From positions 124,001-188,000 of the forward strand of contig JAPKZQ010000015.1 of NCBI GenBank assembly GCA_026393675.1: DNA of 64,000 nucleotides. Reading direction: 5' to 3'. Under the pieces are notes generated by a model, which saw only the letters and a list, made by a program, of their open reading frames with translations, was not told the DNA's origin and ran no database searches. This document shows positions 1 to 64,000 of the stretch, piece after piece. Numbering within the stretch: position 1 is the stretch's first letter; each line of letters opens with the position of its first letter. Position numbers and translations under genes: made by a program. Origin of the DNA: Acidobacteriota bacterium (GTDB taxonomy: Bacteria > Acidobacteriota > Vicinamibacteria > Vicinamibacterales > JAKQTR01).

Positions 1-47
1 CCCTCGCGCCTACCGCCTCGCGCCACGCGCCTGAGGGAGTCGCAGAC

Positions 48-440
48 ATGGCGTATTCAGACAAGGTCGTCGATCACTTCAATCATCCGCGCAATGTAGG
101 ATCAATGCCCAAAGACGATCCCAGCGTGGGCACGGGGCTGGTCGGCGCGCCTGAATGTGGCGACGTCATGAAGCTGCAGGTGCGGGTGAATCCGTCGACC
201 GGCGTGATCGACGAAGCGAAATTCAAGACGTTCGGCTGCGGGTCGGCCATTGCCAGCTCCAGCCTGGCCACCGAGTGGCTCAAGGGCAAGACGGTTGACG
301 AGGCGCTGTCGATCAAGAATACCGACATCGTTGCCGAGCTGGCGTTGCCGCCCGTCAAGGTGCATTGCTCGGTGCTGGCGGAGGACGCCATCAAGGCGGC
401 CATCGCCGATTTCAAGAAGAAGCAAGAGGCAGGGCTGTAG
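48..440 (+). CDS. iscU: Fe-S cluster assembly scaffold IscU
   Basis: IscU is the cytoplasmic scaffold on which [2Fe-2S] clusters are built from IscS-derived sulfur and then handed on with help from HscA/HscB. The 130-residue product has the three cluster cysteines Cys37, Cys64 and Cys107, the conserved Asp39 and His106, and the LPPVK chaperone-recognition motif at 100-104, so it is a full, canonical IscU. A GAGGGAG ribosome-binding site lies about 8 nt before the ATG. It opens a run of isc genes on the same strand. IscS and IscR are not in the window and may lie just upstream of position 1. Confidence 0.97.
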   Translation: MAYSDKVVDHFNHPRNVGSMPKDDPSVGTGLVGAPECGDVMKLQVRVNPSTGVIDEAKFKTFGCGSAIASSSLATEWLKGKTVDEALSIKNTDIVAELALPPVKVHCSVLAEDAIKAAIADFKKKQEAGL

Positions 441-442
441 AC

Positions 443-784
443 ATGGCGACTCAACTTGCTATTCAAATCTCGGATGCCGCGGCCCGGCACATCCAGAAGC
501 TGATGGCCAAGCAGGGCATCACCGAGGGTGGTTTGCGCGTGGGCATCAAGGGCGGCGGCTGTTCGGGTCTGAGCTATACGTTCAATTGGGAGAAGGAAGC
601 CCGCACCGGCGACGAAGTGTTCGATGGGCCTGGGGCGGCGAAGGTCTTTGTGGACAAGAAGAGCCTCATCTACCTCGCCGGCACCACACTCGACTACGAC
701 TCGGCGCTGATGGGCAAGGGGCTGCACTTCATCAATCCCAACGCGAAGAGCAAATGCGGTTGCGGCAGTTCCTTCACCGTCTAG
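443..784 (+). CDS. iscA: A-type iron-sulfur carrier IscA (HesB family)
   Basis: This is a 113-residue A-type carrier that transfers iron or Fe-S clusters to apo-proteins. It has the three diagnostic cysteines, Cys40 in a GGGCSG context and Cys105/Cys107 in a C-terminal CGCG motif. The ATG at 443 is two bases after the iscU stop and gives the usual family length. A longer in-frame start at 365 would overlap iscU and add an unrelated N-terminus, so I rejected it. The position between iscU and hscB is the standard isc order. IscA and ErpA-type carriers are hard to separate by sequence, so the name rests partly on context. Confidence 0.95.
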   Translation: MATQLAIQISDAAARHIQKLMAKQGITEGGLRVGIKGGGCSGLSYTFNWEKEARTGDEVFDGPGAAKVFVDKKSLIYLAGTTLDYDSALMGKGLHFINPNAKSKCGCGSSFTV

Positions 785-790
785 TCTGGT

Positions 791-1501
791 ATGCAGCCCG
801 ACACATCAGCGGTGACGATTCAGCCCTGCAAACACTGCGGCACGCAGGCGCCGGTCGACGTGCATTTCTGCCCGCGCTGCGACAGGATCCTCACGCTCGG
901 CCGCCACGGCGACTACTTCACGTTTTTCGGCTTGCCGCGACGGCTGCACGTGGACGTGCACGATCTGGAGCAACGCTTTCGCGCGCTCAGCCGGCAGTTC
1001 CATCCGGACTACTTCTACAACTCCAGTTCAACGGAGCGACTGGCCAGCCTGGAACGATCGTCGTATCTCAACGACGGGTTCCGCACGCTGCGCGAGCCGG
1101 TCGATCGGCTCGAGTACCTGCTGAAGCTGGAAGGCTTCGCGCCCAAGGAAGCGCACGAGGCCACGTCGCAGGTGCCGCCGGAACTGCTCGAGGAAGTCTT
1201 CGAGCTCAACGAGCAGCTCGAGGCAATCCAGCAGATGCGCGCCGACGGGGCAGCCGAGGCCGAGGTGGCCGCGAAGCTCGAAGCGGCGAGGCTGCCGATC
1301 CAGGCTAACCTCGATGCGCACGAGCGCCAATTGAACACGTTGATGGCGCAGCACGACGCGCAGTGGGAGCGCGGCGATGTCGCAGGCCGCAGGGTGACAC
1401 TGGAAACATTGCGCGCCTTGCTCGTCGAACGCACGTATCTGACCAATCTGCTCGCGACGGTCCGGCGGGAACTGGGCGGCGACCAGGCGGCGCGCGTATG
1501 A
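791..1501 (+). CDS. hscB: Fe-S assembly co-chaperone HscB with N-terminal four-cysteine motif
   Basis: HscB is the J-domain partner that brings IscU to HscA and stimulates its ATPase. The J domain spans about residues 40-110 with HPD at 71-73, followed by a helical IscU-binding C-terminal region. In front of the J domain is a CxxC...CxxC motif (Cys13, Cys16, Cys27, Cys30) that should bind zinc. The E. coli protein lacks this; eukaryotic HSC20/HSCB proteins have a similar N-terminal module. The 236-residue length is longer than the usual bacterial form because of this module and a C-terminal coiled region. The TGA overlaps the hscA ATG, indicating translational coupling. Confidence 0.94.
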
Positions 1502-3366
1502 GCAAGGTCGTCGGCATCGATCTCGGCACCACTAACAGCCTCGTGGCAATCGTGCGCGAAGGCGCGCCGGTCGTGCTGGCCGACGAGTCCGGCGACACGC
1601 TGCTGCCCTCAATCGTGTCGGCCGGCGACCACGATACCGTCTACGTCGGCCGCGAGGCGCAGCGGCGGCTGCTCACCGATCCGACGCGCACGGTCTACTC
1701 GGTGAAGCGCTTTATGGGCCGCGGCATCGAAGACGTGGCCGGCGAGTCGCGCTGGTTCCCCTTCAAGGTCAGCGGCCAGACCGGGGGCGTCGTCCACATC
1801 CACCTGGGCGAGCGCGAACTGACGCCGCCAGAGGTCTCCGGCTTTATTCTGCGAGAGCTCAAGCGGCGCGCCGAAACCGTGTTCGCCCGCGAGGGTGATT
1901 TCGATCCCGAGGTGGACCGCGCGGTCATCACGGTGCCGGCGTATTTCAACGACGCTCAGCGGACGGCCACGCGCGACGCAAGTCGGTTCGCGGGCCTTGA
2001 CGTCCTGCGTATCATCAACGAGCCGACGGCGGCCTGTCTCGCCTACGGTCTCGACAAGCGCCACCAGGGCGTCATCGCCGTCTATGATCTCGGTGGCGGC
2101 ACGTTCGACATCTCGATTCTCAAGGTTGAGGACGGCGTGTTCCAGGTGCTCTCGACCAATGGTGACACGCACCTCGGCGGCGACGACATCGACCGCCTGC
2201 TGGTCGAGCAGATCGTGGCTGAGCTCGGCCTGGATCCGGCGACGCGGGCCGACGCCGTGCAGGCCATCCGTAAGGCCGTCATTCAGGCGAAGTGGGATCT
2301 GTCGGACTTCGATCAGGCCGACATCGTCGTCGATCGCATTCCAGGGCGCGCAGAAGCCTATCGCCGCCACATCACGCGGGTGGAGTTCGAGACGCTCATC
2401 ACGCCGATCGTCGATCGGACGATGGAGCCGTGCCGTCGCGCGCTGGAAGACGCCGGGCTCACACCCGACCAGGTCGACGAGGTCGTTCTGGTCGGAGGAT
2501 CGACGCGCATCCCGATGGTGCGCCGCGAAGTCGAGCGGCTGTTCGGCAAGGCGCCGCACTCGGATCTGAATCCCGACGAGGTGGTTGCGCTCGGCGCCGC
2601 CGTGCAGGCCGACATCCTCGTGAGCGGCCGGCGCGAGATGCTGCTGCTCGATGTCACGCCTCTGTCGCTTGGCATTGAGACAATGGGCGGAATCGTGTCG
2701 AAGATCATCCTGCGCAACTCGACCATCCCGGCAAGCGGCAGCGAGATGTTCACGACGTTTGTCGACAACCAGACCGCCGTCGACATCCACATCCTGCAGG
2801 GCGAGCGCGAGATGGCTGCGGACAACCGCTCGCTCGGGCGCTTCAAGTTGCGGGGCATTCCGCCGATGCCCGCTGGCCTGCCGCGTGTGCAGGTCAGGTT
2901 CCAGATCGACGCGAACGGAATCCTGAGCGTGTACGCGCGCGAGTTACGCACCAACATCGAGCAGGCGATCGAAGTGAAGCCGTCGTACGGGCTGACCGAC
3001 GAGGAGGTCGAGCGCATGCTGATCGAGTCGTTCGAGCACGCGCAGGAGGATGTCGAGGCGCGCATGCTCATCGAGGTGCGCAACGAAGCCGAGACCATCA
3101 TGCAGGCGACCGAGAAGACGCTGCGACGGCCGGACTTCGACGAGATCGCGGCCGCGCAACTGCCTCCCGCCGAGGTCGCATCGATTCGCGCGGCGCTGGC
3201 CGAACTGGTGCCGGCCATGTCCACATCCGACCGCAACCTGCTTCAGGCGAAGTCGCAGGCGCTCAATGACGGCACACGCCACCTCGCCGAGGTCATGATG
3301 AACTGGACGGTTCAGGCCGCGCTGGCCGGCCGCACGGCCGACGAGGTGGCATCGAAGGGTCGTTGA
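1498..3366 (+). CDS. hscA: Hsp70-family Fe-S chaperone HscA
   Basis: This is a 622-residue Hsp70-type ATPase specialised for releasing clusters from IscU. The N-terminal nucleotide-binding domain begins with [12 protein letters not shown] and includes the second phosphate loop ([12 protein letters not shown]) and the adenosine motif ([11 protein letters not shown]). The linker ([14 protein letters not shown]) and substrate-binding domain follow, with a shorter lid than DnaK. The chosen ATG at 1498 forms an ATGA overlap with hscB. An in-frame start at 1363 would add 45 residues with no Hsp70 counterpart. The isc context and the LPPVK motif in IscU support HscA rather than DnaK. Confidence 0.96.
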
Positions 3367-3381
3367 CGGTGAAAGCCTGCT

Positions 3382-3834
3382 ATGCCGAAAGTCACCTTTA
3401 TTGTTGATGGCGAGGCCCGGACCCTCGATGTGGATCAGGCTTCCCTGACGTATTCACACCACGGGCTGCCCGGGTCGTTGCTCGATATTGCCAAGAATTT
3501 CGACGTGCCCCTCGAGCATGCCTGTGGCGGCAGTTGCGCCTGCACCACCTGCCACGTGGTCGTCCGCGAGGGCGCACTGAACCTGAGCGAGATGCAGGAT
3601 GACGAGGTCGACAGGCTCGACACCGCCTGGGACGTGACCCCGCATTCGCGCCTGGGGTGCCAGGCCGTCGTGAAGGGCGATGTGGTCTGCGAGATCCCGA
3701 TGTACACCCGCAATTACGTTCAGGAGGGCGGCGCCATCCAGCTTGGAAAGTCAGGCCTCGCGACTGCAGGCCCCTCGGGATCCGTTACGGCGCTTGGGGC
3801 AGGTCCCTCGAAGGGCCAGGAGGTCGGGTCGTGA
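3382..3834 (+). CDS. fdx: ISC-type [2Fe-2S] ferredoxin with C-terminal extension
   Basis: This adrenodoxin-type ferredoxin supplies electrons for Fe-S cluster assembly. Cluster ligands are Cys48, Cys54, Cys57 and Cys93 in the C-X5-C-X2-C...C pattern, with an extra Cys52 as in the E. coli protein. The normal fold ends near YTRNYV at about residue 112. The remaining 38 or so residues are Gly/Ala/Ser-rich and look disordered. Their DNA resembles a second copy in the intergenic region after iscX (about 4057-4091). The stop overlaps the next gene's GTG start. Confidence 0.95.
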   Translation: MPKVTFIVDGEARTLDVDQASLTYSHHGLPGSLLDIAKNFDVPLEHACGGSCACTTCHVVVREGALNLSEMQDDEVDRLDTAWDVTPHSRLGCQAVVKGDVVCEIPMYTRNYVQEGGAIQLGKSGLATAGPSGSVTALGAGPSKGQEVGS

Positions 3835-4091
3835 AGTGGACCGACTCGGAAGATATCGGCATCGCGCTCAGCGAGAAGTTTCCAGACGTGGATCCGCTGC
3901 AGATTCGCTTTGTGGATCTGAGTCAGCGCGTGATCGAACTGGACGGATTCGCCGACGCGCCCCATGCCTCGAACGAGCCAAAACTCGAGGCCATCCAGAT
4001 GGCGTGGTACGAGGAGTGGAAGGATCGGCAAGGATAGACACCGCCGATCCGGGCGGGCCCCTCGGCATCCGTCACCGCGCTCGGGGCGGGA
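3767..4091. repeat. Diverged direct repeat spanning fdx 3' end and iscX downstream region
   Basis: About 34 bases at 3767-3803, starting GGCCCCTCGGGATCCG, recur with a few changes at 4056-4091, starting GGCCCCTCGGCATCCG, immediately after iscX. The first copy encodes part of the extra C-terminal tail of ferredoxin; the second is non-coding. The tail may therefore have arisen when a repeat inserted into, or duplicated at, the gene end. Confidence 0.6.
3831..4037 (+). CDS. iscX: Fe-S assembly protein IscX
   Basis: This is a 68-residue acidic IscX/YfhJ protein, which in E. coli binds IscS and iron and tunes cysteine desulfurase activity. The N-terminal KWTDSEDIGIAL and C-terminal EAIQMAWYEEW motifs are typical and the length matches the family. 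A GTG start at 3831 overlaps the fdx stop (GTGA), and no ATG gives a full-length protein. It is the last gene of the isc operon. Confidence 0.95.
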   Translation: MKWTDSEDIGIALSEKFPDVDPLQIRFVDLSQRVIELDGFADAPHASNEPKLEAIQMAWYEEWKDRQG

Positions 4092-4143
4092 AGATAGTGA
4101 ACCCCCCGCCGTCCAAACCGGAGTTACACTCGTCCTATCCTTT

Positions 4144-4716
4144 ATGCGGCGCATCCTGGCGGCTCTACTCGTCCTCCTGATCGGCCTCCAGCCGGCGTTG
4201 CTACACGCGCAGCAGGCCGGCGCGGCGGGCGCGCAAACCCAGTCACCGCGTGCGCAGACGCCGACCGCATCAACCCCACAATCCGCGTTGACCGACGTGC
4301 CGGACATCGCTGCGCTGGGCGTGTCGTTCGAACGCATCAAGCGGCTGCTGGCCGATCGTGCGCCCTCCGAGAACAAGTCGCCGCTCAAGCTGAACTACTA
4401 CGTCGAGGTCGTGGCGCTGGCTCCCAGGCTCCAGTTGTTCACGCGTGAGGAGCTGGCCCCGACAGGGGTGATTCCCTGGGGCGCGCCGACGCATGCCGAT
4501 ATCGTGAGTTTCCTCACGCCTGTGGAATTCAGGTCGCCTACGGTGCCCGTCAGCTCCCTGGCCATCCTCGGCATCATGAAGCTGGCCGAGTGGGAGGCGG
4601 GGCGCGTCAAGCGGAAGAAGGCGGAAGAGGATCGCAAGAAACGCGACGAAGAAGAACGCAAGCGTCAGCAGGCGCTCCAGGACTCCGGCCTCGTCGTGGT
4701 GAAACCGCCCAAGTAA
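4144..4716 (+). CDS. Secreted protein of unknown function
   Basis: I do not recognise this family. The 190-residue product starts with a clear signal peptide (about residues 1-22, ending LLHAQQ) and a Gln/Ala/Thr/Pro-rich stretch. A central globular region (about 45-140) contains the Tyr-rich segment NYYVEVVALAP, and the protein ends in a highly charged Lys/Arg/Glu helix (about 150-180). I chose the ATG at 4144 because it places the signal peptide at the N-terminus; the longer reading frame from 3964 overlaps iscX. It stands alone between the isc operon and the MqnA/MqnD-type gene. Confidence 0.75.
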   Translation: MRRILAALLVLLIGLQPALLHAQQAGAAGAQTQSPRAQTPTASTPQSALTDVPDIAALGVSFERIKRLLADRAPSENKSPLKLNYYVEVVALAPRLQLFTREELAPTGVIPWGAPTHADIVSFLTPVEFRSPTVPVSSLAILGIMKLAEWEAGRVKRKKAEEDRKKRDEEERKRQQALQDSGLVVVKPPK

Positions 4717-4734
4717 CCGTTCCGCATACATTCG

Positions 4735-4767
4735 TCATTCCGGCGAACGCCGGAATCCAGCCAGCGT
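4735..4767. repeat. Dispersed palindromic repeat (TTCCGGCGAACGCCGGAA)
   Basis: A short palindrome, TTCCGGCGAACGCCGGAA, followed by TCCAG, lies in the 105-bp gap before the MqnA/MqnD-type gene. Near-identical palindromes are common intergenic repeats in many proteobacterial and acidobacterial genomes. Only one copy is visible here. Confidence 0.6.
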
Positions 4768-4785
4768 TGCACTCTGGATGCCCGG

Positions 4786-4815
4786 TTGCGCAGGTATGAC
4801 GCTGGTTGGTACACT
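4786..4815 (+). promoter_or_regulatory. Promoter for a probably leaderless mqnD-type mRNA
   Basis: TTGCGC (4786-4791) and TACACT (4810-4815) are separated by 18 bases. The ATG at 4822 begins only 6 bases after the -10 box, so the transcript would start at or next to the start codon. No ribosome-binding site can fit between them, which fits a leaderless message. Confidence 0.55.
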
Positions 4816-4821
4816 CCTGCC

Positions 4822-5646
4822 ATGCGCATTCATGTGGCCCACAGTCCCGATTCCGACGATGCCTTCATGTTTTTCGCGCTGGCGAAAGGCCACGTGGACA
4901 CGAAGGGCTTTGAGTTTGTGCACGTGCTCTCGGATATCGAGACGCTGAACCGGGCGGCGTTCGAAGGGAAGTACGAAGTCACCGCCATTTCGATTCATGC
5001 CTACGCGCACCTGCACGACCGGTACATCCTGCTGCCGCACGGGGCGAGCATGGGGTCGAACTATGGGCCGGTCGTCGTGGCGAAAAAGGACGGCCCGGAC
5101 TCGCTCGACGGTGTGCGCGTGGCGATTCCCGGCACGCTGACAACGGCCTACCTCGCGCTCAAGCTGTACCGGCCGGACGTCGAGACGGTCGTGATGCCGT
5201 TCGACCAGATTCAGGAAGCCGTCGCGCGTGGCGAGGTGGCCGCCGGCCTGCTCATCCACGAGGGCCAGCTCACCTACGCGGACGAGGGATTGAAGAAGAT
5301 CGTGGATCTCGGCGAATGGTGGGCGAGCGAAACCGGAGGCCTGCCGCTGCCGCTCGGTGGCAACGTGATCCGGCGCGATCTCGGACCCGACACCATCAAG
5401 ACCGTGAGCGGGCTCCTTCACGAGAGCATCAGCTACGGCCTGACGCACCGCACCGAGGCGCTCGAGTACGCGATGCAATTCGGCCGCGGCCTCGACCGGG
5501 CGAAAGCGGATCAATTTGTCGGGATGTACGTGAACGATCTGACGCTCGGCTACGGCGATCAGGGCCGCGCGGCCGTGCGGCTGCTGCTCGATCGCGCCCA
5601 CCAGGCGGGCATCATCCCGCACGCCGTCGCCGTCGAATTCGCGTAG
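4822..5646 (+). CDS. MqnA/MqnD-family protein (probable 1,4-dihydroxy-6-naphthoate synthase)
   Basis: This 274-residue protein belongs to the periplasmic-binding-protein-like MqnA/MqnD family of the futalosine menaquinone route. It has the N-terminal HSPDSDDAFMF motif, an ISIHAYAHLHDRY segment and the YGPVVVAKK segment seen in MqnD-like enzymes. There is no signal peptide, which argues against an ABC transporter binding protein. MqnE, another enzyme of the same pathway, is encoded at 12359-13462, which supports a menaquinone role. MqnA, MqnD and uncharacterised paralogues are close relatives, so the exact step is not certain. The start at 4822 is supported by the promoter position. Confidence 0.8.
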   Translation: MRIHVAHSPDSDDAFMFFALAKGHVDTKGFEFVHVLSDIETLNRAAFEGKYEVTAISIHAYAHLHDRYILLPHGASMGSNYGPVVVAKKDGPDSLDGVRVAIPGTLTTAYLALKLYRPDVETVVMPFDQIQEAVARGEVAAGLLIHEGQLTYADEGLKKIVDLGEWWASETGGLPLPLGGNVIRRDLGPDTIKTVSGLLHESISYGLTHRTEALEYAMQFGRGLDRAKADQFVGMYVNDLTLGYGDQGRAAVRLLLDRAHQAGIIPHAVAVEFA

Positions 5647-5785
5647 GCGACCGGGCCGCTCTTGCCAGGGGCTTTGGCCCGGTACGAACCAAACTCGCCC
5701 CGCCCTTCGACTCAGTTGGGCCGCCTTATCCGAAGCCTTGATACCAGGGCCCGACCTTTCGCTATCCGCCTCCACTGAAGAGAGC

Positions 5786-6382
5786 TCAGGGTCTAGAAGG
5801 TGTCGGTCGCTCACGCGCAAACGGCGAGGAGAACACGTCCTTGAGGTTGATTACCAGGCCCGGCAATGTGGCGGATCGCAACTTGCCGGTTCTCCAACCC
5901 GATGCGGCAAGCATGTAATCTCCGTCTTTCAGCTCCAGGATCTCGACGGTCTCGTGGTCCGGATCGATGATCCAATACTCCGCAACTCCACACCGGGCGT
6001 AGATGCGGTGCTTTCGTGTCCGGTCCCAGTTCGACGTGGAAGGTGAGAGGATTTCGATGACCAGATCCGGCGCGAAACGAATCGGCTTGTGCATGTCCAA
6101 CAGGCGAGCCGTCTGTGCCGACAGAAACGTGATATCCGGCTGAAGGACAGTGTCTTCCTGGAAGACGATGTCGAGAGGAGCGGGGAGCACGAAGCCGCCG
6201 CGGGTTTTGCGATACTCCTGCAGGATGTCCAGGAGGTTGACCAGGACGATTTGATGGAGGTTGCTTGGCGCTGGAACCACACGCACCTCGCCGTCGTACA
6301 ACTCGTACTGCTTGCCGTCATCCGGCCAGCGTTCCAAGTCGGCGTATGTCACGTGCGGGTGTGCCGCTTCCACGCTCGCCAT
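5786..6382 (-). CDS. Uma2 family endonuclease (DUF820)
   Basis: This 198-residue protein has the layout of the Uma2/DUF820 PD-(D/E)XK nuclease-like family. It has an N-terminal YELYDGEVRV segment, a central LQPDITFLS and LVIEILSPSTSNWDR (likely active-site Asp and Glu), and YWIIDPDHETVEIL near the C-terminus. These proteins are common, often multicopy, and their biological role is poorly known. The ATG at 6382 matches the family start; an upstream in-frame ATG at 6511 would add 43 residues of low-complexity sequence. It is transcribed against its neighbour mqnD and has no clear partner gene. Confidence 0.85.
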   Translation of the reverse strand: MASVEAAHPHVTYADLERWPDDGKQYELYDGEVRVVPAPSNLHQIVLVNLLDILQEYRKTRGGFVLPAPLDIVFQEDTVLQPDITFLSAQTARLLDMHKPIRFAPDLVIEILSPSTSNWDRTRKHRIYARCGVAEYWIIDPDHETVEILELKDGDYMLAASGWRTGKLRSATLPGLVINLKDVFSSPFARERPTPSRP

Positions 6383-6549
6383 TCTACCATCGTCATCTTC
6401 AAGACTTGGGCCACGTGGCGGACCCGGAAGGGCCCCAGAAATCACTGGTATTGCGGGGTAATCCGGACACTCGACCGAGGAGGGAAAACGGCGTTGCAGA
6501 ATCTGCAACATCTGAATGGAATTCGGAGCGCAGAAAACGCCAGCCGCCG

Positions 6550-7443
6550 CTAACGCGGCATCAAGGCCGGGTGCAGGGCACGGGCGAAGGCGGTCGCCGT
6601 CAGGACGACTCGCGGCCCTGGCAGCACCAACTCCTCACCAAACAACAATTCGACCCGGCCGTGCTTCACGGCAGGCACGGCAGGTAGAAGACTCCAAGCC
6701 GCGCGTTCCTGATCGACCAGCGTTCGCGATGGCGCATCGGTGTAGTGCAGTTCCAGGATCACATCGGGCGCGCGGACCAGGATGGTCTCAGTCGATACCA
6801 GCAGGGACTCCCGCTTCACGTCGCCGAAGATGTTGGTCCCTCCCGCCAGTTCCAGCAGGTCGTGCAGAAACCCGTACCCGCCGCTGACGTTGATGGCACG
6901 CAGCGACCGCGGCTCGCGCTCGATCACCAGCAGCGTCTTTGGCCGAGCCTCGCTTCTCACCCGGGTCCGAATCCTGTCGAGATCCTGCTCGATGCCAGCC
7001 GCGACACGCTCGGCCTTCGAGGCCAGACCCAGCCGGCGCCCGAGTTCGCGCAGCGTTGTCGTGATGTCCCCAAGCGAACCGTGGCGGTACGTGAAGGTCG
7101 GCACGTTGGCTTTCGCGAGCTTGGTGGCGAGGTCGTTCTGACTGCCGTAGGTGATGACCAGATCCGGCCGCAGCGAGAGGATCTTCTCGATGTCAGGATC
7201 GATCAGTGCACCCACTCGCGGCAGCCGATCGACCTCAGTTGGAAAGTGATCGAAACTGCTCACCGCAACGACCCGCGGACCCGCGCCCATCACAAACAAC
7301 ATTTCGGTCACCGAGGCCACGAGTGACACGATGCGTTGCGGGAAGGGCTGGGCTTCGACGGGTACGACCGGGCGGCCTGTCGCGACGAGCGTCGCGAAGA
7401 TGCAAGATGCGAAGATGCCGAACCGATTGCGTCGATTGAGCAT
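6550..7443 (-). CDS. btuF: Cobalamin (corrinoid) ABC transporter substrate-binding protein, BtuF-like
   Basis: This is a 297-residue class III (BtuF/FhuD-type) binding protein. A signal peptide covers about residues 1-30, followed by RIVSLVASVTEMLFVMGAG, which is characteristic of BtuF-like proteins. The two lobes are joined by a long helix (about 160-185). In the periplasm it would deliver corrinoid to the BtuCD complex encoded upstream. The ATG at 7443 places the signal peptide correctly. The reading frame stays open upstream only because a 51-bp (17-codon) tandem repeat precedes it, so I rejected the long version starting at 7782. About 530 bases of repeat-rich DNA separate it from btuC. 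Confidence 0.88.
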   Translation of the reverse strand: MLNRRNRFGIFASCIFATLVATGRPVVPVEAQPFPQRIVSLVASVTEMLFVMGAGPRVVAVSSFDHFPTEVDRLPRVGALIDPDIEKILSLRPDLVITYGSQNDLATKLAKANVPTFTYRHGSLGDITTTLRELGRRLGLASKAERVAAGIEQDLDRIRTRVRSEARPKTLLVIEREPRSLRAINVSGGYGFLHDLLELAGGTNIFGDVKRESLLVSTETILVRAPDVILELHYTDAPSRTLVDQERAAWSLLPAVPAVKHGRVELLFGEELVLPGPRVVLTATAFARALHPALMPR

Positions 7444-7463
7444 TTCTGACTTCCGCTTTCCTT

Positions 7464-7861
7464 GGCCGGGCTGGAGCCCGGCGATCCCAGGCTCGCAGCG
7501 GATCGGACCGTTGGTCGGCCCTGACACTCCGGCGGTTGCAGGCTCGCCACGGATCGGACCGTTGGTCGGCCCTGACACTCCGGCGATCCCAGGCTCGCAG
7601 CGGACCGGACCGTTGGTCGGCCCTGACACTCCGGCGGTTGCAGGCTCGCCACGGATCGGACCGTTGGTCGGCCCTGACACTCCGGCGATCCCAGGCTCGC
7701 TGCGGATCGGACCGTTGGTCGGCCCTGACACTCCGGCGGTTGCAGGCTCGCAGCGGATCGGACCGTTGGTCGGCCCTGACACTCCGGCGGTTGCAGGCTC
7801 GCCACGGATCGGACAGTTGGTCAGCGTGACACCCCTGGGATCGCCGGGCTCCAGCCCGGCC
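7464..7861. repeat. Perfect 27-bp inverted repeats flanking the 51-bp array
   Basis: The 27 bases at 7464-7490, starting GGCCGGGCTGGAGCCCGGC, are the exact reverse complement of 7835-7861. Each arm is itself palindromic around GCCGGGC...GCCCGGC. The arms frame the whole 51-bp array. A related, more diverged inverted pair occurs at 53052-53115, so this is a dispersed repeat family. Confidence 0.9.
7489..7845. repeat. 51-bp tandem repeat array (minisatellite), 7 units
   Basis: The motif AGGCTCGC recurs exactly every 51 bases at 7489, 7540, 7591, 7642, 7693, 7744 and 7795. Each unit also contains GACCGTTGGTCGG and CTGACACTCCGGCG. Units come in two main versions, with GGTTGCAGG or GATCCCAGG before the shared motif, in partly alternating order. 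The seventh unit is degenerate. Because 51 is divisible by 3, the array stays open in several frames and creates false reading frames on both strands. There are no spacers, so it is not CRISPR. Confidence 0.95.
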
Positions 7862-7912
7862 TCCAGTGCGAGGCCCCCGCCGCTCCCGCCTCCCTAAACG
7901 CTACCCTCGCTT

Positions 7913-7945
7913 GTCCGCCGTAGCTGTAGGCGAAGGCGGAAATCC
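7913..7945. repeat. Dispersed GCCGTAG...GAAGGCGG repeat, copy 1
   Basis: The sequence GTCCGCCGTAGC followed by GGCGAAGGCGGA belongs to a short inverted-repeat family. Other copies are at about 47376-47414, 50100-50131 and 59068-59101. All are intergenic, near gene ends. Confidence 0.7.
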
Positions 7946-7971
7946 CCGAACCCCGAACCTCGTGTCCTCAT

Positions 7972-8976
7972 TTATCTCTGTCTCACCAGTAGCCACAGGA
8001 AAAACGGTCCTCCGATAATCGCCGTGATGATGCCGACCGGCAGTTCAACTGGTGCCATCACCAGCCGCGCCAGCACGTCGCACACAATCAGGAACGCCGC
8101 GCCCAGCAGGGCGGCGGCCGGCAGGACGATCCGGTGATCGGCGCCAACCATGAGGCGGACCAGGTGCGGCACGATGATGCCGATGAATCCAATCGGTCCG
8201 CCGAGCGATACGGCCGCCCCCGTGACGAGCGAGGCGCTGAAGAACGCGATCTGCTGCGTGCGGACCACGTTGACGCCGCGTGATGCGGCCGCATCGGTGC
8301 CAAGACTCAGCAGGTTCATCGCGCGTGGCAGCCACGCGAACGCGACAAAGGCCACCAGCGTGAGCGGGAGCGCCGCCAGGATCGGGCCGTAGCCGGCCAC
8401 GCCGAGGTCTCCCATCAGCCAGCGCAGCGTCTGGACCGTCTCGGCCGGGTCGGCGATGTATTGCACAAACAGGATGAGCGCCGAGAAGAACGAGTTCAAC
8501 GTGACGCCGGCGAGCAGCAGCACATTGGTCGAGAATCCGCGGTGGCGAGCCCGAGCCAGCGCGTACACGATGGCGACGGCGCCGAGCGATCCGGCGAAAC
8601 TCGCGCCGGTGACCGCCGATACGCCCCAGAGCGTCAGTTGCAGCTTAAGCGAGATGGCCAGCACGGCGCCCAGTGCCGCGCCAGCCGACACGCCGAGCGT
8701 GAACGGCGTGGCGAGCGGGTTGCGCAACAGGGCCTGGAACACGACACCCGCCGCGGCGAGCGACGCGCCCACCAGCGCCGCGGCCAGCACCCGCGGCAGC
8801 CTGGCGATAAAAAAGATCTGCGCATCCACGTTGTCGGCATACGGCAAGGCGGTGTCGAACGCGCGGGCGAGGTTGATCCGGGTCGTCCCGATGAGCGGCG
8901 CGCCAACCGCCGCGGCAAGCGTGACCGATCCCAGGAGCACGGTCCATCCAACCAGCCGTCGTCGCACGTCAGACAT
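7972..8976 (-). CDS. btuC: Cobalamin ABC transporter permease, BtuC/FecCD family
   Basis: This 334-residue integral membrane permease of the FecCD/BtuC family has about ten membrane segments. It includes PLATPFTLGVSAGAALGA and GGPIGFIGIIVPHLVR, the family's usual motifs for contact with the ATPase and for the transport path. It would move corrinoid across the inner membrane with the downstream-encoded binding protein. The ATG at 8976 lies inside the 3' end of the ATPase gene (8-base overlap), pointing to translational coupling. An in-frame start at 9045 is too far inside the ATPase gene to be likely. Confidence 0.92.
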   Translation of the reverse strand: MSDVRRRLVGWTVLLGSVTLAAAVGAPLIGTTRINLARAFDTALPYADNVDAQIFFIARLPRVLAAALVGASLAAAGVVFQALLRNPLATPFTLGVSAGAALGAVLAISLKLQLTLWGVSAVTGASFAGSLGAVAIVYALARARHRGFSTNVLLLAGVTLNSFFSALILFVQYIADPAETVQTLRWLMGDLGVAGYGPILAALPLTLVAFVAFAWLPRAMNLLSLGTDAAASRGVNVVRTQQIAFFSASLVTGAAVSLGGPIGFIGIIVPHLVRLMVGADHRIVLPAAALLGAAFLIVCDVLARLVMAPVELPVGIITAIIGGPFFLWLLVRQR

Positions 8977-9793
8977 GGCGGACCTTCTCGATTGGCACCA
9001 CGGCCACGCGGCCCGCACGCTGGTCGAACCACACGTTGGCCTCAACGTCGTAGAGCGCCCTGATCGCCGCCGCGTTCAACGTTTCCGCTGTTGGTCCAGC
9101 GACGAGCACCCTCCCGCCTCTCAGTAAGACGAGCGACCGGCACAGCCCCGCAGCGAAGTTCAGGTCGTGCGTCGCGACGACGACGGTGAGCCCGCGTTCG
9201 CGGTTCAGTCGTGCAACCAGCGCCGAGATTTCCAACTGGTACCCGAGATCGAGCGACGCTGTGGGCTCGTCGAGCAGGAGGATGTCGGCCTGCTGCGCCA
9301 GGGCGCTGGCGATCACGACACGCTGCTTCTCGCCGCCAGAGAGGGTGGCAAAGGACCGATGTTCGAGATGGACCGTCCCGGTCGCGGCCAGCGCGTCGCG
9401 CACGATGGCCAGGTCGCGCGGGCCCTCCAGTTCGAATGGACCCAGGTGCGGATAGCGACCCATCAGCGCCACTTCGCGCACGGTGTAGTCGAAGGCGAGA
9501 TGCGTCTCCTGCGGCACCACCGCAATCCGGCGGGCGAGTGCCCGCCTGGCGAGCGTGCCGATGCCGACGCCATCGAGCGTGACTCGTCCTTCCGTGGGGG
9601 CGAGCATCCCGGCCAGCACCCGCAACAGTGTCGTCTTGCCAGAGCCGTTGGGACCGAGCAGGCCAACCACGGCACCGCGCTCGACCGCCATCGAGACCCG
9701 CTGGACGCCGGGCAACACGTCATTCGAGTCGGCGGCGATGCCACCGCGCTCGTGCGCGCCGTGGACGTAGGTGACGCTATCGGCCCGGAGCAA
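8969..9793 (-). CDS. btuD: Cobalamin ABC transporter ATP-binding protein
   Basis: This is a 274-residue ABC ATPase with Walker A GPNGSGKTT (about residues 49-57), signature LSGGEKQRV, Walker B ILLLDEPTASLD and the switch histidine in VVATHD. It resembles FecE/BtuD-type subunits. It overlaps the end of the TonB receptor gene by 17 bases and the start of btuC by 8, so the three are almost certainly co-transcribed and coupled. The cobalamin riboswitch upstream of the operon gives the substrate. Confidence 0.93.
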   Translation of the reverse strand: MLRADSVTYVHGAHERGGIAADSNDVLPGVQRVSMAVERGAVVGLLGPNGSGKTTLLRVLAGMLAPTEGRVTLDGVGIGTLARRALARRIAVVPQETHLAFDYTVREVALMGRYPHLGPFELEGPRDLAIVRDALAATGTVHLEHRSFATLSGGEKQRVVIASALAQQADILLLDEPTASLDLGYQLEISALVARLNRERGLTVVVATHDLNFAAGLCRSLVLLRGGRVLVAGPTAETLNAAAIRALYDVEANVWFDQRAGRVAVVPIEKVRHV

Positions 9794-12050
9794 GGCGCAC
9801 TCCGACGGTGAAGGATCGGCGAGGTGCGGGGTAGCCCAGTACGGCTTCGTACTGGCGGTCGAGAAGATTGTCGAAACGCGCGATGATGTTGATGCCGCGT
9901 CTCACCGCAAGCGAGACACCCGCGTTGGCGACGGCAAACCCCGGCGCGTGGAATAACCCACCAGAGATCGCGCCCCAGGATGGCTCCACATCGAGCATGC
10001 GGCTCCGCCCGCCGACTCGCGCGTACGCCGTCACGGGTCCACGCGCCCAGACGATGTCGAGGCTGGCCTGGTGGCGGGGCCGGCGCAGAAGCGGATCGCC
10101 GACGCTGAAGGGCGGCGGCGCCACCAGCGGCGATCGGTCGACGGCCAGAATAGTCGTGTCGAGCCAGGTGTAACTGGTGCGGATCTCGAGCCCGCCGCGC
10201 GTGCGAAGGGCCGCCGAGGTCTCGATGCCCCTCGCCCGCGCATTGGAGATGTTGTCGGTCTGGAAGCGACTGTAGTCCTGAAGCGATCGACCCACCGCGA
10301 CAATCAGATCTTCGTAGCGATTGACGAAGGCCGTCGCGTCCACGACCAGCAAGCCGCCCAGCAGTGATTGTTCGAGACCGGCGTCCGCACTGCGATTGCG
10401 TTCCGGCCTGAGCCCAGGGTTGTCAGTGAACGCGATCTCCAGCGCGTCGGGTGGCCTGATGCCGGTTCCCGCCGTGGCGTGAACGCGCGTCCAGTTGCCC
10501 CGGCTATCGCCAGAGGTCCGCAGGTAGTAACTGACCGCGACCCGCGGGTTGACGGAGAACACCCGGTCTTCGGGCAGCGCCGGTCGAGGTGCGTAGGCGA
10601 GTGGATCAGGCTCGAGCGCACTTCTGACGATGTGCTCGACGCGCAGGCCCGTGGTGACAAACAGACGCTCCGATGCCCGGAATCTGGCCTCGGCGAAGTA
10701 GCCGGCAACCTGCCGCCTCACCGGCACCATCTGGCCTGCGGTGCCGACGATGTACGTGCTGTCGCCACGCTCACCAGTCAGATCAACGCCGACCGACGTG
10801 GCCGCGTGCGAGGAGAACGCATGATCAAGCTGCGCGTGCGTGGTGAGCCGGCGCGTGCGAGCCGACGAATCGCCCCACGTGCTGGTGAACGCAGAGCGCA
10901 TGTCCGCATACGTGGCCTGGACCCGAAGCGTGCTCTGAGGCCCCCATGCGTGCGTGAACGCGATCGAGCCAAGGCCGTCATGGTTGCGGCCTCGTGAGAT
11001 GCGATCGATGCCGGCAAACGCGCCAATCGGATTCGAGCCGAACGGGCCAGGGTAGCCGCGGTCGTCGGTACTGAAGCGGCCATCAACGCGCAGCGTCGAG
11101 CGATCCGACAGCTTCCAGCCTGTCGCCACTGCCACCGCTGTGGCCGCATCATTGTCGTTGGTGACGCGGTCGGTCGTGCCTGGTGCTACTCCTGTCCAGC
11201 CGTCACTCGAGGAGCGTTCGACGTGCGCGCCCCAACTAAACAGTCCGCGCGAGCCCGTGCTGCCAAGTGTCAGCCGATTCGTGCCGTACCCGCCGGTTTC
11301 GAGTCCGCCGGAAACGGCCGGCCTGCCGCCAATCTTCGAGCGAAGCTGAATCACACCGCCAATCGCATCCGCACCGAACACCGCGCTTTGCGGACCGCGC
11401 ACCACTTCCAGTTGTTCGAGCCCAGTCGTCGTGAGGTGGCCAAAATCAAACCCACCGCCCATGCTGTTCAGGCGGACGCCATCGAGCAGAACCAGTGTGT
11501 AGTCCGAGTCGCCGCCGCGCGGGAAAAGCGACGTGAGACTGCCTGCGCCGCCCGTTGGTGCGACCGAGAAGCCCGGAACCATCTGGAGGGCCTGCGCCAC
11601 GGTGGTGATCTGACGTGATGCGAGGTCGTGGCTCGTGAGCGTGGTGACGCTTCCGGGGGCCTCGGAGAGTGACGTGTCGACGTAGCCCGCCGAGATCACC
11701 ACCGTTTCGGTGAGGCCAGACAGGAGCAGCGTAATCTGAATGTCCGGTGGGGTGTGTTCTCCAACGGCGACCTTCACCGGATTGGTGCGGAAACCGTCGA
11801 CCGGTGCGAGGACGTCGTAGACGCCTGGCGCCACGTCGGTGAACGCAAACACGCCCTCGGCGTCGGTCTCCGCCTGGCGCACATGTCCGGCAGCCGATCG
11901 GATGAGGACCGTGACATGGGTGACTGGAAGTCCTGCCGGGTCCAGCACGTGGCCTTTGACGACTTGCGGGTTCCCGGGACTGGCGAAGACAGCCGTCGGC
12001 AACACGCACAGCGCAACAACAATGATCAGGGAAGAAAACGAGCGGATCAT
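9777..12050 (-). CDS. btuB: TonB-dependent outer-membrane receptor for cobalamin (BtuB-like)
   Basis: This 757-residue TonB-dependent receptor has a signal peptide (about 1-22), then a carboxypeptidase-regulatory-like (CarboxypepD_reg) domain (about 25-105). A plug domain follows (about 125-235, with RGGDSDYTLVLLDGVRLN and GADAIGGVIQL) and then a 22-strand-type barrel. The N-terminal Ig-like domain is typical of receptors from Bacteroidota and Acidobacteriota rather than E. coli BtuB. A perfect AGGAGGTGAG ribosome-binding site precedes the ATG at 12050. It is the first gene after a cobalamin riboswitch, which sets the substrate as a corrinoid. Confidence 0.9.
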   Translation of the reverse strand: MIRSFSSLIIVVALCVLPTAVFASPGNPQVVKGHVLDPAGLPVTHVTVLIRSAAGHVRQAETDAEGVFAFTDVAPGVYDVLAPVDGFRTNPVKVAVGEHTPPDIQITLLLSGLTETVVISAGYVDTSLSEAPGSVTTLTSHDLASRQITTVAQALQMVPGFSVAPTGGAGSLTSLFPRGGDSDYTLVLLDGVRLNSMGGGFDFGHLTTTGLEQLEVVRGPQSAVFGADAIGGVIQLRSKIGGRPAVSGGLETGGYGTNRLTLGSTGSRGLFSWGAHVERSSSDGWTGVAPGTTDRVTNDNDAATAVAVATGWKLSDRSTLRVDGRFSTDDRGYPGPFGSNPIGAFAGIDRISRGRNHDGLGSIAFTHAWGPQSTLRVQATYADMRSAFTSTWGDSSARTRRLTTHAQLDHAFSSHAATSVGVDLTGERGDSTYIVGTAGQMVPVRRQVAGYFAEARFRASERLFVTTGLRVEHIVRSALEPDPLAYAPRPALPEDRVFSVNPRVAVSYYLRTSGDSRGNWTRVHATAGTGIRPPDALEIAFTDNPGLRPERNRSADAGLEQSLLGGLLVVDATAFVNRYEDLIVAVGRSLQDYSRFQTDNISNARARGIETSAALRTRGGLEIRTSYTWLDTTILAVDRSPLVAPPPFSVGDPLLRRPRHQASLDIVWARGPVTAYARVGGRSRMLDVEPSWGAISGGLFHAPGFAVANAGVSLAVRRGINIIARFDNLLDRQYEAVLGYPAPRRSFTVGVRLAPGR

Positions 12051-12130
12051 CTCACCTCCTGTCGGTGTGGCCTCGCACCGAACGGTTCCCTCAGCCATCC
12101 CGATGGGCGGGAGGCCGCGGAGGAGTTACA

Positions 12131-12325
12131 TCAGTAGCCGAAGCGCCAGGTCTCCTGACTTGCGGATCGTCGCGCTCGCATCACGTCTTCCAGCACCCCT
12201 CTGGCGCCGTGACGGGCAGCCTGGTGTCAGGCTGCCTCTGATGCGCGCGCTCCCCGCTTACAGTGGCGGGACCGTGTGGGTTTTGCACCCAACTTCCCTG
12301 GCCGCTCGACCGGAGCACGATTTGT
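12131..12325 (-). promoter_or_regulatory. Cobalamin (B12) riboswitch
   Basis: On the minus strand the leader carries the core B12 motifs in order: AGGGAAGTTGGGTG, CCCGCCACTGTAAGCGGGGA, a long paired arm ending GGTGCTGGAAGACG, and the B12 box AGTCAGGAGACCTGGC at about 12145-12160. It sits about 80 nt before the TonB receptor ATG. High cobalamin should lower expression of the uptake operon. The method of control (translation or termination) is not clear; I see no strong U-tract terminator. Confidence 0.95.
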
Positions 12326-12333
12326 CAGGCGTC

Positions 12334-12342
12334 AGTATAGCA
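12334..12342 (-). promoter_or_regulatory. Extended -10 promoter of the B12 uptake operon
   Basis: TGCTATACT on the minus strand is an extended -10 element (TGn plus TATACT) placed just upstream of the riboswitch. No good -35 box was seen at normal distance, as is usual for extended -10 promoters. Confidence 0.5.
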
Positions 12343-12358
12343 TGGCAAAATCGACGGT

Positions 12359-13462
12359 ATGTTCGGCGAAGAGAGAGTCGCGCGCGCAGGGCTTGTCGAC
12401 ATCAAGGACAAGCTGGATGCCGGGCAGTCGCTCAGCCTGCAGGATGGGGTGCGTCTGTTCGAGTGCGAGGATATGTTCGCGGTGGGCTGGCTCGCCAATC
12501 GCGAGCGCGAGAAGCGGCACGGCAACGCCACCTTCTACAACCACAACATCAAGCTCGAAGCCACCAACGTCTGCGTCGCCAACTGCCTGTTCTGCTCGTT
12601 CGCGCGCCTGAAGCCGGGCGACAAGGACGCGTACACGCTGTCGCTCGAGCAGGTGTGGGAGAAGCTCCGCCGCCGCGCCAACGAACCGATCACCGAAGTG
12701 CACGTGGTCAACGGCCTGCATCCGGATCTGCCATTCGGCTACTACCTCGAGCTGCTGCGCGGACTGAAACGCATCCGGCCCGACGTGCACCTGAAGTGCT
12801 TTACGGCGGTGGAGATTGCCTTCTTCGCGGACCTCTTCTCGATGACCGACGAGCGCGTCCTTCGGGAACTCGCGGCGGCCGGACTCGGTTCGTTACCAGG
12901 CGGCGGAGCCGAGGTGTTCGCCGATCGCGTGCGGAAAAAGATCTGCGCCGACAAGTGCGACGCCGATCGGTTTCTGGCCATCCACAGGCTGGCTCATCAA
13001 CTGGGCATGCGCTCCAACATCACGATGCTCTACGGGCACATCGAGACCATCGAGGAGCGCGTCGACCACATGCTGCGCATCCGGGCGCTGCAGGCGGAGA
13101 CGGGCGGGGTTCAGGCGTTTATTCCGCTGGCGTTCCATCCCGCCAACAACCACATGCACAAGTTGCCGGCGCCGTCAGCCGCTGACACGCTGCGCGTGCA
13201 CGCGGTCGGCCGGCTCATGCTCGACAACGTGCCGCACGTCAAGGCGTTCTGGGTCGCTACCGGTGTCGAAGTGGCACAGACATCGCTCTGGTTTGGCGTG
13301 GACGACATGGATGGCACCGTGCAGGAAGAGAAGATCTACAAGATGGCCGGCGCCACCACGCCAGACGGCATGACCCCGCTGCAGATCCAGGCGGTCATCC
13401 GCGCCGCCGGCCGCGATCCGGTCGAGCGGGACACCCTCTATAACGTCATCGCCCGGAACTAG
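12359..13462 (+). CDS. mqnE: Aminofutalosine synthase MqnE (radical SAM)
   Basis: MqnE joins 3-(1-carboxyvinyloxy)benzoate to SAM in the futalosine menaquinone pathway. The 367-residue protein has the radical-SAM cysteines in CVANCLFC (CX3CX2C, about residues 62-69). It also carries the MqnE-type segments SLPGGGAEVF, MRSNITMLYGHIETIEERVDH and FIPLAFHP. These separate it from MqnC and CofG/CofH relatives. It is divergently transcribed from the B12 uptake operon with about 16 bases between the -10 region and its ATG; no strong ribosome-binding site is visible. A second futalosine-type gene lies at 4822-5646. Confidence 0.93.
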   Translation: MFGEERVARAGLVDIKDKLDAGQSLSLQDGVRLFECEDMFAVGWLANREREKRHGNATFYNHNIKLEATNVCVANCLFCSFARLKPGDKDAYTLSLEQVWEKLRRRANEPITEVHVVNGLHPDLPFGYYLELLRGLKRIRPDVHLKCFTAVEIAFFADLFSMTDERVLRELAAAGLGSLPGGGAEVFADRVRKKICADKCDADRFLAIHRLAHQLGMRSNITMLYGHIETIEERVDHMLRIRALQAETGGVQAFIPLAFHPANNHMHKLPAPSAADTLRVHAVGRLMLDNVPHVKAFWVATGVEVAQTSLWFGVDDMDGTVQEEKIYKMAGATTPDGMTPLQIQAVIRAAGRDPVERDTLYNVIARN

Positions 13463-13572
13463 AGCAAAGTGGGGCCAGGCCCCTCTTCGCACGATCCCAA
13501 CCCCCTGTCACCAATTGCCGGAATCTGGGTCTTATGGAATGGCGATTGTACTGGTCGGATATGCCCAATCCC

Positions 13573-13581
13573 TGCTAATAT
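13573..13581 (+). promoter_or_regulatory. Extended -10 promoter of sodA
   Basis: TGCTAATAT is a good extended -10 element 50 bases before the sodA ATG. The leader contains TCAGGAGGAAAA, a strong ribosome-binding site. Confidence 0.45.
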
Positions 13582-13631
13582 GAGGGATCTCAACACCGAT
13601 CAGGTTGTCTTCTCTCAGGAGGAAAACCGAC

Positions 13632-14234
13632 ATGGCGCACGAACTGGCTCCGCTTCCCTACGCGTACGATGCCCTCGAACCGTTCATCGACACGATGACG
13701 ATGCAGGTTCACCATGATAAACACCATGCGACCTACGTCTCGAATCTGAACGCGGCCATCGAGAAATTTCCCGACCTCCGGTCCAAGAGCGTGGACGATC
13801 TGCTTCGCGGGCTGTCGAGCGTGCCCGAGGCTGTCCGCACGGCGGTTCGCAACAACGGCGGTGGCGTCGCCAACCACAACATGTTCTGGAACATCATGGC
13901 GCCCAAAGCCGGTGGCGAGCCGTCCGGCCCATTGGCCGATGCCGTGAAGGCCGCGTTCGGCAGTTTCGAGGCATTCAAGGGCGAGTTTAAGAAGGCGTCG
14001 CTCGGGCGGTTTGGCAGCGGCTGGGCCTGGCTCATCAACACCGGCGGAAAGCTGACCATCGAGAGCTCGGCCAATCAGGATTCGCCGCTGTCGGAAGGGA
14101 AGAACCCCGTCCTCGTGCTGGACGTCTGGGAGCACGCGTACTATCTGAAGTACCAGAACCGTCGCGCCGACTACGTGGATGCGTGGTGGAGCGTGGTGAA
14201 CTGGAGCGAAGTCGCGAAGCGGTATTCGCGGTAA
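13632..14234 (+). CDS. sodA: Superoxide dismutase, Mn-type
   Basis: This 200-residue Fe/Mn superoxide dismutase converts superoxide to hydrogen peroxide. Metal ligands are the His in [10 protein letters not shown], the His in VANHNMFW, and the Asp and His in [12 protein letters not shown]. The NNGGGVANH segment (Gly where Fe enzymes have Gln) and the SANQDSPL segment (Gln supplied by the C-terminal domain) are hallmarks of Mn-type enzymes. AGGAGG six bases before ATG 13632 fixes the start; an in-frame ATG at 13605 lies upstream of that site. No signal peptide, so cytoplasmic. It converges on the moaB-moeA-peroxiredoxin operon. Confidence 0.95.
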
Positions 14235-14249
14235 CGGGCGCGTCGCCGG

Positions 14250-14291
14250 AAGCAGCAAGAAGCAAGAATCAAGTCTTGTTTCTTGCTGCTT
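14250..14291. terminator. Long hairpin between sodA and the peroxiredoxin gene (likely bidirectional terminator)
   Basis: AAGCAGCAAGAAGCAAGA (14250-14267) and TCTTGTTTCTTGCTGCTT (14274-14291) form an 18-bp stem with one G-T pair and a 6-nt loop. It sits between two convergent genes and overlaps the last codons of the minus-strand one. There is no clean U-tract. Confidence 0.6.
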
Positions 14292-14772
14292 CTGACCCCA
14301 GCATTCCAATCTCTCTCACAATGACCTCGTGTTCCGGGAACTCCGTCTGCCAGTTCGCGACGAAGACGTACCCGACCACACCATTCCTGTCGATGAGGAA
14401 GAGGGCGGGGCGCGCGATGTTCCACGCGTCGAAGCCGACGCGGTGCCAGACGCCATAGGCCTTGATGGTCTCCCTCCGCTCGTCGACGAGGATGTCGAAT
14501 GGCAGTCCCGTGTCTTCGACGTAGCGTTTCACCTTCTCGGACGGCTGCGCCACGATGGCGACGACGCTCGCGCCTAAGCGTGCGTATTCAGCTGAGTGAA
14601 GAGCCAGGTCGCCGAACCGGCGACGGCAGTTCGGTCACCACGTGCCCCGGTGGAAGCCCAGCAGCACCGGGCCCCTGGCAAGATACTCGGAGAGCGCGCG
14701 AGGCTGGCCCTTCTGGTTCGGCAGCGTGAAGAGCGGGGCGTGATCGCCGATGTTGAGCGTCGTGCTTTCCAT
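14269..14772 (-). CDS. Peroxiredoxin-like selenoprotein (in-frame UGA read as selenocysteine)
   Basis: Reading through one in-frame TGA at 14635-14637 gives a continuous 167-residue thioredoxin-fold protein of the AhpC/TSA peroxiredoxin-like family. The N-terminal half reads MESTTLNIGDHAPLFTLP...VLLGFHRGTW, then U46-P-N-C49-R. The rest continues with LGASVVAIVAQPSEKV, LPFDILVDE and RPALFLIDRNGVV. Cys-containing relatives carry RGTWCPxCR, so the TGA falls exactly on the catalytic cysteine. A SECIS-like hairpin follows at once. The start codon abuts the moeA stop with no gap. Ordinary gene callers will truncate it to 14269-14553. A pseudogene is possible but unlikely, because only this codon is affected. 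Confidence 0.85.
14608..14634 (-). promoter_or_regulatory. Bacterial SECIS element
   Basis: Directly after the UGA codon, a perfect 6-bp stem GTCGCC/GGCGAC (14624-14619 and 14613-14608) closes a 5-nt loop GGTTC. The loop begins 17 nt after the UGA and starts with G, as expected for bacterial SECIS hairpins that bind SelB. An alternative 6-bp stem CCGAAC/GTTCGG uses part of the same bases. Confidence 0.75.
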
Positions 14773-15996
14773 CTAGAACAGTTTCACCTCGACCAACTGA
14801 CCTTTTTCGACGATGTCAATCTGCGGGGGAATCTCGATGTAGCCATCGGCGTGCGACATGCTCGTGATGTCGCCCGACGCCTTGAAGGCGGGCAGGGCCT
14901 GCCCGTCGACGATCTTCACCGTGTAGAACTGGTGTCGCCCGGTCGTGGAGACGATGCGCTGGCCGACCGGCAACTGGACTGTGCGCGGCGTCCATGCAGG
15001 CAGGTGCGCCATCGCGCGAAGCGGCGCCACCAGCAGCATGTAGGCATTCGAGAGGCATGAGGTGGGATAGCCCGGCATGCCGAACACCGGCTTGCCCTTG
15101 ATCACGCCAAACAGCGTGGGCTTGCCAGGTTTGACCGCGATGCCGTGGAACACCACCTCACCCATCTGTTCGACGACATCGAGGATGAGATCGCGCTCGC
15201 CGACTGAGCTCCCGCCGGAGAAGAGCACCACGTCTTCAACAAGGCTCACTTCGAGCGCGCGCGTCAGGTCGGCGATCGAATCGGACGCCGTGGGTTGCGG
15301 CACCGGCAGCGCGCCATGCTGGCGGAGCACGGCGCTCAGCGTGAACTTGTTGATGTCGTAAATGTGCCCCGGCTTGAGCGGCGCCCCGGGATCGACGACC
15401 TCGTTGCCCGTGGAGAGGATCGCCACGCGGGGCTGCGCGTAGACCTCGGCGTCCAGGACGCCGAGCGCGGCCAGGGCACCTATGCGACTTGGATTCAGGA
15501 CATCGCCAGGACTGAGCACGGTCTGGCCAGAGGAGATGTCGGCCCCTTGGTGCGTGACGTTTTGTTCCGGATAGACCGGACCGAAGATCCTCACCGTGCC
15601 GTCGGCGTCCTTTTCGGTGTCCTCCACCATCACGACCGCGTCGGCGCCTGCCGGCATAGGGGCGCCCGTCGCGATTTCCGTGCACTCACCGGTTCCAATC
15701 GCCAGAGTCGGCACCTGGCCGGTGAACACCGTTTCGACCGAGCGCAACACACGCGCGCTGTGCGTGCCGGCCCCGAACGTGTCGGCGGCCCGGACGGCGT
15801 AGCCATCCATCGCCGCCCGCGCAAACGGAGGCACATCGATGCTGGCCCGGACCAGGGCAGAAATCACGCGGCCGTCGGCGAGATCAATCCTCACGCGCTC
15901 GGTTCGCACCAGAGGCGTGATCGATCGGGCGATCAATGCACGCGCGTCGTCGAGCGAAATCGTTTCGCGGATCGGGCGCATCTGGCGCTGGTTCAC
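14773..15996 (-). CDS. moeA: Molybdopterin molybdenumtransferase MoeA
   Basis: MoeA inserts molybdate into adenylated molybdopterin. The 407-residue protein has the MoeA N-terminal domains (VPPFARAAMDGYAVRA, TGAPMPAGADAVVMVEDT), the MogA-like domain (VAILSTGNEV, FSGGSSVGERD, GKPVFGMPGYPTSCLS) and a C-terminal beta domain, the complete family layout. Its ATG overlaps the moaB stop (ATGA). Its TAG is immediately followed by the ATG of the selenoprotein gene. It is thus the middle gene of a tight three-gene operon. Confidence 0.95.
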   Translation of the reverse strand: MNQRQMRPIRETISLDDARALIARSITPLVRTERVRIDLADGRVISALVRASIDVPPFARAAMDGYAVRAADTFGAGTHSARVLRSVETVFTGQVPTLAIGTGECTEIATGAPMPAGADAVVMVEDTEKDADGTVRIFGPVYPEQNVTHQGADISSGQTVLSPGDVLNPSRIGALAALGVLDAEVYAQPRVAILSTGNEVVDPGAPLKPGHIYDINKFTLSAVLRQHGALPVPQPTASDSIADLTRALEVSLVEDVVLFSGGSSVGERDLILDVVEQMGEVVFHGIAVKPGKPTLFGVIKGKPVFGMPGYPTSCLSNAYMLLVAPLRAMAHLPAWTPRTVQLPVGQRIVSTTGRHQFYTVKIVDGQALPAFKASGDITSMSHADGYIEIPPQIDIVEKGQLVEVKLF

Positions 15997-16496
15997 CGCG
16001 AGGCCTCCCGCACGAGGTGTCCGAGTTCGGGGAGAATCAGCTTCGTCATCGCCAGACGCACCGCGGCCTCCGAGCCGGGGAGCGACAGGATTACCTTGCC
16101 CTTCGCGAGCCCGCCGACCGCGCGGCTCATCATCGCGGCCGACCCGATCTCCTGGTAGCTCAGCATGCGGAACAGCTCGCCGAATCCGTCGAGGCGCTTG
16201 TCGAGCAGGTGCGTGATGGTCTCGCAGGTCGTGTCGCGGGCCGTGATGCCGGTACCGCCGGTGGTGATGATCACCTGCACACCGGGCTTGTTCATCTGCT
16301 CGGTGATGGCGGCGAGGACCTCGTCGGGCTCGTCGTGAACGATCTTCCGGCCCGTCACCTGGTGCCCTCCCGCGAAGAGCAGATCGAAAATGGCGCGCCC
16401 GCTCGTATCGGTCGCTTCCGTGCGCGTATCGCTGATCGTGAGGATGTAGCAGTTCGCGACGGCGGGGGAGAGCGCCTTGTGCTCGGTGTGTCCCAT
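15993..16496 (-). CDS. moaB: Molybdenum cofactor biosynthesis protein MoaB/MogA
   Basis: This 167-residue MogA/MoaB-fold protein adenylates molybdopterin before metal insertion. It has the ILTISDTRTEATDTSG start, the TTGGTGITARDTT motif of the nucleotide site and SLPGSEAAVRLAM near the end. The ATG at 16496 is supported by a -10 box only 6 bases upstream. An in-frame ATG at 16574 would overlap that promoter and add 26 unrelated residues. First gene of the moaB-moeA-selenoprotein operon. Confidence 0.93.
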   Translation of the reverse strand: MGHTEHKALSPAVANCYILTISDTRTEATDTSGRAIFDLLFAGGHQVTGRKIVHDEPDEVLAAITEQMNKPGVQVIITTGGTGITARDTTCETITHLLDKRLDGFGELFRMLSYQEIGSAAMMSRAVGGLAKGKVILSLPGSEAAVRLAMTKLILPELGHLVREASR

Positions 16497-16502
16497 GTGT
16501 CG

Positions 16503-16508
16503 ATTATA
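16503..16508 (-). promoter_or_regulatory. -10 box of the moaB operon (leaderless)
   Basis: A consensus TATAAT on the minus strand ends 6 bases before the moaB ATG. Transcription from it would begin at or beside the start codon, so the message should be leaderless. No clear -35 box was seen. Confidence 0.5.
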
Positions 16509-16591
16509 CCGGGGGCTAAGGGCTCTGGGCTGGCGGCTTCGGCAATCGCGCCGTGGTGGTGTACGATTCGTCATCAGTCCCGGGAGACGCC

Positions 16592-18484
16592 ATGAAACGG
16601 TTTGCCTTTCTCACCGCGCTCTTCATCTCCATCAGTCTTCTCGTGCTTTCCGCCGGCCCGGTTGAGCAGGCGAAAGCCGATCCTGCGAAGCAGGCCAAGG
16701 TCGACCTCGCCAGGCAGGCGAAGCTCGACCGCCAGGCCGCCGAGAAGCGGCAGAAAGAAGCCGACCTGTGGGTTCAGCGCACGCTGAAGAAGATGACGCT
16801 CGATGAGAAGGTCGGCCAGTTGATCGAGCCATCGATCAACGCGGCCTACTTGAGCGCCGACTCCGAGGAATACCAGCGGCTGCTGCACCTGGTGCGCGAC
16901 CTGAAGGTGGGCGCGTTCCACGTGTTTGGCAGCGGCGAGTCGATGCCGCAGGTGATGCTCAACCCGGTGTGGGGCGGCGGCAACGCGTCGCGCAAAGGCG
17001 AGCCGTTTGCGGCAGCCGTGCTGCTGAACAAGCTGCAGTCGGAATCCGCGATTCCGCTGCTGACAACGGCGGACTTCGAGGGTGGGGCAGCATACATCCT
17101 GAATGGCGCCACGCGACTGCCGCGGGCGATGGCGATCGCGGCAACGCGCGATCCGCAGCTCGCCTTCAAGGCCGGCGAGGTGTCGGCGATCGAGGCGCGC
17201 GCCGTGGGCGTCACCGTCGATTTCTACCCGGTAGTCGACGTCAACAACAACCCGCGCAATCCGATCATCAACATCCGTTCGTTCGGTGAGGACCCCGCGC
17301 TCGTGTCCGAAATGGCCAACGCGTACATCCGCGGCATCCAGTCGGCCGGCGTACTTGCTACGGTGAAGCACTTCCCGGGTCACGGCGACACCACCGTCGA
17401 CACCCACCTTGGTCTGGCGGTGATCTCGCACCCGCGCGAACGGCTCGACAAGGTGGAGTTGGTGCCCTTCAAGGCGGCTATCGACGCGGGCGTTGACGCC
17501 GTGATGTCGACGCATATTATCTTGCCGGCGCTCGACCCGGCGCCAGGCATTCCCGCCACGCTCAGCCGGCCCATTCTGACTGGCCTCCTGCGCAACGAGT
17601 TGAAGTTCAACGGCCTCATCTTTACCGATTCGATGTCAATGGATGCCATCTCGAAGGGATGGACGCCCGACCAGGCGGCAGCGATGGCCGTGAAGGCCGG
17701 CGTGGATGTCGTGCTGCACTCGCCCGACGACGATCTGGCGTTCAAGGGCATCAAGGCAGCGGTGCAGGCGGGTGAGATTAGCGCGGCGCAACTCGACGCG
17801 TCAGTGGAGCGCATCCTGCGGGCCAAGGCGAAGCTCGGTTTGCACGTGAATCGTCTGACGGACGTGGCGGCGATTCCCGAGAAACTCGGCGGGCGTGCCC
17901 ACGCGAAGGTCGCGCAGGAGATCAATGAACGGGCGCTCACCCTCATCAAGGACGATCGCAACCAGGTGCCGATCAAGGCCGGGCGCGAGGCGAGCGTGCT
18001 GTATCTGTCCGTGCTCGATTACGCGAGCGGGTGGCGCGAGAGCGTGCCGAGCCGCGCGATCATTCCAGAGCTGAAGCAGCGGTGGCCGAACCTGACCTCG
18101 ATTGAAATCACGGATCGGACCACGTCGTCCGAGTACGACCTGGTGCGTGCGCTGGCGCGGCGGGCCGACGTCGTCATCGCGGGCGTGTTCGTGCGAATTG
18201 CGTCGTACAGCGGGCGCATGGATCTGAGTGCTCCGCAGGTGGCGCTACTCGACGCGATTGCCAGCCAGAACAAGCCGTTCGTCACGGTGCTTTTCGGCAA
18301 CCCCTACACGGCGATGGCGCTGCCGAAGCTGCCGGCCGTGCTGTTGTGCTACGAATTCTCCGATTTCACCGAGCGTGCGGCGGCGCGAGGCCTGGCCGGG
18401 GACATCCCGATTGGCGGCAAGTTGCCCATCTCGCTGCCGGGCATGTTCTCGATGGGGCACGGGCTGACGAGACCGGGGAAGTAG
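16592..18484 (+). CDS. Secreted glycoside hydrolase family 3 protein (NagZ-like N-acetylhexosaminidase)
   Basis: This 630-residue GH3 enzyme has a signal peptide (about 1-27), a Lys/Ala-rich linker (about 28-60), an N-terminal TIM barrel and a C-terminal alpha/beta domain. It shows VDVNNNPRNPIINIRSFGEDP and the KHFPGHGDTTVDTH motif, whose Asp-His pair is typical of NagZ-type N-acetyl-glucosaminidases. IFTDSMSMDAI supplies the nucleophile Asp. Unlike E. coli NagZ, it is exported and has the extra C-terminal domain, as in beta-N-acetylhexosaminidases of Gram-positive and Bacteroidota type. The likely substrate is peptidoglycan or chitin fragments. The ATG at 16592 follows GGGAGA and places the signal peptide. 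Confidence 0.9.
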   Translation: MKRFAFLTALFISISLLVLSAGPVEQAKADPAKQAKVDLARQAKLDRQAAEKRQKEADLWVQRTLKKMTLDEKVGQLIEPSINAAYLSADSEEYQRLLHLVRDLKVGAFHVFGSGESMPQVMLNPVWGGGNASRKGEPFAAAVLLNKLQSESAIPLLTTADFEGGAAYILNGATRLPRAMAIAATRDPQLAFKAGEVSAIEARAVGVTVDFYPVVDVNNNPRNPIINIRSFGEDPALVSEMANAYIRGIQSAGVLATVKHFPGHGDTTVDTHLGLAVISHPRERLDKVELVPFKAAIDAGVDAVMSTHIILPALDPAPGIPATLSRPILTGLLRNELKFNGLIFTDSMSMDAISKGWTPDQAAAMAVKAGVDVVLHSPDDDLAFKGIKAAVQAGEISAAQLDASVERILRAKAKLGLHVNRLTDVAAIPEKLGGRAHAKVAQEINERALTLIKDDRNQVPIKAGREASVLYLSVLDYASGWRESVPSRAIIPELKQRWPNLTSIEITDRTTSSEYDLVRALARRADVVIAGVFVRIASYSGRMDLSAPQVALLDAIASQNKPFVTVLFGNPYTAMALPKLPAVLLCYEFSDFTERAAARGLAGDIPIGGKLPISLPGMFSMGHGLTRPGK

Positions 18485-18486
18485 GC

Positions 18487-18492
18487 TATAAT
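18487..18492 (+). promoter_or_regulatory. -10 box of tRNA-Arg
   Basis: A consensus TATAAT begins 2 bases after the GH3 stop codon and 47 bases before the mature tRNA 5' end. Confidence 0.5.
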
Positions 18493-18538
18493 TACAGTTT
18501 CCGGCGGCTGAACGAGTGCCCGCCGGGGCTCTCAGTGT

Positions 18539-18615
18539 GCGCCCTTAGCCCAGTTGGATAGAGCGCCTGGCTACGAACCAGGAGGTCGCAAGTTCGAGTC
18601 TTGCAGGGCGCACCA
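18539..18615 (+). tRNA. tRNA-Arg (anticodon ACG)
   Basis: The acceptor arms GCGCCCT and AGGGCGC pair perfectly. The anticodon stem CCTGG/CCAGG holds the loop CTACGAA with anticodon ACG. The T arm contains TTCGAGT, and CCA is encoded (18613-18615). Confidence 0.97.
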
Positions 18616-18759
18616 ACCTTCGCCCACGCCATAGCTCGTGGGCCTTCATGAACGAGCGGAGGCGGGGCTACGGCTGGCAAGCCGGAGTGGCTTCTTTTTC
18701 TCCGTCTCACACCAACCAGTCACAGACCTGATAGGTTTCCACCAATCCCCGTACCTGAC

Positions 18760-18798
18760 TCCGGGGTGGCCAGGTCGGGAAACCTGAACCACCCCGGA
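18760..18798. terminator. Hairpin between tRNA-Arg and the cytochrome gene
   Basis: TCCGGGGTGG (18760-18769) pairs perfectly with CCACCCCGGA (18789-18798), and an inner CAGGT/ACCTG stem lies inside the loop. It lies downstream of both convergent units. Neither side has a U-tract on the correct strand, so termination is plausible but not proven. Confidence 0.5.
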
Positions 18799-18824
18799 AA
18801 AACTGTCGGCGATCGCTCAGGCGA

Positions 18825-19235
18825 TCAGACGTTTTCCTTCTTGTGGCAATCGAGGCACTTCGCGGAAGCCGGCACCTTCTTGCCAGTCGCCTTCAAGTGA
18901 CAATCGACGCATGTGCCCTTCTTCGCCATCGGATCGTGGAAGGCCGCCTGGGCCTTGGTCTTCATCGGGGCGGTGGCTGCCGTCGTGTGGCAGTTCTGGC
19001 ACTTCTCCTGCTTGGTCTTGAGAGCCTTTTCCGGCTTTGATGCATGATGACAGGTGTCGCACTTGTCGCCCACAACCTTCTGGTGTGCGGCATGGTCGAA
19101 CTTGACGCCACCAAGGCTGCTGCCCTTGAGTATGACTGTCTTCGGCGCGACCGGTATCTGCGCGTTGGCGATTGCCGGGCCGACAAGCAGCGCGAGGGCC
19201 ATAACAGCCACCGCTAGATAAGTAAACTTCCTCAT
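18825..19235 (-). CDS. Periplasmic tetraheme cytochrome c (class III-like)
   Basis: This 136-residue exported protein has a signal peptide (about 1-25, ending ANAQ) and four CxxCH haem-attachment motifs: CDTCH, CQNCH, CVDCH and CLDCH. Extra histidines (FDHAAH, CHHASK, AAFHDP) can serve as second axial ligands, as in cytochrome c3/c7-like proteins. It probably carries electrons in the periplasm. GGAGG four bases before ATG 19235 supports the start. It is a single-gene unit; no redox partner is adjacent. Confidence 0.92.
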   Translation of the reverse strand: MRKFTYLAVAVMALALLVGPAIANAQIPVAPKTVILKGSSLGGVKFDHAAHQKVVGDKCDTCHHASKPEKALKTKQEKCQNCHTTAATAPMKTKAQAAFHDPMAKKGTCVDCHLKATGKKVPASAKCLDCHKKENV

Positions 19236-19575
19236 TCTGCCTCCTAGACTTGTCTGCCAGCACCCGGCCAACCGACCGGAGCGTGCGTGCGGCAGACGCG
19301 ACCAGGGCGCATCTAAGGCGCCGCGGCCGAATTGTATGAAATGAACTTGGGGGCATTACTCCACCTTGGTACGGCCCATCCCGACTGGCGCCACACCACC
19401 GACGGCGGTGATCCTACCACCAGGCGGGACCGTCCAACAGTATAGCCTGCGCCTGCACAGGTTGGTTGCAGATCCTGTGCCAGCCGGCAATCCCAAGTCC
19501 TCTCCAATACGAGCCGTATCCGGCTGATTCTGCCTCGTTGTCGCTGTCACCTACCGTAGAATGGCCTTCTCCGAG

Positions 19576-20034
19576 ATGTCAGACCACGACGCGTTCATGC
19601 GGGCGGCGCTCGAGGAAGCCAGAAAGGGCTTCGAGGCCGGAGAAGTGCCGATTGGGGCGGTCGTGACCCTTGGCGACCAGATCATCGGCCGTGGTTTCAA
19701 CCAGCCGATCGGCCGGATTGATCCGACGGCCCATGCCGAGATCATCGCGCTGCGAGACGCCGCAACTGCCATTGGCAACTACCGCCTGACCGACACCACG
19801 CTCTACGTCACTATTGAGCCGTGCCTGATGTGCGTGGGTGCGATGGTGCATGCGCGCGTCGGGACGCTCGTGTTCGGAACGGCCGAGCCGAAGGCCGGTG
19901 CCGTGGTCTCCACGATGCGGGCGCACGAACACGCCGCACTCAATCACCGTCTGACGGTTGTTGATGGCGTGCTCGAAACCGACTGCCGCGCGATCATCCA
20001 GGAGTTCTTCAAGCTCCAGCGCAGCAGGGTATAA
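19576..20034 (+). CDS. tadA: tRNA-specific adenosine deaminase TadA
   Basis: TadA converts A34 to inosine in tRNA-Arg(ACG), and that very tRNA is encoded about 1 kb upstream. The 152-residue protein has the zinc and proton-shuttle motif HAEIIAL and the second zinc motif PCLMCVGAMVHARV. I chose ATG 19576: a possible -10 box (TAGAAT, 19557-19562) overlaps the alternative ATG at 19561, so a transcript from it could not include that start. The C-terminus ends in the -10 box of the next tRNA gene. Confidence 0.94.
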   Translation: MSDHDAFMRAALEEARKGFEAGEVPIGAVVTLGDQIIGRGFNQPIGRIDPTAHAEIIALRDAATAIGNYRLTDTTLYVTIEPCLMCVGAMVHARVGTLVFGTAEPKAGAVVSTMRAHEHAALNHRLTVVDGVLETDCRAIIQEFFKLQRSRV

Positions 20035-20035
20035 T
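20030..20035 (+). promoter_or_regulatory. -10 box of tRNA-Ser(CGA), overlapping the tadA stop
   Basis: A consensus TATAAT includes the tadA TAA stop codon and lies 18 bases before the tRNA 5' end. It is well placed to drive the tRNA. Confidence 0.5.
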
Positions 20036-20053
20036 ATCGCTTCAGTCTGAAGC

Positions 20054-20144
20054 GGAGAGGTACCGAAGTGGTCGTAACGGGGGCGCCTCGAAAGCGTCTT
20101 GTCGGGTAACCGGCACGGGGGTTCGAATCCCCCCCTCTCCGCCA
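20054..20144 (+). tRNA. tRNA-Ser (anticodon CGA)
   Basis: Acceptor arms GGAGAGG and CCTCTCC pair. The anticodon loop is CTCGAAA (anticodon CGA) in a GGCGC/GCGTC stem. A long variable arm, as in serine tRNAs, is followed by the T arm with GTTCGAATC. CCA is encoded. Its 3' end is partly duplicated at 21378-21401. Confidence 0.96.
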
Positions 20145-20223
20145 ATTATCTGCCACAGCGTCAGGTTTCCTGGTATTTACGGCCTCTTCTTCAGTTACGA
20201 CCGTGGGTGAGAGAACTCCGTTG

Positions 20224-21282
20224 ATGAGCCCGTCACCTTCCGAACGCATTCGGCTTGACCTGCCGTGGCTGACCATCTTGAAGATCCTGATCGCGGCAGC
20301 GCTCGTCTGGATCTGGCTGCAGGTCTGGCCCATCGTGATGGTGGTGCTCGTGTCGCTCGTCCTCGCCGTCACGCTCGAACCGGCCGTTGGGTGGCTGGAA
20401 CGGTGGAGATTCAAGCGGGGTCTGGCCGTGCTCGTGGTCGGCGCCGTGACGCTTGCCACCTTCGGCGCCTTTCTCTTTGCGGCCGTGGCACCGATCACGG
20501 AAGAAACGAAGGTGCTCGTCGACCGTCTCGCCTCGTTCCAGGAGAGTGTCGCGGTGCGTGTGCCTGTGGCGGTCGCCCGCGTCGTGCGGCGAGGCCCCCA
20601 GGATCCGGCGCAGATGATGTCCGAGATCGCCGCCAAAGTGCCTGACATCGGCATCGCCGTGCTGTCGGCTGCCGCGATGACGCTCTTTGCCTTCATCCTG
20701 ACGCTCTATTTGCTGGCGGATGGCCGCCGCACCTACGAGTGGGTGATCGCGTACGTCCCGCGCGCGCACCGCGCGAAGGTGAACGAGACGGTCGTGGGCG
20801 TGACCGGGGCCGTGTTCGCCTATGCCGCAGGCAACCTCCTCACCTCGATCTTCGCCGCGGTGTTCGTCCTCGTGTCGCTCACGCTGCTGAAAGTGCCCGC
20901 CGCGTTGATGCTCGCGGTGCTCGCCGGCGTGTGCGACTTCGTGCCGATTATCGGCTTCTTCGTGGCGCTTACGCCGGCCGTGCTGATTGCGCTCACCATC
21001 TCGCCAGGCACCGCCGCTGCCGTCGCCGGCCTGTACGTGCTCTGTTCCGCGATCGAAAACTACGCCATCGTGCCAAAGGTGTATGGCCATCATTTGAAGG
21101 TGTCGCGTGTCGCGGTGTTGCTTGGTCTTGTGACAGGGGCGGCGCTTGGGGGAATTATCGGGGCGCTGCTCGCGCTGCCGGTTGTTGCGGCGTATCCGAT
21201 CGTCGAGCGAATCTGGCTCCGCGAGTCTCTTGGGAAGAGCGTGTTGGCCGAGCACGCGCGACTCGAGCGCGAAGGGGAGTGA
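20224..21282 (+). CDS. AI-2E family transporter (PerM/YdiK-like membrane protein)
   Basis: This 352-residue membrane protein has about eight membrane segments in the AI-2E/PerM arrangement. There are two at the N-terminus, a hydrophilic segment (about 95-150), and a hydrophobic C-terminal half with GVCDFVPIIGFFVALTPAV and the YAIVPKVYGHHLKVS segment typical of the family. Members export small molecules or act as ion antiporters; the substrate cannot be read from sequence. A GTG start 7 codons earlier (20203) is possible. It lies between tRNA-Ser(CGA) and a partial copy of that tRNA's 3' end. Confidence 0.88.
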   Translation: MSPSPSERIRLDLPWLTILKILIAAALVWIWLQVWPIVMVVLVSLVLAVTLEPAVGWLERWRFKRGLAVLVVGAVTLATFGAFLFAAVAPITEETKVLVDRLASFQESVAVRVPVAVARVVRRGPQDPAQMMSEIAAKVPDIGIAVLSAAAMTLFAFILTLYLLADGRRTYEWVIAYVPRAHRAKVNETVVGVTGAVFAYAAGNLLTSIFAAVFVLVSLTLLKVPAALMLAVLAGVCDFVPIIGFFVALTPAVLIALTISPGTAAAVAGLYVLCSAIENYAIVPKVYGHHLKVSRVAVLLGLVTGAALGGIIGALLALPVVAAYPIVERIWLRESLGKSVLAEHARLEREGE

Positions 21283-21377
21283 GCGTCAGAGCCTCAGCCG
21301 CCAGGCCATTAGTAGGATCTGGTAGGTCGAGAGGATGTGAAAACAGGCGAAGTCTTTGGAAATCAACGTTCAGTAGT

Positions 21378-21401
21378 GGTTCGAATCCCCCCTCTCCGCC
21401 A
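21378..21401 (+). repeat. Partial duplicate of the tRNA-Ser(CGA) 3' end (att-like)
   Basis: GGTTCGAATC...TCTCCGCCA repeats the last 24 or so bases of the tRNA at 20054-20144, including CCA, with one C missing in the C-run. No 5' half of a tRNA is present. This is the pattern left when an element integrates into a tRNA 3' end. Confidence 0.75.
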
Positions 21402-21402
21402 G

Positions 21403-21531
21403 ATTCTCAACACACAGCTCGTCATCTTTCCCGTCCAATTCCATGGCCCGACCATCTCGAGCTATCAGCGTGACAGGCTTTGGCGCTACCTGGCGTGGTT
21501 CGACAAGGACGTGAAGCCGAACACTCCGTAA
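21403..21531 (+). pseudogene. C-terminal remnant of a prolyl oligopeptidase-type (S9) peptidase
   Basis: Directly after the tRNA fragment the DNA encodes about 42 residues including LVIFPVQFHG and RLWRYLAWFDKDVK. These match the C-terminal end of S9 peptidases, where FHG carries the catalytic His. There is no start codon or upstream domain; the reading frame runs back into the tRNA remnant. I read it as the surviving end of a gene cut off by a recombination event. The assignment rests on a short stretch. Confidence 0.6.
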
Positions 21532-21610
21532 CTGTCTCCACGGACTTTGAATCGCCAGGCGGCCCCGCGGCGTCTATCGGAGTATGGCTTTCAGAAGGGG
21601 GTCACTACTG

Positions 21611-22234
21611 ATGAAGATCGTATTTCTCACGCTCGTGTTCGTGATCCTGGTGGCCGCTGGCCTCTGGGCACGGCCGACGTTCTTGGATCCGTCCGTGGAG
21701 TCTGCGATGCCGATGGGAGCGGGTTCTCTCTACGACTTGAAGGTGACGACGCTCTCTGGGCAGCCGGCAGATCTTGGGGCGTATCGGGGCAAGGTGGTGC
21801 TGGTAGTGAACGTCGCCAGTCAGTGTGGCTACACGCCACAGTATGCAGGCCTCGAGAAGCTCTACCGGGAGATGGCGCCCAGGGGCGTGACCGTTCTCGG
21901 CTTCCCGAGCAACGACTTCGGCGGCCAGGAGCCCGGGACGCCAGAAGAGATTCAGCAGTTCTGCAAGCGAACATACGACGTCACATTCCCGCTCTTCGCG
22001 AAGGTGATCACCAAGGCTGGCCCCGACCAGTCGCCGGTGTACGCGTTTCTCGGTGAGACGGGCAATCTCCCGCAATGGAACTTCGCGAAGTACGTGGTGG
22101 ACAAGAACGGAAAGGTCGTCGCCTTCTTCCCAAGCCGTGTCCCGCCGGACGCGGCGGAATTGCGCGTCGCGATCGAGAAGGCGATCGCGGGCGGCCGCCC
22201 GCTGGCTGGCTCCGTCACTAGCCCGGACCTCTAG
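21611..22234 (+). CDS. Glutathione peroxidase family protein (Cys type), membrane-anchored or exported
   Basis: This is a 207-residue thiol peroxidase with an N-terminal hydrophobic segment (about 3-22) that should anchor or export it. The peroxidatic site is VASQCGYTPQY with Cys, not selenocysteine. FPSNDFGGQEPGT and the WNFAKYVVDKNGKV segment give the Gln and Trp of the catalytic tetrad. It is probably thioredoxin-dependent, as for most bacterial members. The start at 21611 puts the hydrophobic segment at the N-terminus and follows AGAAGGGGG; an in-frame ATG at 21584 is possible. Confidence 0.9.
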   Translation: MKIVFLTLVFVILVAAGLWARPTFLDPSVESAMPMGAGSLYDLKVTTLSGQPADLGAYRGKVVLVVNVASQCGYTPQYAGLEKLYREMAPRGVTVLGFPSNDFGGQEPGTPEEIQQFCKRTYDVTFPLFAKVITKAGPDQSPVYAFLGETGNLPQWNFAKYVVDKNGKVVAFFPSRVPPDAAELRVAIEKAIAGGRPLAGSVTSPDL

Positions 22235-22472
22235 CGCAGAACTCGTTTCGCCCGATCCACGGGTGCGGCCTCGTCGTCGAACGGCACGAGGTCGCCCCGC
22301 ATGCGTTTCCACACCTCCGTGTTTCCGTGCCACGAGTCCGGACAAATCATGTACATTGGAGCGCCTGGCGGACGAAGTGCGGTCCAAGATGCCGATTCAT
22401 CCGACGTTGCAGCGAACAGACAGTCCTCCGCGAGCGGTCTTTCGTGCGCCGAATCGCGATGGAGCAGCCACG

Positions 22473-23783
22473 ATGAACAATCAGCTGTTTCGGGAACGGC
22501 TGCAAAAGAGACTCTTCCACCTCAGCGGCGTGCTCACCGCCCGTTTCCCTCGTGTGGGATCCACCGTTCTTGATTCGACCTTGGTTCCTCTCCTCGGACA
22601 CCCCCTGCTGATCTGGCATTCCCACAGGCATAATCTTGCTCTCCTGAAGGGCGTCCGCGAGTTCCGGCGCATCATCGTCCTTGCCGACATTCACATCGGT
22701 GATGCCGTCATGATGCAGGCCTCTGTTTCTGCGCTGCGGGACTTCTTTCCGGACGCTGAGATCGACTACGTCGTCAAGAAAGGTGTCGTCAGCCTCATCG
22801 AGGGCAATCCTGAGATTACGCGCATCATTCCGCTCTACACTGGTTCACCCCTGCCGGCAGACAGGGACCGCCAGGGCGTCCGCGACATCATTGATAACGG
22901 AGCGTACGATGTTTGTTTCAATTTCAGTCCGTTCTTCGATGGTCCGAGCCTCTTTCCGCCGGGTCTGACCGTCATCCATTTTCTGAGTCATGGGTCGGCC
23001 CTGGTCCACAACGAATTCCATCCAGTCGCACCCAATCATTTCCTCTATCAGGCGTACAGCTTCATCCATGAGCTCCTCTCCCCGTTGTTCCGGTCCAGGC
23101 GGGACGAGCCATTCACCGGCGTGACTCTCCACCTGTCCGATGCCGCTGTAGACGAGGCTGAATGCTTCATTCGAGACATCGGCATCGCCAGGAACTCTCC
23201 AGTTCTCTTCCTGAATCCGGATGCCGCCTCCCCGTATACGCGACTGCCTTTCGAGCGACAAGTGGAGTTATTGAGCCAGTTGTCGACTCTCACCATCCCG
23301 ATACTTTTGGCGGCCGGTCATTCTGAGGCGAATGTTGGTGTTCGACTCAAGGACGCGCTCCCGGTCGAGCAGCAGCGCGGCATCCACGTCATTCCGCCGA
23401 CCATGCCTCTGGATGCCTGGTCGGCGTTAGTTGATTGTTCAGACGCCTTCGTGTCTGCAGACACTGGCCCCCTCCACCTTGGAGCGGCCCGCAAATGTTC
23501 GAAATCCGGATCGCGTACCTTCCGCAACCGGACGGCCATTTATGGCGTCTTTGGAGCCACGCCGGCCCGGATGTCGGGATATGATTCGAATCTTCCCGGT
23601 TTTCTGCCCGCCAACCAAGACGGGCCGTCGCACACCTACGTGGCTGGGAGTCCATGCCGGAACATCACTTGCCTGAACAAACTCTACAAGACCTGCAAGA
23701 CTGTCCGCTGCTTCGAGGAGCTGCACATCGATGCCATTGTTTCGACGATCCGTGCTGAGATAGCGACATCGCGTCACACCTGA
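22473..23783 (+). CDS. Glycosyltransferase family 9 (heptosyltransferase-like)
   Basis: This 436-residue GT9 protein has an N-terminal domain with IIVLADIHIGDAVMMQASVSALRDFFPDAEIDYVVKK and a C-terminal ADP-sugar domain with LFLNPDAASPYTRLPFERQ and VSADTGPLHLGAA. It probably adds a sugar in lipopolysaccharide or a surface glycan. Between VSADTGPLHLGAARK and the usual YGVFGATPARM there is an extra stretch (about 10 residues, CSKSGSRTFRNR). The C-terminus carries a six-cysteine cluster (SPCRNITCLNKLYKTCKTVRC). By eye its third codon positions are less GC-rich than the neighbours, as in the next gene, which hints at transfer. Confidence 0.85.
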   Translation: MNNQLFRERLQKRLFHLSGVLTARFPRVGSTVLDSTLVPLLGHPLLIWHSHRHNLALLKGVREFRRIIVLADIHIGDAVMMQASVSALRDFFPDAEIDYVVKKGVVSLIEGNPEITRIIPLYTGSPLPADRDRQGVRDIIDNGAYDVCFNFSPFFDGPSLFPPGLTVIHFLSHGSALVHNEFHPVAPNHFLYQAYSFIHELLSPLFRSRRDEPFTGVTLHLSDAAVDEAECFIRDIGIARNSPVLFLNPDAASPYTRLPFERQVELLSQLSTLTIPILLAAGHSEANVGVRLKDALPVEQQRGIHVIPPTMPLDAWSALVDCSDAFVSADTGPLHLGAARKCSKSGSRTFRNRTAIYGVFGATPARMSGYDSNLPGFLPANQDGPSHTYVAGSPCRNITCLNKLYKTCKTVRCFEELHIDAIVSTIRAEIATSRHT

Positions 23784-23823
23784 CGCTTCGACGGTCGAAC
23801 AACTGCCGAATAGCCATACCACA

Positions 23824-24480
23824 ATGAATCTTGTGCTTTTGTTCCTTTTGGCTTTCACCCTGGGTTTTGTGACCGCCATTCCACTCGGCGGTTCTCAGAT
23901 CGAAGTGGCGAGACGCGCCCTGGGTGGGCATCTGCGAGCTGCCGTGTTCGTCGCCGTGGGTTCGGCCAGTTCAGACATGGTGTACGGGGGTGTGGCGTTC
24001 TTTGGAATCGCCCCTTTCTTGTCTCGGCCGGGCGTCATTACGTGGTTCTATCTGATAGGCGGGGTGTTGTTGTTGGCGTTGGCATACTACACCTTCAGAC
24101 AGAGCACGACGCTTCATCATTTCGATGTGAGCGACCCGTTGCTTCGCAGGAGTCGTTTTTCATATGTGATCGGATTTGTGCTGGCCTTCTCCAATCCTCA
24201 GATGATCATCACCTGGCTGATCGGGAAGGGCATTGTGGAACAACTGGGTGTGGTCAAGGTGTTCACGTCGGGATTGTCGGTGCTCTTCGTGACGGCCGGC
24301 GGCCTGGGGCTGATGAGCTACCTGACTGGCCTGGCCGTTGTGCTGAGCCGGCTGAAGCGGTCTATTCCCATCAGTGTGCTGACGCGGATCTACTACTGGC
24401 TCGGGTTTGTGTTGGTCGGACTGTCTTTCCTGTTTCTCTATAGTTCCGCGAGAATGTGGCTCCTGAAGCAGAGCGTCTGA
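23824..24480 (+). CDS. LysE/RhtB family exporter
   Basis: This 218-residue membrane protein has six likely membrane segments and the LysE-type start (FTLGFVTAIPLGGSQIEVARRAL). A central AFSNPQMIITWLIG lies where family members have the conserved Asn-Pro. Family members export amino acids or similar small molecules; the substrate is unknown. The gene is AT-richer at wobble positions than the surroundings, like the GT9 gene 40 bases upstream, so both may have been acquired together. Confidence 0.85.
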   Translation: MNLVLLFLLAFTLGFVTAIPLGGSQIEVARRALGGHLRAAVFVAVGSASSDMVYGGVAFFGIAPFLSRPGVITWFYLIGGVLLLALAYYTFRQSTTLHHFDVSDPLLRRSRFSYVIGFVLAFSNPQMIITWLIGKGIVEQLGVVKVFTSGLSVLFVTAGGLGLMSYLTGLAVVLSRLKRSIPISVLTRIYYWLGFVLVGLSFLFLYSSARMWLLKQSV

Positions 24481-24583
24481 CAGGGCTTTGCTTCGGACCC
24501 GACGCGAGGCCGACGACGCAGAGAGACACGACCAGCCCGGAATTGTTGACACCAACACCGCTGTGATGCGGAAGGGGCGATAC

Positions 24584-25387
24584 ATGACAACACCATCGGC
24601 GGTCTGGCGGGACGTGGTTCGCATTCGCGAGACCGCTCCGCTCGTCCACAACATCACGAACTACGTCGTCATGAACACGACGGCCAACGCCCTGCTCGCC
24701 ATTGGGGCGTCGCCCGTGATGGCGCACGCGATCGACGAAGTGGAGGACCTGGTGCGCCTGGCCGGTGCACTTGTCATCAATATCGGGACGCTGAGCCCGG
24801 CCTGGGTTGACGCCATGTTCCGTGCGGGGAAGGAAGCGTCGAAGCAGGGGATTCCGATTGTGCTCGATCCGGTTGGCGCCGGCGCGACGCCCTACAGGAC
24901 GGACACCGCGCAGCGGTTGGGCCGGGAGGTGTCACCGGCCATCATCCGTGGCAACGCCTCCGAGATCCGAGCGCTGGTGCAGGCCGATGCGATGACCAGG
25001 GGCGTCGACAGCACGCATTCGACGGAGGAGTCCGTCGATCATGCGCGCCACGTGGCCGGTCAGTACCGCTGCACCGTCTCGATGAGCGGGGCGACCGACA
25101 TCATCGTCACCCGCGACGCGACCACGCGCGTCGGCAACGGCCATCCGATCATGCCGCGCATCACGGGTCTCGGATGTACGGCCACCGCGCTGACGGGCGC
25201 GTTTGCGGCGGTCAACCCGTCTGTGTTCGATGCTGCCGTGCACGCCATGATCGTGATGGGAATCGCCGGCGAGATCGCCGCGGACCAGTCAGCCGGACCG
25301 GGCAGCTTCTGGTCGCAGTTCCTCGATGCGCTCTACGCGCTCCAGGAATCCGATATCACGACGCGCATGCGGGCCAGCGACGGATGA
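24584..25387 (+). CDS. thiM: Hydroxyethylthiazole kinase ThiM
   Basis: ThiM phosphorylates 4-methyl-5-(2-hydroxyethyl)thiazole in thiamine salvage. The 267-residue protein has PLVHNITNYVVMNTTANALLAIGASPVMAHA, GIPIVLDPVGAGAT, IIRGNASEI and GLGCTATALTGAF with the catalytic Cys, all characteristic. The ATG at 24584 follows GGAAGGGG; longer in-frame starts exist. No TPP riboswitch is visible upstream. The stop overlaps the start of the next gene, a LysE exporter, so the two are coupled. Confidence 0.94.
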   Translation: MTTPSAVWRDVVRIRETAPLVHNITNYVVMNTTANALLAIGASPVMAHAIDEVEDLVRLAGALVINIGTLSPAWVDAMFRAGKEASKQGIPIVLDPVGAGATPYRTDTAQRLGREVSPAIIRGNASEIRALVQADAMTRGVDSTHSTEESVDHARHVAGQYRCTVSMSGATDIIVTRDATTRVGNGHPIMPRITGLGCTATALTGAFAAVNPSVFDAAVHAMIVMGIAGEIAADQSAGPGSFWSQFLDALYALQESDITTRMRASDG

Positions 25388-26022
25388 TGTTTGATTCCCG
25401 CTACCTTGCGTTCGCGAGTATCTCGGCCCTTCTGGTCCTCAGCCCGGGCGCCACACTGGCCGTGGTCACCGAGACGGCGATTGCCGAGGGGCGTGTTGCC
25501 GCGTTGCTCACTGTGCTCGGCGTCGGCATCGGCAACTCGACACTGGCGCTCGGGTCCGCGCTGGGCATGTCGCTGGTGCTGCACCAATGGCCATGGGCGC
25601 TTGACGCCGTAAAGGTCGGCGGCGCGGTGTACCTGAGCTTTCTCGGCCTGCGGGGGCTCTGGTTCGGCGTGAAAGGTCGTGCACCACATCACGGTGCAGC
25701 CGGCGAACGACACGTGACGCCTCCTGCGCCGGGGCGCAGCCACGTCGGACGCGGCATCACCACGAACCTGCTGAATCCCCCGGTCGTGCTCTTCTACATG
25801 ACGCTGCTGCCACAGTTTATTGACGCCAGCGATCCGTTCTTCGCGCGCTTCCTGCTGCTCGCCACCACGCACGTCTCGATGAGTCTTGCCTGGCAATCAA
25901 GCTGCGCGATCGCCGTCAGCTTTGTCGCCGATCGGTTTGCTCGCCCAGCCACCCGGCGGGTGCTCGAAGCCGCGACCGGCGCGGTGCTGGTCTTCCTCGG
26001 TGTGCGCCTGCTCCTGCGTTAA
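25384..26022 (+). CDS. LysE/RhtB family exporter coupled to thiM
   Basis: This 212-residue exporter has about six membrane segments and the family start LVLSPGATLAVVTETAIAEGR, with NLLNPPVVLFYMTLLPQFI in the middle. Its ATG overlaps the thiM stop (ATGATG). Coupling to thiamine salvage may be functional or incidental; the exported compound is unknown. Codon use matches the high-GC surroundings, unlike the other LysE gene 1 kb upstream. Confidence 0.87.
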   Translation: MMFDSRYLAFASISALLVLSPGATLAVVTETAIAEGRVAALLTVLGVGIGNSTLALGSALGMSLVLHQWPWALDAVKVGGAVYLSFLGLRGLWFGVKGRAPHHGAAGERHVTPPAPGRSHVGRGITTNLLNPPVVLFYMTLLPQFIDASDPFFARFLLLATTHVSMSLAWQSSCAIAVSFVADRFARPATRRVLEAATGAVLVFLGVRLLLR

Positions 26023-26049
26023 TGGGAAATGCGGCGGAGCCCCTTCTCT

Positions 26050-26137
26050 CATGTCAGTATTTGGGCGGGCACGGGGGCCCGCCCCTACACGAGATGCATG
26101 GACGCGTAGGGGCAACCCCCCGTGGTTGCCCAACGTC
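26050..26137. repeat. Dispersed intergenic repeat (GGGCGGGCAC...GCCCGCCCCTAC)
   Basis: Two linked palindromic pieces, GGGCGGGCACGGGGGCCCGC then GTAGGGGCAACCCCCCGTGG, lie downstream of the LysE gene. The same type of repeat is common in intergenic DNA of environmental bacteria. Only one copy is visible here. Confidence 0.6.
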
Positions 26138-26176
26138 CTCATTCTTCAGGGTCTCTTTCCGAGCATTCGATGCCGG

Positions 26177-26854
26177 CTACCGTGATTCGCTCTGTCGATC
26201 GTAGACCTGATTGGTCGTCACCTCGCGCGGCAGGCGCCCGCCTTCTACCTTGATGTGGATCATCAACTGGCGCAGATCCGACGAGACGGTATAGGTGCGC
26301 GTCACCTTCGGGCCGTCCTTGTACTTCGACTCGATGATGAGTTGCTCGCCGTTCCAGCGCGTCTTGCTCTTGATGACGCCATCGCCGGAGAGGTGTTCCT
26401 CTTCCTTGCCGTCAGACGTGTACTTCTGCGTGCGGCCGTCAGCGTTCGTGAACAGCACGAGTGGGCCGTCTTGTACGATGGTCCATCCGTCGGCCGGTTT
26501 GATTAGGTCACCGAGCAGGGCGCGCATCTGCTTCATCTGCTCCGGATCGCCACCGCGCCCACGCTCGTTGCCGCCGCCCCTCATGCCACCGCCCATGCCA
26601 CCGCGCCGTCCACCACCGCCGACGCCACCTCGGCCGCCCATGCCGCCACCCGCCCCGCCGGAGCCACTGCCGCTCTCCCCGCCGCGGGCGTTCTCCGCTG
26701 CGGGCTTGTCGGTCAGGTCCTTGTTGAGTTTCCAGGCGCCGACGATCGGCGATGTCTTCCCACCGGCCGGGGCCAACGGTTTCTCCTGAGCCCAGACCAG
26801 GGCGCTTGCGCCGATAAACGTTGCGCCAACCAGCACTGCCAATACTCGCTTCAT
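26177..26854 (-). CDS. Secreted glycine-rich protein of unknown function
   Basis: This 225-residue protein has a signal peptide (about 1-22, ending VWAQ). A short WKLNKDLTDKP segment is followed by a long Gly/Arg-rich, Met-spotted low-complexity stretch (about 60-105). The C-terminal part (about 115-225) is beta-rich and regular, with IVQDGPLVLFTNADGRTQKY and RWNGEQLIIESKYKDGPKVTRTYTVS. That part looks like a lipocalin or periplasmic beta-sheet domain. GAGGAGATGTC precedes ATG 26854. Function unknown. It is divergent from the fluoride-riboswitch operon. Confidence 0.8.
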   Translation of the reverse strand: MKRVLAVLVGATFIGASALVWAQEKPLAPAGGKTSPIVGAWKLNKDLTDKPAAENARGGESGSGSGGAGGGMGGRGGVGGGGRRGGMGGGMRGGGNERGRGGDPEQMKQMRALLGDLIKPADGWTIVQDGPLVLFTNADGRTQKYTSDGKEEEHLSGDGVIKSKTRWNGEQLIIESKYKDGPKVTRTYTVSSDLRQLMIHIKVEGGRLPREVTTNQVYDRQSESR

Positions 26855-27114
26855 GACATCTCCTCTGAGTTCTGATCCGCCGGGACGCGCAGGCGCCTGG
26901 CGACACGAATGGCCCACCTGGGATTATGACGTCCCAGTTGTGACAGGGCTGCGGCAGGGCAGTGAAAATAGTATGGCACAGGCGGACGGGTCATCGAACT
27001 GCCGGGGCGGCCGGATCGAGTCCATCCTGACGACGCTGGGGATCACGCGGCCGGCCGCGGCCTCGGCGGTGTGACTGATCGTGTCTGCCCCACCGCCTCA
27101 CTGGTTGAACCGCG

Positions 27115-27143
27115 TTGAACCGCGCGGCACCCGGTGCTATGCT
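27115..27143 (+). promoter_or_regulatory. Sigma-70-type promoter of the fluoride operon
   Basis: TTGAAC (27115-27120) and TATGCT (27138-27143) are 17 bases apart, and transcription would start at about 27150, just before the aptamer. A second TTGAAC copy 10 bases upstream (27105-27110) is part of a small direct repeat. Confidence 0.65.
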
Positions 27144-27151
27144 GGCCGCGT

Positions 27152-28650
<1,499 letters not shown>

Positions 28651-28712
28651 ACGACCGGAAGCGGGAGCGCGCCGCGAATGCCCGGCGCGTCCCTGGTGGT
28701 CAGGAGTGTGTT

Positions 28713-29108
28713 ATGAACCGGTTGTTGCCGTATCTTCTGGTCGGGGTCGGCGGCTTCCTGGGCGCCAACGCGCGCTACGTGACGGCCAAGTGGGTCGGAA
28801 CGTGGGTCGATGCAGGTTTTCCGCTGGGCACATTCCTGATCAACATGAGCGGATCGTTCCTCCTGGGCCTGCTCGGCGGCCTGCTGGCCGCGCGGCTGGT
28901 TCCCCATGGCGACGACGTGCGTCTGGCGCTCGGCGTCGGATTCCTGGGCGCGTTCACGACGTTTTCGACATTTGAATTCGAGACGCACGCGCTCTTCGAG
29001 GATGGTGTGTGGCTCACCGCGCTCAGCAACATCTTCCTGAGCCTGTTCCTCGGCCTCCTCGCCGTGAGGGTAGGCCTGGTCGTGGCGAAGTCGTGGATGG
29101 TCGGATAA
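28713..29108 (+). CDS. crcB: Fluoride channel CrcB/FluC
   Basis: Fluc channels export fluoride as dual-topology dimers. This 131-residue protein has four membrane helices with the family motifs GGFLGANARY, TFLINMSGSFLLGL and GFLGAFTTFSTFEFET, including the Phe-box residues and the Thr-Thr-Phe-Ser-Thr line. A single full-length subunit implies homodimers. GGAG precedes ATG 28713. It is second in the eno operon, with the DUF190 gene 7 bases downstream. Confidence 0.96.
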   Translation: MNRLLPYLLVGVGGFLGANARYVTAKWVGTWVDAGFPLGTFLINMSGSFLLGLLGGLLAARLVPHGDDVRLALGVGFLGAFTTFSTFEFETHALFEDGVWLTALSNIFLSLFLGLLAVRVGLVVAKSWMVG

Positions 29109-29115
29109 GGGGATC

Positions 29116-29877
29116 ATGAAGCTCGAAGCCGAACAGGTGCTGTGCCGGTTCCATCTTTCCAACTTCGTCCGCCATCGTGACGAGCCGCTGTACCAGTGGA
29201 TTGTCGAGGTGGCCCGGCACGACGGGTTGCAGGGAGCGACCGTCCTCAAGGGCATCATGGGACTCCGGCCAGACGGGTCGATTCTGCAGGAGACCTTGTG
29301 GGGGTTGTCCCAGGAACTCCCGGTGATCGTTGAGGTGGTTGACGGGCCGAAACGCGTGGAAGCGCTGCTCGCACGCGTCGAACCGGTCTTCACCGAGGGC
29401 GAGATCACGCTCGAGCGGGCGCACGTCGTGCTCTATCGCAGCGAGAAGGACCAGAACCAGGGCGTGATTCCAGCGGCGGACGTGATCGCGTCGCAGGACG
29501 ACAGCGCGGCGTGGGAGGTCAAGACGATGAAACTGCCCGAACAAGGCGTCCTGCTCCGGATCTTCATGGGGGAGGCGGACCGTGAGCCCGGACGGGACCG
29601 GCCCCTTTACGAGGCCATCGTGCGGCGCGCGCGTGAAGCACATTTGGCAGGCGCGACGGTGCTCAAGGGGCCTTTGGGCTACGGCAAGAACTCGCGCGTG
29701 CACTCCGCGAAGCTGCTGGAACTATCGACCGATCTGCCCATCGTGATCGAAATCGTCGATGCCGAAGACAAGATCAAGGCGTTCCTGCCGATCGTCGACG
29801 AACTGGTCACCGAGGGCATGGTGACGCTCGAGGCGGTGCGTGTGCTCAAGTACGTCGCCTCACCCAGGCGGGCCTGA
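29116..29877 (+). CDS. Tandem DUF190 protein
   Basis: This 253-residue soluble protein consists of two DUF190 units (about 1-112 and 138-250). Each has a GATVLKG segment, an ELPVIVEVVD or DLPIVIEIVD strand and an (I/M)VTLE(R/A)xxV end. Single-domain DUF190 proteins often sit beside crcB and are PII-like in fold, so a regulatory or accessory role to the channel is likely. The fused double form is less usual. The start is 7 bases after the crcB stop. Confidence 0.88.
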   Translation: MKLEAEQVLCRFHLSNFVRHRDEPLYQWIVEVARHDGLQGATVLKGIMGLRPDGSILQETLWGLSQELPVIVEVVDGPKRVEALLARVEPVFTEGEITLERAHVVLYRSEKDQNQGVIPAADVIASQDDSAAWEVKTMKLPEQGVLLRIFMGEADREPGRDRPLYEAIVRRAREAHLAGATVLKGPLGYGKNSRVHSAKLLELSTDLPIVIEIVDAEDKIKAFLPIVDELVTEGMVTLEAVRVLKYVASPRRA

Positions 29878-29907
29878 GCCGGGCGATCCCGGCGTCCGGC
29901 AGAAACG

Positions 29908-30918
29908 ATGGAACACGCGATGCCTCAGCGCGGCCCGGACGAGTTGCGGGAAGAGCGCTGGCGCTCGATCGGACGCGAGTCATGGATCTATCGCGCCAAT
30001 GGGCCGGATGAACTTCGTGGACGGCATGCCGATCTGCTCCAGTCCGCGTTGGGTTCCGACGACGAACTCCGTTACCTGGTCTACGCACCGATCTTCGACG
30101 GTGTGGACGGTCCCTTCGGCATTCGAGCGACGCCCGCGTCGCACGCCGTGGCCGTCGCGCAGGACCGTCTCGTCATCACCGCCGATGCCCATCGTGAGGG
30201 TGTGCCTGCCGATGTCCGCTCCATCCCGTTCGCGCAGATTCTGTCGGTTGAACTGGGCGCTGCGCTGCTCCTCGGTTGGCTCGTGATCCGCCACGTCGAC
30301 GCCGGTCACGTGACGTCGACGGTCGTGACCTTCAGCACAACCGGCAGCCATCACTTCGAGGCGGTGGTACGTGCGTACAGGGAGCTGACGGCACTTCAGA
30401 TGATCCAGAAGGAGGTCGCCATCCCGCATGCGGACGTGTGGCGCTCGACTCCGCCGTTTCTGCGCAGTGCGGTCGAGCCGCTGCTTCTGGACGACGAGCT
30501 CGTTATCGGAGCAGTCGAGTGGCAAGAATCGTGGCGATCGCGCAAGCATGGATGGTTTACCCTCCGCTCATGTGCGTCCACGCCCGGTCTCCTCCTGCTC
30601 AGTCGTGTGGGTCTCTTGTGGGCGTCCAGCGAGCCTCGCGTACGACCGGACATGCTGAGCTATGGCGTCGATGTGACGTCAATCGATTGGAAGGCGCTCC
30701 GCTCTGCATCGATCGAGCACGCCGCAGCGGGAAGCGTGGCTATGCGCGTCCGGCTAGCGTTGGAACGACAGGGCATTCCCATATGTCTCGAGATCCCGCT
30801 CGACAGCGAGGCGGGCCAGACAGCCGACACCGCGGTCGACCTGGTGGAGAGACTACGGCGATCGGCGAACGCAGGAGCTTACTCAGGAGATTCCGGCGGA
30901 ACGGGCCCGGACGACTGA
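29908..30918 (+). CDS. Unknown protein of the fluoride operon, possible PH-like domain
   Basis: I do not recognise this 336-residue protein. There is no signal peptide. Residues about 55-150 (ELRYLVYAPIFDG...QDRLVITADAHREG...IPFAQILSVELGAALLLGWLVI) look like a bacterial PH-like fold, and the second half (about 185-300) repeats a similar beta pattern with LLLDDELVIGAVEW and TPGLLLLSRVGLLWAS. Bacterial PH-like domains often work at membranes or in stress responses. It lies between the DUF190 gene and the MFS gene with short gaps, so it belongs to the fluoride operon. An alternative ATG is at 29920. Confidence 0.75.
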   Translation: MEHAMPQRGPDELREERWRSIGRESWIYRANGPDELRGRHADLLQSALGSDDELRYLVYAPIFDGVDGPFGIRATPASHAVAVAQDRLVITADAHREGVPADVRSIPFAQILSVELGAALLLGWLVIRHVDAGHVTSTVVTFSTTGSHHFEAVVRAYRELTALQMIQKEVAIPHADVWRSTPPFLRSAVEPLLLDDELVIGAVEWQESWRSRKHGWFTLRSCASTPGLLLLSRVGLLWASSEPRVRPDMLSYGVDVTSIDWKALRSASIEHAAAGSVAMRVRLALERQGIPICLEIPLDSEAGQTADTAVDLVERLRRSANAGAYSGDSGGTGPDD

Positions 30919-30944
30919 AGTCAGGCAACTGTGGAGTGGTTCTC

Positions 30945-32180
30945 GTGACACACATCGATAGACAGACATCGGAACTCACCAGGCAAGACGGCGCGGATGC
31001 TCCCACCGAGCAGGATCACAACGTCGTGGCCTTGGGGTGGGTCGCGTTTTTCGGCGGGTTTGGGCAGGACATGATCCAGCCGATCCTGCCGTTGTTCTAC
31101 TCCTCGGTGCTTGGCCTGAACAAGGAGTTCATCGGGCTCGTCGAGGGCTCGATGATGACGGTCGTCAGCCTGATGAAGATTGCGGCCGGCTATCTCTCCG
31201 ACCTCCTCGGAAAGAGAAAGGCCATTGTCTTCGTTGGTTATGCGCTGTCGGCGGCGGCGCGGTTCTCGCTGGGGCTGGCGGGGTCGGGGGCGGCCGTCCT
31301 TGGTCTGCGGCTCACGGATGGTGTGGGTAAAGGCCTCAAGGACGCCCCACGCGACGCACTGGTGGCCAGTTCGGCAGGCAAGAGGAAGCTGGGGTTCGCC
31401 TTCGGCGTGCAGCGCACCCTGGATACGCTCGGCTCGGTGGCCGGCCCTCTTTTGACCTTCGGGCTGCTGCGCCTGTGGGTCAACCGTCCCGGCAAATACC
31501 AGGCGATATTCTTCGTCGCCGGCGTCGTCGCCGCCATGACGTTGCTCATCATCGGGCTGGTGGTGCGGGAACGGCAAGCGGCCGTGAAGACGCAGCGCAT
31601 CTCGCTCGCCGTGCTCCGAGGGCCGTTCGCCGGCTTCCTCGCGGTGATGCTCCTGTTCACACTGGGCAATTCGTCCGATGCGTTCATCATTCTCCGCGCG
31701 CAGGACGTAGGTGTCGCCATCGTGCTGATCCCGGAGGTCTATGCCCTGTTCAACCTGGTGTCGGCGGCCGCTGCGATCCCGGCAGGCAAGCTTTCTGATC
31801 GGATTGGTCGCCGCCGCGTGATCGCCTGCGGATGGGCCGTGTATGCGATGGCCTACCTGGGCTTTGCCCTGGTTCACAGCCCCTGGATGATGTGGGTGCT
31901 GTATGCCTTCTATGGCCTGTTCTATGCGTTCAGCGAAGGAGCGGCCAAGGCCATGGTCGCCGAACTGGTGCCAGAGGAGAGCCGAGGCACGGCGTATGGA
32001 CTCTACAACGCCGCTGTTGGCGTAATGGCGCTTCCGGCGAGCCTGATCGCGGGCATCCTGTGGCATCGTATTTCACCGGCGGCCCCATTCGCGTTCGGCG
32101 CAGCGCTGGCGGGCCTGGCACTGCTCGGGTTATGGTTCGTGCCGCCGGCATCCGCGATTCGTCACGGCGCCCCGGTATGA
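30945..32180 (+). CDS. MFS transporter, last gene of the fluoride operon
   Basis: This is a 411-residue major facilitator protein with about twelve membrane segments. It has the loop-2 motif GYLSDLLGKRK, GVGKGLKDAPRDAL and the second-half copy GKLSDRIGRRR. I chose the GTG at 30945 with GGAG 8 bases upstream; GTG 30936 is also possible. The substrate is unknown. Its place in the operon suggests export of fluoride or of a toxic by-product, or an unrelated stress role. The last 19 bases overlap the convergent P-loop gene. Confidence 0.85.
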   Translation: MTHIDRQTSELTRQDGADAPTEQDHNVVALGWVAFFGGFGQDMIQPILPLFYSSVLGLNKEFIGLVEGSMMTVVSLMKIAAGYLSDLLGKRKAIVFVGYALSAAARFSLGLAGSGAAVLGLRLTDGVGKGLKDAPRDALVASSAGKRKLGFAFGVQRTLDTLGSVAGPLLTFGLLRLWVNRPGKYQAIFFVAGVVAAMTLLIIGLVVRERQAAVKTQRISLAVLRGPFAGFLAVMLLFTLGNSSDAFIILRAQDVGVAIVLIPEVYALFNLVSAAAAIPAGKLSDRIGRRRVIACGWAVYAMAYLGFALVHSPWMMWVLYAFYGLFYAFSEGAAKAMVAELVPEESRGTAYGLYNAAVGVMALPASLIAGILWHRISPAAPFAFGAALAGLALLGLWFVPPASAIRHGAPV

Positions 32181-32779
32181 GACGAAAGTGATCGCGTAGA
32201 CGATGCGCGGCCTGCATCAGCCAGGCCGTCCTGCCAGGCCACAACAAGGGCCAGGCGAGGCGGGAGTAGACCACGCCCGGCCCGCCACCGCATCGCCACC
32301 GCATTGGCCACCGCCACCGCGCGGCCCGGCACCCCTTCCACCACCTTCACCGCATCGGACAGCCACGACTGCGGAATCGCCGTGCGCGACACGCCGCCGA
32401 CTTTCAGTGCGGCACGTAGAAGCGTGCTGATGTCTCGAGCGCCAAGGGGTTCGACGCGCACGGCCTCCATTCGCCACAACAAGCGTCTCACCGCGCCAAG
32501 GTCAGCCGCCCTCGCGCTTCGCCCGGCTGCCAGCACGATTCCACCCGCCTCCATCACGCGCCGAAGCCTTGCCGCAACCGGCCTGGATACGCGCTCGAAC
32601 GGGTCGGCCACGACCAGTCCCTGGCGCGAGACGGCCGCCACGATCGCGGTCTTGCCGACGCCCGTCGGCCCGAACAGCAACACGCTGCGCCTCGCATCGA
32701 GGAGACTACGGACCCGCGCCACGAGCGCCGCCCGGCCGATCAGAGTGATTGCGGCGACACGGTCGTAGGGATGGTTCAC
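32162..32779 (-). CDS. Small P-loop NTPase linked to the dynamin pair
   Basis: This 205-residue protein has a Walker A motif GPTGVGKT (residues 37-44) after a short AAA-like N-terminus (LIGRAALVARVRSLLDARRSVLLF). Further features are VVADPF, GIVLAAGRS as a likely Walker B or sensor strand, and a helical C-terminal part resembling an AAA lid. It resembles small ATPases of the AAA/ORC class without a recognised partner domain. The GTG start at 32779 overlaps the stop of the upstream dynamin gene (GTGA), so the three minus-strand genes are coupled. Its 3' end overlaps the MFS gene of the opposing operon. Confidence 0.75.
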   Translation of the reverse strand: MNHPYDRVAAITLIGRAALVARVRSLLDARRSVLLFGPTGVGKTAIVAAVSRQGLVVADPFERVSRPVAARLRRVMEAGGIVLAAGRSARAADLGAVRRLLWRMEAVRVEPLGARDISTLLRAALKVGGVSRTAIPQSWLSDAVKVVEGVPGRAVAVANAVAMRWRAGRGLLPPRLALVVAWQDGLADAGRASSTRSLSSHTGAP

Positions 32780-34500
32780 AGCCCCTGCTCCATGTTGTCC
32801 GCCGCGAGCAGGCGTTCGATGTCGCATCGCAACTCGTCGAGATGATCCAGGCGGCCGCGCACCGCCTGCTCCCCGGCAGTCTTGTGCTGACAGGCGCGTT
32901 CGAGCGCCCGGCCCGCTGACTCGACCAGCGACCGCATGCGACTCCGGATTTCGCTTTCCAGGCCGCGGCGGCTCTCCAGCACACGCTCGTTGAGATCGTT
33001 GGCTACCCGCGCGCTGTTGGTGGCGATCAGGCGGCGCACGTACTCCGCAGCACTCGACCTGACACCCGCGATCTCCAGTCGCCGCGGCAGCACCCAATCG
33101 AGTACCCACGCCACGGGACCGGGTCCGGCCAGACGCAAGAGCTCCGCGAAATGGAACCCGCTTGCCGCCCGAAAGCCGCGTGCCTCAATCAGGGCCGCGC
33201 CATCGTCGAACGACTCTCCTACCGACACGGCAACGCGTGCCATGAAGCCGTTGGCGAGATCCGCGAATCGTGCCGTGGCCCGCCGGTAGAGTTCTTCTGC
33301 GTGAGGTTCCACTCGGTGGCCCCAGTCGCGAATCGCCTCGCCAGCCACATCCAGCGCCAGGTCCATCGCTCTCGCGCGAAACCCCGGTCCCCGGCGAAAT
33401 GGTTCGGCAGCAATTCGCTGATCGAGCACGCGCATCACGCCGGGCGTCGAGTCGGCCATGAACGCGTTTCTCGTCTGTGAGAAGGCCGCTGACAACTCCG
33501 CCTGTTCCACGCCAAGCCGGGCGGACAACTCACGCAACGCCTGCTCTGCGCCGGCGATGGTCGAGCGCAGATGGCTCAACCGACGTTCTGAATCAGCGAG
33601 GGGCTTCGTGAGTGCCGTGCGTTGCTCATCGATGTCGCGCAGCAGTCGTCGGCCCAGGCGCGCGGCACCGCGCGCGGCCGCCGCCGCCAACAGGTCGCTG
33701 GACCTGCCGGCCAACGCTCGCAGGCGGTCCTCCAGCTCGTTCCAATCGCGCGGGCACGAGCCCGCCAGCCGCTCGGTGGCACTCACGAGAAGGGGCGGAC
33801 CTATCTCGCGACCGAGCCGGCGTGCGATGACCGACTGCGCAAAGTCAGCCGCTTCCTGCAGATCGCCAGCGGATCCTTTGTCGGCCTTGTTCAACACAAT
33901 CAGCAGCTGGTCGATACGACTTCCCACCTCCTCGACCAGCGCCAACTCGTCGGCCGAGATAGGCGGATCGGCCCCGAGCACCACCAGCGCCGCGTCGATC
34001 TGGGGCGCAAACGCGCGGGTCACCTCGGTGTTCGCTGCGAAGACGGACCCAAGCCCCGGCGTGTCGACCAGGCACAAACCCGTTGCCAACAGCGGACTCG
34101 GGATGCATACCTCAACGACCGCGACACCCTTGGCATTGCCGGGATTGCGAGCCTCGGTGACGTAGTCCAAGATCGACGCCGTGTCGATTGGCTGGATGGT
34201 CCCGTCGAGCAGATGCACGCGCGTCTTGAGCGAGGCGCCATAGCGCAGTACGGTGACGGCCGAGGTCACCGGTACCACGCCCGTCGGCAGCAGCGGCTGT
34301 CCAATCAGGGCGTTGAGCAGCGTGGACTTACCTCGCTTGAACTGGCCCACGCACGCGACGAAGAAACGCCCCTCGGCCAGTCGGTCGGCCAGTGCGGTCG
34401 CCTCTTTGGCAATGGCGTCCGCGCCTGTGTCGCGCGCGGCCTCGGCCATCGCGCGCAACGGCGCCGTTGACCCTTCAGCCGCGGCGTGGTGGTCCGTCAT
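32776..34500 (-). CDS. Dynamin-like GTPase 1
   Basis: This 574-residue bacterial dynamin-like protein has a GTPase domain with G1 GQFKRGKS (52-59), likely G2 Thr in VPVTSAVT, G3 DTPG (146-149) and G4 NKAD (204-207). Long helical stalk regions follow (about 270-420). A hydrophobic segment near 465-495 (LLRLAGPGPVAWVLDWVLP) could be the membrane-binding paddle. Such proteins remodel, fuse or repair membranes. It overlaps the upstream dynamin gene by 4 bases (ATGA), as expected for a pair working as a hetero-oligomer. Confidence 0.9.
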   Translation of the reverse strand: MTDHHAAAEGSTAPLRAMAEAARDTGADAIAKEATALADRLAEGRFFVACVGQFKRGKSTLLNALIGQPLLPTGVVPVTSAVTVLRYGASLKTRVHLLDGTIQPIDTASILDYVTEARNPGNAKGVAVVEVCIPSPLLATGLCLVDTPGLGSVFAANTEVTRAFAPQIDAALVVLGADPPISADELALVEEVGSRIDQLLIVLNKADKGSAGDLQEAADFAQSVIARRLGREIGPPLLVSATERLAGSCPRDWNELEDRLRALAGRSSDLLAAAAARGAARLGRRLLRDIDEQRTALTKPLADSERRLSHLRSTIAGAEQALRELSARLGVEQAELSAAFSQTRNAFMADSTPGVMRVLDQRIAAEPFRRGPGFRARAMDLALDVAGEAIRDWGHRVEPHAEELYRRATARFADLANGFMARVAVSVGESFDDGAALIEARGFRAASGFHFAELLRLAGPGPVAWVLDWVLPRRLEIAGVRSSAAEYVRRLIATNSARVANDLNERVLESRRGLESEIRSRMRSLVESAGRALERACQHKTAGEQAVRGRLDHLDELRCDIERLLAADNMEQGL

Positions 34501-36599
34501 GATACCGGCCTCGCTTCGTCACCTGGCGGCCCGTCGCCACATATGCGATCGAGCGCGGCCAGGTCTTCCCGGATGGCACGGACATCGGTGCCGCTGGAAT
34601 CACCAGAACCGGGCATCGTGGCGCGTGTCCGTTCGATGTATGTCCGCAGGGGTTCGGCGTATTCGTGAAAGCCGTTCTGCACCTCAGCGACAGCGTCCCG
34701 CATCCAACCACGCAGGCCGACCCCAAACGCCGAGAGTGCCGCCGCCAGCGACTGGCCGATCTGGGCATCGAGTTGGCGTTCGATCGCACGGATGCGCAGC
34801 GAGCGGGTGACCGCAGCGAGCCCCGGTACCACGAGCGGCCTCGTCACTTCCGGCAGGACCAGGGCCGGCAACTCGCGCACGCGACTCAGCAACTCCGTGG
34901 CGGGCGGCGCATCCGGACGTCCCAGCGCGTCAGCAGCCTGTGCGAGAGCTGCCGCGAGATCGGCCGCGAAGCGTCCCAACGCGATCCGAAGCCCCTCTGC
35001 CTGGGCGCCCACCGTGTCCTTCGCGGCGCGCCCAAGCGCCGACCTCACGTCCTCCACAGTCAGCCCCGCCCCCTGAGCGCCGTTCACGAAGAGGCCGGCG
35101 GCTTGCCGAACAACGACCGACGCTCCACCCGCCACGGCCGCGGTCGCCTGCTCGCCCATGGGTTTTACATTCGCAGCGAGTGCACCGGCGCGGCGGAGTG
35201 CCGTCTCGGCATCAGCCAGGGACTCGGTGCTGACGAGCACCCGCCCCGCACCACGATCGGCGGTTGCTTGCAGGCTTGCGCGCACCGCATCGCGCAGCAG
35301 GACGATTTTCCGATGGATCGAATGCAGCGCGACCTCCTGGTGCCGCTGGCAGATCGGCGCGATCTCCGCGGCGAACCAGGTGTCGGTCAAGGTGGCATCC
35401 GCCCCGATGGCACTAACCGCGTGCACGGCGACGTCGAGCCCAACCTCAGCCCGAATGTGTTCCGCGATGTATGCGGCCGCGCGTGCACGATCGTCCGAAC
35501 CGAGGAGGTCCGCCTTGCTGAGCAGCACCGATGCCGGGGTACCAGCGTGGACCAGTGCCTGCACGGTCATCACATCGTCCGGCATCAACGTGGACCCGGC
35601 GTCGATGAGCACGATGCCGAGGTCACAGCGCGGCAGGTACGCCAGTGTCTCATCCGCGCCGGCGGTTGCCAGCGACCCCAGGCCAGGCGTGTCGACCAGG
35701 ACGACTCCGTGTTCGAGCCGAGGAGACGGGTAGCGCACGTCGACGCGCGTGACGTGCCGCCGGTTCCCGGGATTCAAGTGTTCGGTCACAAGTTGCGGGA
35801 GCAGATCGAGCGCGGCCGTCACCATCGGCGCATCGGCGAACGACGCGGTCAGGCCAGGTGGTTCGCCGTAGATCAGGCGTGTGGGGACGGCCGTAATCGG
35901 CGTCACGCCCACGGGCAACACGGCGGCGCCGAGGATGCGGTTCAGAAGCGAAGACTTGCCCGAGCTGACTCGTCCGAACACGGCAATCTCGAACGTCGGG
36001 GAAACTAGGCGGTCGACGACCATGGCCAACGTTGGCCGGAACTCGACGAGTCCCCTGGCCGTTATCACGCGTTCGATCGTCCGAAGCGCCTCGGTTTCGC
36101 CGCTGCCCGCCTCGAGCCGCTCAATGCGCATCTCCAGACCGCGGCTGGAATCCTGGGCCAGGTAGTCGTCAAGCCTGTGCAGCACCGTCCGCAGTTCGTC
36201 GACCACCCCATCCACGTCGGCCTGGAGGGCGTCCGGCAGGCCGCCATACCCGCGCATATACTTCGGCCTCAATTCCTCGACCGCGTTGTCGGCAAATGTC
36301 AGAGCCGTACGGATCGCAAAGAGCGCGTCGACCTGCGGCGGTGGGATCGGGATTCCCTGGCTCTCCAGGACGCGCACCAGCCGGCTGCGGATGCGCGCCA
36401 GGTAGTCTGCAGCCAGGCGCGCCTGCACCGGAGTCAGGGCCGTGCAATAGCGGGGGAACGGCGACGATGAACGAGACGCCGACAGGATCGCTTCGATGCT
36501 CGACAGCAGTTTGTCGACGTACTGGCAACTGACCAGCAGGTGACGTTGCTGCGGTTCGTTGAGACCGATCCGGTCCGCGTCGGCAGGCTTTGCCGTCAT
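34497..36599 (-). CDS. Dynamin-like GTPase 2, first gene of a fluoride-riboswitch operon
   Basis: This is a 700-residue dynamin-like protein. An N-terminal helical region (about 1-200) precedes the GTPase domain, which has G1 GRVSSGKSS (209-217), G3 DTPG (303-306) and G4 SKAD (361-364, Ser in place of the usual Asn or Thr). A stalk follows, with an Ala/Val-rich stretch near 485-520 that may contact membrane. It differs from its neighbour in the N-terminal extension, so the two are probably unequal partners. ATG 36599 follows GGGTGAG; an in-frame ATG 12 codons upstream is less likely. The leader holds a fluoride riboswitch with a terminator. Confidence 0.9.
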   Translation of the reverse strand: MTAKPADADRIGLNEPQQRHLLVSCQYVDKLLSSIEAILSASRSSSPFPRYCTALTPVQARLAADYLARIRSRLVRVLESQGIPIPPPQVDALFAIRTALTFADNAVEELRPKYMRGYGGLPDALQADVDGVVDELRTVLHRLDDYLAQDSSRGLEMRIERLEAGSGETEALRTIERVITARGLVEFRPTLAMVVDRLVSPTFEIAVFGRVSSGKSSLLNRILGAAVLPVGVTPITAVPTRLIYGEPPGLTASFADAPMVTAALDLLPQLVTEHLNPGNRRHVTRVDVRYPSPRLEHGVVLVDTPGLGSLATAGADETLAYLPRCDLGIVLIDAGSTLMPDDVMTVQALVHAGTPASVLLSKADLLGSDDRARAAAYIAEHIRAEVGLDVAVHAVSAIGADATLTDTWFAAEIAPICQRHQEVALHSIHRKIVLLRDAVRASLQATADRGAGRVLVSTESLADAETALRRAGALAANVKPMGEQATAAVAGGASVVVRQAAGLFVNGAQGAGLTVEDVRSALGRAAKDTVGAQAEGLRIALGRFAADLAAALAQAADALGRPDAPPATELLSRVRELPALVLPEVTRPLVVPGLAAVTRSLRIRAIERQLDAQIGQSLAAALSAFGVGLRGWMRDAVAEVQNGFHEYAEPLRTYIERTRATMPGSGDSSGTDVRAIREDLAALDRICGDGPPGDEARPVS

Positions 36600-36633
36600 G
36601 CTCACCCGTGGCCGCGGCGCGTAGCCACGACAC

Positions 36634-36670
36634 AAAAAAGAAAGACCCCTACCGGCACTTGCCCAGTAGG
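36634..36670 (-). terminator. Riboswitch-controlled intrinsic terminator
   Basis: On the minus strand CCTACTGG (36670-36663) pairs with CCGGTAGG (36655-36648) around the loop GCAAGTG. The run GGTCTTTCTTTTTT follows. The 5' arm uses the last CCTAC of the fluoride aptamer, so aptamer folding with fluoride and terminator folding exclude each other. Fluoride should therefore turn the operon on. Confidence 0.88.
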
Positions 36671-36720
36671 AGTCATCTGTTCCGTCACCGGAACGCTCGG
36701 AGCGAACTCCAACGCACGAC
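36664..36720 (-). promoter_or_regulatory. Fluoride riboswitch (crcB motif), copy 2, controlling the dynamin operon
   Basis: The minus strand reads GTGCG-TTGGAGTT-CGCTC, then a second stem GTTCC/GGAAC, then AGATGACTCCTAC. It shares GTTGGAGTTC and AGATGACTCCTAC with copy 1 at 27152-27217, and GGAGT/ACTCC can pair as the pseudoknot. The first stem has one mismatch. An overlapping terminator follows and a -10 box lies just upstream, so promoter, aptamer and switch are all present. Confidence 0.87.
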
Positions 36721-36729
36721 CGCAGGCCG

Positions 36730-36735
36730 ATTATA
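36730..36735 (-). promoter_or_regulatory. -10 box of the dynamin operon
   Basis: A perfect TATAAT on the minus strand places the start of transcription near 36723, three bases before the aptamer. No convincing -35 box was found. It lies about 20 bases past the RND gene stop. Confidence 0.6.
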
Positions 36736-36755
36736 CCCCCGGGGTCTACTCTCTT

Positions 36756-39700
36756 CTACGCCGAAGGCTCCGGCCCGCGACCCATGCTGCGCATCAGGTA
36801 AAACACCGTAGGCGTGGCCACCAGCGACAGGAGCACGGAGATGCACAGCGCGCCAATCACCGCGACGGCCAGCGGTTTCAACATGTCGGCGCCCGACCCC
36901 ACGCCGTACGCCAGCGGCAGCATGCCTAACGCCGCAGCCATCGACGTCATCAACACGGGTCGCAACCGGCGCCTGCCCGACTGGACGAGAGCTTCCTGCA
37001 GCGGCCGGCCGTCGACCATCAGGTGTTCTACGTAGTCGAGCATCAGAATGCCGTTCTTGGCGACGATGCCGACGCCGATGATGGCACCCAGAAACGAGAC
37101 GACGTTCAGCGACGTGCCGGTGAGCCATAGCGCGAGGATGGTCCCGAACATCGCCAGCACCGCGCCGATGACGATGGCGAGCGGCTCCAGGAACGAGCGG
37201 AACTCCACGAGCAACACCGTAAAGACGAGCACGATCGCCATGGCGAGCACGATCAGCAGGTTGCGGAACGACTCCTGCTGTTGCTGGTAGAGCCCGCCGT
37301 ACTCGATGGTCCCGGGCGGCAGCGAGGTCTGCCGGCTGAGGATGTCGCGAATCTCGGCCATCGCGCTGCCGAGATCGCGTCCTTCAAGCCGCGCAGTCAC
37401 GGCCACGTCCTGCCGCAAATCCTCGCGTCTCAATTCCAGTTGCCCCGGCTCCTCGACCACGTCGACCACCTGCGACAGGCGAATCTCGCTCCCGTCCGGC
37501 GCTCGAATCGGCAACTCCTTGAGGACAGCCAGCCGGTCCAGTCGCGAGGGATCGATCTTGACGCGGACGCCGACCACGCGGTCGCCTTCGAGGACGGTCG
37601 ATGCCGTTTCACCCAGCATGGCGATGTTGACCGACGTCGCGATGTCGTCGGCAGTCAGACCGAACCGGGCGGCGTCGGCCTGCCTGACCTTGAGGCTGAC
37701 CGACGATCCCGCGTACGTCAGGCCATCAAAGGTGTCTACGACGCCACGGACCTTCTTGAGCTGCGCTTCGATCTCCGGCGCATGCCGCTTGAGAAACGCG
37801 GTGTCTGTCGAGAACAGCTTGATCTCGATCGGTTTTGGGGCCCACATCAGGTCGCCGATCAGGTCGCCCAGGATCCCCGGGAATTCCCAGTTCAGGCCGG
37901 GCAGCGCTGTGTTGAACTTCTGCCGCAGCTCCGAGATGACCTCGTCGGTCTTGCGGGTGCGCCCGGGCTTGAGTTTGACCAGGAAATCGCCGACGTTGGG
38001 TTCGGCAATCGACAGCGCCAGGCGCGCGCCGGTCCGCCGCGAGTAACTCTCCACCTCCGGCGTCTTCACGAGGATGGCCTCAGCCTGCAGTAGTTGCCGG
38101 TGTGTCTCGGACAGGCTGGTGCCCGGCGGGGTGAAGTAGTCAATCACGAAGCCGCCTTCGTCCATGGGCGGCAGGAACTCGCTTTCGAGCTGCGAGTAGA
38201 GGCCCGCGCCGGCGGCCAGCACGAGCACGCAGACGCCGGCCGTCACCCATTGATGCCGCAGCGCCAGCCGCACGGCTATCTCGTAGACACGGATGACACG
38301 GCGCAGGAGGAATCCCCCCTCGTCCACGCCGTGGATCTCGGCGGCGTGCGGCCTCCGCTTGACGAGCCACGTGGCCAGCGACGGGGTCAGCGTGACGGCC
38401 AGCACCAGCGACGTCAGCAGCGCCACCACCATCGTGAGCGCGAGCGCGCGGAAGAACACGCCCGTGATGCCATCCAGGAAGGCCAGTGGGATGAACACCA
38501 CGACGGGCGTGAGGGTCGAACCGACCAAGGGGCGCACGATCTCGCGGATGGCCTCCTGCACGGCGTCGGCGGTTTTCAGTCCGCCCATGAGCTTCACCTG
38601 AATCGCCTCCACCACCACGATCGCGTTGTCGATGACGAGCCCGATGGCGGCCGCGATTCCCCCGAGCGTCATCAGATTGAAGCTGAGGCCCATCAGCTTC
38701 ATCGAAACCAGCGTGATGAGCACGGTAACCGGGATGACCAGGGTGGCCACCAGCGTGGTGCCCCAGTTCTTCAGGAAGAGGTAGATGATGACAACCGACA
38801 GAATCAGACCGAAAATGATCGCTTCCCACGCGCTGCGCACCGACTCGCTGACGATGACCGACTGGTCGTAGAAAAACGCCAGCTTCATGTCCGGCGGCAA
38901 TTCGCGCTTGAGGACCTGCAGTTCCTCTCGCAGTCGGCTCGCGATCTCCAGCGTGCTGCCGTCCGGCTGGCTGCGGATGTTCAGCAGGACGGCGCTGACG
39001 CCGTCGGCGGTGACGACGTTGAACACGGGTTCCGGCCCGCGTTCGACACGCGCCACGTCCCTGATACGGATCGGGGTCCCTCCGACGACGGCGACGACCA
39101 GGTTCTCAATCTCACCAATGCCGTGCACGCGGCCGTCCACGACGGCGAGGTAGAGCGTGTGGTTCTCCTCGTGCATCCCGGTGGGTGCCACCAGGTTGTT
39201 CTTCGTCAGGGCCTCGGTGATCTGCGTCAGGCCGATCCTGGCAGCCTGAAGGCGCATCGGATCGACGATCACGTGGAATTCGGGCGCGCGGCCCCCGACC
39301 AGGTCGACGCGTGCCACACCCGGGATCTGGAGGAACCGGAGTTTAAGGTTGTAGCGGGCCGTCTCCCAGAGCGCCATCGTGTCCCGCGTGGGGCTCGTCA
39401 GGCTGACGCCCACGATCGGAAACGCGGAGAAGGTGAGGCGGAACACGGCGGTGGTCGCCGACGGCGGGATCGTGCTGCGAATCTGCGACAGCCGGCTCAA
39501 CACGTAGAGTTCCGACTGGGTCATGTCGACCGACCATGTAAAAAAGACACTGATCTCAGCCGAACCCCGGCCCGTCGCGGAGCGGACCGATACGGAGCCG
39601 GGAATGTCCTTCATCGATTCTTCGATGGGACGGGTGATGGTGGCCATCATCTCGTCGGCCGGCATCACGCCGTTGTCCACCAGGATGACGACGCGCGGAA

Positions 39701-39836
39701 AGTTCGTTTGCGGAAACACAGACGAGGGAATGTGAAACGCGGCGTACCCGCCAGCGAGGCAGAGGGCGACGCAGACAAACGTGATCGCGACGCTGTGGCG
39801 GGTCGAAAACTGGCCCAGCAGTGATACTTTGGTCAT
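36756..39836 (-). CDS. RND efflux pump inner-membrane subunit
   Basis: This 1026-residue RND permease has twelve membrane segments, two large periplasmic loops and an internal duplication. The N-terminus has SVFPQTNFPRVVILVDNGVMPADEM, and the second half has GIVAKNGILMLDYVEHLM and RRRLRPVLMTSMAAALGMLPLA. The sequence is closer to HAE/multidrug types than to CusA-type metal pumps, but substrate cannot be fixed. Its ATG overlaps the stop of the adaptor gene (ATGA). The order OMF-adaptor-RND forms a complete tripartite pump. Confidence 0.92.
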   Translation of the reverse strand: MTKVSLLGQFSTRHSVAITFVCVALCLAGGYAAFHIPSSVFPQTNFPRVVILVDNGVMPADEMMATITRPIEESMKDIPGSVSVRSATGRGSAEISVFFTWSVDMTQSELYVLSRLSQIRSTIPPSATTAVFRLTFSAFPIVGVSLTSPTRDTMALWETARYNLKLRFLQIPGVARVDLVGGRAPEFHVIVDPMRLQAARIGLTQITEALTKNNLVAPTGMHEENHTLYLAVVDGRVHGIGEIENLVVAVVGGTPIRIRDVARVERGPEPVFNVVTADGVSAVLLNIRSQPDGSTLEIASRLREELQVLKRELPPDMKLAFFYDQSVIVSESVRSAWEAIIFGLILSVVIIYLFLKNWGTTLVATLVIPVTVLITLVSMKLMGLSFNLMTLGGIAAAIGLVIDNAIVVVEAIQVKLMGGLKTADAVQEAIREIVRPLVGSTLTPVVVFIPLAFLDGITGVFFRALALTMVVALLTSLVLAVTLTPSLATWLVKRRPHAAEIHGVDEGGFLLRRVIRVYEIAVRLALRHQWVTAGVCVLVLAAGAGLYSQLESEFLPPMDEGGFVIDYFTPPGTSLSETHRQLLQAEAILVKTPEVESYSRRTGARLALSIAEPNVGDFLVKLKPGRTRKTDEVISELRQKFNTALPGLNWEFPGILGDLIGDLMWAPKPIEIKLFSTDTAFLKRHAPEIEAQLKKVRGVVDTFDGLTYAGSSVSLKVRQADAARFGLTADDIATSVNIAMLGETASTVLEGDRVVGVRVKIDPSRLDRLAVLKELPIRAPDGSEIRLSQVVDVVEEPGQLELRREDLRQDVAVTARLEGRDLGSAMAEIRDILSRQTSLPPGTIEYGGLYQQQQESFRNLLIVLAMAIVLVFTVLLVEFRSFLEPLAIVIGAVLAMFGTILALWLTGTSLNVVSFLGAIIGVGIVAKNGILMLDYVEHLMVDGRPLQEALVQSGRRRLRPVLMTSMAAALGMLPLAYGVGSGADMLKPLAVAVIGALCISVLLSLVATPTVFYLMRSMGRGPEPSA

Positions 39837-40936
39837 GGGCGAATCACCCGAACTTTGGTCTCTTTTGGCAGGCCGTATGCGCCCGCGGCCACCACCGTCA
39901 TACCGGCCTTGAGCCCGTCGCCCTCCACCTCCACGAGGTTCCCATCGCGCAGTCCTGTTTTCACGGCCCGCTTCACAGCCGTGTCGCCGGTGACAACCGC
40001 GATCGTGCTGCCGTCGGCGTCAGTGACGACACTTTCGACCGGCACAGCCAGGCGGTCGCGGTGCTCTTCGGACACGATGCGGAGGTTCACGAATTGGCCC
40101 GCACGGAGGCCAACGCCCATCGGGACCAACGCGCGCACCAGCACCGCATCGGTCTTGCTGTCGACCTGCGATGCGATGAAGACCAGCGCGCTCCGTTGGC
40201 TCACCACCTGGCTCGTCGACGCGGGGGTCCCTTGCGATCCGATGGAGACCTCAACCGACTGGCCAATCCTCAGCCTTGGCACGTCCACGCTCCGAACGGT
40301 GGCGCTGATCACCAGGCGGTCCAGATCGATCACTTCGGCCAACACGCTTGTCGGATCAACCGCGTCGCCTGGCCGCGCGGATACACGCACGAGGGTCCCG
40401 GCAAGCGGCGACAAGATGACGAGCAACGCGCGTTGCGCCTCGGCGTTGGCCAGTTCGTTCCTGGCGACCGTCAGGTTCTGTTCGGCCTCCATGAAGAGCC
40501 GCTGCGACGTGGCTTCGCCTGCGCCGAGCCTCTGCTGTCGTGCGAACCCCTGTTCGGCGTATTGGACCGCCTGTCTGGCCTTCTGGACGGCCACGTCGGC
40601 CACGCGGCTGTCCAGGCGGAACAACACCGTCCCCATTGCCACGCGTTGCCCTTCGGCGCATGACGCCTGGGCCACGATCCCAGCGACGGGCGTAGCAATG
40701 CGCGCGCTGGCCGGAGGCTGACTGGTGGTCGCCTGCTGGGGCTCAACCGTTCCCCACGCGGGCACGTAGCCTCGCAGCGTCGTCTGCACGATGGGGGCGA
40801 CACGAACGGCAATGATGGTGGGTCCCGACTCCGGCTCGCCCTCCGCCGGGGCGGGACGCGCGACCCGCCACCAGACGATGCCCACCAGAACGATCACCGC
40901 CACGATGACCAGAGCGAGCGCCGCGCCACGTCTCAT
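39833..40936 (-). CDS. RND efflux periplasmic adaptor (membrane fusion protein)
   Basis: This 367-residue HlyD/AcrA-type adaptor has one N-terminal membrane anchor (about 5-25), a split lipoyl domain (ARIATPVAGIVAQASCAEGQRV and ILSPLAGTLVRVSARPGDAV) and a coiled-coil hairpin between them. A beta-barrel and membrane-proximal domain follow. It links the pump to the outer-membrane channel. The start at 40936 follows AGAGGAATCATC; longer versions to 41119 run into the OMF gene. It overlaps the RND gene start. Confidence 0.92.
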   Translation of the reverse strand: MRRGAALALVIVAVIVLVGIVWWRVARPAPAEGEPESGPTIIAVRVAPIVQTTLRGYVPAWGTVEPQQATTSQPPASARIATPVAGIVAQASCAEGQRVAMGTVLFRLDSRVADVAVQKARQAVQYAEQGFARQQRLGAGEATSQRLFMEAEQNLTVARNELANAEAQRALLVILSPLAGTLVRVSARPGDAVDPTSVLAEVIDLDRLVISATVRSVDVPRLRIGQSVEVSIGSQGTPASTSQVVSQRSALVFIASQVDSKTDAVLVRALVPMGVGLRAGQFVNLRIVSEEHRDRLAVPVESVVTDADGSTIAVVTGDTAVKRAVKTGLRDGNLVEVEGDGLKAGMTVVAAGAYGLPKETKVRVIRP

Positions 40937-40952
40937 GATGATTCCTCTTGCC

Positions 40953-42368
40953 TCACTGCTTGACCACGGCCGGGTCTCTCGGCGACGCGGTCGATACCCA
41001 TTCGGCCAGGTCGGCCGGACGCTGGATCGCATCTTCCAGCCGCCCAAGGGCTTGATGGGCTTTGACGAGTGCGTCGAGTCGTGCCAGTTGGATAACGGCG
41101 AGCTGCAACTGGATGACATTCAGATCGAGCCGGGAGATCTCGCCGGCATCGAACGATGCTTTCGTGGAGCGTTCCTGTTTCTGCAGCTCCGCGACCAGTG
41201 TCTCGGTGGTGGTGACCTTCTCGAGCGCCGACCGGTAGGCGGCCAGCGCGCGGTCGATCTCGCCAATCGCACGCGCCTGCACGGTGGTGAAACGTGCGGC
41301 GGCCTGCGTGCGCCGCGCCTCGGCTTCGGCGATCGGTCCCCGGTTTCGATTGAAGAGCGGCAGCGCGCCCGAGAGTCCAATCGTCCACTTGTTGTCAGTC
41401 TGATCCATCTGGTAGCCAGGCCCCAGGTGAATGTCCGGGTACTGCCTGGCAATCTCGAGCTGGAGCGCAGCCTGGCTGGCGCCGTAGGTCTCGAGCGCAC
41501 CCAGAATGTCCGGCCGATTGAGAAGCGCCTGGCGCCGCATATCAGGGGCTGGCACGTCCTTCGGCAGGGCGCGGAACAGGTCGAGATCGAACTCGATGCC
41601 GTCAAGCGCGCGGATGGTCACGCCGAGCGCGTCGGCGAGTTGCACCCTGGCCTCCGCCTGCTGCCTGACCGCATCGTGCAACGCGAGACGGATCGTATCG
41701 AGCGCGATCCGCGCCTGGGTCAGCTCAAACGGCGAGATTGCACCCGCCGCGAGTTGCCGGTCGAGCAGTGCGACGACGGTCGATTGGAGGTTCCGTTGGT
41801 TCTCGAGAAGCGTAGCTGTCTCGGCGGCCTCAAACAGGTCGAGCAGGTTCTGCCGCACTCGACTGCGCACCTGCCACGCGGCACTCGCGATGGCGAGTCG
41901 GGCCGCCTGCGACAACTGCCTGGCCTGCGCGATGCGGTACCCCCGTTTGCCAGCCGTTTCGATGGTGAAATCCAGATCGAGCGAGAGAATCCACGGAGTC
42001 ATCTGGCTTGCTGGCGTCGTGGAGTTGAAGCTGGGGGCCACGCTGAGGTTCGGGTTCGGTCGCTCTCCGGCGGTGATCCCGGCTGCGCGGGCGACGGCCC
42101 AGTCGGCGCGCGCCACGTCCAAATCGGGGTTGTAATAGAAGCCGACAAGGCTGAGGGCATTGACATCCCAGCTTTTCGGCGGCCACGCGGAAATGTGCTG
42201 ATTGGCCCTGAGGAATGTCGCGAGGTCAGGATTGTCCAGCGTCCGGGACTCTATCGAGTCCAGGTTGGCAGGCGCCGAGATGGGTCGCGGCTGGTACTGT
42301 GCACAACCAGCCACGACCATCATTAGAAGCCCGATCCCACACGTCCGAAGCACGCGGCGATTGCTCAT
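40953..42368 (-). CDS. Outer-membrane efflux lipoprotein (TolC/NodT family)
   Basis: This 471-residue OMF channel begins with a lipoprotein signal (MSNRRVLRTCGIGLLMMVVAGC, lipobox VAGC at about 18-21), followed by two repeats of the TolC fold with long coiled coils. It includes LLDLFEAAETATLLE and QKQERSTKASFDAGEISRLDL. It is the outer-membrane exit of the pump and the first gene of the three. The ATG at 42368 puts the lipobox at the right place. Confidence 0.92.
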   Translation of the reverse strand: MSNRRVLRTCGIGLLMMVVAGCAQYQPRPISAPANLDSIESRTLDNPDLATFLRANQHISAWPPKSWDVNALSLVGFYYNPDLDVARADWAVARAAGITAGERPNPNLSVAPSFNSTTPASQMTPWILSLDLDFTIETAGKRGYRIAQARQLSQAARLAIASAAWQVRSRVRQNLLDLFEAAETATLLENQRNLQSTVVALLDRQLAAGAISPFELTQARIALDTIRLALHDAVRQQAEARVQLADALGVTIRALDGIEFDLDLFRALPKDVPAPDMRRQALLNRPDILGALETYGASQAALQLEIARQYPDIHLGPGYQMDQTDNKWTIGLSGALPLFNRNRGPIAEAEARRTQAAARFTTVQARAIGEIDRALAAYRSALEKVTTTETLVAELQKQERSTKASFDAGEISRLDLNVIQLQLAVIQLARLDALVKAHQALGRLEDAIQRPADLAEWVSTASPRDPAVVKQ

Positions 42369-42460
42369 GATCGGATCCCACACGGCTACGTCACGAGCCA
42401 GAACGCCGCCGGACAGATGTTGCTGCGTGCGGCACGACTCGACCAACAACGGGGTACAGC

Positions 42461-43516
42461 CTACTTGCCCGGCGCGGCGGTCATCTCGTAGACGACAACC
42501 TTGAACGATCCGGCCACCATCGTCGGGCGCGCCGGTCTGCCGTCCGCGCCCGGTGCCCCAGGCGCCCCGTACTCGGCTGCCGCAATATACACGCGATGCG
42601 TCTTTGGATCGAGTGTCATCGTCCTCGACCGCGCCGGCGTGGCAAGCGTCTGCACGAGCGTGAGCTTGCCCGCCGCGTCCGACTTCGCGATGGTGATCGT
42701 GCCATCGCTGTTCGACGAGAAGATGAGTCCCGTGCCCGGATCGAATGCGGCGGCATCCGGACCGGCGCCGATCGGGAAGGTCGACAGCAGCTTGCCGCTG
42801 GTGCTGTCCACGACCGGCATCAGCTTGTCGGTGACGGCGTACAGCCGGTGGTTCGCCAGGTCGAGGGCCAGCCCCGACGCGCCTTCGGCCGGCTTGATTG
42901 GCCAAGTGGCCACGACGGCGTGCGTCGCCGTGTCAATGGCGACGATGACGTTCGTATCCTCGATGTTGTTGTAGATGCGTCCGGCCTTGACGTCCACCTG
43001 CGCGAACTCGGGCTTGCCGGGCAGCTTGATGGTGGCCTTCACCTCGCCGGTCACGGCGTCGAACGCGGTCGCATCGTTGCTGCGGCCGTTGAACGTGTAG
43101 ACCTCCTTGTGGCCCGGCTCGTAGAGGATACAGTCGGGGTTCTGGCCGGTCTTGACGGTCGACTTGATCTGCAGCATCTTCAGATCGACGATGCTGGCCG
43201 TGTTGTCGCGGCCGTTGCTGACGAAGCCGAGGCCGAGGTCGGGAGCCAGCGCGATGCCATGGACGCCGTTGGCCGGAGCGATCTCGCCAACGACGGTGTT
43301 CTTGTCCATGTCAATGACGATGACCTTGGTCGCATGAGAGACGTAGAGCCGGCGTGCGGCGGAATCGACCGAGAGGTAATCCCAGCCGCCTTCGCCGCCG
43401 ATCTTGATTTCAGCCAACTGCTTGTAGGGGCCGTCGGCCGCTGGCAGCGAGGCCTGCATCCAGAAGAGTCCGCCCGCCAGAAGGCAGGCAGCAAGTACGA
43501 CGCGAAGCGTTTTCAT
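42461..43516 (-). CDS. Secreted YncE-like beta-propeller protein
   Basis: This 351-residue protein has a signal peptide (about 1-27), then repeated 40-odd-residue blades of the YVTN/YncE type (RLYVSHATKVIVIDMDKNTVVGEI, LGLGFVSNGRDNTASIVDLK, GRIYNNIEDTNVIVAIDTATH and so on). It should form a seven-bladed propeller in the periplasm. Function is unknown; related proteins bind DNA, proteins or metals. It lies 31 bases from the PepSY-like gene and 92 from the efflux operon on the same strand, so may be co-expressed with them. Confidence 0.88.
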   Translation of the reverse strand: MKTLRVVLAACLLAGGLFWMQASLPAADGPYKQLAEIKIGGEGGWDYLSVDSAARRLYVSHATKVIVIDMDKNTVVGEIAPANGVHGIALAPDLGLGFVSNGRDNTASIVDLKMLQIKSTVKTGQNPDCILYEPGHKEVYTFNGRSNDATAFDAVTGEVKATIKLPGKPEFAQVDVKAGRIYNNIEDTNVIVAIDTATHAVVATWPIKPAEGASGLALDLANHRLYAVTDKLMPVVDSTSGKLLSTFPIGAGPDAAAFDPGTGLIFSSNSDGTITIAKSDAAGKLTLVQTLATPARSRTMTLDPKTHRVYIAAAEYGAPGAPGADGRPARPTMVAGSFKVVVYEMTAAPGK

Positions 43517-43546
43517 AAGAAGTCCTTTTCGTGATGAACGCGGCTG

Positions 43547-44143
43547 CTACTGCTTCTTGACGTCCTTCTTGACGACGTCTTCTTTCTCGTCCTTCTCGCC
43601 GGCCTTCTTGGCAGGCGGAACGACCTTACCCTCGGGCGTGATCTCGATCGACTTCACGGTTCCAGCCCCGGCGATCGCCATCTCGAAGGTCGTGGCCTTT
43701 CCTTTGAACAGTTTCTCGGCCTTGGTGATGGTCGCCTTCGGGTACTTGGCCTTGAGGGCAGCCGTGACCGCCGGCGGAAGGCTGGTCGCTGCGACTACCT
43801 CTTCGAACTCGACGACGGTGCCATCCGGATTGTAGATCAGGTCGCGGGCGAGGCCGCTATCGGTGCTCTCGACCTCCCACGTGGTTTTGCCGTTCTCCTT
43901 TTCTTCGGCGACGTTCTTAATGACGGCTTTCGGGTAGGCTTTCTTGAAGGCGTCGAGAATGAGTTTGGGCAGCTTCGCGGCTGGATCTTCGGCCTTGGCA
44001 GCCGGGAAGGCCTTGGCGATCGGGGCAACCTTGGCGGCAGGCGGCGGATTCTGGGTGGGCTTGGTGGACGTCTGTGCCGCCGCGAGGGCGGTGACGGCGA
44101 ACGAACAGGCAATAGCGAGCGCGGACACACGGACAAGCTTCAT
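43547..44143 (-). CDS. Secreted PepSY-like protein with Lys/Glu-rich tail
   Basis: This 198-residue exported protein has a signal peptide (about 1-24) and a Pro/Ala/Lys linker. Two PepSY-like (BLIP-like) units follow (about 58-110 and 118-170): KLPKLILDAFKKAYPKAVIKNVAEEKENGKTTWEVES and PPAVTAALKAKYPKATITKAEKLFKGKATTFEMAI. A very charged tail follows. PepSY proteins often regulate periplasmic proteases or sense signals for two-component systems. GGAGG lies 7 bases before ATG 44143. The divergent two-component operon 109 bases away supports a sensing link. Confidence 0.82.
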   Translation of the reverse strand: MKLVRVSALAIACSFAVTALAAAQTSTKPTQNPPPAAKVAPIAKAFPAAKAEDPAAKLPKLILDAFKKAYPKAVIKNVAEEKENGKTTWEVESTDSGLARDLIYNPDGTVVEFEEVVAATSLPPAVTAALKAKYPKATITKAEKLFKGKATTFEMAIAGAGTVKSIEITPEGKVVPPAKKAGEKDEKEDVVKKDVKKQ

Positions 44144-44251
44144 AACTGACCTCCTGGACTCACCAGTAGACCAGACGAGTCTGAAAATCCGCTGAATCGG
44201 ATTCTTCAGGCGGTTTTCAGGGACGGCGGGGCAGAATAGGCACGGCGGCCC

Positions 44252-44932
44252 ATGCGAATCCTGACCATCGAAGACGACCGGCACATGGCGGAGTTGCTCC
44301 GGAAGGGGCTCGTGGAAGAAGGCCATTCCGTGGCGCTCGCCAACACCGGCCCTGACGGTCTGGCCCTGGCCGAAGGCGGATCCTACGACGTCATCGTTCT
44401 TGACGTGATGTTGCCGGGGATCGATGGATACGAGGTCGCGCGGCGGTTGCGGCGCACCCACAACCGCACACCCATCCTCATGCTGACGGCCCGCGACGCC
44501 ACCGCGGACGTCGTCGAGGGACTCGATGCGGGCGCCGACGACTACCTGACCAAACCGTTCTCCTTCGACGAATTTCTGGCCCGCGTCAGAGCCGTCGCCA
44601 GGCGCGGCCCGATTGTCCAAGGCATCGGCCTTCGCGTGGGCGACCTCACGCTTGATCCGGCAACGCGCGACGTGATCCGCGCGGGCGAACCGCTGACGCT
44701 GACGCGCACGGAGTACAGCCTGCTCGAATTTCTGATGCGGCGCGCCGGACACGTCGTGGCGAGAGATGCCCTGATCGACGGCGTATGGGGCTACGAGCGG
44801 GAGATCGAAGACAACACGCTCGACGCGTTTGTGCGGTTGCTGCGCCAGAAGGTCGACGGCAGCGGGCGCCCCCGGCTGATTCATACCGTCCGCGGCGTTG
44901 GGTACTGCCTGCGCGAGGAGCCGCTCGCATGA
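44252..44932 (+). CDS. OmpR/PhoB-family response regulator
   Basis: This is a 226-residue regulator with a receiver domain (1-120, phospho-acceptor Asp51, acidic pair in IEDD at about 7-9, TAR and KPF motifs) and a winged-helix DNA-binding domain (about 127-222). Sequence relatives include CusR and CopR. It lies head to head with the PepSY/YncE genes and efflux operon, which it may control. The TGA overlaps the next gene's ATG. Confidence 0.94.
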   Translation: MRILTIEDDRHMAELLRKGLVEEGHSVALANTGPDGLALAEGGSYDVIVLDVMLPGIDGYEVARRLRRTHNRTPILMLTARDATADVVEGLDAGADDYLTKPFSFDEFLARVRAVARRGPIVQGIGLRVGDLTLDPATRDVIRAGEPLTLTRTEYSLLEFLMRRAGHVVARDALIDGVWGYEREIEDNTLDAFVRLLRQKVDGSGRPRLIHTVRGVGYCLREEPLA

Positions 44933-46329
44933 CACGCTGGTCGATTCGCGTGCGGCTGACGGCGTGGGTCACGACCGTGCTCGGCCTTGTGCTGGTGGTC
45001 CTCGCGGCCTCGACGTGGTGGACGCTGCAAGAGAGCCTTGCCGAGGCGATTGACAAGGGGCTCGTCAGCCGCGTCACCGCGATCGGGCGATTCCTCGATC
45101 AGCAGACCGGACCGGCGACGATGCAGGAAATGGAGGATGACCTGCGCGAGTACGTGACGCTCGATCCGGGTTGGAATCTTGTCCGCATCACCAGCGCCAA
45201 CGGCATTCCGGTCTACAAGTCGCCCGCATTTGACGACACCGGCCTGCCGCCGATGGCGGCGGAACTGGCGGGACGCGGGCGGGTCTTCCGCGACGTGCGG
45301 ATGAAGGGACATCCGCTTCGGATGATCACGGCGCGCGTGGTGGCTCGGCAGCACGTCTATACCGTCGACGTGGCGGTGGCGCTTGGGGAATTGCAGGAGG
45401 CGCTCGATCAGTTCCGGTGGGCGGTCCTGGTCCTCGTGCCGTGCGGCATCCTGGCCGCCGCGCTGGGCGGCTATTGGATCAGCCGTCGCGCTCTTGCGCC
45501 GGTGGACAGGATCGCGAGCACGGCCCGCGCGATTACGGCCCGCGACCTCGGGCGCCGGCTCGACGTGCCCGCAACCGGAGACGAACTGCAGCGTCTGACC
45601 GAAACGCTCAACGCCATGCTGGATAGGCTGGAGGCGGCATTTCGCGAGACCACGAGGTTCACGGCGGACGCATCGCACGAGCTGAGGAGCCCGATCTCAG
45701 TGATCCGCACGTCGGCGGAGATCGCGCTCCGGCGCGACCGATCGGTAGAGGAATATCGTGAGGCGCTGGCGGGGATCCTGCGCGAATCCGAGCGCACCTC
45801 CGTACTGGTGCAGGACCTGTTGACATTGACCCGTGCCGACGCGGGCGTGGACGCCCTCCAGCGCAAGCCCCTCGATCTGCGCGTTCTGCTCGAGGACATG
45901 CGCGACTCGCTGTCGACGTTGTGCGCCCAGGCCAGTCTCGACCTGCAACTTGACCTGCCGGATCAGCCGGTTCCGACCAGTGGCGACAGTGCGGCGCTCG
46001 GTCGCCTGGTGCGCATCCTGATGGACAACGCCGTGAAGTACACACCCGCGCCGGGCCGAGTCTCGCTCTCGCTCAAGACGACGCCGGATGGCGCGGTCGT
46101 CGAGGTGGCCGACACGGGCATCGGCATCGGTGCCGACGATCTTCCGAAAGTATTCAACCGGTTCTATCGCGCAGACAAGGCGCGCACCCACGACTCGGGC
46201 GGTGCCGGTCTCGGGCTCTCGATTGCCAGGTGGATCGCCGAGCAGCACGGCGCCAGCATCGCGATCGAGAGTGAATCCGGTCACGGCTGCCGCGTGAGGG
46301 TTCAGCTCCCGCTGACGGCGTCATCCTGA
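44929..46329 (+). CDS. Sensor histidine kinase (CusS-like)
   Basis: This 466-residue kinase has membrane segments at about 9-30 and 164-184 around a periplasmic sensor domain, then HAMP (about 185-240). HisKA follows with phospho-acceptor His250 in DASHELRSP, and HATPase_c with DNAVKYT, DTGIGI and GGAGLGLSI. It forms an ATGA-coupled pair with the preceding regulator. The likely stimulus is an envelope or metal cue connected with the RND pump. Confidence 0.94.
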   Translation: MTRWSIRVRLTAWVTTVLGLVLVVLAASTWWTLQESLAEAIDKGLVSRVTAIGRFLDQQTGPATMQEMEDDLREYVTLDPGWNLVRITSANGIPVYKSPAFDDTGLPPMAAELAGRGRVFRDVRMKGHPLRMITARVVARQHVYTVDVAVALGELQEALDQFRWAVLVLVPCGILAAALGGYWISRRALAPVDRIASTARAITARDLGRRLDVPATGDELQRLTETLNAMLDRLEAAFRETTRFTADASHELRSPISVIRTSAEIALRRDRSVEEYREALAGILRESERTSVLVQDLLTLTRADAGVDALQRKPLDLRVLLEDMRDSLSTLCAQASLDLQLDLPDQPVPTSGDSAALGRLVRILMDNAVKYTPAPGRVSLSLKTTPDGAVVEVADTGIGIGADDLPKVFNRFYRADKARTHDSGGAGLGLSIARWIAEQHGASIAIESESGHGCRVRVQLPLTASS

Positions 46330-46331
46330 AT

Positions 46332-47327
46332 TCAGGAAACCTTGTTCGCCGCCGGGCCACCCTCTGCCTGCGGTGCGAGGTCGGTCGGCTCAACGACGCC
46401 ATCGATCGACGTGGGCACAATCGTCACTGCGCTCGTCGGAGCGGCCGCGACACTCGCCGCGGGTGCGAGACGCTGGGCGTACCGGAACTCGGCATCGACC
46501 AGCGACACTCTCAGACCGACACGCGCGAACGTGATCGCCTGTTGAATGACGAACAGCATCAGGATCGCGCCCCACGAGGACGCGACCGGTGACACGGTTT
46601 CGTACGCGACATACCCGAGCATCAACACGCCAACAGGAATGAGGATGACGATGGCCATTCCGTACGTGGTTGCGGCGTGCCGCGCGACCAGCACCAAGGC
46701 GCGGATGTAGGCTCTGATCATGCCGCGGGTGTCGTCGATCACGACCTGGATCCGGGCGTAGTCCAGCGCGAGCAGAAACAGGCCGCACAAGGTCGCCAGC
46801 ACCGCCAGGTTGAGGAGGAGCCACAGGTAAGAACCGGCTTCCGATCCGTTCTTGGCGAGCGGCGATTCGATAGTCACGAGCGTGAATGTCAGGACAGCCC
46901 CGACGACCACCGCGCACGTGCCCCCGATGAGCATCAGCCTGAAGAAGCGCCAAAAGAAGTAGCCGCCCCCGCCAAAGAACCGGTGCATCACGCCCCGCGA
47001 CGTGCCCGTGCCGGAGATGACTTTGAGCATCCCGCCCATGATGAATCCGCTGGCGATGATCGACAGCAACGCCACGCTGGTCATGGCGCTGGTCAACAGA
47101 CCGAAAGCCCCCGCGTGGTCGTACTTCGTGAGGTCTGCGAGGACGGCGAAGTTGAACCGGCTGAGCAGTGTCGTCGCCTCAATGGCGTGGTCGAACGCCC
47201 GGCGCCACCAGTTCACTGCCGGCGCAACTGCGACGGCAGCGAGCGCGACGTGCCACGCCCAAATCAACAGCACCAGCCTGTAGTTCCGGACGGTTGCGCT
47301 CAGGCCGTTCAGCACGTTGGTGAACAT
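46332..47327 (-). CDS. Membrane protein of unknown function
   Basis: This 331-residue protein has about six membrane segments (near 18-40, 75-100, 133-155, 168-190, 217-245, 250-270). It has a Gly/Phe-rich cytoplasmic loop (RFFGGGGYFFWRFFR) between the second and third and an Ala/Val/Thr-rich C-terminal tail. It resembles general six-helix bacterial membrane proteins (DUF4013/GlpM-type layout) without a recognisable active site. The stop is 3 bases from the convergent kinase stop. Confidence 0.75.
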   Translation of the reverse strand: MFTNVLNGLSATVRNYRLVLLIWAWHVALAAVAVAPAVNWWRRAFDHAIEATTLLSRFNFAVLADLTKYDHAGAFGLLTSAMTSVALLSIIASGFIMGGMLKVISGTGTSRGVMHRFFGGGGYFFWRFFRLMLIGGTCAVVVGAVLTFTLVTIESPLAKNGSEAGSYLWLLLNLAVLATLCGLFLLALDYARIQVVIDDTRGMIRAYIRALVLVARHAATTYGMAIVILIPVGVLMLGYVAYETVSPVASSWGAILMLFVIQQAITFARVGLRVSLVDAEFRYAQRLAPAASVAAAPTSAVTIVPTSIDGVVEPTDLAPQAEGGPAANKVS

Positions 47328-47375
47328 GTCGCGAACTCCCCACGCGGGCGAAAATGCCGGGTCTGACCGCCTCCG

Positions 47376-47414
47376 CCAAGGCTACGGCGGTCCGCCGAAG
47401 CTCTACGCGAAGAC
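47376..47414. repeat. Dispersed GGCTACGGCGG repeat, copy 2
   Basis: CCGCC...GGCTACGGCGG and CCGCCGAAGC are inverted relative to copy 1 at about 7913-7945. It is located in the 103-bp gap between the membrane protein and the M1 peptidase. Confidence 0.65.
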
Positions 47415-47430
47415 GGAAGACCCGGCGCGA

Positions 47431-49521
47431 CTACAGCAGTCCCAGCGTCGATATCAGCGTCTGGACCAGGAACATCCAGCGCGTGGCCCAACTGGCCGCG
47501 GGGCGGCTGTCACCATCGAGACGCCGGCCATTGTTGAGCCAGTCGACATCGAGCAGCACCTTGCGGTCCGGGTCGATATCGACCCACTCGAGCTTCTCGG
47601 CTCGCACGAACGTGAACGTCTTTGTCCGGTCTCGCCCGTCCCATGTGAGACGCTCAGCCGGTTTTTCCGCGAACTTGAACGCCACCTCGACCGGGAAGTA
47701 CACCTCGCCGCGCCGCCGCACGACCACGGTGGTTTCGTACTGTCCGGTCTTCTGTTGGTCCGCCTGTCGCTCGCGTTTCGCCGCGTCCTCATCCGTCACC
47801 AACTGGCGGCCCTTCACCCCATCGATGACGCCTCTCGGCTCTGCGACCCGCACCGACCCGGCCGCCCCGATCTCGTAGTCGACGACATCGGTGCCCCGCA
47901 TCACCTGATCGAAGTACCACGCGAAGTCGCGGCCCGTGACTTCGTTGACGACGGCGAAGAAGTCCTGGCTTCGCGGGTGCCTGTATCTCCACCGCTCGTG
48001 AAACGTCCGCATGACGCGCGCCATGGTCTCGTCGCCGACGACGTTCTCGAGCGTGCGGAGCACGATCTCGGGTTTCTGGTACGCGTAGAACCCGTAGGAT
48101 TCGGAAGGCGTGTAACTCCAGGCGTTCGCGATGATGCGATTGAACTTCGCATTGGGGCTGTTGCCCATCCGCAGCGTGTCGACCTCGCCCATCTTCAGCC
48201 CCAGGAACTCGAGCATCGATGACGCTGGGCCGTAGACCGCTTCCATCACCTTGCCAGTCGAGTACGAGTTGATGCCCTCGTCTAACCACGCTTCCTCGAA
48301 CTCGTTGTTCGCCACCATGGCGTACCAGTATTGGTGGCCAAACTCATGGATCGTCACTTCCTCCGGGAGACGAATCCGATCGAATGGCCACCGGTGGAAC
48401 AGGACAGAGGTGCCAGCGGTGATAAACGTCGGATACTCCATCCCGCCGGCGCCGCCCGCCCCGTACGCGGGGTCCACCACCGTCAGCGTCTTGTAGGGAT
48501 ACCGGCCGTACCACAGGCCGAACCACTTCAGGCCGTCCCTGGCGGCCTGCACGTGCCGCGCAGATTGCGCCAGGTGCTCGGGCTGCATCAGCACGGTGAT
48601 GTCGACATCCGAGAGTCGCACCTCGTCGAGCGACCGGTCCAGGAGTTGGGCGACGCGCTGGTATTCCGCCGGCGTCACATCCCGGGTGGCCGAGAACTTC
48701 GCCGACACCACGACAAACTTCGGGTCGGCGGTCCAGGCGAAATCGTGAACGTCGGATTGCTCGTAGGTGTAGGTGGTCGTGCCGTCGCCGTTGGTGTGCT
48801 CGTGCTTTCTCTCGCCGGTTGCGCCAACGACGAACGTCGACGGCGCGGTGATCTCGACGCGGTAGGCGCCGAAATCCGCGTAGAACTCGGAATTGGCGTG
48901 GAACTGGTGGCAGTTCCAACCGCCGGCTGCCCGGCCTCGCAGGCCAGCCGGCTCATAGACACCGAGCTTCGGAAACCACTGGCCGACAAGGAAGAAGTTG
49001 TCCTTGAACCCTGTCCTGGCAAACACGCGGGGCAGTTGCGCGGTAAACGCGATGTCCAGTGTGATCGACCCACCCGGAGGCACCGGCTCCGGCAACGGCA
49101 ATCTCGCCACCGTCTGATCGTCGCGATTCCCATCGTCGGGTTGCGCGAAGGCCAGTTGTTTCGTCAGATCGGTGCCTGACGCAGTCCGAATCGAGGTGAC
49201 GTCGATCCATCCCCAGGAATCGCGCGCCATCGTGTCGCCGCGCAGTTGTCCGCCCGACTCCTTGACGAACGTCGTTCGTGTGTTCTTGAACGCGTTCAGG
49301 TAGAGATGGAACCACAGTTCGCCGACCGTGTCCGACGAGGGGTTTGTCCAGGTCAGGCGCTCCGTGCCGGCCAGTTGCTTCGACGCGGCGTCCAGTCTGA
49401 CCTTGATGGCGTACTGGACGACCTGATCAGCTTTGTCGGGCAGCGGACCCGCGAGCGCGGGCATGGCCGTGCCCGCCGCGAGGAGGGCCGCGAGAAGAAC
49501 CGCAAGAAGGGCTCGGCGCAT
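47431..49521 (-). CDS. Secreted M1-family zinc metallopeptidase
   Basis: This 696-residue exported peptidase has a signal peptide (about 1-24), an N-terminal beta domain and a thermolysin-like catalytic domain. The zinc motif HEFGHQYWYAMVANNEFEEAW (HEXXH...E) is followed by LDEGINSYS. The aminopeptidase GxMEN-type motif appears as GGMEYP. A C-terminal beta domain follows (about 590-680), with a possible membrane segment at the very end (WMFLVQTLISTLGLL). Members cleave N-terminal residues of peptides in the periplasm. Start at 49521 by signal peptide; 16 bases separate it from the cyclophilin gene stop. Confidence 0.92.
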   Translation of the reverse strand: MRRALLAVLLAALLAAGTAMPALAGPLPDKADQVVQYAIKVRLDAASKQLAGTERLTWTNPSSDTVGELWFHLYLNAFKNTRTTFVKESGGQLRGDTMARDSWGWIDVTSIRTASGTDLTKQLAFAQPDDGNRDDQTVARLPLPEPVPPGGSITLDIAFTAQLPRVFARTGFKDNFFLVGQWFPKLGVYEPAGLRGRAAGGWNCHQFHANSEFYADFGAYRVEITAPSTFVVGATGERKHEHTNGDGTTTYTYEQSDVHDFAWTADPKFVVVSAKFSATRDVTPAEYQRVAQLLDRSLDEVRLSDVDITVLMQPEHLAQSARHVQAARDGLKWFGLWYGRYPYKTLTVVDPAYGAGGAGGMEYPTFITAGTSVLFHRWPFDRIRLPEEVTIHEFGHQYWYAMVANNEFEEAWLDEGINSYSTGKVMEAVYGPASSMLEFLGLKMGEVDTLRMGNSPNAKFNRIIANAWSYTPSESYGFYAYQKPEIVLRTLENVVGDETMARVMRTFHERWRYRHPRSQDFFAVVNEVTGRDFAWYFDQVMRGTDVVDYEIGAAGSVRVAEPRGVIDGVKGRQLVTDEDAAKRERQADQQKTGQYETTVVVRRRGEVYFPVEVAFKFAEKPAERLTWDGRDRTKTFTFVRAEKLEWVDIDPDRKVLLDVDWLNNGRRLDGDSRPAASWATRWMFLVQTLISTLGLL

Positions 49522-49537
49522 GCCAGGCTCCTGTGCT

Positions 49538-50059
49538 CTATGACACCCGTTCGATTGTGACGCCGGTGATGACGATGTCGGTGGCAGGACGGTCGCCGGC
49601 CCGGGTCTTCGTCTTGCCGATCTTCTCGATGACGTCCATGCCTTCCACGACCTCGCCGAAGACCGAGTGCTTGCCGTCGAGCCACGATGTGGGTGCCAGC
49701 GTGATGAAGAACTGTCCGCCGTTGGTGTTGGGGCCGGAGTTGGCCATCGACAGGATGCCCGGCTTGCTGTGTTTCAGCTTCGGGCTGAACTCGTCCTTGA
49801 AGGTGTACCCGGGGCCGCCGGTTCCCCGGCCCAGTGGATCGCCGCCCTGGATCATGAAGCCGGCAATGACGCGATGGAAAACGATGCCATCGTAGTAGGG
49901 TGTGTTCGTCTTCTCGCCCGTTCGCGGATCCGTCCATTCCTTCGAGCCTTCGGCCAGCCCGACGAAATTGGCGACCGTCAGTGGCGCATCTTCATCAAAC
50001 AGCTGAATCGTGAACGTGCCTTCGGTGGTGACAAACTTTGCCGAGACGCCTGAATTCAA
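49538..50059 (-). CDS. Peptidyl-prolyl cis-trans isomerase (cyclophilin type)
   Basis: This 173-residue cyclophilin has FHRVIAGFMIQGGDP, MANSGPNTNGGQFFIT and SVFGEVVEGMDV, the active-site segments. No signal peptide, so cytoplasmic. I chose the TTG at 50059 because GGAGG lies five bases upstream and the protein begins at the first beta strand. There is no ATG at the right place, and the frame extends only into low-complexity DNA. It probably forms a unit with the M1 peptidase. Confidence 0.9.
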   Translation of the reverse strand: MNSGVSAKFVTTEGTFTIQLFDEDAPLTVANFVGLAEGSKEWTDPRTGEKTNTPYYDGIVFHRVIAGFMIQGGDPLGRGTGGPGYTFKDEFSPKLKHSKPGILSMANSGPNTNGGQFFITLAPTSWLDGKHSVFGEVVEGMDVIEKIGKTKTRAGDRPATDIVITGVTIERVS

Positions 50060-50099
50060 CGTAGCCTCCAAATGAGCGGATCTTGTGACCCGGTCTTGC

Positions 50100-50131
50100 C
50101 GCCTTGGGCGCCGTAGCCTCAGGCGAAGGCG
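50100..50131. repeat. Dispersed GCCGTAGCC...GAAGGCGG repeat, copy 3
   Basis: CGCCTTGGGCGCCGTAGCC then GGCGAAGGCGG lies in the divergent gap between the cyclophilin and PhzF-family genes. It is of the same family as copies at 7913, 47376 and 59068. Confidence 0.65.
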
Positions 50132-50225
50132 GCCAGGACGATCCCCGCCCTCGTCCCGCCCGGATGTCCGTCTTTCGTTCAACAATCGTATAGCATGTTG
50201 CGTACGTGAGGAGCGTCGATACAGT

Positions 50226-51143
50226 ATGAGCCAACGCTACCGCTATCTTCATCTCGACGTATTCACCAATCGGTTGTTTGGCGGCAATCAACTCGCCGTC
50301 TTCACCCGGGCTGACGGATTGTCCACCGATGTGATGCAGGCCATCGCCGGCGAGATGGCGTTTTCGGAAACCACCTTCATCCTGCCGCCCGAACGGGACG
50401 ACACCGACATCCGGATGCGCATCTTCACGCCGGGCAAGGAGATGCCGATGGCGGGCCACCCGACAATCGGGTCGGCCTTTGCCCTGGCGCTCGATGGGAC
50501 GATTCCGGCCGGTCGGAAGCGCTGGGTCTTCGGCCTCAACATCGGACCGACCCCCGTCGATATCGACTGGGAGGGCGCGCGGCCGACCTTCGCATGGATG
50601 ACGCAACCGCTGCCGACGTTCGGGACGCAGGTCTACGACGTGGGCGGCGTGGCCGAGGCAATCGGCCTCCAGCCGGCCGACATCGGTGCGGGCCATCGGC
50701 GGGTGCAGGAGGTGTCGTGCGGCGTGCCGTTCGTGTTCATCCCGCTGGCCACCCGGGCCGCCGTGGATCGTGCCGCGCCCAATGCCGCGGCGATCAATCA
50801 GTTGTGCGCGCGTCATCATCTGGCCGCCGAGGCCGTGTTCATCTTTTCGTCGGAGCAGGCTGGAGATGGCGCCACCGTCTACAGCCGGATGTTCGCGCCA
50901 GGCCTGGGCGTTGTCGAGGATCCGGCCACCGGCGCGGCCAGTGGTCCGCTCGGCTGCTACCTCCTCCGCCACGGCGTGGTCCCGGCCACGCAGGCCAATG
51001 CCATCACGAGCCTGCAGGGCGCCAGGATGGGCCGGCCGAGCTGGGTCCACATCTCCATTGGTGCGTCGGCCAGTGGCGAGATCAGCCGCGTGCAGGTCGG
51101 TGGGGAAGCCGTCCTGGTGGGCGAGGGCGAACTTGCGGTGTAG
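50226..51143 (+). CDS. PhzF-family isomerase/epimerase
   Basis: This 305-residue PhzF-fold protein has two similar alpha/beta halves. The N-terminus has DVFTNRLFGGNQLAVF with the FSETTFI segment (catalytic Glu), and PMAGHPTIGSA follows. In the second half EDPATGAASGPLGCYL gives the matching motif. The family includes isomerases for phenazine and other metabolites; the substrate here is unknown. Six bases separate it from glgB. Confidence 0.92.
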   Translation: MSQRYRYLHLDVFTNRLFGGNQLAVFTRADGLSTDVMQAIAGEMAFSETTFILPPERDDTDIRMRIFTPGKEMPMAGHPTIGSAFALALDGTIPAGRKRWVFGLNIGPTPVDIDWEGARPTFAWMTQPLPTFGTQVYDVGGVAEAIGLQPADIGAGHRRVQEVSCGVPFVFIPLATRAAVDRAAPNAAAINQLCARHHLAAEAVFIFSSEQAGDGATVYSRMFAPGLGVVEDPATGAASGPLGCYLLRHGVVPATQANAITSLQGARMGRPSWVHISIGASASGEISRVQVGGEAVLVGEGELAV

Positions 51144-51149
51144 GCGCTG

Positions 51150-53045
51150 ATGAAGACGCTGCTGTCAGATCTCGATCTCCACCTGTTCAACGAGGGCACG
51201 CACCACCAGATCCACGAAAAACTCGGTGCGCATGCCGCCACGTTTGACGGCGTGCAGGGGCTGCACTTCGCGGTGTGGGCGCCCAATGCCCGCGGCGTGC
51301 GGGTCGTCGGCGATTTCAACGGGTGGAACGGCCACGCGCATGCGATGCAGCCGGTCGGCAGTTCGGGTATCTGGGCGGTGTGTGTCCCCGGATTGTGCAT
51401 GGGCGAGAAGTACAAATACGAGGTGTGCGGGGTTGATGGCGCCGTCACACTGAAGGCCGACCCGTACGCCACGCGGTTCGAAGTGCCGCCCCGATCGGCG
51501 ACCATCGCGTGGGACTCGTCGAACTTCCAGTGGCACGACGAAGAGTGGATGCGCCAGCGGGCGCTTAACGGCCACCTGCTCGACCGACCAGTGTCCACCT
51601 ACGAAGTCCACCTGGGATCCTGGCGTCGCACGCTCGACAACCAGTTGCTGTCCTACCGCGATATCGCCGACCAGTTGGTGGTCTACGTGAAAGAGATGGG
51701 CTTCACGCACGTCGAATTGATGCCCGTGATGGAGCATCCGTTCACCGGATCGTGGGGGTACCAGGTCACGGGGTTCTTCGCGCCCACCAGCCGGTTTGGG
51801 TTGCCGGAGGACTTCAAGTATCTGGTTGATCGGTGCCATGAGGCCGGGATTGGCGTCATCCTCGATTGGGTGCCCGGGCACTTCCCGAAGGACGCGTACG
51901 GCCTGATCCGGTTCGACGGCACGGCGCTCTACGAGCACGACGATCCGCGCAAAGGGGAACACCACGAGTGGGGCACACTCGTCTTCAACTACGGCCGCCA
52001 CGAGGTGCGCAATTTCCTGCTGTCCAGTGCGCTCTTCTGGCTCGACCAGTATCACGTCGACGGCCTGCGCGTCGATGCCGTGGCCTCGATGCTCTACCTC
52101 GACTACTCGAGAGAGGAAGGGCAGTGGGTGCCCAACAGGTTCGGCGGGCGGGAGAACCTGGAGGCCATCGACTTTCTGCGGCAGCTGAACACGCTCGTGC
52201 ACGAGCGGCATCCGGGGGCGGTGACCATCGCGGAAGAGTCCACTGCGTGGCCGGCGGTGAGCCGGCCGGTGTATACCGGCGGCCTCGGTTTCACCTTCAA
52301 GTGGAACATGGGGTGGATGCACGACATGCTGGTCTACATGTCGCGGGACCCCGTCCACCGCAAGTGGGCACACAACGACATCACGTTTTCGATGCTGTAC
52401 GCCTTCACCGAGAATTTCGTGCTGCCGTTCTCCCACGACGAAGTCGTGCACGGCAAGCGGTCGATGCTGGCCAAGATGCCCGGCGACCAATGGCAGCGCT
52501 TCGCCAACCTCCGGACCCTCTACGGCTACATGTTCGGCCACCCAGGCAAGAAACTGCTGTTCATGGGCGGCGAGTTCGGACAGACGCGCGAGTGGAATCA
52601 CGACTTCAGCCTGGATTGGGATCTCTCGCATTACCCCCCGCACCGCGGACTGCAGCGGCTCGTCGCCGACCTCAATCGCCTGTACCGCGAGGAGGCCTCG
52701 CTGTACGAACTGGATGTCGCGCCCGAGGGGTTCAGCTGGATCGACTGCAACGACCACGACAACTCGGTCGTGTCGTTTTTGAGACGGGCGAGGGACCCCA
52801 ACAATTTCACGGCCTTTGTGCTGAATTTCACACCGGTCCCGCGTCATGCGTACCGGGTAGGTGTGCCGACGGCCGGCAGATACCGTGAGTTGCTGAATAC
52901 CGATGCCGCCGCCTACGGCGGCTCCAATGCCGGCAATGCCGGACTCGCGACCACCGAAGAGATTCCCGCACACGGGTACCCGCACTCGCTCAGCCTGACG
53001 ATTCCACCCCTTGCCTGCGTTGTGCTCAAGCCTGAGCACGTCTGA
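51150..53045 (+). CDS. glgB: 1,4-alpha-glucan branching enzyme GlgB
   Basis: GlgB makes alpha-1,6 branches in glycogen. The 631-residue protein lacks the extra N-terminal domain of E. coli GlgB and starts with a CBM48 domain (about 30-115). The GH13 barrel follows, with [22 protein letters not shown] (nucleophile Asp), TIAEEST (acid Glu) and [12 protein letters not shown], then a beta-sandwich. No other glycogen gene is next to it, so it stands as a two-gene unit with the PhzF-family gene. Confidence 0.95.
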
Positions 53046-53420
53046 GCGTCGCCTGGGATCGCTACGCTCCAGCGTGGCCGGAAGGCATGCCGGGCTGGAA
53101 CCCGGCGTTCCCAGGATTCCCCCCGAATCCCGAACGCTGAGGGCGCGCCGCGCGCGATCCAATCTTCCGGATGTCACCGGGCCGACACTCGTGCCGGTCG
53201 AGTGGGCAGTGCGTGCACACTCTGTGTGCGGTCGCGCACGCCAGCGTGTGCACGGCGGGGCCATTGAATCCACTGGAAATCCTCAGCAAAACATGACTTT
53301 GCCCTGTGTTTGCAGCACTTACACCGTGGTGACCCGCCGTGTGCGGATGTCTGGACGCTTTCTTGCAATGTGCGGGAATGCAACGTGAGTGGGCAAATTC
53401 CTCGCGAAGGTGGATTTCTG
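53046..53420. other. Intergenic region before the HD-GYP regulator, with an inverted-repeat element
   Basis: I see no gene here. The first 70 bases hold the inverted pair listed separately. The remainder includes GTGTGCGGTCGCGCACGCC and a TCCACTGGAAATCCTCAG box that resembles TTCACTGGAAAACG at 56228-56241, before the pseudopilin gene. These may be shared control sites for the two units. Confidence 0.4.
53052..53115. repeat. Inverted repeat pair related to the array-flanking repeats
   Basis: CCTGGGATCGCTACGCTCC...GGC on the left and GCCGGGCTGGAACCCGGCG then TTCCCAGG on the right are diverged inverted copies of the 27-bp arms at 7464-7490 and 7835-7861. They are only about 6 bases apart. The layout is that of a REP/REPIN-type doublet. 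Confidence 0.75.
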
Positions 53421-54449
53421 ATGCTTGAGACAATCCAGCAGACAGCAAGTGTCATCGTCGTCGACGACACGGACGTCAGCGCCGAGGTGCTCAGGCGCCT
53501 CCTGCTTCAGGACGGCTATGCCGTCGAGGTGGCACACGACGGCGAGAGCGGCCTTGAGGCCGTGCGCCGGTCGACGCCGGACCTGGTACTGCTCGACGTG
53601 ATGATGCCCGGGATCAACGGCTTCGAGGTTTGCCGGCGGCTCAAGTCCGACCCGGCCACCCGCCTCACGCCGGTTGTCCTGGTGACCACGCTCGACGGCC
53701 GGGACGACCGGATACAGGGCATGGATGCCGGTGCCGACGATTTCCTGACGAAGCCGGTCGACGGCATGGAACTGCGGGCCAGGGTCCGCGCACTGCTTCG
53801 GCTCAAACGGTTCACCGATGAACTCGATTCGGCCGAAGCGGTCATTCTGAGCTTGGCGCGCACGGTTGAGGCGCGTGATCCTTGCACGGAAGGACATTGT
53901 GAGCGGCTGGCCGGGTACGCCGTCAGGATGGGCGAGGCGATGGGCCTGCGCGAAGACGAACTGGCGGCGTTGTACCGGGGCGGCTTCCTGCACGACGTCG
54001 GCAAGATTGCGATCCCCGACAGCGTCCTGATGAAACCAGGGCCGCTGCTGCCTGACGAGTACGAATTGGTCAAGCGCCATACGATCGTCGGTGACGAGAT
54101 CTGCACCGACTTCAGGGCGCTGCGGCCGGTGCGCCCGATTGTCCGGCATCATCACGAACGGCAGGACGGGAGCGGGTATCCCGATGGTCTGGCCGGCAAC
54201 CAGATACCGCTGCTGGCGCAGATTGCCGGTGTCGTGGATGTCTACGATGCGCTGACGACCTCGCGTCCGTACAAGGAGGCCCTCACTCCGCCCGACGCGC
54301 TCGCCCTGCTGAGAGGGGAAGCGTTCGACGGTCTCCATCGAATGGAACTGGTCGATCTGCTGGCCGGGCTGCAGCGAGACGGGATGCTCGGCGCCGCGGT
54401 CGACACAAATGAGATGAGCCGCCGCTTCCTGAAAGGATCTGCCCGATGA
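53421..54449 (+). CDS. Response regulator with HD-GYP phosphodiesterase domain
   Basis: This 342-residue protein has a receiver domain (1-125, Asp59 phospho-acceptor, KP motif) and an HD-GYP domain (about 145-340). The HD is in FLHDVGKIAIPD, with HHHERQDGSGYPDGL complete, so it should degrade cyclic di-GMP. The ATG at 53421 follows GAAGGTGG; longer in-frame starts add low-quality sequence. Its stop overlaps the NtrC-type gene (ATGA), so output is both c-di-GMP turnover and transcription. Confidence 0.94.
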   Translation: MLETIQQTASVIVVDDTDVSAEVLRRLLLQDGYAVEVAHDGESGLEAVRRSTPDLVLLDVMMPGINGFEVCRRLKSDPATRLTPVVLVTTLDGRDDRIQGMDAGADDFLTKPVDGMELRARVRALLRLKRFTDELDSAEAVILSLARTVEARDPCTEGHCERLAGYAVRMGEAMGLREDELAALYRGGFLHDVGKIAIPDSVLMKPGPLLPDEYELVKRHTIVGDEICTDFRALRPVRPIVRHHHERQDGSGYPDGLAGNQIPLLAQIAGVVDVYDALTTSRPYKEALTPPDALALLRGEAFDGLHRMELVDLLAGLQRDGMLGAAVDTNEMSRRFLKGSAR

Positions 54450-55918
54450 CACCCCAAAATCCCGTATTGCTCCTGGTCGATGACGACCCGCTGGTGCGGC
54501 AGGTTGTCGGTCGATTCGGCGCCGAGGCGGGATATGACGTCGTTTCGTGCGCGGGAGGCACCCAGGCGCTCGACCAACTCCAGCGCCGGCCTGCCTTCGC
54601 GCTGGTCGATCTGCGGATGCCCGATGTCGATGGCCTCCAGGTGCTGCGGGCCGTCCGCGAACGGGTTCCCACCTGCGAGATGGTGCTGATGAGCGGCGAA
54701 GCGACCATCGAGGAAGCCGTGGAAGCCGTGCAACTGGGCGCCATCGACTACCTCCGCAAGCCTCTCGATTTCGACCGGCTCCGCCGGTTGCTCGTCACGG
54801 TGCGTGAGGAAGCCGCCCGCCGCAGGAGCCTGCTGGCCATTGAGAGCGATGTGGCCCACCGTCTCGAGTTCTGCGGCATGCTGGGTCGCAGTTCCGCGAT
54901 GCAGCAGATCTTCAGCCTGGTTCGCCGGCTCGCGCCGCACGTGCGGCACGTGCTCATCTGCGGCGAGACCGGCACGGGCAAGGAACTGGCCGCGCGGGCC
55001 TTCCACCGCCTGGGACCGCGCAGCCAGCAGCGCTTCGTCGCGGTCAACTGCTCGGCGGTAGTCGAGACGCTGTCGGAAAGCGAGCTGTTCGGCCACGTCC
55101 GAGGCGCGTTCACTGGCGCCACCGAGAACCGGATCGGCCTGTTCGAGATGGCGGACAAAGGCACGCTGTTTCTCGACGAGATTGGCGAGCTCCCGCTTGC
55201 GCTTCAGGCGAAGCTCCTGCGCGTGCTCGAGACAGGCGAGATCCAGCGCGTCGGGGCGGTCGAACGCCGGCGGGTCGACGTCAACGTGATTGCCGCGACC
55301 AACCGCAACCTGCGCACCGAAATCGCGTCGGGCCGCTTCCGCACCGACCTGTTCTACCGGCTCAACGTCATCGAAGTGACGCTGCCGCCGCTGCGCGAGC
55401 ATCGCGAGGACATTCCCTATCTGACCGCCGCGTTTGTGCGCGAATTTGCCACCAGGCTCAGCAAGCCACTGACCGGCATCAGCACCGAGGCCGAACGGAC
55501 CTTGTTCAATGCTTACTGGGAAGGCAACGTCCGGGAGCTGCGCAATGCCGTCGAGCGTGCCTGCATTCTCGCCGAGGGTGATCTGATCACTGAACGCGAA
55601 CTGGTCGGCGTTGCGACGCCGCCAGTGCGCGCCGCAGTATCGGTCTCGGTCGCCGCGTCCCAGTCTGAAGTGCCGGTCGCCGCGGCGTCGGCTCCGCCTG
55701 AACAGGAACAGGACCAGTTCGGACTCAAGACGGTCGAGCGCGACCATATCGTGCGCGTTCTCGAGCGCTCACGCGGCAATAAGAAGGCGGCCGCCGAACT
55801 GCTCGGCATCAGCCGGAGGAAGCTGTATCGCTATCTCGAGGAGTACCACCTGCACATTCCACAGAAGGCGCTCCAGGTCGACGACACCGCTCCGCTGCAG
55901 AACACGACGCGCCACTAA
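54446..55918 (+). CDS. NtrC-family sigma-54-dependent response regulator
   Basis: This 490-residue protein has a receiver (1-120, Asp55), a sigma-54 activator AAA domain (about 140-375; Walker A GETGTGKE, sigma-54 contact loop GAFTGAT, Walker [13 protein letters not shown], arginine finger region [12 protein letters not shown]) and a Fis-type HTH at the C-terminus ([23 protein letters not shown]). It activates sigma-54 promoters; the nearest candidate is at 56273-56290, before the pseudopilin gene. It is coupled to the HD-GYP gene. Confidence 0.95.
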
Positions 55919-56025
55919 TTTCCAGCGCCGCTTCGGTCTTCCCCTCCCGGGGCCGGGGCGGCGCGTCCCCCTCTCGTCGGCTTTCGTCTTCTCTCCTCGT
56001 TCTTCCGCCTTCCTTCTTGTTCCTG

Positions 56026-56051
56026 GCCGGGCGCGATCAATCGCGCCCGGC
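56026..56051. terminator. Perfect 11-bp hairpin (GCCGGGCGCGA-TCAA-TCGCGCCCGGC)
   Basis: The two 11-base arms are perfect complements around a TCAA loop. It is about 110 bases after the NtrC-type gene and may end its transcription; there is no U-tract. The core GCCGGGC...GCCCGGC resembles the 7464/7835/53088 repeat family. Confidence 0.55.
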
Positions 56052-56272
56052 TACTGCCTCCTTGTTCCTTGCTCCCGTCCCACTCCCTCCGCCCACGTCT
56101 GCACACCTCTGTGCCTCGGCCGGGCCAGACGTATCTGGCGACTCGAACACCGCACGCGAACTGTGCGGTTGATGCACAACTCTCGTGTGAGCGCGTGCGA
56201 AATCTTCGCTAGCCCAACCCGCCCATTCACTGGAAAACGTTGAAATACACGGAGTTACACGCATTCAACCAG

Positions 56273-56290
56273 TTGGCCCCGCGCTTGCTT
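56273..56290 (+). promoter_or_regulatory. Likely sigma-54 (-24/-12) promoter
   Basis: TTGGCCCCGCGCTTGCTT has GG and GC exactly 10 bases apart and differs at two places from the TTGGCAC-N5-TTGC consensus. It lies 32 bases before the pseudopilin ATG, and an NtrC-type activator is encoded just upstream. Confidence 0.65.
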
Positions 56291-56321
56291 TTCATGGCGG
56301 CGTAGAGAGAGGGACACGACA

Positions 56322-56936
56322 ATGACGATGAACGGAAGGCAATTGCTGAAGTCGGTGAAAGGCTTCACGATTGCTGAGATGGCCACGATGCTGACGGTCA
56401 CGACGATCGTCGCAGGGGTGGTGGCCCCGTCGGTCCAGGACTACATCTCCGAGGCACGCTTCACGCGCGCGTTCCGCGATACCCACGCGATTGCCACGGC
56501 GGTGTCGCGTTTCGAAGGCGACGTGCTTGGTCAGTCGAACAAAGATCGCGGCTGGGGCACCTTCGATCTGCTGGTTGGCGCGGGTGCGGTCCCCACCGTG
56601 GGCGCCGGCGGCGATCCCGCGTGGGTCGCGCCCCTTGGCTCCGCCAAAGTCGGGGCGCTCGACGACCAGCTCGTGACCAATGCTGTTGGATACAGTGCGT
56701 TTCCTCGCCAGACCAACTGGATCCGGGGGTGGCATCGTCCTTACATCGAAGCGGGCATCGGGCCCGATCCGTGGGGAAACCGCTACGCGACCAACGTCAG
56801 GGCGCTCTCGAGTGGAGCCAGCTGCACGGTGGTCGTGTCGGCGGGGCCCAACGGACAGATTGAGACCGCATTCCAGGGAGCGGCGATTGTCGCTGGTGGC
56901 GATGACCTGGTCGCATTGATCGCGCCAGCTCGCTAG
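56322..56936 (+). CDS. Type II secretion/type IV-like pseudopilin (GspG-like)
   Basis: This 204-residue prepilin-type protein has a short positive leader (MTMNGRQLLKSVKG), then FTIAEMATMLTVTTIVAGVV. The prepilin peptidase site is Gly14/Phe15 with Glu at +5, and a membrane/assembly helix follows. The C-terminal DPWGNRYATNV and SAGPNGQIET segments match GspG-like folds. No secretion or pilus machinery is nearby, so this is an orphan. It is flanked by two HD-GYP regulators and an NtrC-type regulator. Confidence 0.88.
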   Translation: MTMNGRQLLKSVKGFTIAEMATMLTVTTIVAGVVAPSVQDYISEARFTRAFRDTHAIATAVSRFEGDVLGQSNKDRGWGTFDLLVGAGAVPTVGAGGDPAWVAPLGSAKVGALDDQLVTNAVGYSAFPRQTNWIRGWHRPYIEAGIGPDPWGNRYATNVRALSSGASCTVVVSAGPNGQIETAFQGAAIVAGGDDLVALIAPAR

Positions 56937-56996
56937 GGCCGGGCATCTTGCGCAGCAGGTCGTGTCACGGGCTGTTAAGTATCAGGAGGATCAGTC

Positions 56997-58154
56997 ATGT
57001 GTTCAGTGCTTCTCGTTGATGACGAGGAACTGATTCGAGAGGTGATGATGCGCTGGCTCGAAAGCCTGGGCTACGAGCCGAGAGAGGCCGCCAGCGCCGA
57101 CGAGGCGCTTCAGCTGATGGCCGAGAAGCCCGCCGCCGTGGCGCTCTGCGACATCACGATGCCCGGCCACGATGGGCTCTGGCTGGCCGAGCGTCTGCGA
57201 TCGCTCTATCCGGATTCGGCCGTCATCATGGCGACCGGCTCGCAGGAAGTCGACGCCGCACTCAACAGCCTCCATGTGGGGGTGGTCGATTACCTCGCCA
57301 AACCATTCACGCGCGACCAACTGCGCAACGCGATGCGGCTGGGCATGGATTGGCACCGGAATGCCATCCGCTCACGGCAGCGGGTCGCATCGCTGGAGAT
57401 GGAGTTGAGAGAGCGGCTGGCGCCGCTCGCGGAGTACCTGGGCCGGATGCCGGTGACATCGGACGCGGCGCTCAACGAGATGCTGGAGTCGCTGGGCCTG
57501 GACCGCACCACGTTCCAGCACAGCCGGCGTGTGTCGCTGATCTCGGTCAATCTCTCCCTGGCGCTTGGCCTCCGAAGCCCGGAGCTGTCCGATATCGAGC
57601 GCGCTGCGCTGCTGCACGATGTCGGGAGACTGGCCATGCCCAAGACGATCTTGAGCAAGCCGTCCGCGCTGACCGAGGAAGAATACGCGGTGATCCGGCT
57701 GCAGCCGAAGCTGGTTCACGAGATTCTCCGGAACTGCCCGTTCCTCGAGCCGGCTTCCGGCACGATTCGATCGACGTATGAACGCTTCGATGGCACCGGC
57801 TATCCGTGGGCCCTCAAGGGTGAGGAGATTCCGATCGGTGCCCGCATCGTCGCGGTCGCCGATGCGTTCGATACGATGACGCATCAGCGGCTCCACCGCG
57901 ACGCCCGCGCACTGCCAGAGGCGCTCTTCGAGATTCAACACTGTCGACACACGCAGTTCGACCCCATCGTCGTCGATGCGCTGCTGAAAGTGGTCAGCCT
58001 TCACTGGCAGCGAGGCGCGCCCAAGGTTGCAAGCGGAGAGTACGTCGACAACCCCCCGGGCCCGTCACGGACTCCGCAGGATTGCCGCATTCACGCAGGC
58101 GATGACCACGAGCATCGGGAACACCTCGCGTTCGCGGGCGTGATGCAGATGTAG
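56997..58154 (+). CDS. Response regulator with degenerate HD-GYP domain
   Basis: This 385-residue protein has a receiver domain (1-120, Asp52) and an HD-GYP-type output (about 170-340). The HD pair is present (LLHDVGRLAMPK) and GTGYP is kept, but the HHxE part is replaced by TYERFDGTGYP. Some metal ligands and perhaps catalysis are therefore lost. A Pro/His-rich tail (about 350-385) is unusual. It may bind rather than degrade cyclic di-GMP. AGGAGG lies 9 bases before ATG 56997. Confidence 0.9.
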   Translation: MCSVLLVDDEELIREVMMRWLESLGYEPREAASADEALQLMAEKPAAVALCDITMPGHDGLWLAERLRSLYPDSAVIMATGSQEVDAALNSLHVGVVDYLAKPFTRDQLRNAMRLGMDWHRNAIRSRQRVASLEMELRERLAPLAEYLGRMPVTSDAALNEMLESLGLDRTTFQHSRRVSLISVNLSLALGLRSPELSDIERAALLHDVGRLAMPKTILSKPSALTEEEYAVIRLQPKLVHEILRNCPFLEPASGTIRSTYERFDGTGYPWALKGEEIPIGARIVAVADAFDTMTHQRLHRDARALPEALFEIQHCRHTQFDPIVVDALLKVVSLHWQRGAPKVASGEYVDNPPGPSRTPQDCRIHAGDDHEHREHLAFAGVMQM

Positions 58155-58343
58155 AAGCCCGTTCATGCCGGGCATCACGCTGTTCCAGCGAAGCTCGTGA
58201 ACACGGGCAGGCGCTCTTCGAAATCCACGCCATAATGCCTCATTGGGCATTAAAACAGTACGAGCGTTCGGTAAGTATGATATTATTCGTTTTGGATGCT
58301 CGTCTCGTCTGACGGACTCCATCCCCCGGATAGCGAGGCCTTT

Positions 58344-58790
58344 ATGCGTACCAGTTCAATTGTTCTCGTGCTTGTTGCCCTGATCGTGATGTGCGGGTTT
58401 GCTCCCGCCACGTCGGCTCAGACGCCGTCCAACACCCAGTTCGAGGCCGCGGGAACCGATGCGGTCCGGGTCCAGGCGTTCCTCGCGACGCTGCAGGGCG
58501 CGTTGGCCATTGAGAACCACCTGAAGGTGGCCTCGCTCGTGAAGTATCCGCTCGACGCGTGGGCCGACGGCCAGACGCTCACGATCAGGAACGACTCGGA
58601 CCTGTTGGCTCATTACCGCCAGATCTTCGATTCTTCGCTCCGCCGATCGATTGCCGAGGCGCGTATGGAGTCGCTCGCTGTCAGTGCGGACGGTGTGGTG
58701 CTTGACGGCGGCCGGCTGTGCTTCAAGGCCGGCGACAAGGGTCGGGCGCTGAAGATCGTGAAGATTGGGGAGCCTGTGGGGACCCGCTGA
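58344..58790 (+). CDS. Small secreted protein of unknown function
   Basis: This 148-residue protein has a signal peptide (about 1-25, ending TSAQ) and a compact alpha/beta domain with VQAFLATLQGALAIENHLKVASLVKYPLDAW. That stretch resembles NTF2-like/SnoaL-type exported domains. No clear active site. ATG 58344 puts the signal at the N-terminus. Unlinked to neighbours. Confidence 0.78.
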   Translation: MRTSSIVLVLVALIVMCGFAPATSAQTPSNTQFEAAGTDAVRVQAFLATLQGALAIENHLKVASLVKYPLDAWADGQTLTIRNDSDLLAHYRQIFDSSLRRSIAEARMESLAVSADGVVLDGGRLCFKAGDKGRALKIVKIGEPVGTR

Positions 58791-58833
58791 AGCAGCACCC
58801 GCGCTGGTGCTGAACCGGGGCCGCCGAGGCCCG

Positions 58834-58842
58834 TGCTAGAAT
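58834..58842 (+). promoter_or_regulatory. Extended -10 promoter of tRNA-Ser(GGA)
   Basis: TGCTAGAAT is an extended -10 element about 65 bases before the mature tRNA. Confidence 0.4.
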
Positions 58843-58907
58843 CAAAGGCCTCGCAGCCCTTGGCGCGGCCTGCCGTGAGCGAGCCGGGCGAGCCGAGCGA
58901 GTCGAAC

Positions 58908-58997
58908 GGAGAGATGTCCGAGAGGCTGAAGGAGCACGCTTGGAAAGCGTGTGTAGGGGAAACTCTACCGAGGGTTCGAATCCCTCTCTCTCCGCCA
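58908..58997 (+). tRNA. tRNA-Ser (anticodon GGA)
   Basis: Acceptor arms GGAGAGA and TCTCTCC pair. The anticodon stem GCACGC/GCGTGT holds loop TTGGAAA (anticodon GGA). A class II variable arm and the T arm with GTTCGAATC follow. CCA is encoded. The last 17 or so bases recur at 60530-60546. Confidence 0.96.
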
Positions 58998-59603
58998 TCC
59001 TTCGCTCACCCTCAGCTCGCACCACGCTTCCGGTGAGCTTCGGCTGGCGAGCCCACCTCTTGCGAAGGATGTCCGCCGTAGCCCGAAGGCGCGAAGGCGG
59101 ACCACTCTTCGCTGTTTTTCCTCAGTATTTCGCACGGAATCATCAAGAATCGGAGTCTCTCACCCACCCCGCCGGTTCCGCGCAGAAACGCTCAGCCATT
59201 CGTTCAGTTGTCGGGTCGGAACGGCGCGAGTGACATTCCGGTGTGACATTCGCGCGTTCCTCAACGTGACGATTCCCTGAGCATCGACGGGCACTGGAAC
59301 GACGCTGCCGGCCTCGACGCCAACGTTGTGCCAGCTGCAAGCCGAGAATCTGCTCGGCACATGTACCTTATCGAAACCGTGCGCGGCGTACCCACGGATG
59401 CGGGTTCGGCGACGGTAACGCCAAGTACAATGACGGGGAGTCGTGCGTCCATTGCGCTGCCGCGGATCATGCGGCCGGATGGTGCGGGAGCATGGCCCCG
59501 CGCATCCGTCGTCGGGGAGTCTACCTTCGGATTGTCACCTTGACGGGGACGTCTACGGTGCGGCACCGTCGAAACCCGTGCAGACCTCGCTATTGTTGGC
59601 CGG
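58998..59603. other. Gene-free region after tRNA-Ser(GGA)
   Basis: No convincing coding region. It holds dispersed repeat copy 4 (59068-59101) and one half of a diverged direct repeat (about 59107-59239). Short reading frames around 59261-59566 on both strands have no recognisable motif or ribosome-binding site. Confidence 0.6.
59068..59101. repeat. Dispersed GCCGTAGCC...GAAGGCGG repeat, copy 4
   Basis: GTCCGCCGTAGCCCGAAGGC and GAAGGCGGAC form the same short inverted structure as copies at 7913, 47376 and 50100. Confidence 0.7.
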
Positions 59604-59912
59604 CTAACCGATGTCCCGAAGGATGTCGTCGATCTGCTTCAGCAGTGCTGGCAGCTTCGTCTTGAGCACATCCCACAGGATGTCCATGTTGACGCCGAAG
59701 TAGTCGTGCACGAGCTTGTCGCGCATGCCCGCGATACCCTTCCATTCGACCTCGGGATGTGCACTTGTGAGCGCCGCCGGGAGACGTTTTGCTGCTTCCC
59801 CGAGGATCTCGATGTTGCGGATGACGGCGTCTTGCGTCTTGGAATCGGCGAGAAACTGATCGTAGGTGATCTCTACCGTGTAGCGCTGGAGGCGAACGAT
59901 CGCTTCGCGCAT
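59604..59912 (-). CDS. hepT: HEPN-domain toxin HepT
   Basis: This 102-residue all-helical HEPN protein carries the RX4HXY RNase motif as Arg64-x4-His69-Asp-Tyr71 (RDKLVHDY). HepT toxins cut RNA and are silenced by MntA, which adds AMP near the Tyr of this motif. No earlier start codon is available in frame: a TGA lies 9 codons upstream. The downstream position in a two-gene unit with mntA (28-base gap) is standard. Confidence 0.88.
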
Positions 59913-59940
59913 GTCCGCGAGGTATTCCTGCTGCCCTCAC

Positions 59941-60264
59941 TTAGACATGCACGAGCGTCCACTTGATGTCTTCGGAGATCCGGGGCACTCGTATACTCTC
60001 GACGCCAACTGGCGTCAGGATGTCGACTCTTCTGCCGAAGAGTTGCACGAGGAATTGCTCAAGGCTCGTGAAATTGTCGTAGGTGGGCTTGGAGAATTCC
60101 ACGACAAAGTCCAGATCGCTGGAATCCGACTGAGCGTCCTTGGCGAACGAGCCGAACAGCGCGATGGTCTTGACGCTGAAGCGCTCCAGGTTCGGTCGAT
60201 GACGCCGCAAAACCTCAAGGATGTCTACCTTCGTCAACGCTGTCTTCATCGTAATTCCGCTCAC
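59941..60264 (-). CDS. mntA: Minimal nucleotidyltransferase antitoxin MntA
   Basis: This 107-residue nucleotidyltransferase has the GSX10DXD motif complete (Gly38, Ser39, Asp50, Asp52) and a third Asp in RRVDIL. It AMPylates and neutralises HepT. The alternative ATG at 60249 gives a five-residue-shorter protein. It forms a toxin-antitoxin unit with hepT, and both lie in a region framed by tRNA-derived and direct repeats. Confidence 0.88.
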   Translation of the reverse strand: MSGITMKTALTKVDILEVLRRHRPNLERFSVKTIALFGSFAKDAQSDSSDLDFVVEFSKPTYDNFTSLEQFLVQLFGRRVDILTPVGVESIRVPRISEDIKWTLVHV

Positions 60265-60529
60265 CGTTCAGAGTACCAGAAGCGCCCTCGCGTTTGAATC
60301 TCAATTCCGCACTGCTCCGTAGCGGATCTTTAAGGTGGCCGCCGTGTAACGGCCCGGGAGACCCTCGCGGAGTACATTTTTACGAGTGACATCGCCCCGG
60401 CAAAACGCGAAAACGGACGCGAACAGACGCAAGCGGGCGGGAGAATTGGATAAGGCTAACCAGCAGGGCCAGTGCGAGTTACGCAGAAGAGCCCGTATTT
60501 GTTGGGGTTTCTTGGGTCTGGCTGCAAGA

Positions 60530-60546
60530 CTCCCTCTCTCTCCGCC
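60530..60546 (+). repeat. tRNA-Ser(GGA) 3'-end fragment (att-like)
   Basis: TCCCTCTCTCTCCGCCA repeats the last 17 bases of the tRNA at 58908-58997, including CCA. The sequence before it has no tRNA features. Confidence 0.7.
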
Positions 60547-60731
60547 AGTTCCCTTTCGCTGTTTCTCCTCAGCAATCTGTACGAAACCGCCGAGACTCGG
60601 TTTCTCTTAACCTCCGTGTCAGATTCTCGCAGAATTGCTCAACAAGTTGCTGAGTTGTCCCGCCCAATTGGCCTGAGAGACATTCTCGCGTGACATTTCG
60701 GCTTCAGGCATAGCGAGAAGAGGATTGCAGG

Positions 60732-60752
60732 CCATACGCATTCAGCGTATGG
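60732..60752. promoter_or_regulatory. Palindrome upstream of the XRE regulator (possible operator)
   Basis: CCATACGC-ATTCA-GCGTATGG is a perfect 8-bp inverted repeat about 140 bases before the XRE-family start. It could be the regulator's own binding site; a terminator is also possible. Confidence 0.4.
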
Positions 60753-60894
60753 TTTAGCCTGTGGAGTGTTTCGAGGCGCCAGCACGAGGTTGACGATTTG
60801 ACGCCGACCCTGAAGGCCCATCTGCGCACGGCGATCGAGGCGGAACGAAAGACCCGTCAGGCCCGGCGCGGTGAGCGTCGACGGAGATAACCAT

Positions 60895-61236
60895 ATGGCA
60901 ACAAACAAGCTGAAGAAGCGCGATCTCTTTGGTGAATTGATGGAAGGCGTCTCGGCGATGCGCGCCCACCGTGAGGGCCGCATCACGCTGCGCTCGCACC
61001 AGATCGAGCGGTTGTCGCTGCCGCCGATCGACGAGCAGGTCATCCGAAGCACGCGCGAACGTCTGCACATGTCGCGTCCCGCGTTTGCGTACCGCATCGG
61101 CGTCAACCCGCGCACACTGGAGCGATGGGAACAGGGACGGAGCAAGCCGAACGATCAGGCTGCGGCGCTGATTCTGCTCGTGCGCAAGTACCCGGACACG
61201 CTCAAGCGCCTGCAGCACCTCGCCGTGGCGGTGTAA
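60895..61236 (+). CDS. XRE-family helix-turn-helix regulator (HigA-like antitoxin)
   Basis: This 113-residue protein has a charged N-terminus (KKRDLFGELMEGVSAMRAHREGRITL) and a Cro/XRE HTH (about 55-105, RERLHMSRPAFAYRIGVNPRTLERWEQGRSKPND). This layout is typical of HigA or NadS-type antitoxins. No toxin gene is next to it, so it may be a solitary regulator or the remains of a pair. GGAGATAA precedes the ATG at 60895; an in-frame ATG at 60871 is less likely. Confidence 0.85.
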   Translation: MATNKLKKRDLFGELMEGVSAMRAHREGRITLRSHQIERLSLPPIDEQVIRSTRERLHMSRPAFAYRIGVNPRTLERWEQGRSKPNDQAAALILLVRKYPDTLKRLQHLAVAV

Positions 61237-61402
61237 CCCAAGGACGCCCAGTTTCCTTTCAGGCGGCAGCCTGTTTCTCCCCCATACTTGACGCGGTCGA
61301 GTTGTGCTGCTAGCTTCTGTGTCCTTCGCGGCTTCCGTGCCCGCGGGCACGGCGTGAGTGCTGTCCACCGTTCGCTCGTGAGAGGATCTGACGGAGATTC
61401 CC

Positions 61403-62986
61403 ATGTCTGTCGCCGACCGCCGTCTGGCGCCGTGGGCCTTCGCGGCGATCGTGGTCCTCGCCGCCGCGATGCGCCTGCCTGCGCTCGATGTGCGGCCGAT
61501 GCACACGGATGAGGCCGTCCATGCCGCGAAATTCGCGAGGCTGCTGGAGCAGGGCGTGTACGAGTACGACCCCGAGGAGTTCCACGGACCGACGTTGAAC
61601 TACCTCACGCTGGTCCCCGCGCGCGTGCGGGGCATCGCGCGCTACGCGGACCTCGACGAGATCACGCTGCGCAGCGTGCCTGCCGTCATCGGCATCCTGC
61701 TCGTCGCCGCCCATGTCCTGCTCGTTCCGGTCGTCGGGTTCCGTCCGGCTGCCCTCGCCGCCCTCCTCACAGCCGTCTCGCCCGCGATGGTCTATTACAG
61801 CCGGTACTACATCCAGGAGACACTCCTCGTCGCCTTCAGCTTCGGCGCGCTCGTCTCCATCTGCCGCTACCAGCAGAAGCCGCGCGCAGGATGGGCGATC
61901 GCGGCCGGGACGTCGGTCGGATTGATGTTCGCGACGAAGGAAACGTGGGTGATCGCGTTCGCGTCGATGGCAGGAGCCCTCGTTCTTGCGCGGGTGCTCG
62001 AGCGAAGGCGGCCGGCAGCTCCTCTGCCGGCGGACCGCCGGCGAACGGCTGTTCATCTTGCCGCAGCCGGCCTCACGGCCCTCGCTGTGGCCGGACTGCT
62101 CATGTCGTCCTTCTTCAGCCATCCGCGGGGGATCGTGGACTCGGTGACGACGTACACGACGTGGGTGACACGGGCAGGGGGCGCGTCGTGGCACATCCAT
62201 CCGTGGCACTACTATTTCGGCCTCCTGCTGTCTGCCGGTTCGGACGGCAGCCCGGTCTGGACGGAAGCAGCCATTCTCGGCCTCGCCCTCATCGGCCTCG
62301 TCGCGGCCTTCGTGGGGAGCCGCGTCCCGGGCGGTAACGGGTCGCTGCTCGCGTTTCTCGGCGCCTACGCCGTCGTGATGGTCGTCGCCTACGCATCGAT
62401 CCCGTACAAGACGCCATGGTGCGTGCTCGGATTCCTCCACGCGCTCATCCTGCTTGCAGGCGTGGGCGGCACTCGATGGATCGAGGCCTCGCCGGCCAGG
62501 CTGGCAAGGCCGCTCGTCGCCGCGGTCCTTGGTGCCGCCGTCGTCCACCTCGGGTGGCTCGCGTGGGCGGGCAGTGTCCGCTACGCGTCCGATCCTCGGA
62601 ATCCCTGGGTCTATGCCCACACAGGCACCGGTGTCTTCGAGATCGCGCGGCACGTCGATGCCCTGTCCCGCGCGCATCCACTCCACGCGATGATGCCGAT
62701 CGAGGTGATCAGCGGCCAGAACCTCTGGCCGCTGCCCTGGTACCTTCGACGGTTTTCAGCGGTCCGATGGGAAACGGCGCCCGTGAACGACGGGATCCAC
62801 GCCCCCGTGATTCTCACCACTCCGGACATGGAGAACGCGATCCGCCGCAAGCTGTACGAGTGGCGCCGGCCCGGCGAGCGCGAGCTGTATGTGCCGATTT
62901 TCGACACCCCCGTCGAGTTACGGCCGCAGGTGGAAGTGCGCGGCTATGCCGCGAAGACCCTCTGGGATGAGACGGTCGTTCGCTGA
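61403..62986 (+). CDS. Agl23/TIGR03663-like polytopic membrane protein (probable glycosyltransferase)
   Basis: This 527-residue membrane protein has about ten membrane segments and the GT39/GT83-type first-loop motif MHTDEAVHAAKF with acidic residues. MVYYSRYYIQETLL, KETWVIAF and YASIPYKTPWCVL follow. These match the flippase activity-associated Agl23/TIGR03663 group, thought to move sugars from lipid carriers. A soluble C-terminal domain (about 440-527) faces the periplasm. Not in an operon with obvious glycan genes. Confidence 0.85.
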   Translation: MSVADRRLAPWAFAAIVVLAAAMRLPALDVRPMHTDEAVHAAKFARLLEQGVYEYDPEEFHGPTLNYLTLVPARVRGIARYADLDEITLRSVPAVIGILLVAAHVLLVPVVGFRPAALAALLTAVSPAMVYYSRYYIQETLLVAFSFGALVSICRYQQKPRAGWAIAAGTSVGLMFATKETWVIAFASMAGALVLARVLERRRPAAPLPADRRRTAVHLAAAGLTALAVAGLLMSSFFSHPRGIVDSVTTYTTWVTRAGGASWHIHPWHYYFGLLLSAGSDGSPVWTEAAILGLALIGLVAAFVGSRVPGGNGSLLAFLGAYAVVMVVAYASIPYKTPWCVLGFLHALILLAGVGGTRWIEASPARLARPLVAAVLGAAVVHLGWLAWAGSVRYASDPRNPWVYAHTGTGVFEIARHVDALSRAHPLHAMMPIEVISGQNLWPLPWYLRRFSAVRWETAPVNDGIHAPVILTTPDMENAIRRKLYEWRRPGERELYVPIFDTPVELRPQVEVRGYAAKTLWDETVVR

Positions 62987-63017
62987 ACCTCCGGAGGTAG
63001 AGCCGTGATCGTTGGCG

Positions 63018-64000
63018 TCAGATTTCCACCACTCGAGCGGGCGCCGTGCGCCGCGGTCGGCGTGCGCCCGTCGGGCCGCGCACCCCGTCGGGCGGGGGCG
63101 GCGCAGTGCTCGAACGGATGACGAGCTCGTGCGGGAGCGTGACCGACAAGGGACCAACCAGCTCTCCCCGCAGGACCCCGAGGAGCAGTCGAACCGTGGC
63201 CTCGCCGATCTCCTGCATCGGCTGACGGGTAGTGGTCAGCGGTGGGTCGGCGAATCGGGCGAACCGGATGTCGTCAAAGCCCATCACCGACAGATCCTGT
63301 GGCACGCGCAGGCCGCGCTGGCGGGCGATCTCCAGCACGCCCATCGCCATCTCGTCGTTGAAACAAAACACGGCGGTGGGACGGCTCTTGCGACCCAACA
63401 ACCGCCGTGCACCGTCGATCCCGGATTCGATCGAGAAGTCGCCCTGGATCACGGTCAATTGCTTCCGGATTCCCGCGATCCTCGCCCGTGCCAGCGTGCC
63501 TTTGAGGCGGTCGCGGCTGAGGGGACTCGCCAGTGGGCCCGTAATAATGCCGATGTTGCGATGCCCAAGCCGGCACAGATAGCCCATGGCCTCGTGGGCC
63601 GCCTTGGCGTTGTCGATGTGCGCGCTCGGCACGCCGAGGGCGGGACTGAACTCGCAGCCGTTCACGACCGGTGCGCGGCCGGGCGCGGTCGACCGCACGA
63701 GGCGCGCGGCGGCTTTGGGCAAGCGGTGCCCGAGAAAGATGAGGCCGTCGGCCTCCTGCCGCAGGAGCATCTGGGCATATCGATCCTCGCGCTGGACGTC
63801 GTGCTGCGTGTCCCCGAGCAGGACCGCGTAGCCGGCCCGCAGGGCGGCCTTCTCGATGCCTTGCAGGATCAGCGCGAAGAACGGATTGGTGATGTCCGGA
63901 ACGGTGACGAGCAGCTTGCGGGATCGGAGCGTGCGAAGGTTCCGGGCCGCTGCGTTTGGCGCGTAGCCGAGTTCCTCGACGACCTGCTTCACACGCCGCC
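63018..64000 (-). CDS. LacI-family transcriptional regulator (5' end beyond window)
   Basis: The visible part ends the LacI-type HTH (RRVKQVVEELGYAPNAAARNLR) and covers the whole periplasmic-binding-like sensor (LVTVPDITNPFFALILQGIEKAA, GHRNIGIITGP, CFNDEMAMGVLEIARQRGLRVPQDLSVMGFDD, ARFADPPLTTTRQPMQEIG). The reading frame continues off the right edge, so the first 20 or so residues are missing. Such regulators control sugar-use genes and the target is probably outside the window. The C-terminal tail (PPPPDGVRGPTGARRPRR) is basic and likely disordered. Confidence 0.93.
   Translation of the reverse strand, partial: RRVKQVVEELGYAPNAAARNLRTLRSRKLLVTVPDITNPFFALILQGIEKAALRAGYAVLLGDTQHDVQREDRYAQMLLRQEADGLIFLGHRLPKAAARLVRSTAPGRAPVVNGCEFSPALGVPSAHIDNAKAAHEAMGYLCRLGHRNIGIITGPLASPLSRDRLKGTLARARIAGIRKQLTVIQGDFSIESGIDGARRLLGRKSRPTAVFCFNDEMAMGVLEIARQRGLRVPQDLSVMGFDDIRFARFADPPLTTTRQPMQEIGEATVRLLLGVLRGELVGPLSVTLPHELVIRSSTAPPPPDGVRGPTGARRPRRTAPARVVEI

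Follow-up and report, generated by a model that had tools for sequence, protein, structure and literature searches.

Why would a bacterium place dynamin-like GTPases under a fluoride riboswitch? The question arises from a stretch of 64,000 nucleotides of an Acidobacteriota genome (the window), in which an initial annotation had described a minus-strand operon with a -10 box, a fluoride aptamer and a terminator, followed by two dynamin-like genes and a P-loop NTPase gene. Fluoride resistance is currently understood as export, replacement of inhibited enzymes and control of pH. As to bacterial dynamins, we know of no physiological trigger for most of them. The operon comprises the following features:

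36730..36735, minus strand: -10 box of the dynamin operon, TATAAT, read from the sequence
36660..36725, minus strand: predicted fluoride riboswitch aptamer (diverged), with P1 stem, GGAGT/ACTCC pseudoknot and P3 GTTCC/GGAAC
36634..36674, minus strand: intrinsic terminator, hairpin 36674-36644 with a T-rich tract to 36634
34497..36599, minus strand: DynA, 700-aa dynamin-like GTPase (PF00350, 1.8e-21)
32776..34500, minus strand: DynB, 574-aa dynamin-like GTPase (PF00350, 1.6e-27)
32162..32779, minus strand: P-loop NTPase, AAA_16-like, 205 aa (AAA_16, 8.8e-8)

A diverged fluoride aptamer is predicted upstream of the dynamin operon

The annotated -10 box is present as TATAAT at 36735-36730. The aptamer region 36660-36725 contains both GTTGGAGTTC and AGATGACTCCTAC, the P3 stem and all five pairs (GGAGU/ACUCC) of the pseudoknot between loop and 3' end. 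Rfam model RF01734 did not report the site up to E 5 in a scan of 16 kb, and in the genome-wide search the site scored 11.6 bits, which is under the gathering cut-off of 34 bits. We ascribe this to its P1, which consists of three pairs and a U-U mismatch, and to its linker, which reads CCGAGC where NNAACC is expected. The second-best RF01734 match of the genome (C12, 15.2 bits) lies inside a coding region and was dropped.

Owing to the failure of RF01734 at this site, we built a lineage model, R1, from 27 Rfam-detected aptamers of the order, with the window aptamer and the copy in the sister species kept out of the set. R1 detected the window aptamer with 40.1 bits (E 2.3e-10), the sister copy (L038:9672-9738) with 35.3 bits, and a riboswitch on the plus strand, which is a member of the training set, with 68.1 bits; the next-best match in the window reached only 11.5 bits. 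Over the 3.25-Mb genome, R1 found two sites in all, the aptamers of the two fluoride operons described here. Among 138 distinct related aptamers, aligned by fitting P1 and P3 and not the pseudoknot, the pseudoknot positions pair in 99%, and two-sided changes in P1, pseudoknot and P3 occupy 198 cells compared to 59.5 in shuffles.

The terminator hairpin is formed by the arms GACTCCTACTGG and CCGGTAGGGGTC (-21.5 kcal/mol, z -4.6). Its 5' arm is the ACTCCTAC of the aptamer, as the initial annotation had noticed, and since this segment is common to both, aptamer and terminator are mutually exclusive. In a genome of the same genus (G004), the leader ahead of dynA keeps the -10 box, the aptamer and the terminator, although the DNA upstream of the box has diverged and the upstream gene is unlike that of the window. 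The overlapping terminator is not supported as a platform common to the relatives, as it was seen in 11 of 50 of them; many relatives have no obvious terminator, and the expression platform therefore varies. The terminator also bears on the start of dynA. The TTG at 36635 proposed by the open reading frame tool falls inside it and was rejected; the start is ATG 36599 (or GTG 36605), which is kept in the sister species.

The R1 score, the pseudoknot, P3, the overlapping terminator and the sister copy concur and confirm, at the level of sequence, that 36660-36725 is a diverged fluoride aptamer.

A second fluoride operon converges on the dynamin operon

A second operon lies beside the dynamin operon on the plus strand. 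It had been overlooked in the initial annotation and consists of:

27144..27220, plus strand: fluoride riboswitch (RF01734, 35.9 bits, above gathering)
27355..28650, plus strand: enolase (TIGR01060, 1e-201)
28713..29108, plus strand: CrcB/Fluc fluoride channel (PF02537, 2e-27)
29116..29877, plus strand: double-DUF190 protein (PF02641, 3.5e-62)
29908..30918, plus strand: 336-aa protein, no Pfam or NCBIfam match
30936..32180, plus strand: MFS transporter, start uncertain (PF07690, 4.5e-44)

By its predicted features, the operon at 27144-32180 belongs to the canonical fluoride operons. The MFS gene and the NTPase gene overlap tail to tail, so that the two operons converge. A copy of the 336-aa protein occurs in another island (L041), and one protein cluster of related islands is similar to it by eye.

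DynA and DynB are predicted BDLP-type dynamin-like proteins

As annotated, the operon encodes two dynamin-like GTPases and a P-loop NTPase, with PF00350 matches above cut-off in both GTPases, and each neighbouring pair of genes overlaps by exactly 4 bases. The G1-G4 GTPase residues of the two proteins are invariant or almost so; for DynA, the motifs are invariant in the 48 homologues compared. The AlphaFold models (mean pLDDT 86.8 for DynA and 86.9 for DynB) consist of a G domain followed by helices of 55-69 residues, and DynA carries an N-terminal helical domain of about 190 aa in addition to the dynamin-like core. The top Foldseek matches were IniA/BDLP for DynA and BDLP 2j69/IniA 6j72 for DynB (E 1e-15 to 1e-21), with mitofusin-1 entries 5gom and 5yew among the fold matches; profile matches in the PDB comprised BDLP, Cj-DLP1/2, IniA and mitofusins. 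Whole-chain TM-scores were low (0.27-0.39), as these are flexible multidomain proteins, and fold membership therefore rests on E-values and domain order. Overall, the models identify DynA and DynB as BDLP-type bacterial dynamin-like proteins in which the G domain is followed by a predicted long helical neck/trunk.

No transmembrane segment was predicted in DynA or DynB. Where the helices turn, there are stretches that are only modestly hydrophobic (DynA 579-597, DynB 449-480). The dynA of the sister species lacks the GTPase domain. At E 1e-8, DynA and DynB are the only Dynamin_N proteins of the genome, so that neither is a redundant version of a housekeeping dynamin. Regarding the NTPase, homologues or analogues occur in related islands; its close homologues are few, and it was dropped as a universal component, although related AAA_16-type genes are present in 34 of 80 loci (clustered). 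The 206-aa gene ahead of a Burkholderia dynamin was considered as the same NTPase and rejected, being a different protein.

The riboswitch-dynamin linkage recurs in related genomes

In 149 genomes of the order, a DynA-like match was found in 11 and an RF01734 match in 19; eight genomes have both, always on one contig. A Dynamin_N protein of any kind, mostly a weak match, is present in 48 of the 149. A search for related loci with the single DynA sequence as query returned none. With a DynA alignment as query and one genome per species, we obtained 80 loci, mainly from Acidobacteriota and Planctomycetota, and R1 matches were present in nearly all of them, a handful excepted. Linkage was counted in the 77 loci where 300 nt or more of DNA precede dynA. 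In 61 of these, dynA has an aptamer on its own strand no more than 400 nt upstream, in all but one case within 165 nt and mostly at 30-165 nt. In another 14 the aptamer occupies a different place in the locus, frequently 1.5-4 kb upstream and before an antiporter, so that a fluoride riboswitch is found somewhere in 75 of the 77 loci and is absent in two.

RF01734 itself scored above cut-off in all 17 dynamin loci rechecked, and the linkage is therefore independent of R1. The covariance-model check proposed in the initial annotation accordingly gave a divided result: RF01734 fails at the window site, while R1, the pseudoknot, the sister copy and these full Rfam matches at homologous dynamins speak for the aptamer. 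The genome survey proposed alongside it turned out strongly in favour of the linkage. In 396 Acidobacteriota genomes, R1 matched in 98 and dynamins were present in 38, 33 of which have both (odds ratio 30, Fisher p 1.6e-17, with genomes treated as independent). In this set, the nearest same-strand aptamer commonly lies 40-200 bases from the dynamin protein match.

In Acidobacteriota and Planctomycetota, aptamers also immediately precede shorter single dynamins of the DynB type. On a Burkholderia cenocepacia plasmid, RF01734 (50.9 bits) is followed by a hypothetical gene and a DynA-type dynamin, with DUF190, HAD, pyrophosphatase and MutS genes as neighbours; a B. multivorans plasmid carries the same set plus enolase. 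On a plasmid of Lichenicola cladoniae, a DynB-type dynamin and RF01734-CrcB-Usp lie side by side in divergent orientation. No aptamer was found near the Anabaena dynamin pair or near the other Dynamin_N proteins compared within the order.

The 80 loci contain DUF190 (54), DynB (50), enolase (36), CrcB (35), metallophosphatase (17), Na+/H+ antiporter (15), Usp (13) and MutS (12); these are minimum numbers, since short contigs are frequent. The islands also contain hydrogenase-type membrane subunits and a DnaB-like helicase, and several genes have their own aptamers. Dynamins thus appear as recurrent members of the fluoride regulon, with predicted direct riboswitch linkage in three phyla, and many soil bacteria show the pairing again in their gene clusters for fluoride resistance.

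A probable membrane machine induced by fluoride

We consider it rather probable that the locus is a fluoride-response operon encoding a dynamin-like membrane machine. When fluoride is absent, the emerging leader would fold into the terminator that uses up the 3' end of the aptamer. Binding of Mg-fluoride would stabilise the pseudoknotted aptamer and block the terminator, and transcription would proceed into dynA, dynB and the NTPase gene. Fluoride binding by this diverged aptamer is predicted, induction of the operon by fluoride is well supported as an inference from the riboswitch class, and the fluoride-ON switch over tandem dynamins that was originally annotated is in line with both sequence and comparative evidence.

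To judge from their common operon and from the Campylobacter pair (PMC6104087), DynA and DynB most likely act together, and they would assemble on the inner membrane like that pair and like B. subtilis DynA. There they could seal, tether or remodel membrane hurt by HF influx, acidification or exporter load. We infer such a role in membrane damage from the fold, the paired operon and the position of the trunk tip; from what is known of the family, the likeliest activity would be membrane remodelling or repair as in BDLP, IniA and the Campylobacter pair. Fluoride crosses the membrane as HF and then acidifies the cytosol (PMC11139923), which makes sealing or remodelling plausible. That the AAA_16-like NTPase assists or regulates assembly is our guess.

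Alternatively, the dynamins might be replacements, supplied like enolase or pyrophosphatase since fluoride or metal fluoride inhibits such phosphoryl-transfer or P-loop enzymes. The same logic is documented for these two enzymes (PMC5533749, PMC11139923), and many members of the regulon are P-loop NTPases or phosphoryl-transfer enzymes inhibited by fluoride (enolase, phosphatases, MutS, DnaB-like, AAA_16). However, apart from DynA and DynB the genome encodes no Dynamin_N protein at E 1e-8, i.e. no constitutive dynamin that would need replacement, and most of the sampled genomes have none at all. We therefore regard replacement as unlikely.

Fluoride might also act on the proteins themselves, with GDP and AlF4- or MgF3- trapping DynA/DynB as a transition-state G-dimer, so that fluoride would both induce the genes and set the membrane-bound state. 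Dynamin-family G domains have been crystallised in transition-like states, the mitofusin-1 entries among the fold matches represent such a state, and the G motifs of DynA and DynB are invariant; yet trapping of this kind is general to P-loop GTPases and may merely poison them, and we judge this reading to be quite improbable. Very doubtful is its extension, in which fluoride, as inducer and direct ligand, locks the dynamins through GDP-metal-fluoride in membrane-bound assemblies that seal against HF entry. Finally, chance hitch-hiking of generic stress or phage-defence dynamins would fit gene-rich and partly mobile islands (plasmid and transposase context) and the service of bacterial dynamins in other stresses, but it is highly improbable and already contradicted by the riboswitch directly upstream of the dynamin start in 61 of 77 loci, across several phyla and varied gene orders, and by the lack of a riboswitch at the other dynamins of the order and the Anabaena pair.

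With the membrane machine as the preferred reading, a conserved dynamin pair driven by a riboswitch would add a membrane arm to fluoride resistance, and bacterial dynamins would gain a defined inducing signal, fluoride. The recurrence of the pairing in many fluoride-resistance clusters suggests that bacteria meet fluoride with a membrane machine.

Comparison with known systems

The riboswitch class and the protein superfamily are known; their combination and its role are new with respect to the literature searched. No paper found there joins a fluoride riboswitch with a dynamin, in agreement with the initial annotation, although the supplementary gene list of the 2012 discovery paper may still contain one. 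Dynamins are also missing from the gene lists of a 2024 review and of the 2010 paper on the motif, which give exporters, antiporters, PPase, HAD, enolase, FHL, chorismate mutase and mutS. The known regulon comprises CrcB, CLC-F, NhaP-type antiporters, enolase, PPase, FHL, MutS, HAD and Usp (PMC11139923, PMC2864571, PMC5533749); the plus-strand operon and the related islands are of the same kind, whereas the dynamin pair and the NTPase are not among its listed members.

With RF01734 riboswitches (the crcB motif), the window aptamer shares the pseudoknot between P1 loop and 3' end, the P3 stem and GATGACTCCTAC; it differs in its three-pair P1 with a U-U mismatch, in lacking the AACC linker and in having dynamins as its target. 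A terminator overlapping the aptamer, as predicted for the window leader, has been described for fluoride riboswitches (PMC2864571, PMC13273304).

Most bacterial DLPs are paired (PMC6104087). Cj-DLP1/DLP2 (5owv; PMC6104087) are likewise encoded by two adjoining dynamin genes, have the BDLP-type fold and are profile relatives of DynA/DynB. In contrast to them, the pair described here has a fluoride riboswitch and the N-terminal helical domain of DynA, and its hetero-assembly is a prediction. IniA (6j72) and BDLP1 (2j69) are the best fold and profile matches, at a low identity of 14-21%. IniA is stress-induced (PMC6715688) as well, but its inducing stress differs from the fluoride to which the dynamin pair is predicted to respond.

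Further members of the fluoride islands

In the islands related to that of the window, a second DnaB-like helicase (protein cluster 8) was encountered at loci L082, L096, L100, L112 and others, and it carries a fluoride aptamer of its own in six of eight cases. This helicase is possibly a further member of the fluoride regulon. Two kinds of protein without a Pfam match were also observed: one of 280-340 aa, which recurs across fluoride islands and which cluster 6 resembles by eye, and short ORFs of about 100-125 aa with C/H-rich motifs, located 3' of dynA or crcB. These features, and another riboswitch of the window, are as follows:

Window 29908-30918, plus strand: recurrent 280-340-aa protein
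L041:13533-14384: recurrent 280-340-aa protein
L082:12613-12978 and L089:6180-6554, plus 10 more: small ORFs with C/H-rich motifs
Window 12127-12337, minus strand: cobalamin riboswitch (70.9 bits)

Variation and distribution of the dynamin loci

In the same-genus genome G004, dynA (L038:8301-9614) lacks residues 116-376, which is the entire GTPase domain, through a clean gap that keeps the reading frame, and dynB is split into two frames; either decay or a fault of assembly may account for both. The P-loop NTPase is fused there to a HAD phosphatase (L038:5240-6547), followed by two more fluoride riboswitches that precede a metallophosphatase. In genome G107, where no fluoride aptamer was found, a dynA-NTPase fragment (L043) on a contig that stops just upstream of dynA adjoins genes resembling, by eye, ArsR, ArsM and Acr3.

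Islands with DynA, DynB, enolase and aptamer also occur in two bins labelled Methanoregula and called archaeal (L098, L118), reflecting either gene transfer or mis-binning. Dynamin-bearing fluoride islands are moreover plasmid-borne in Burkholderia isolates from patients (L217, L218).
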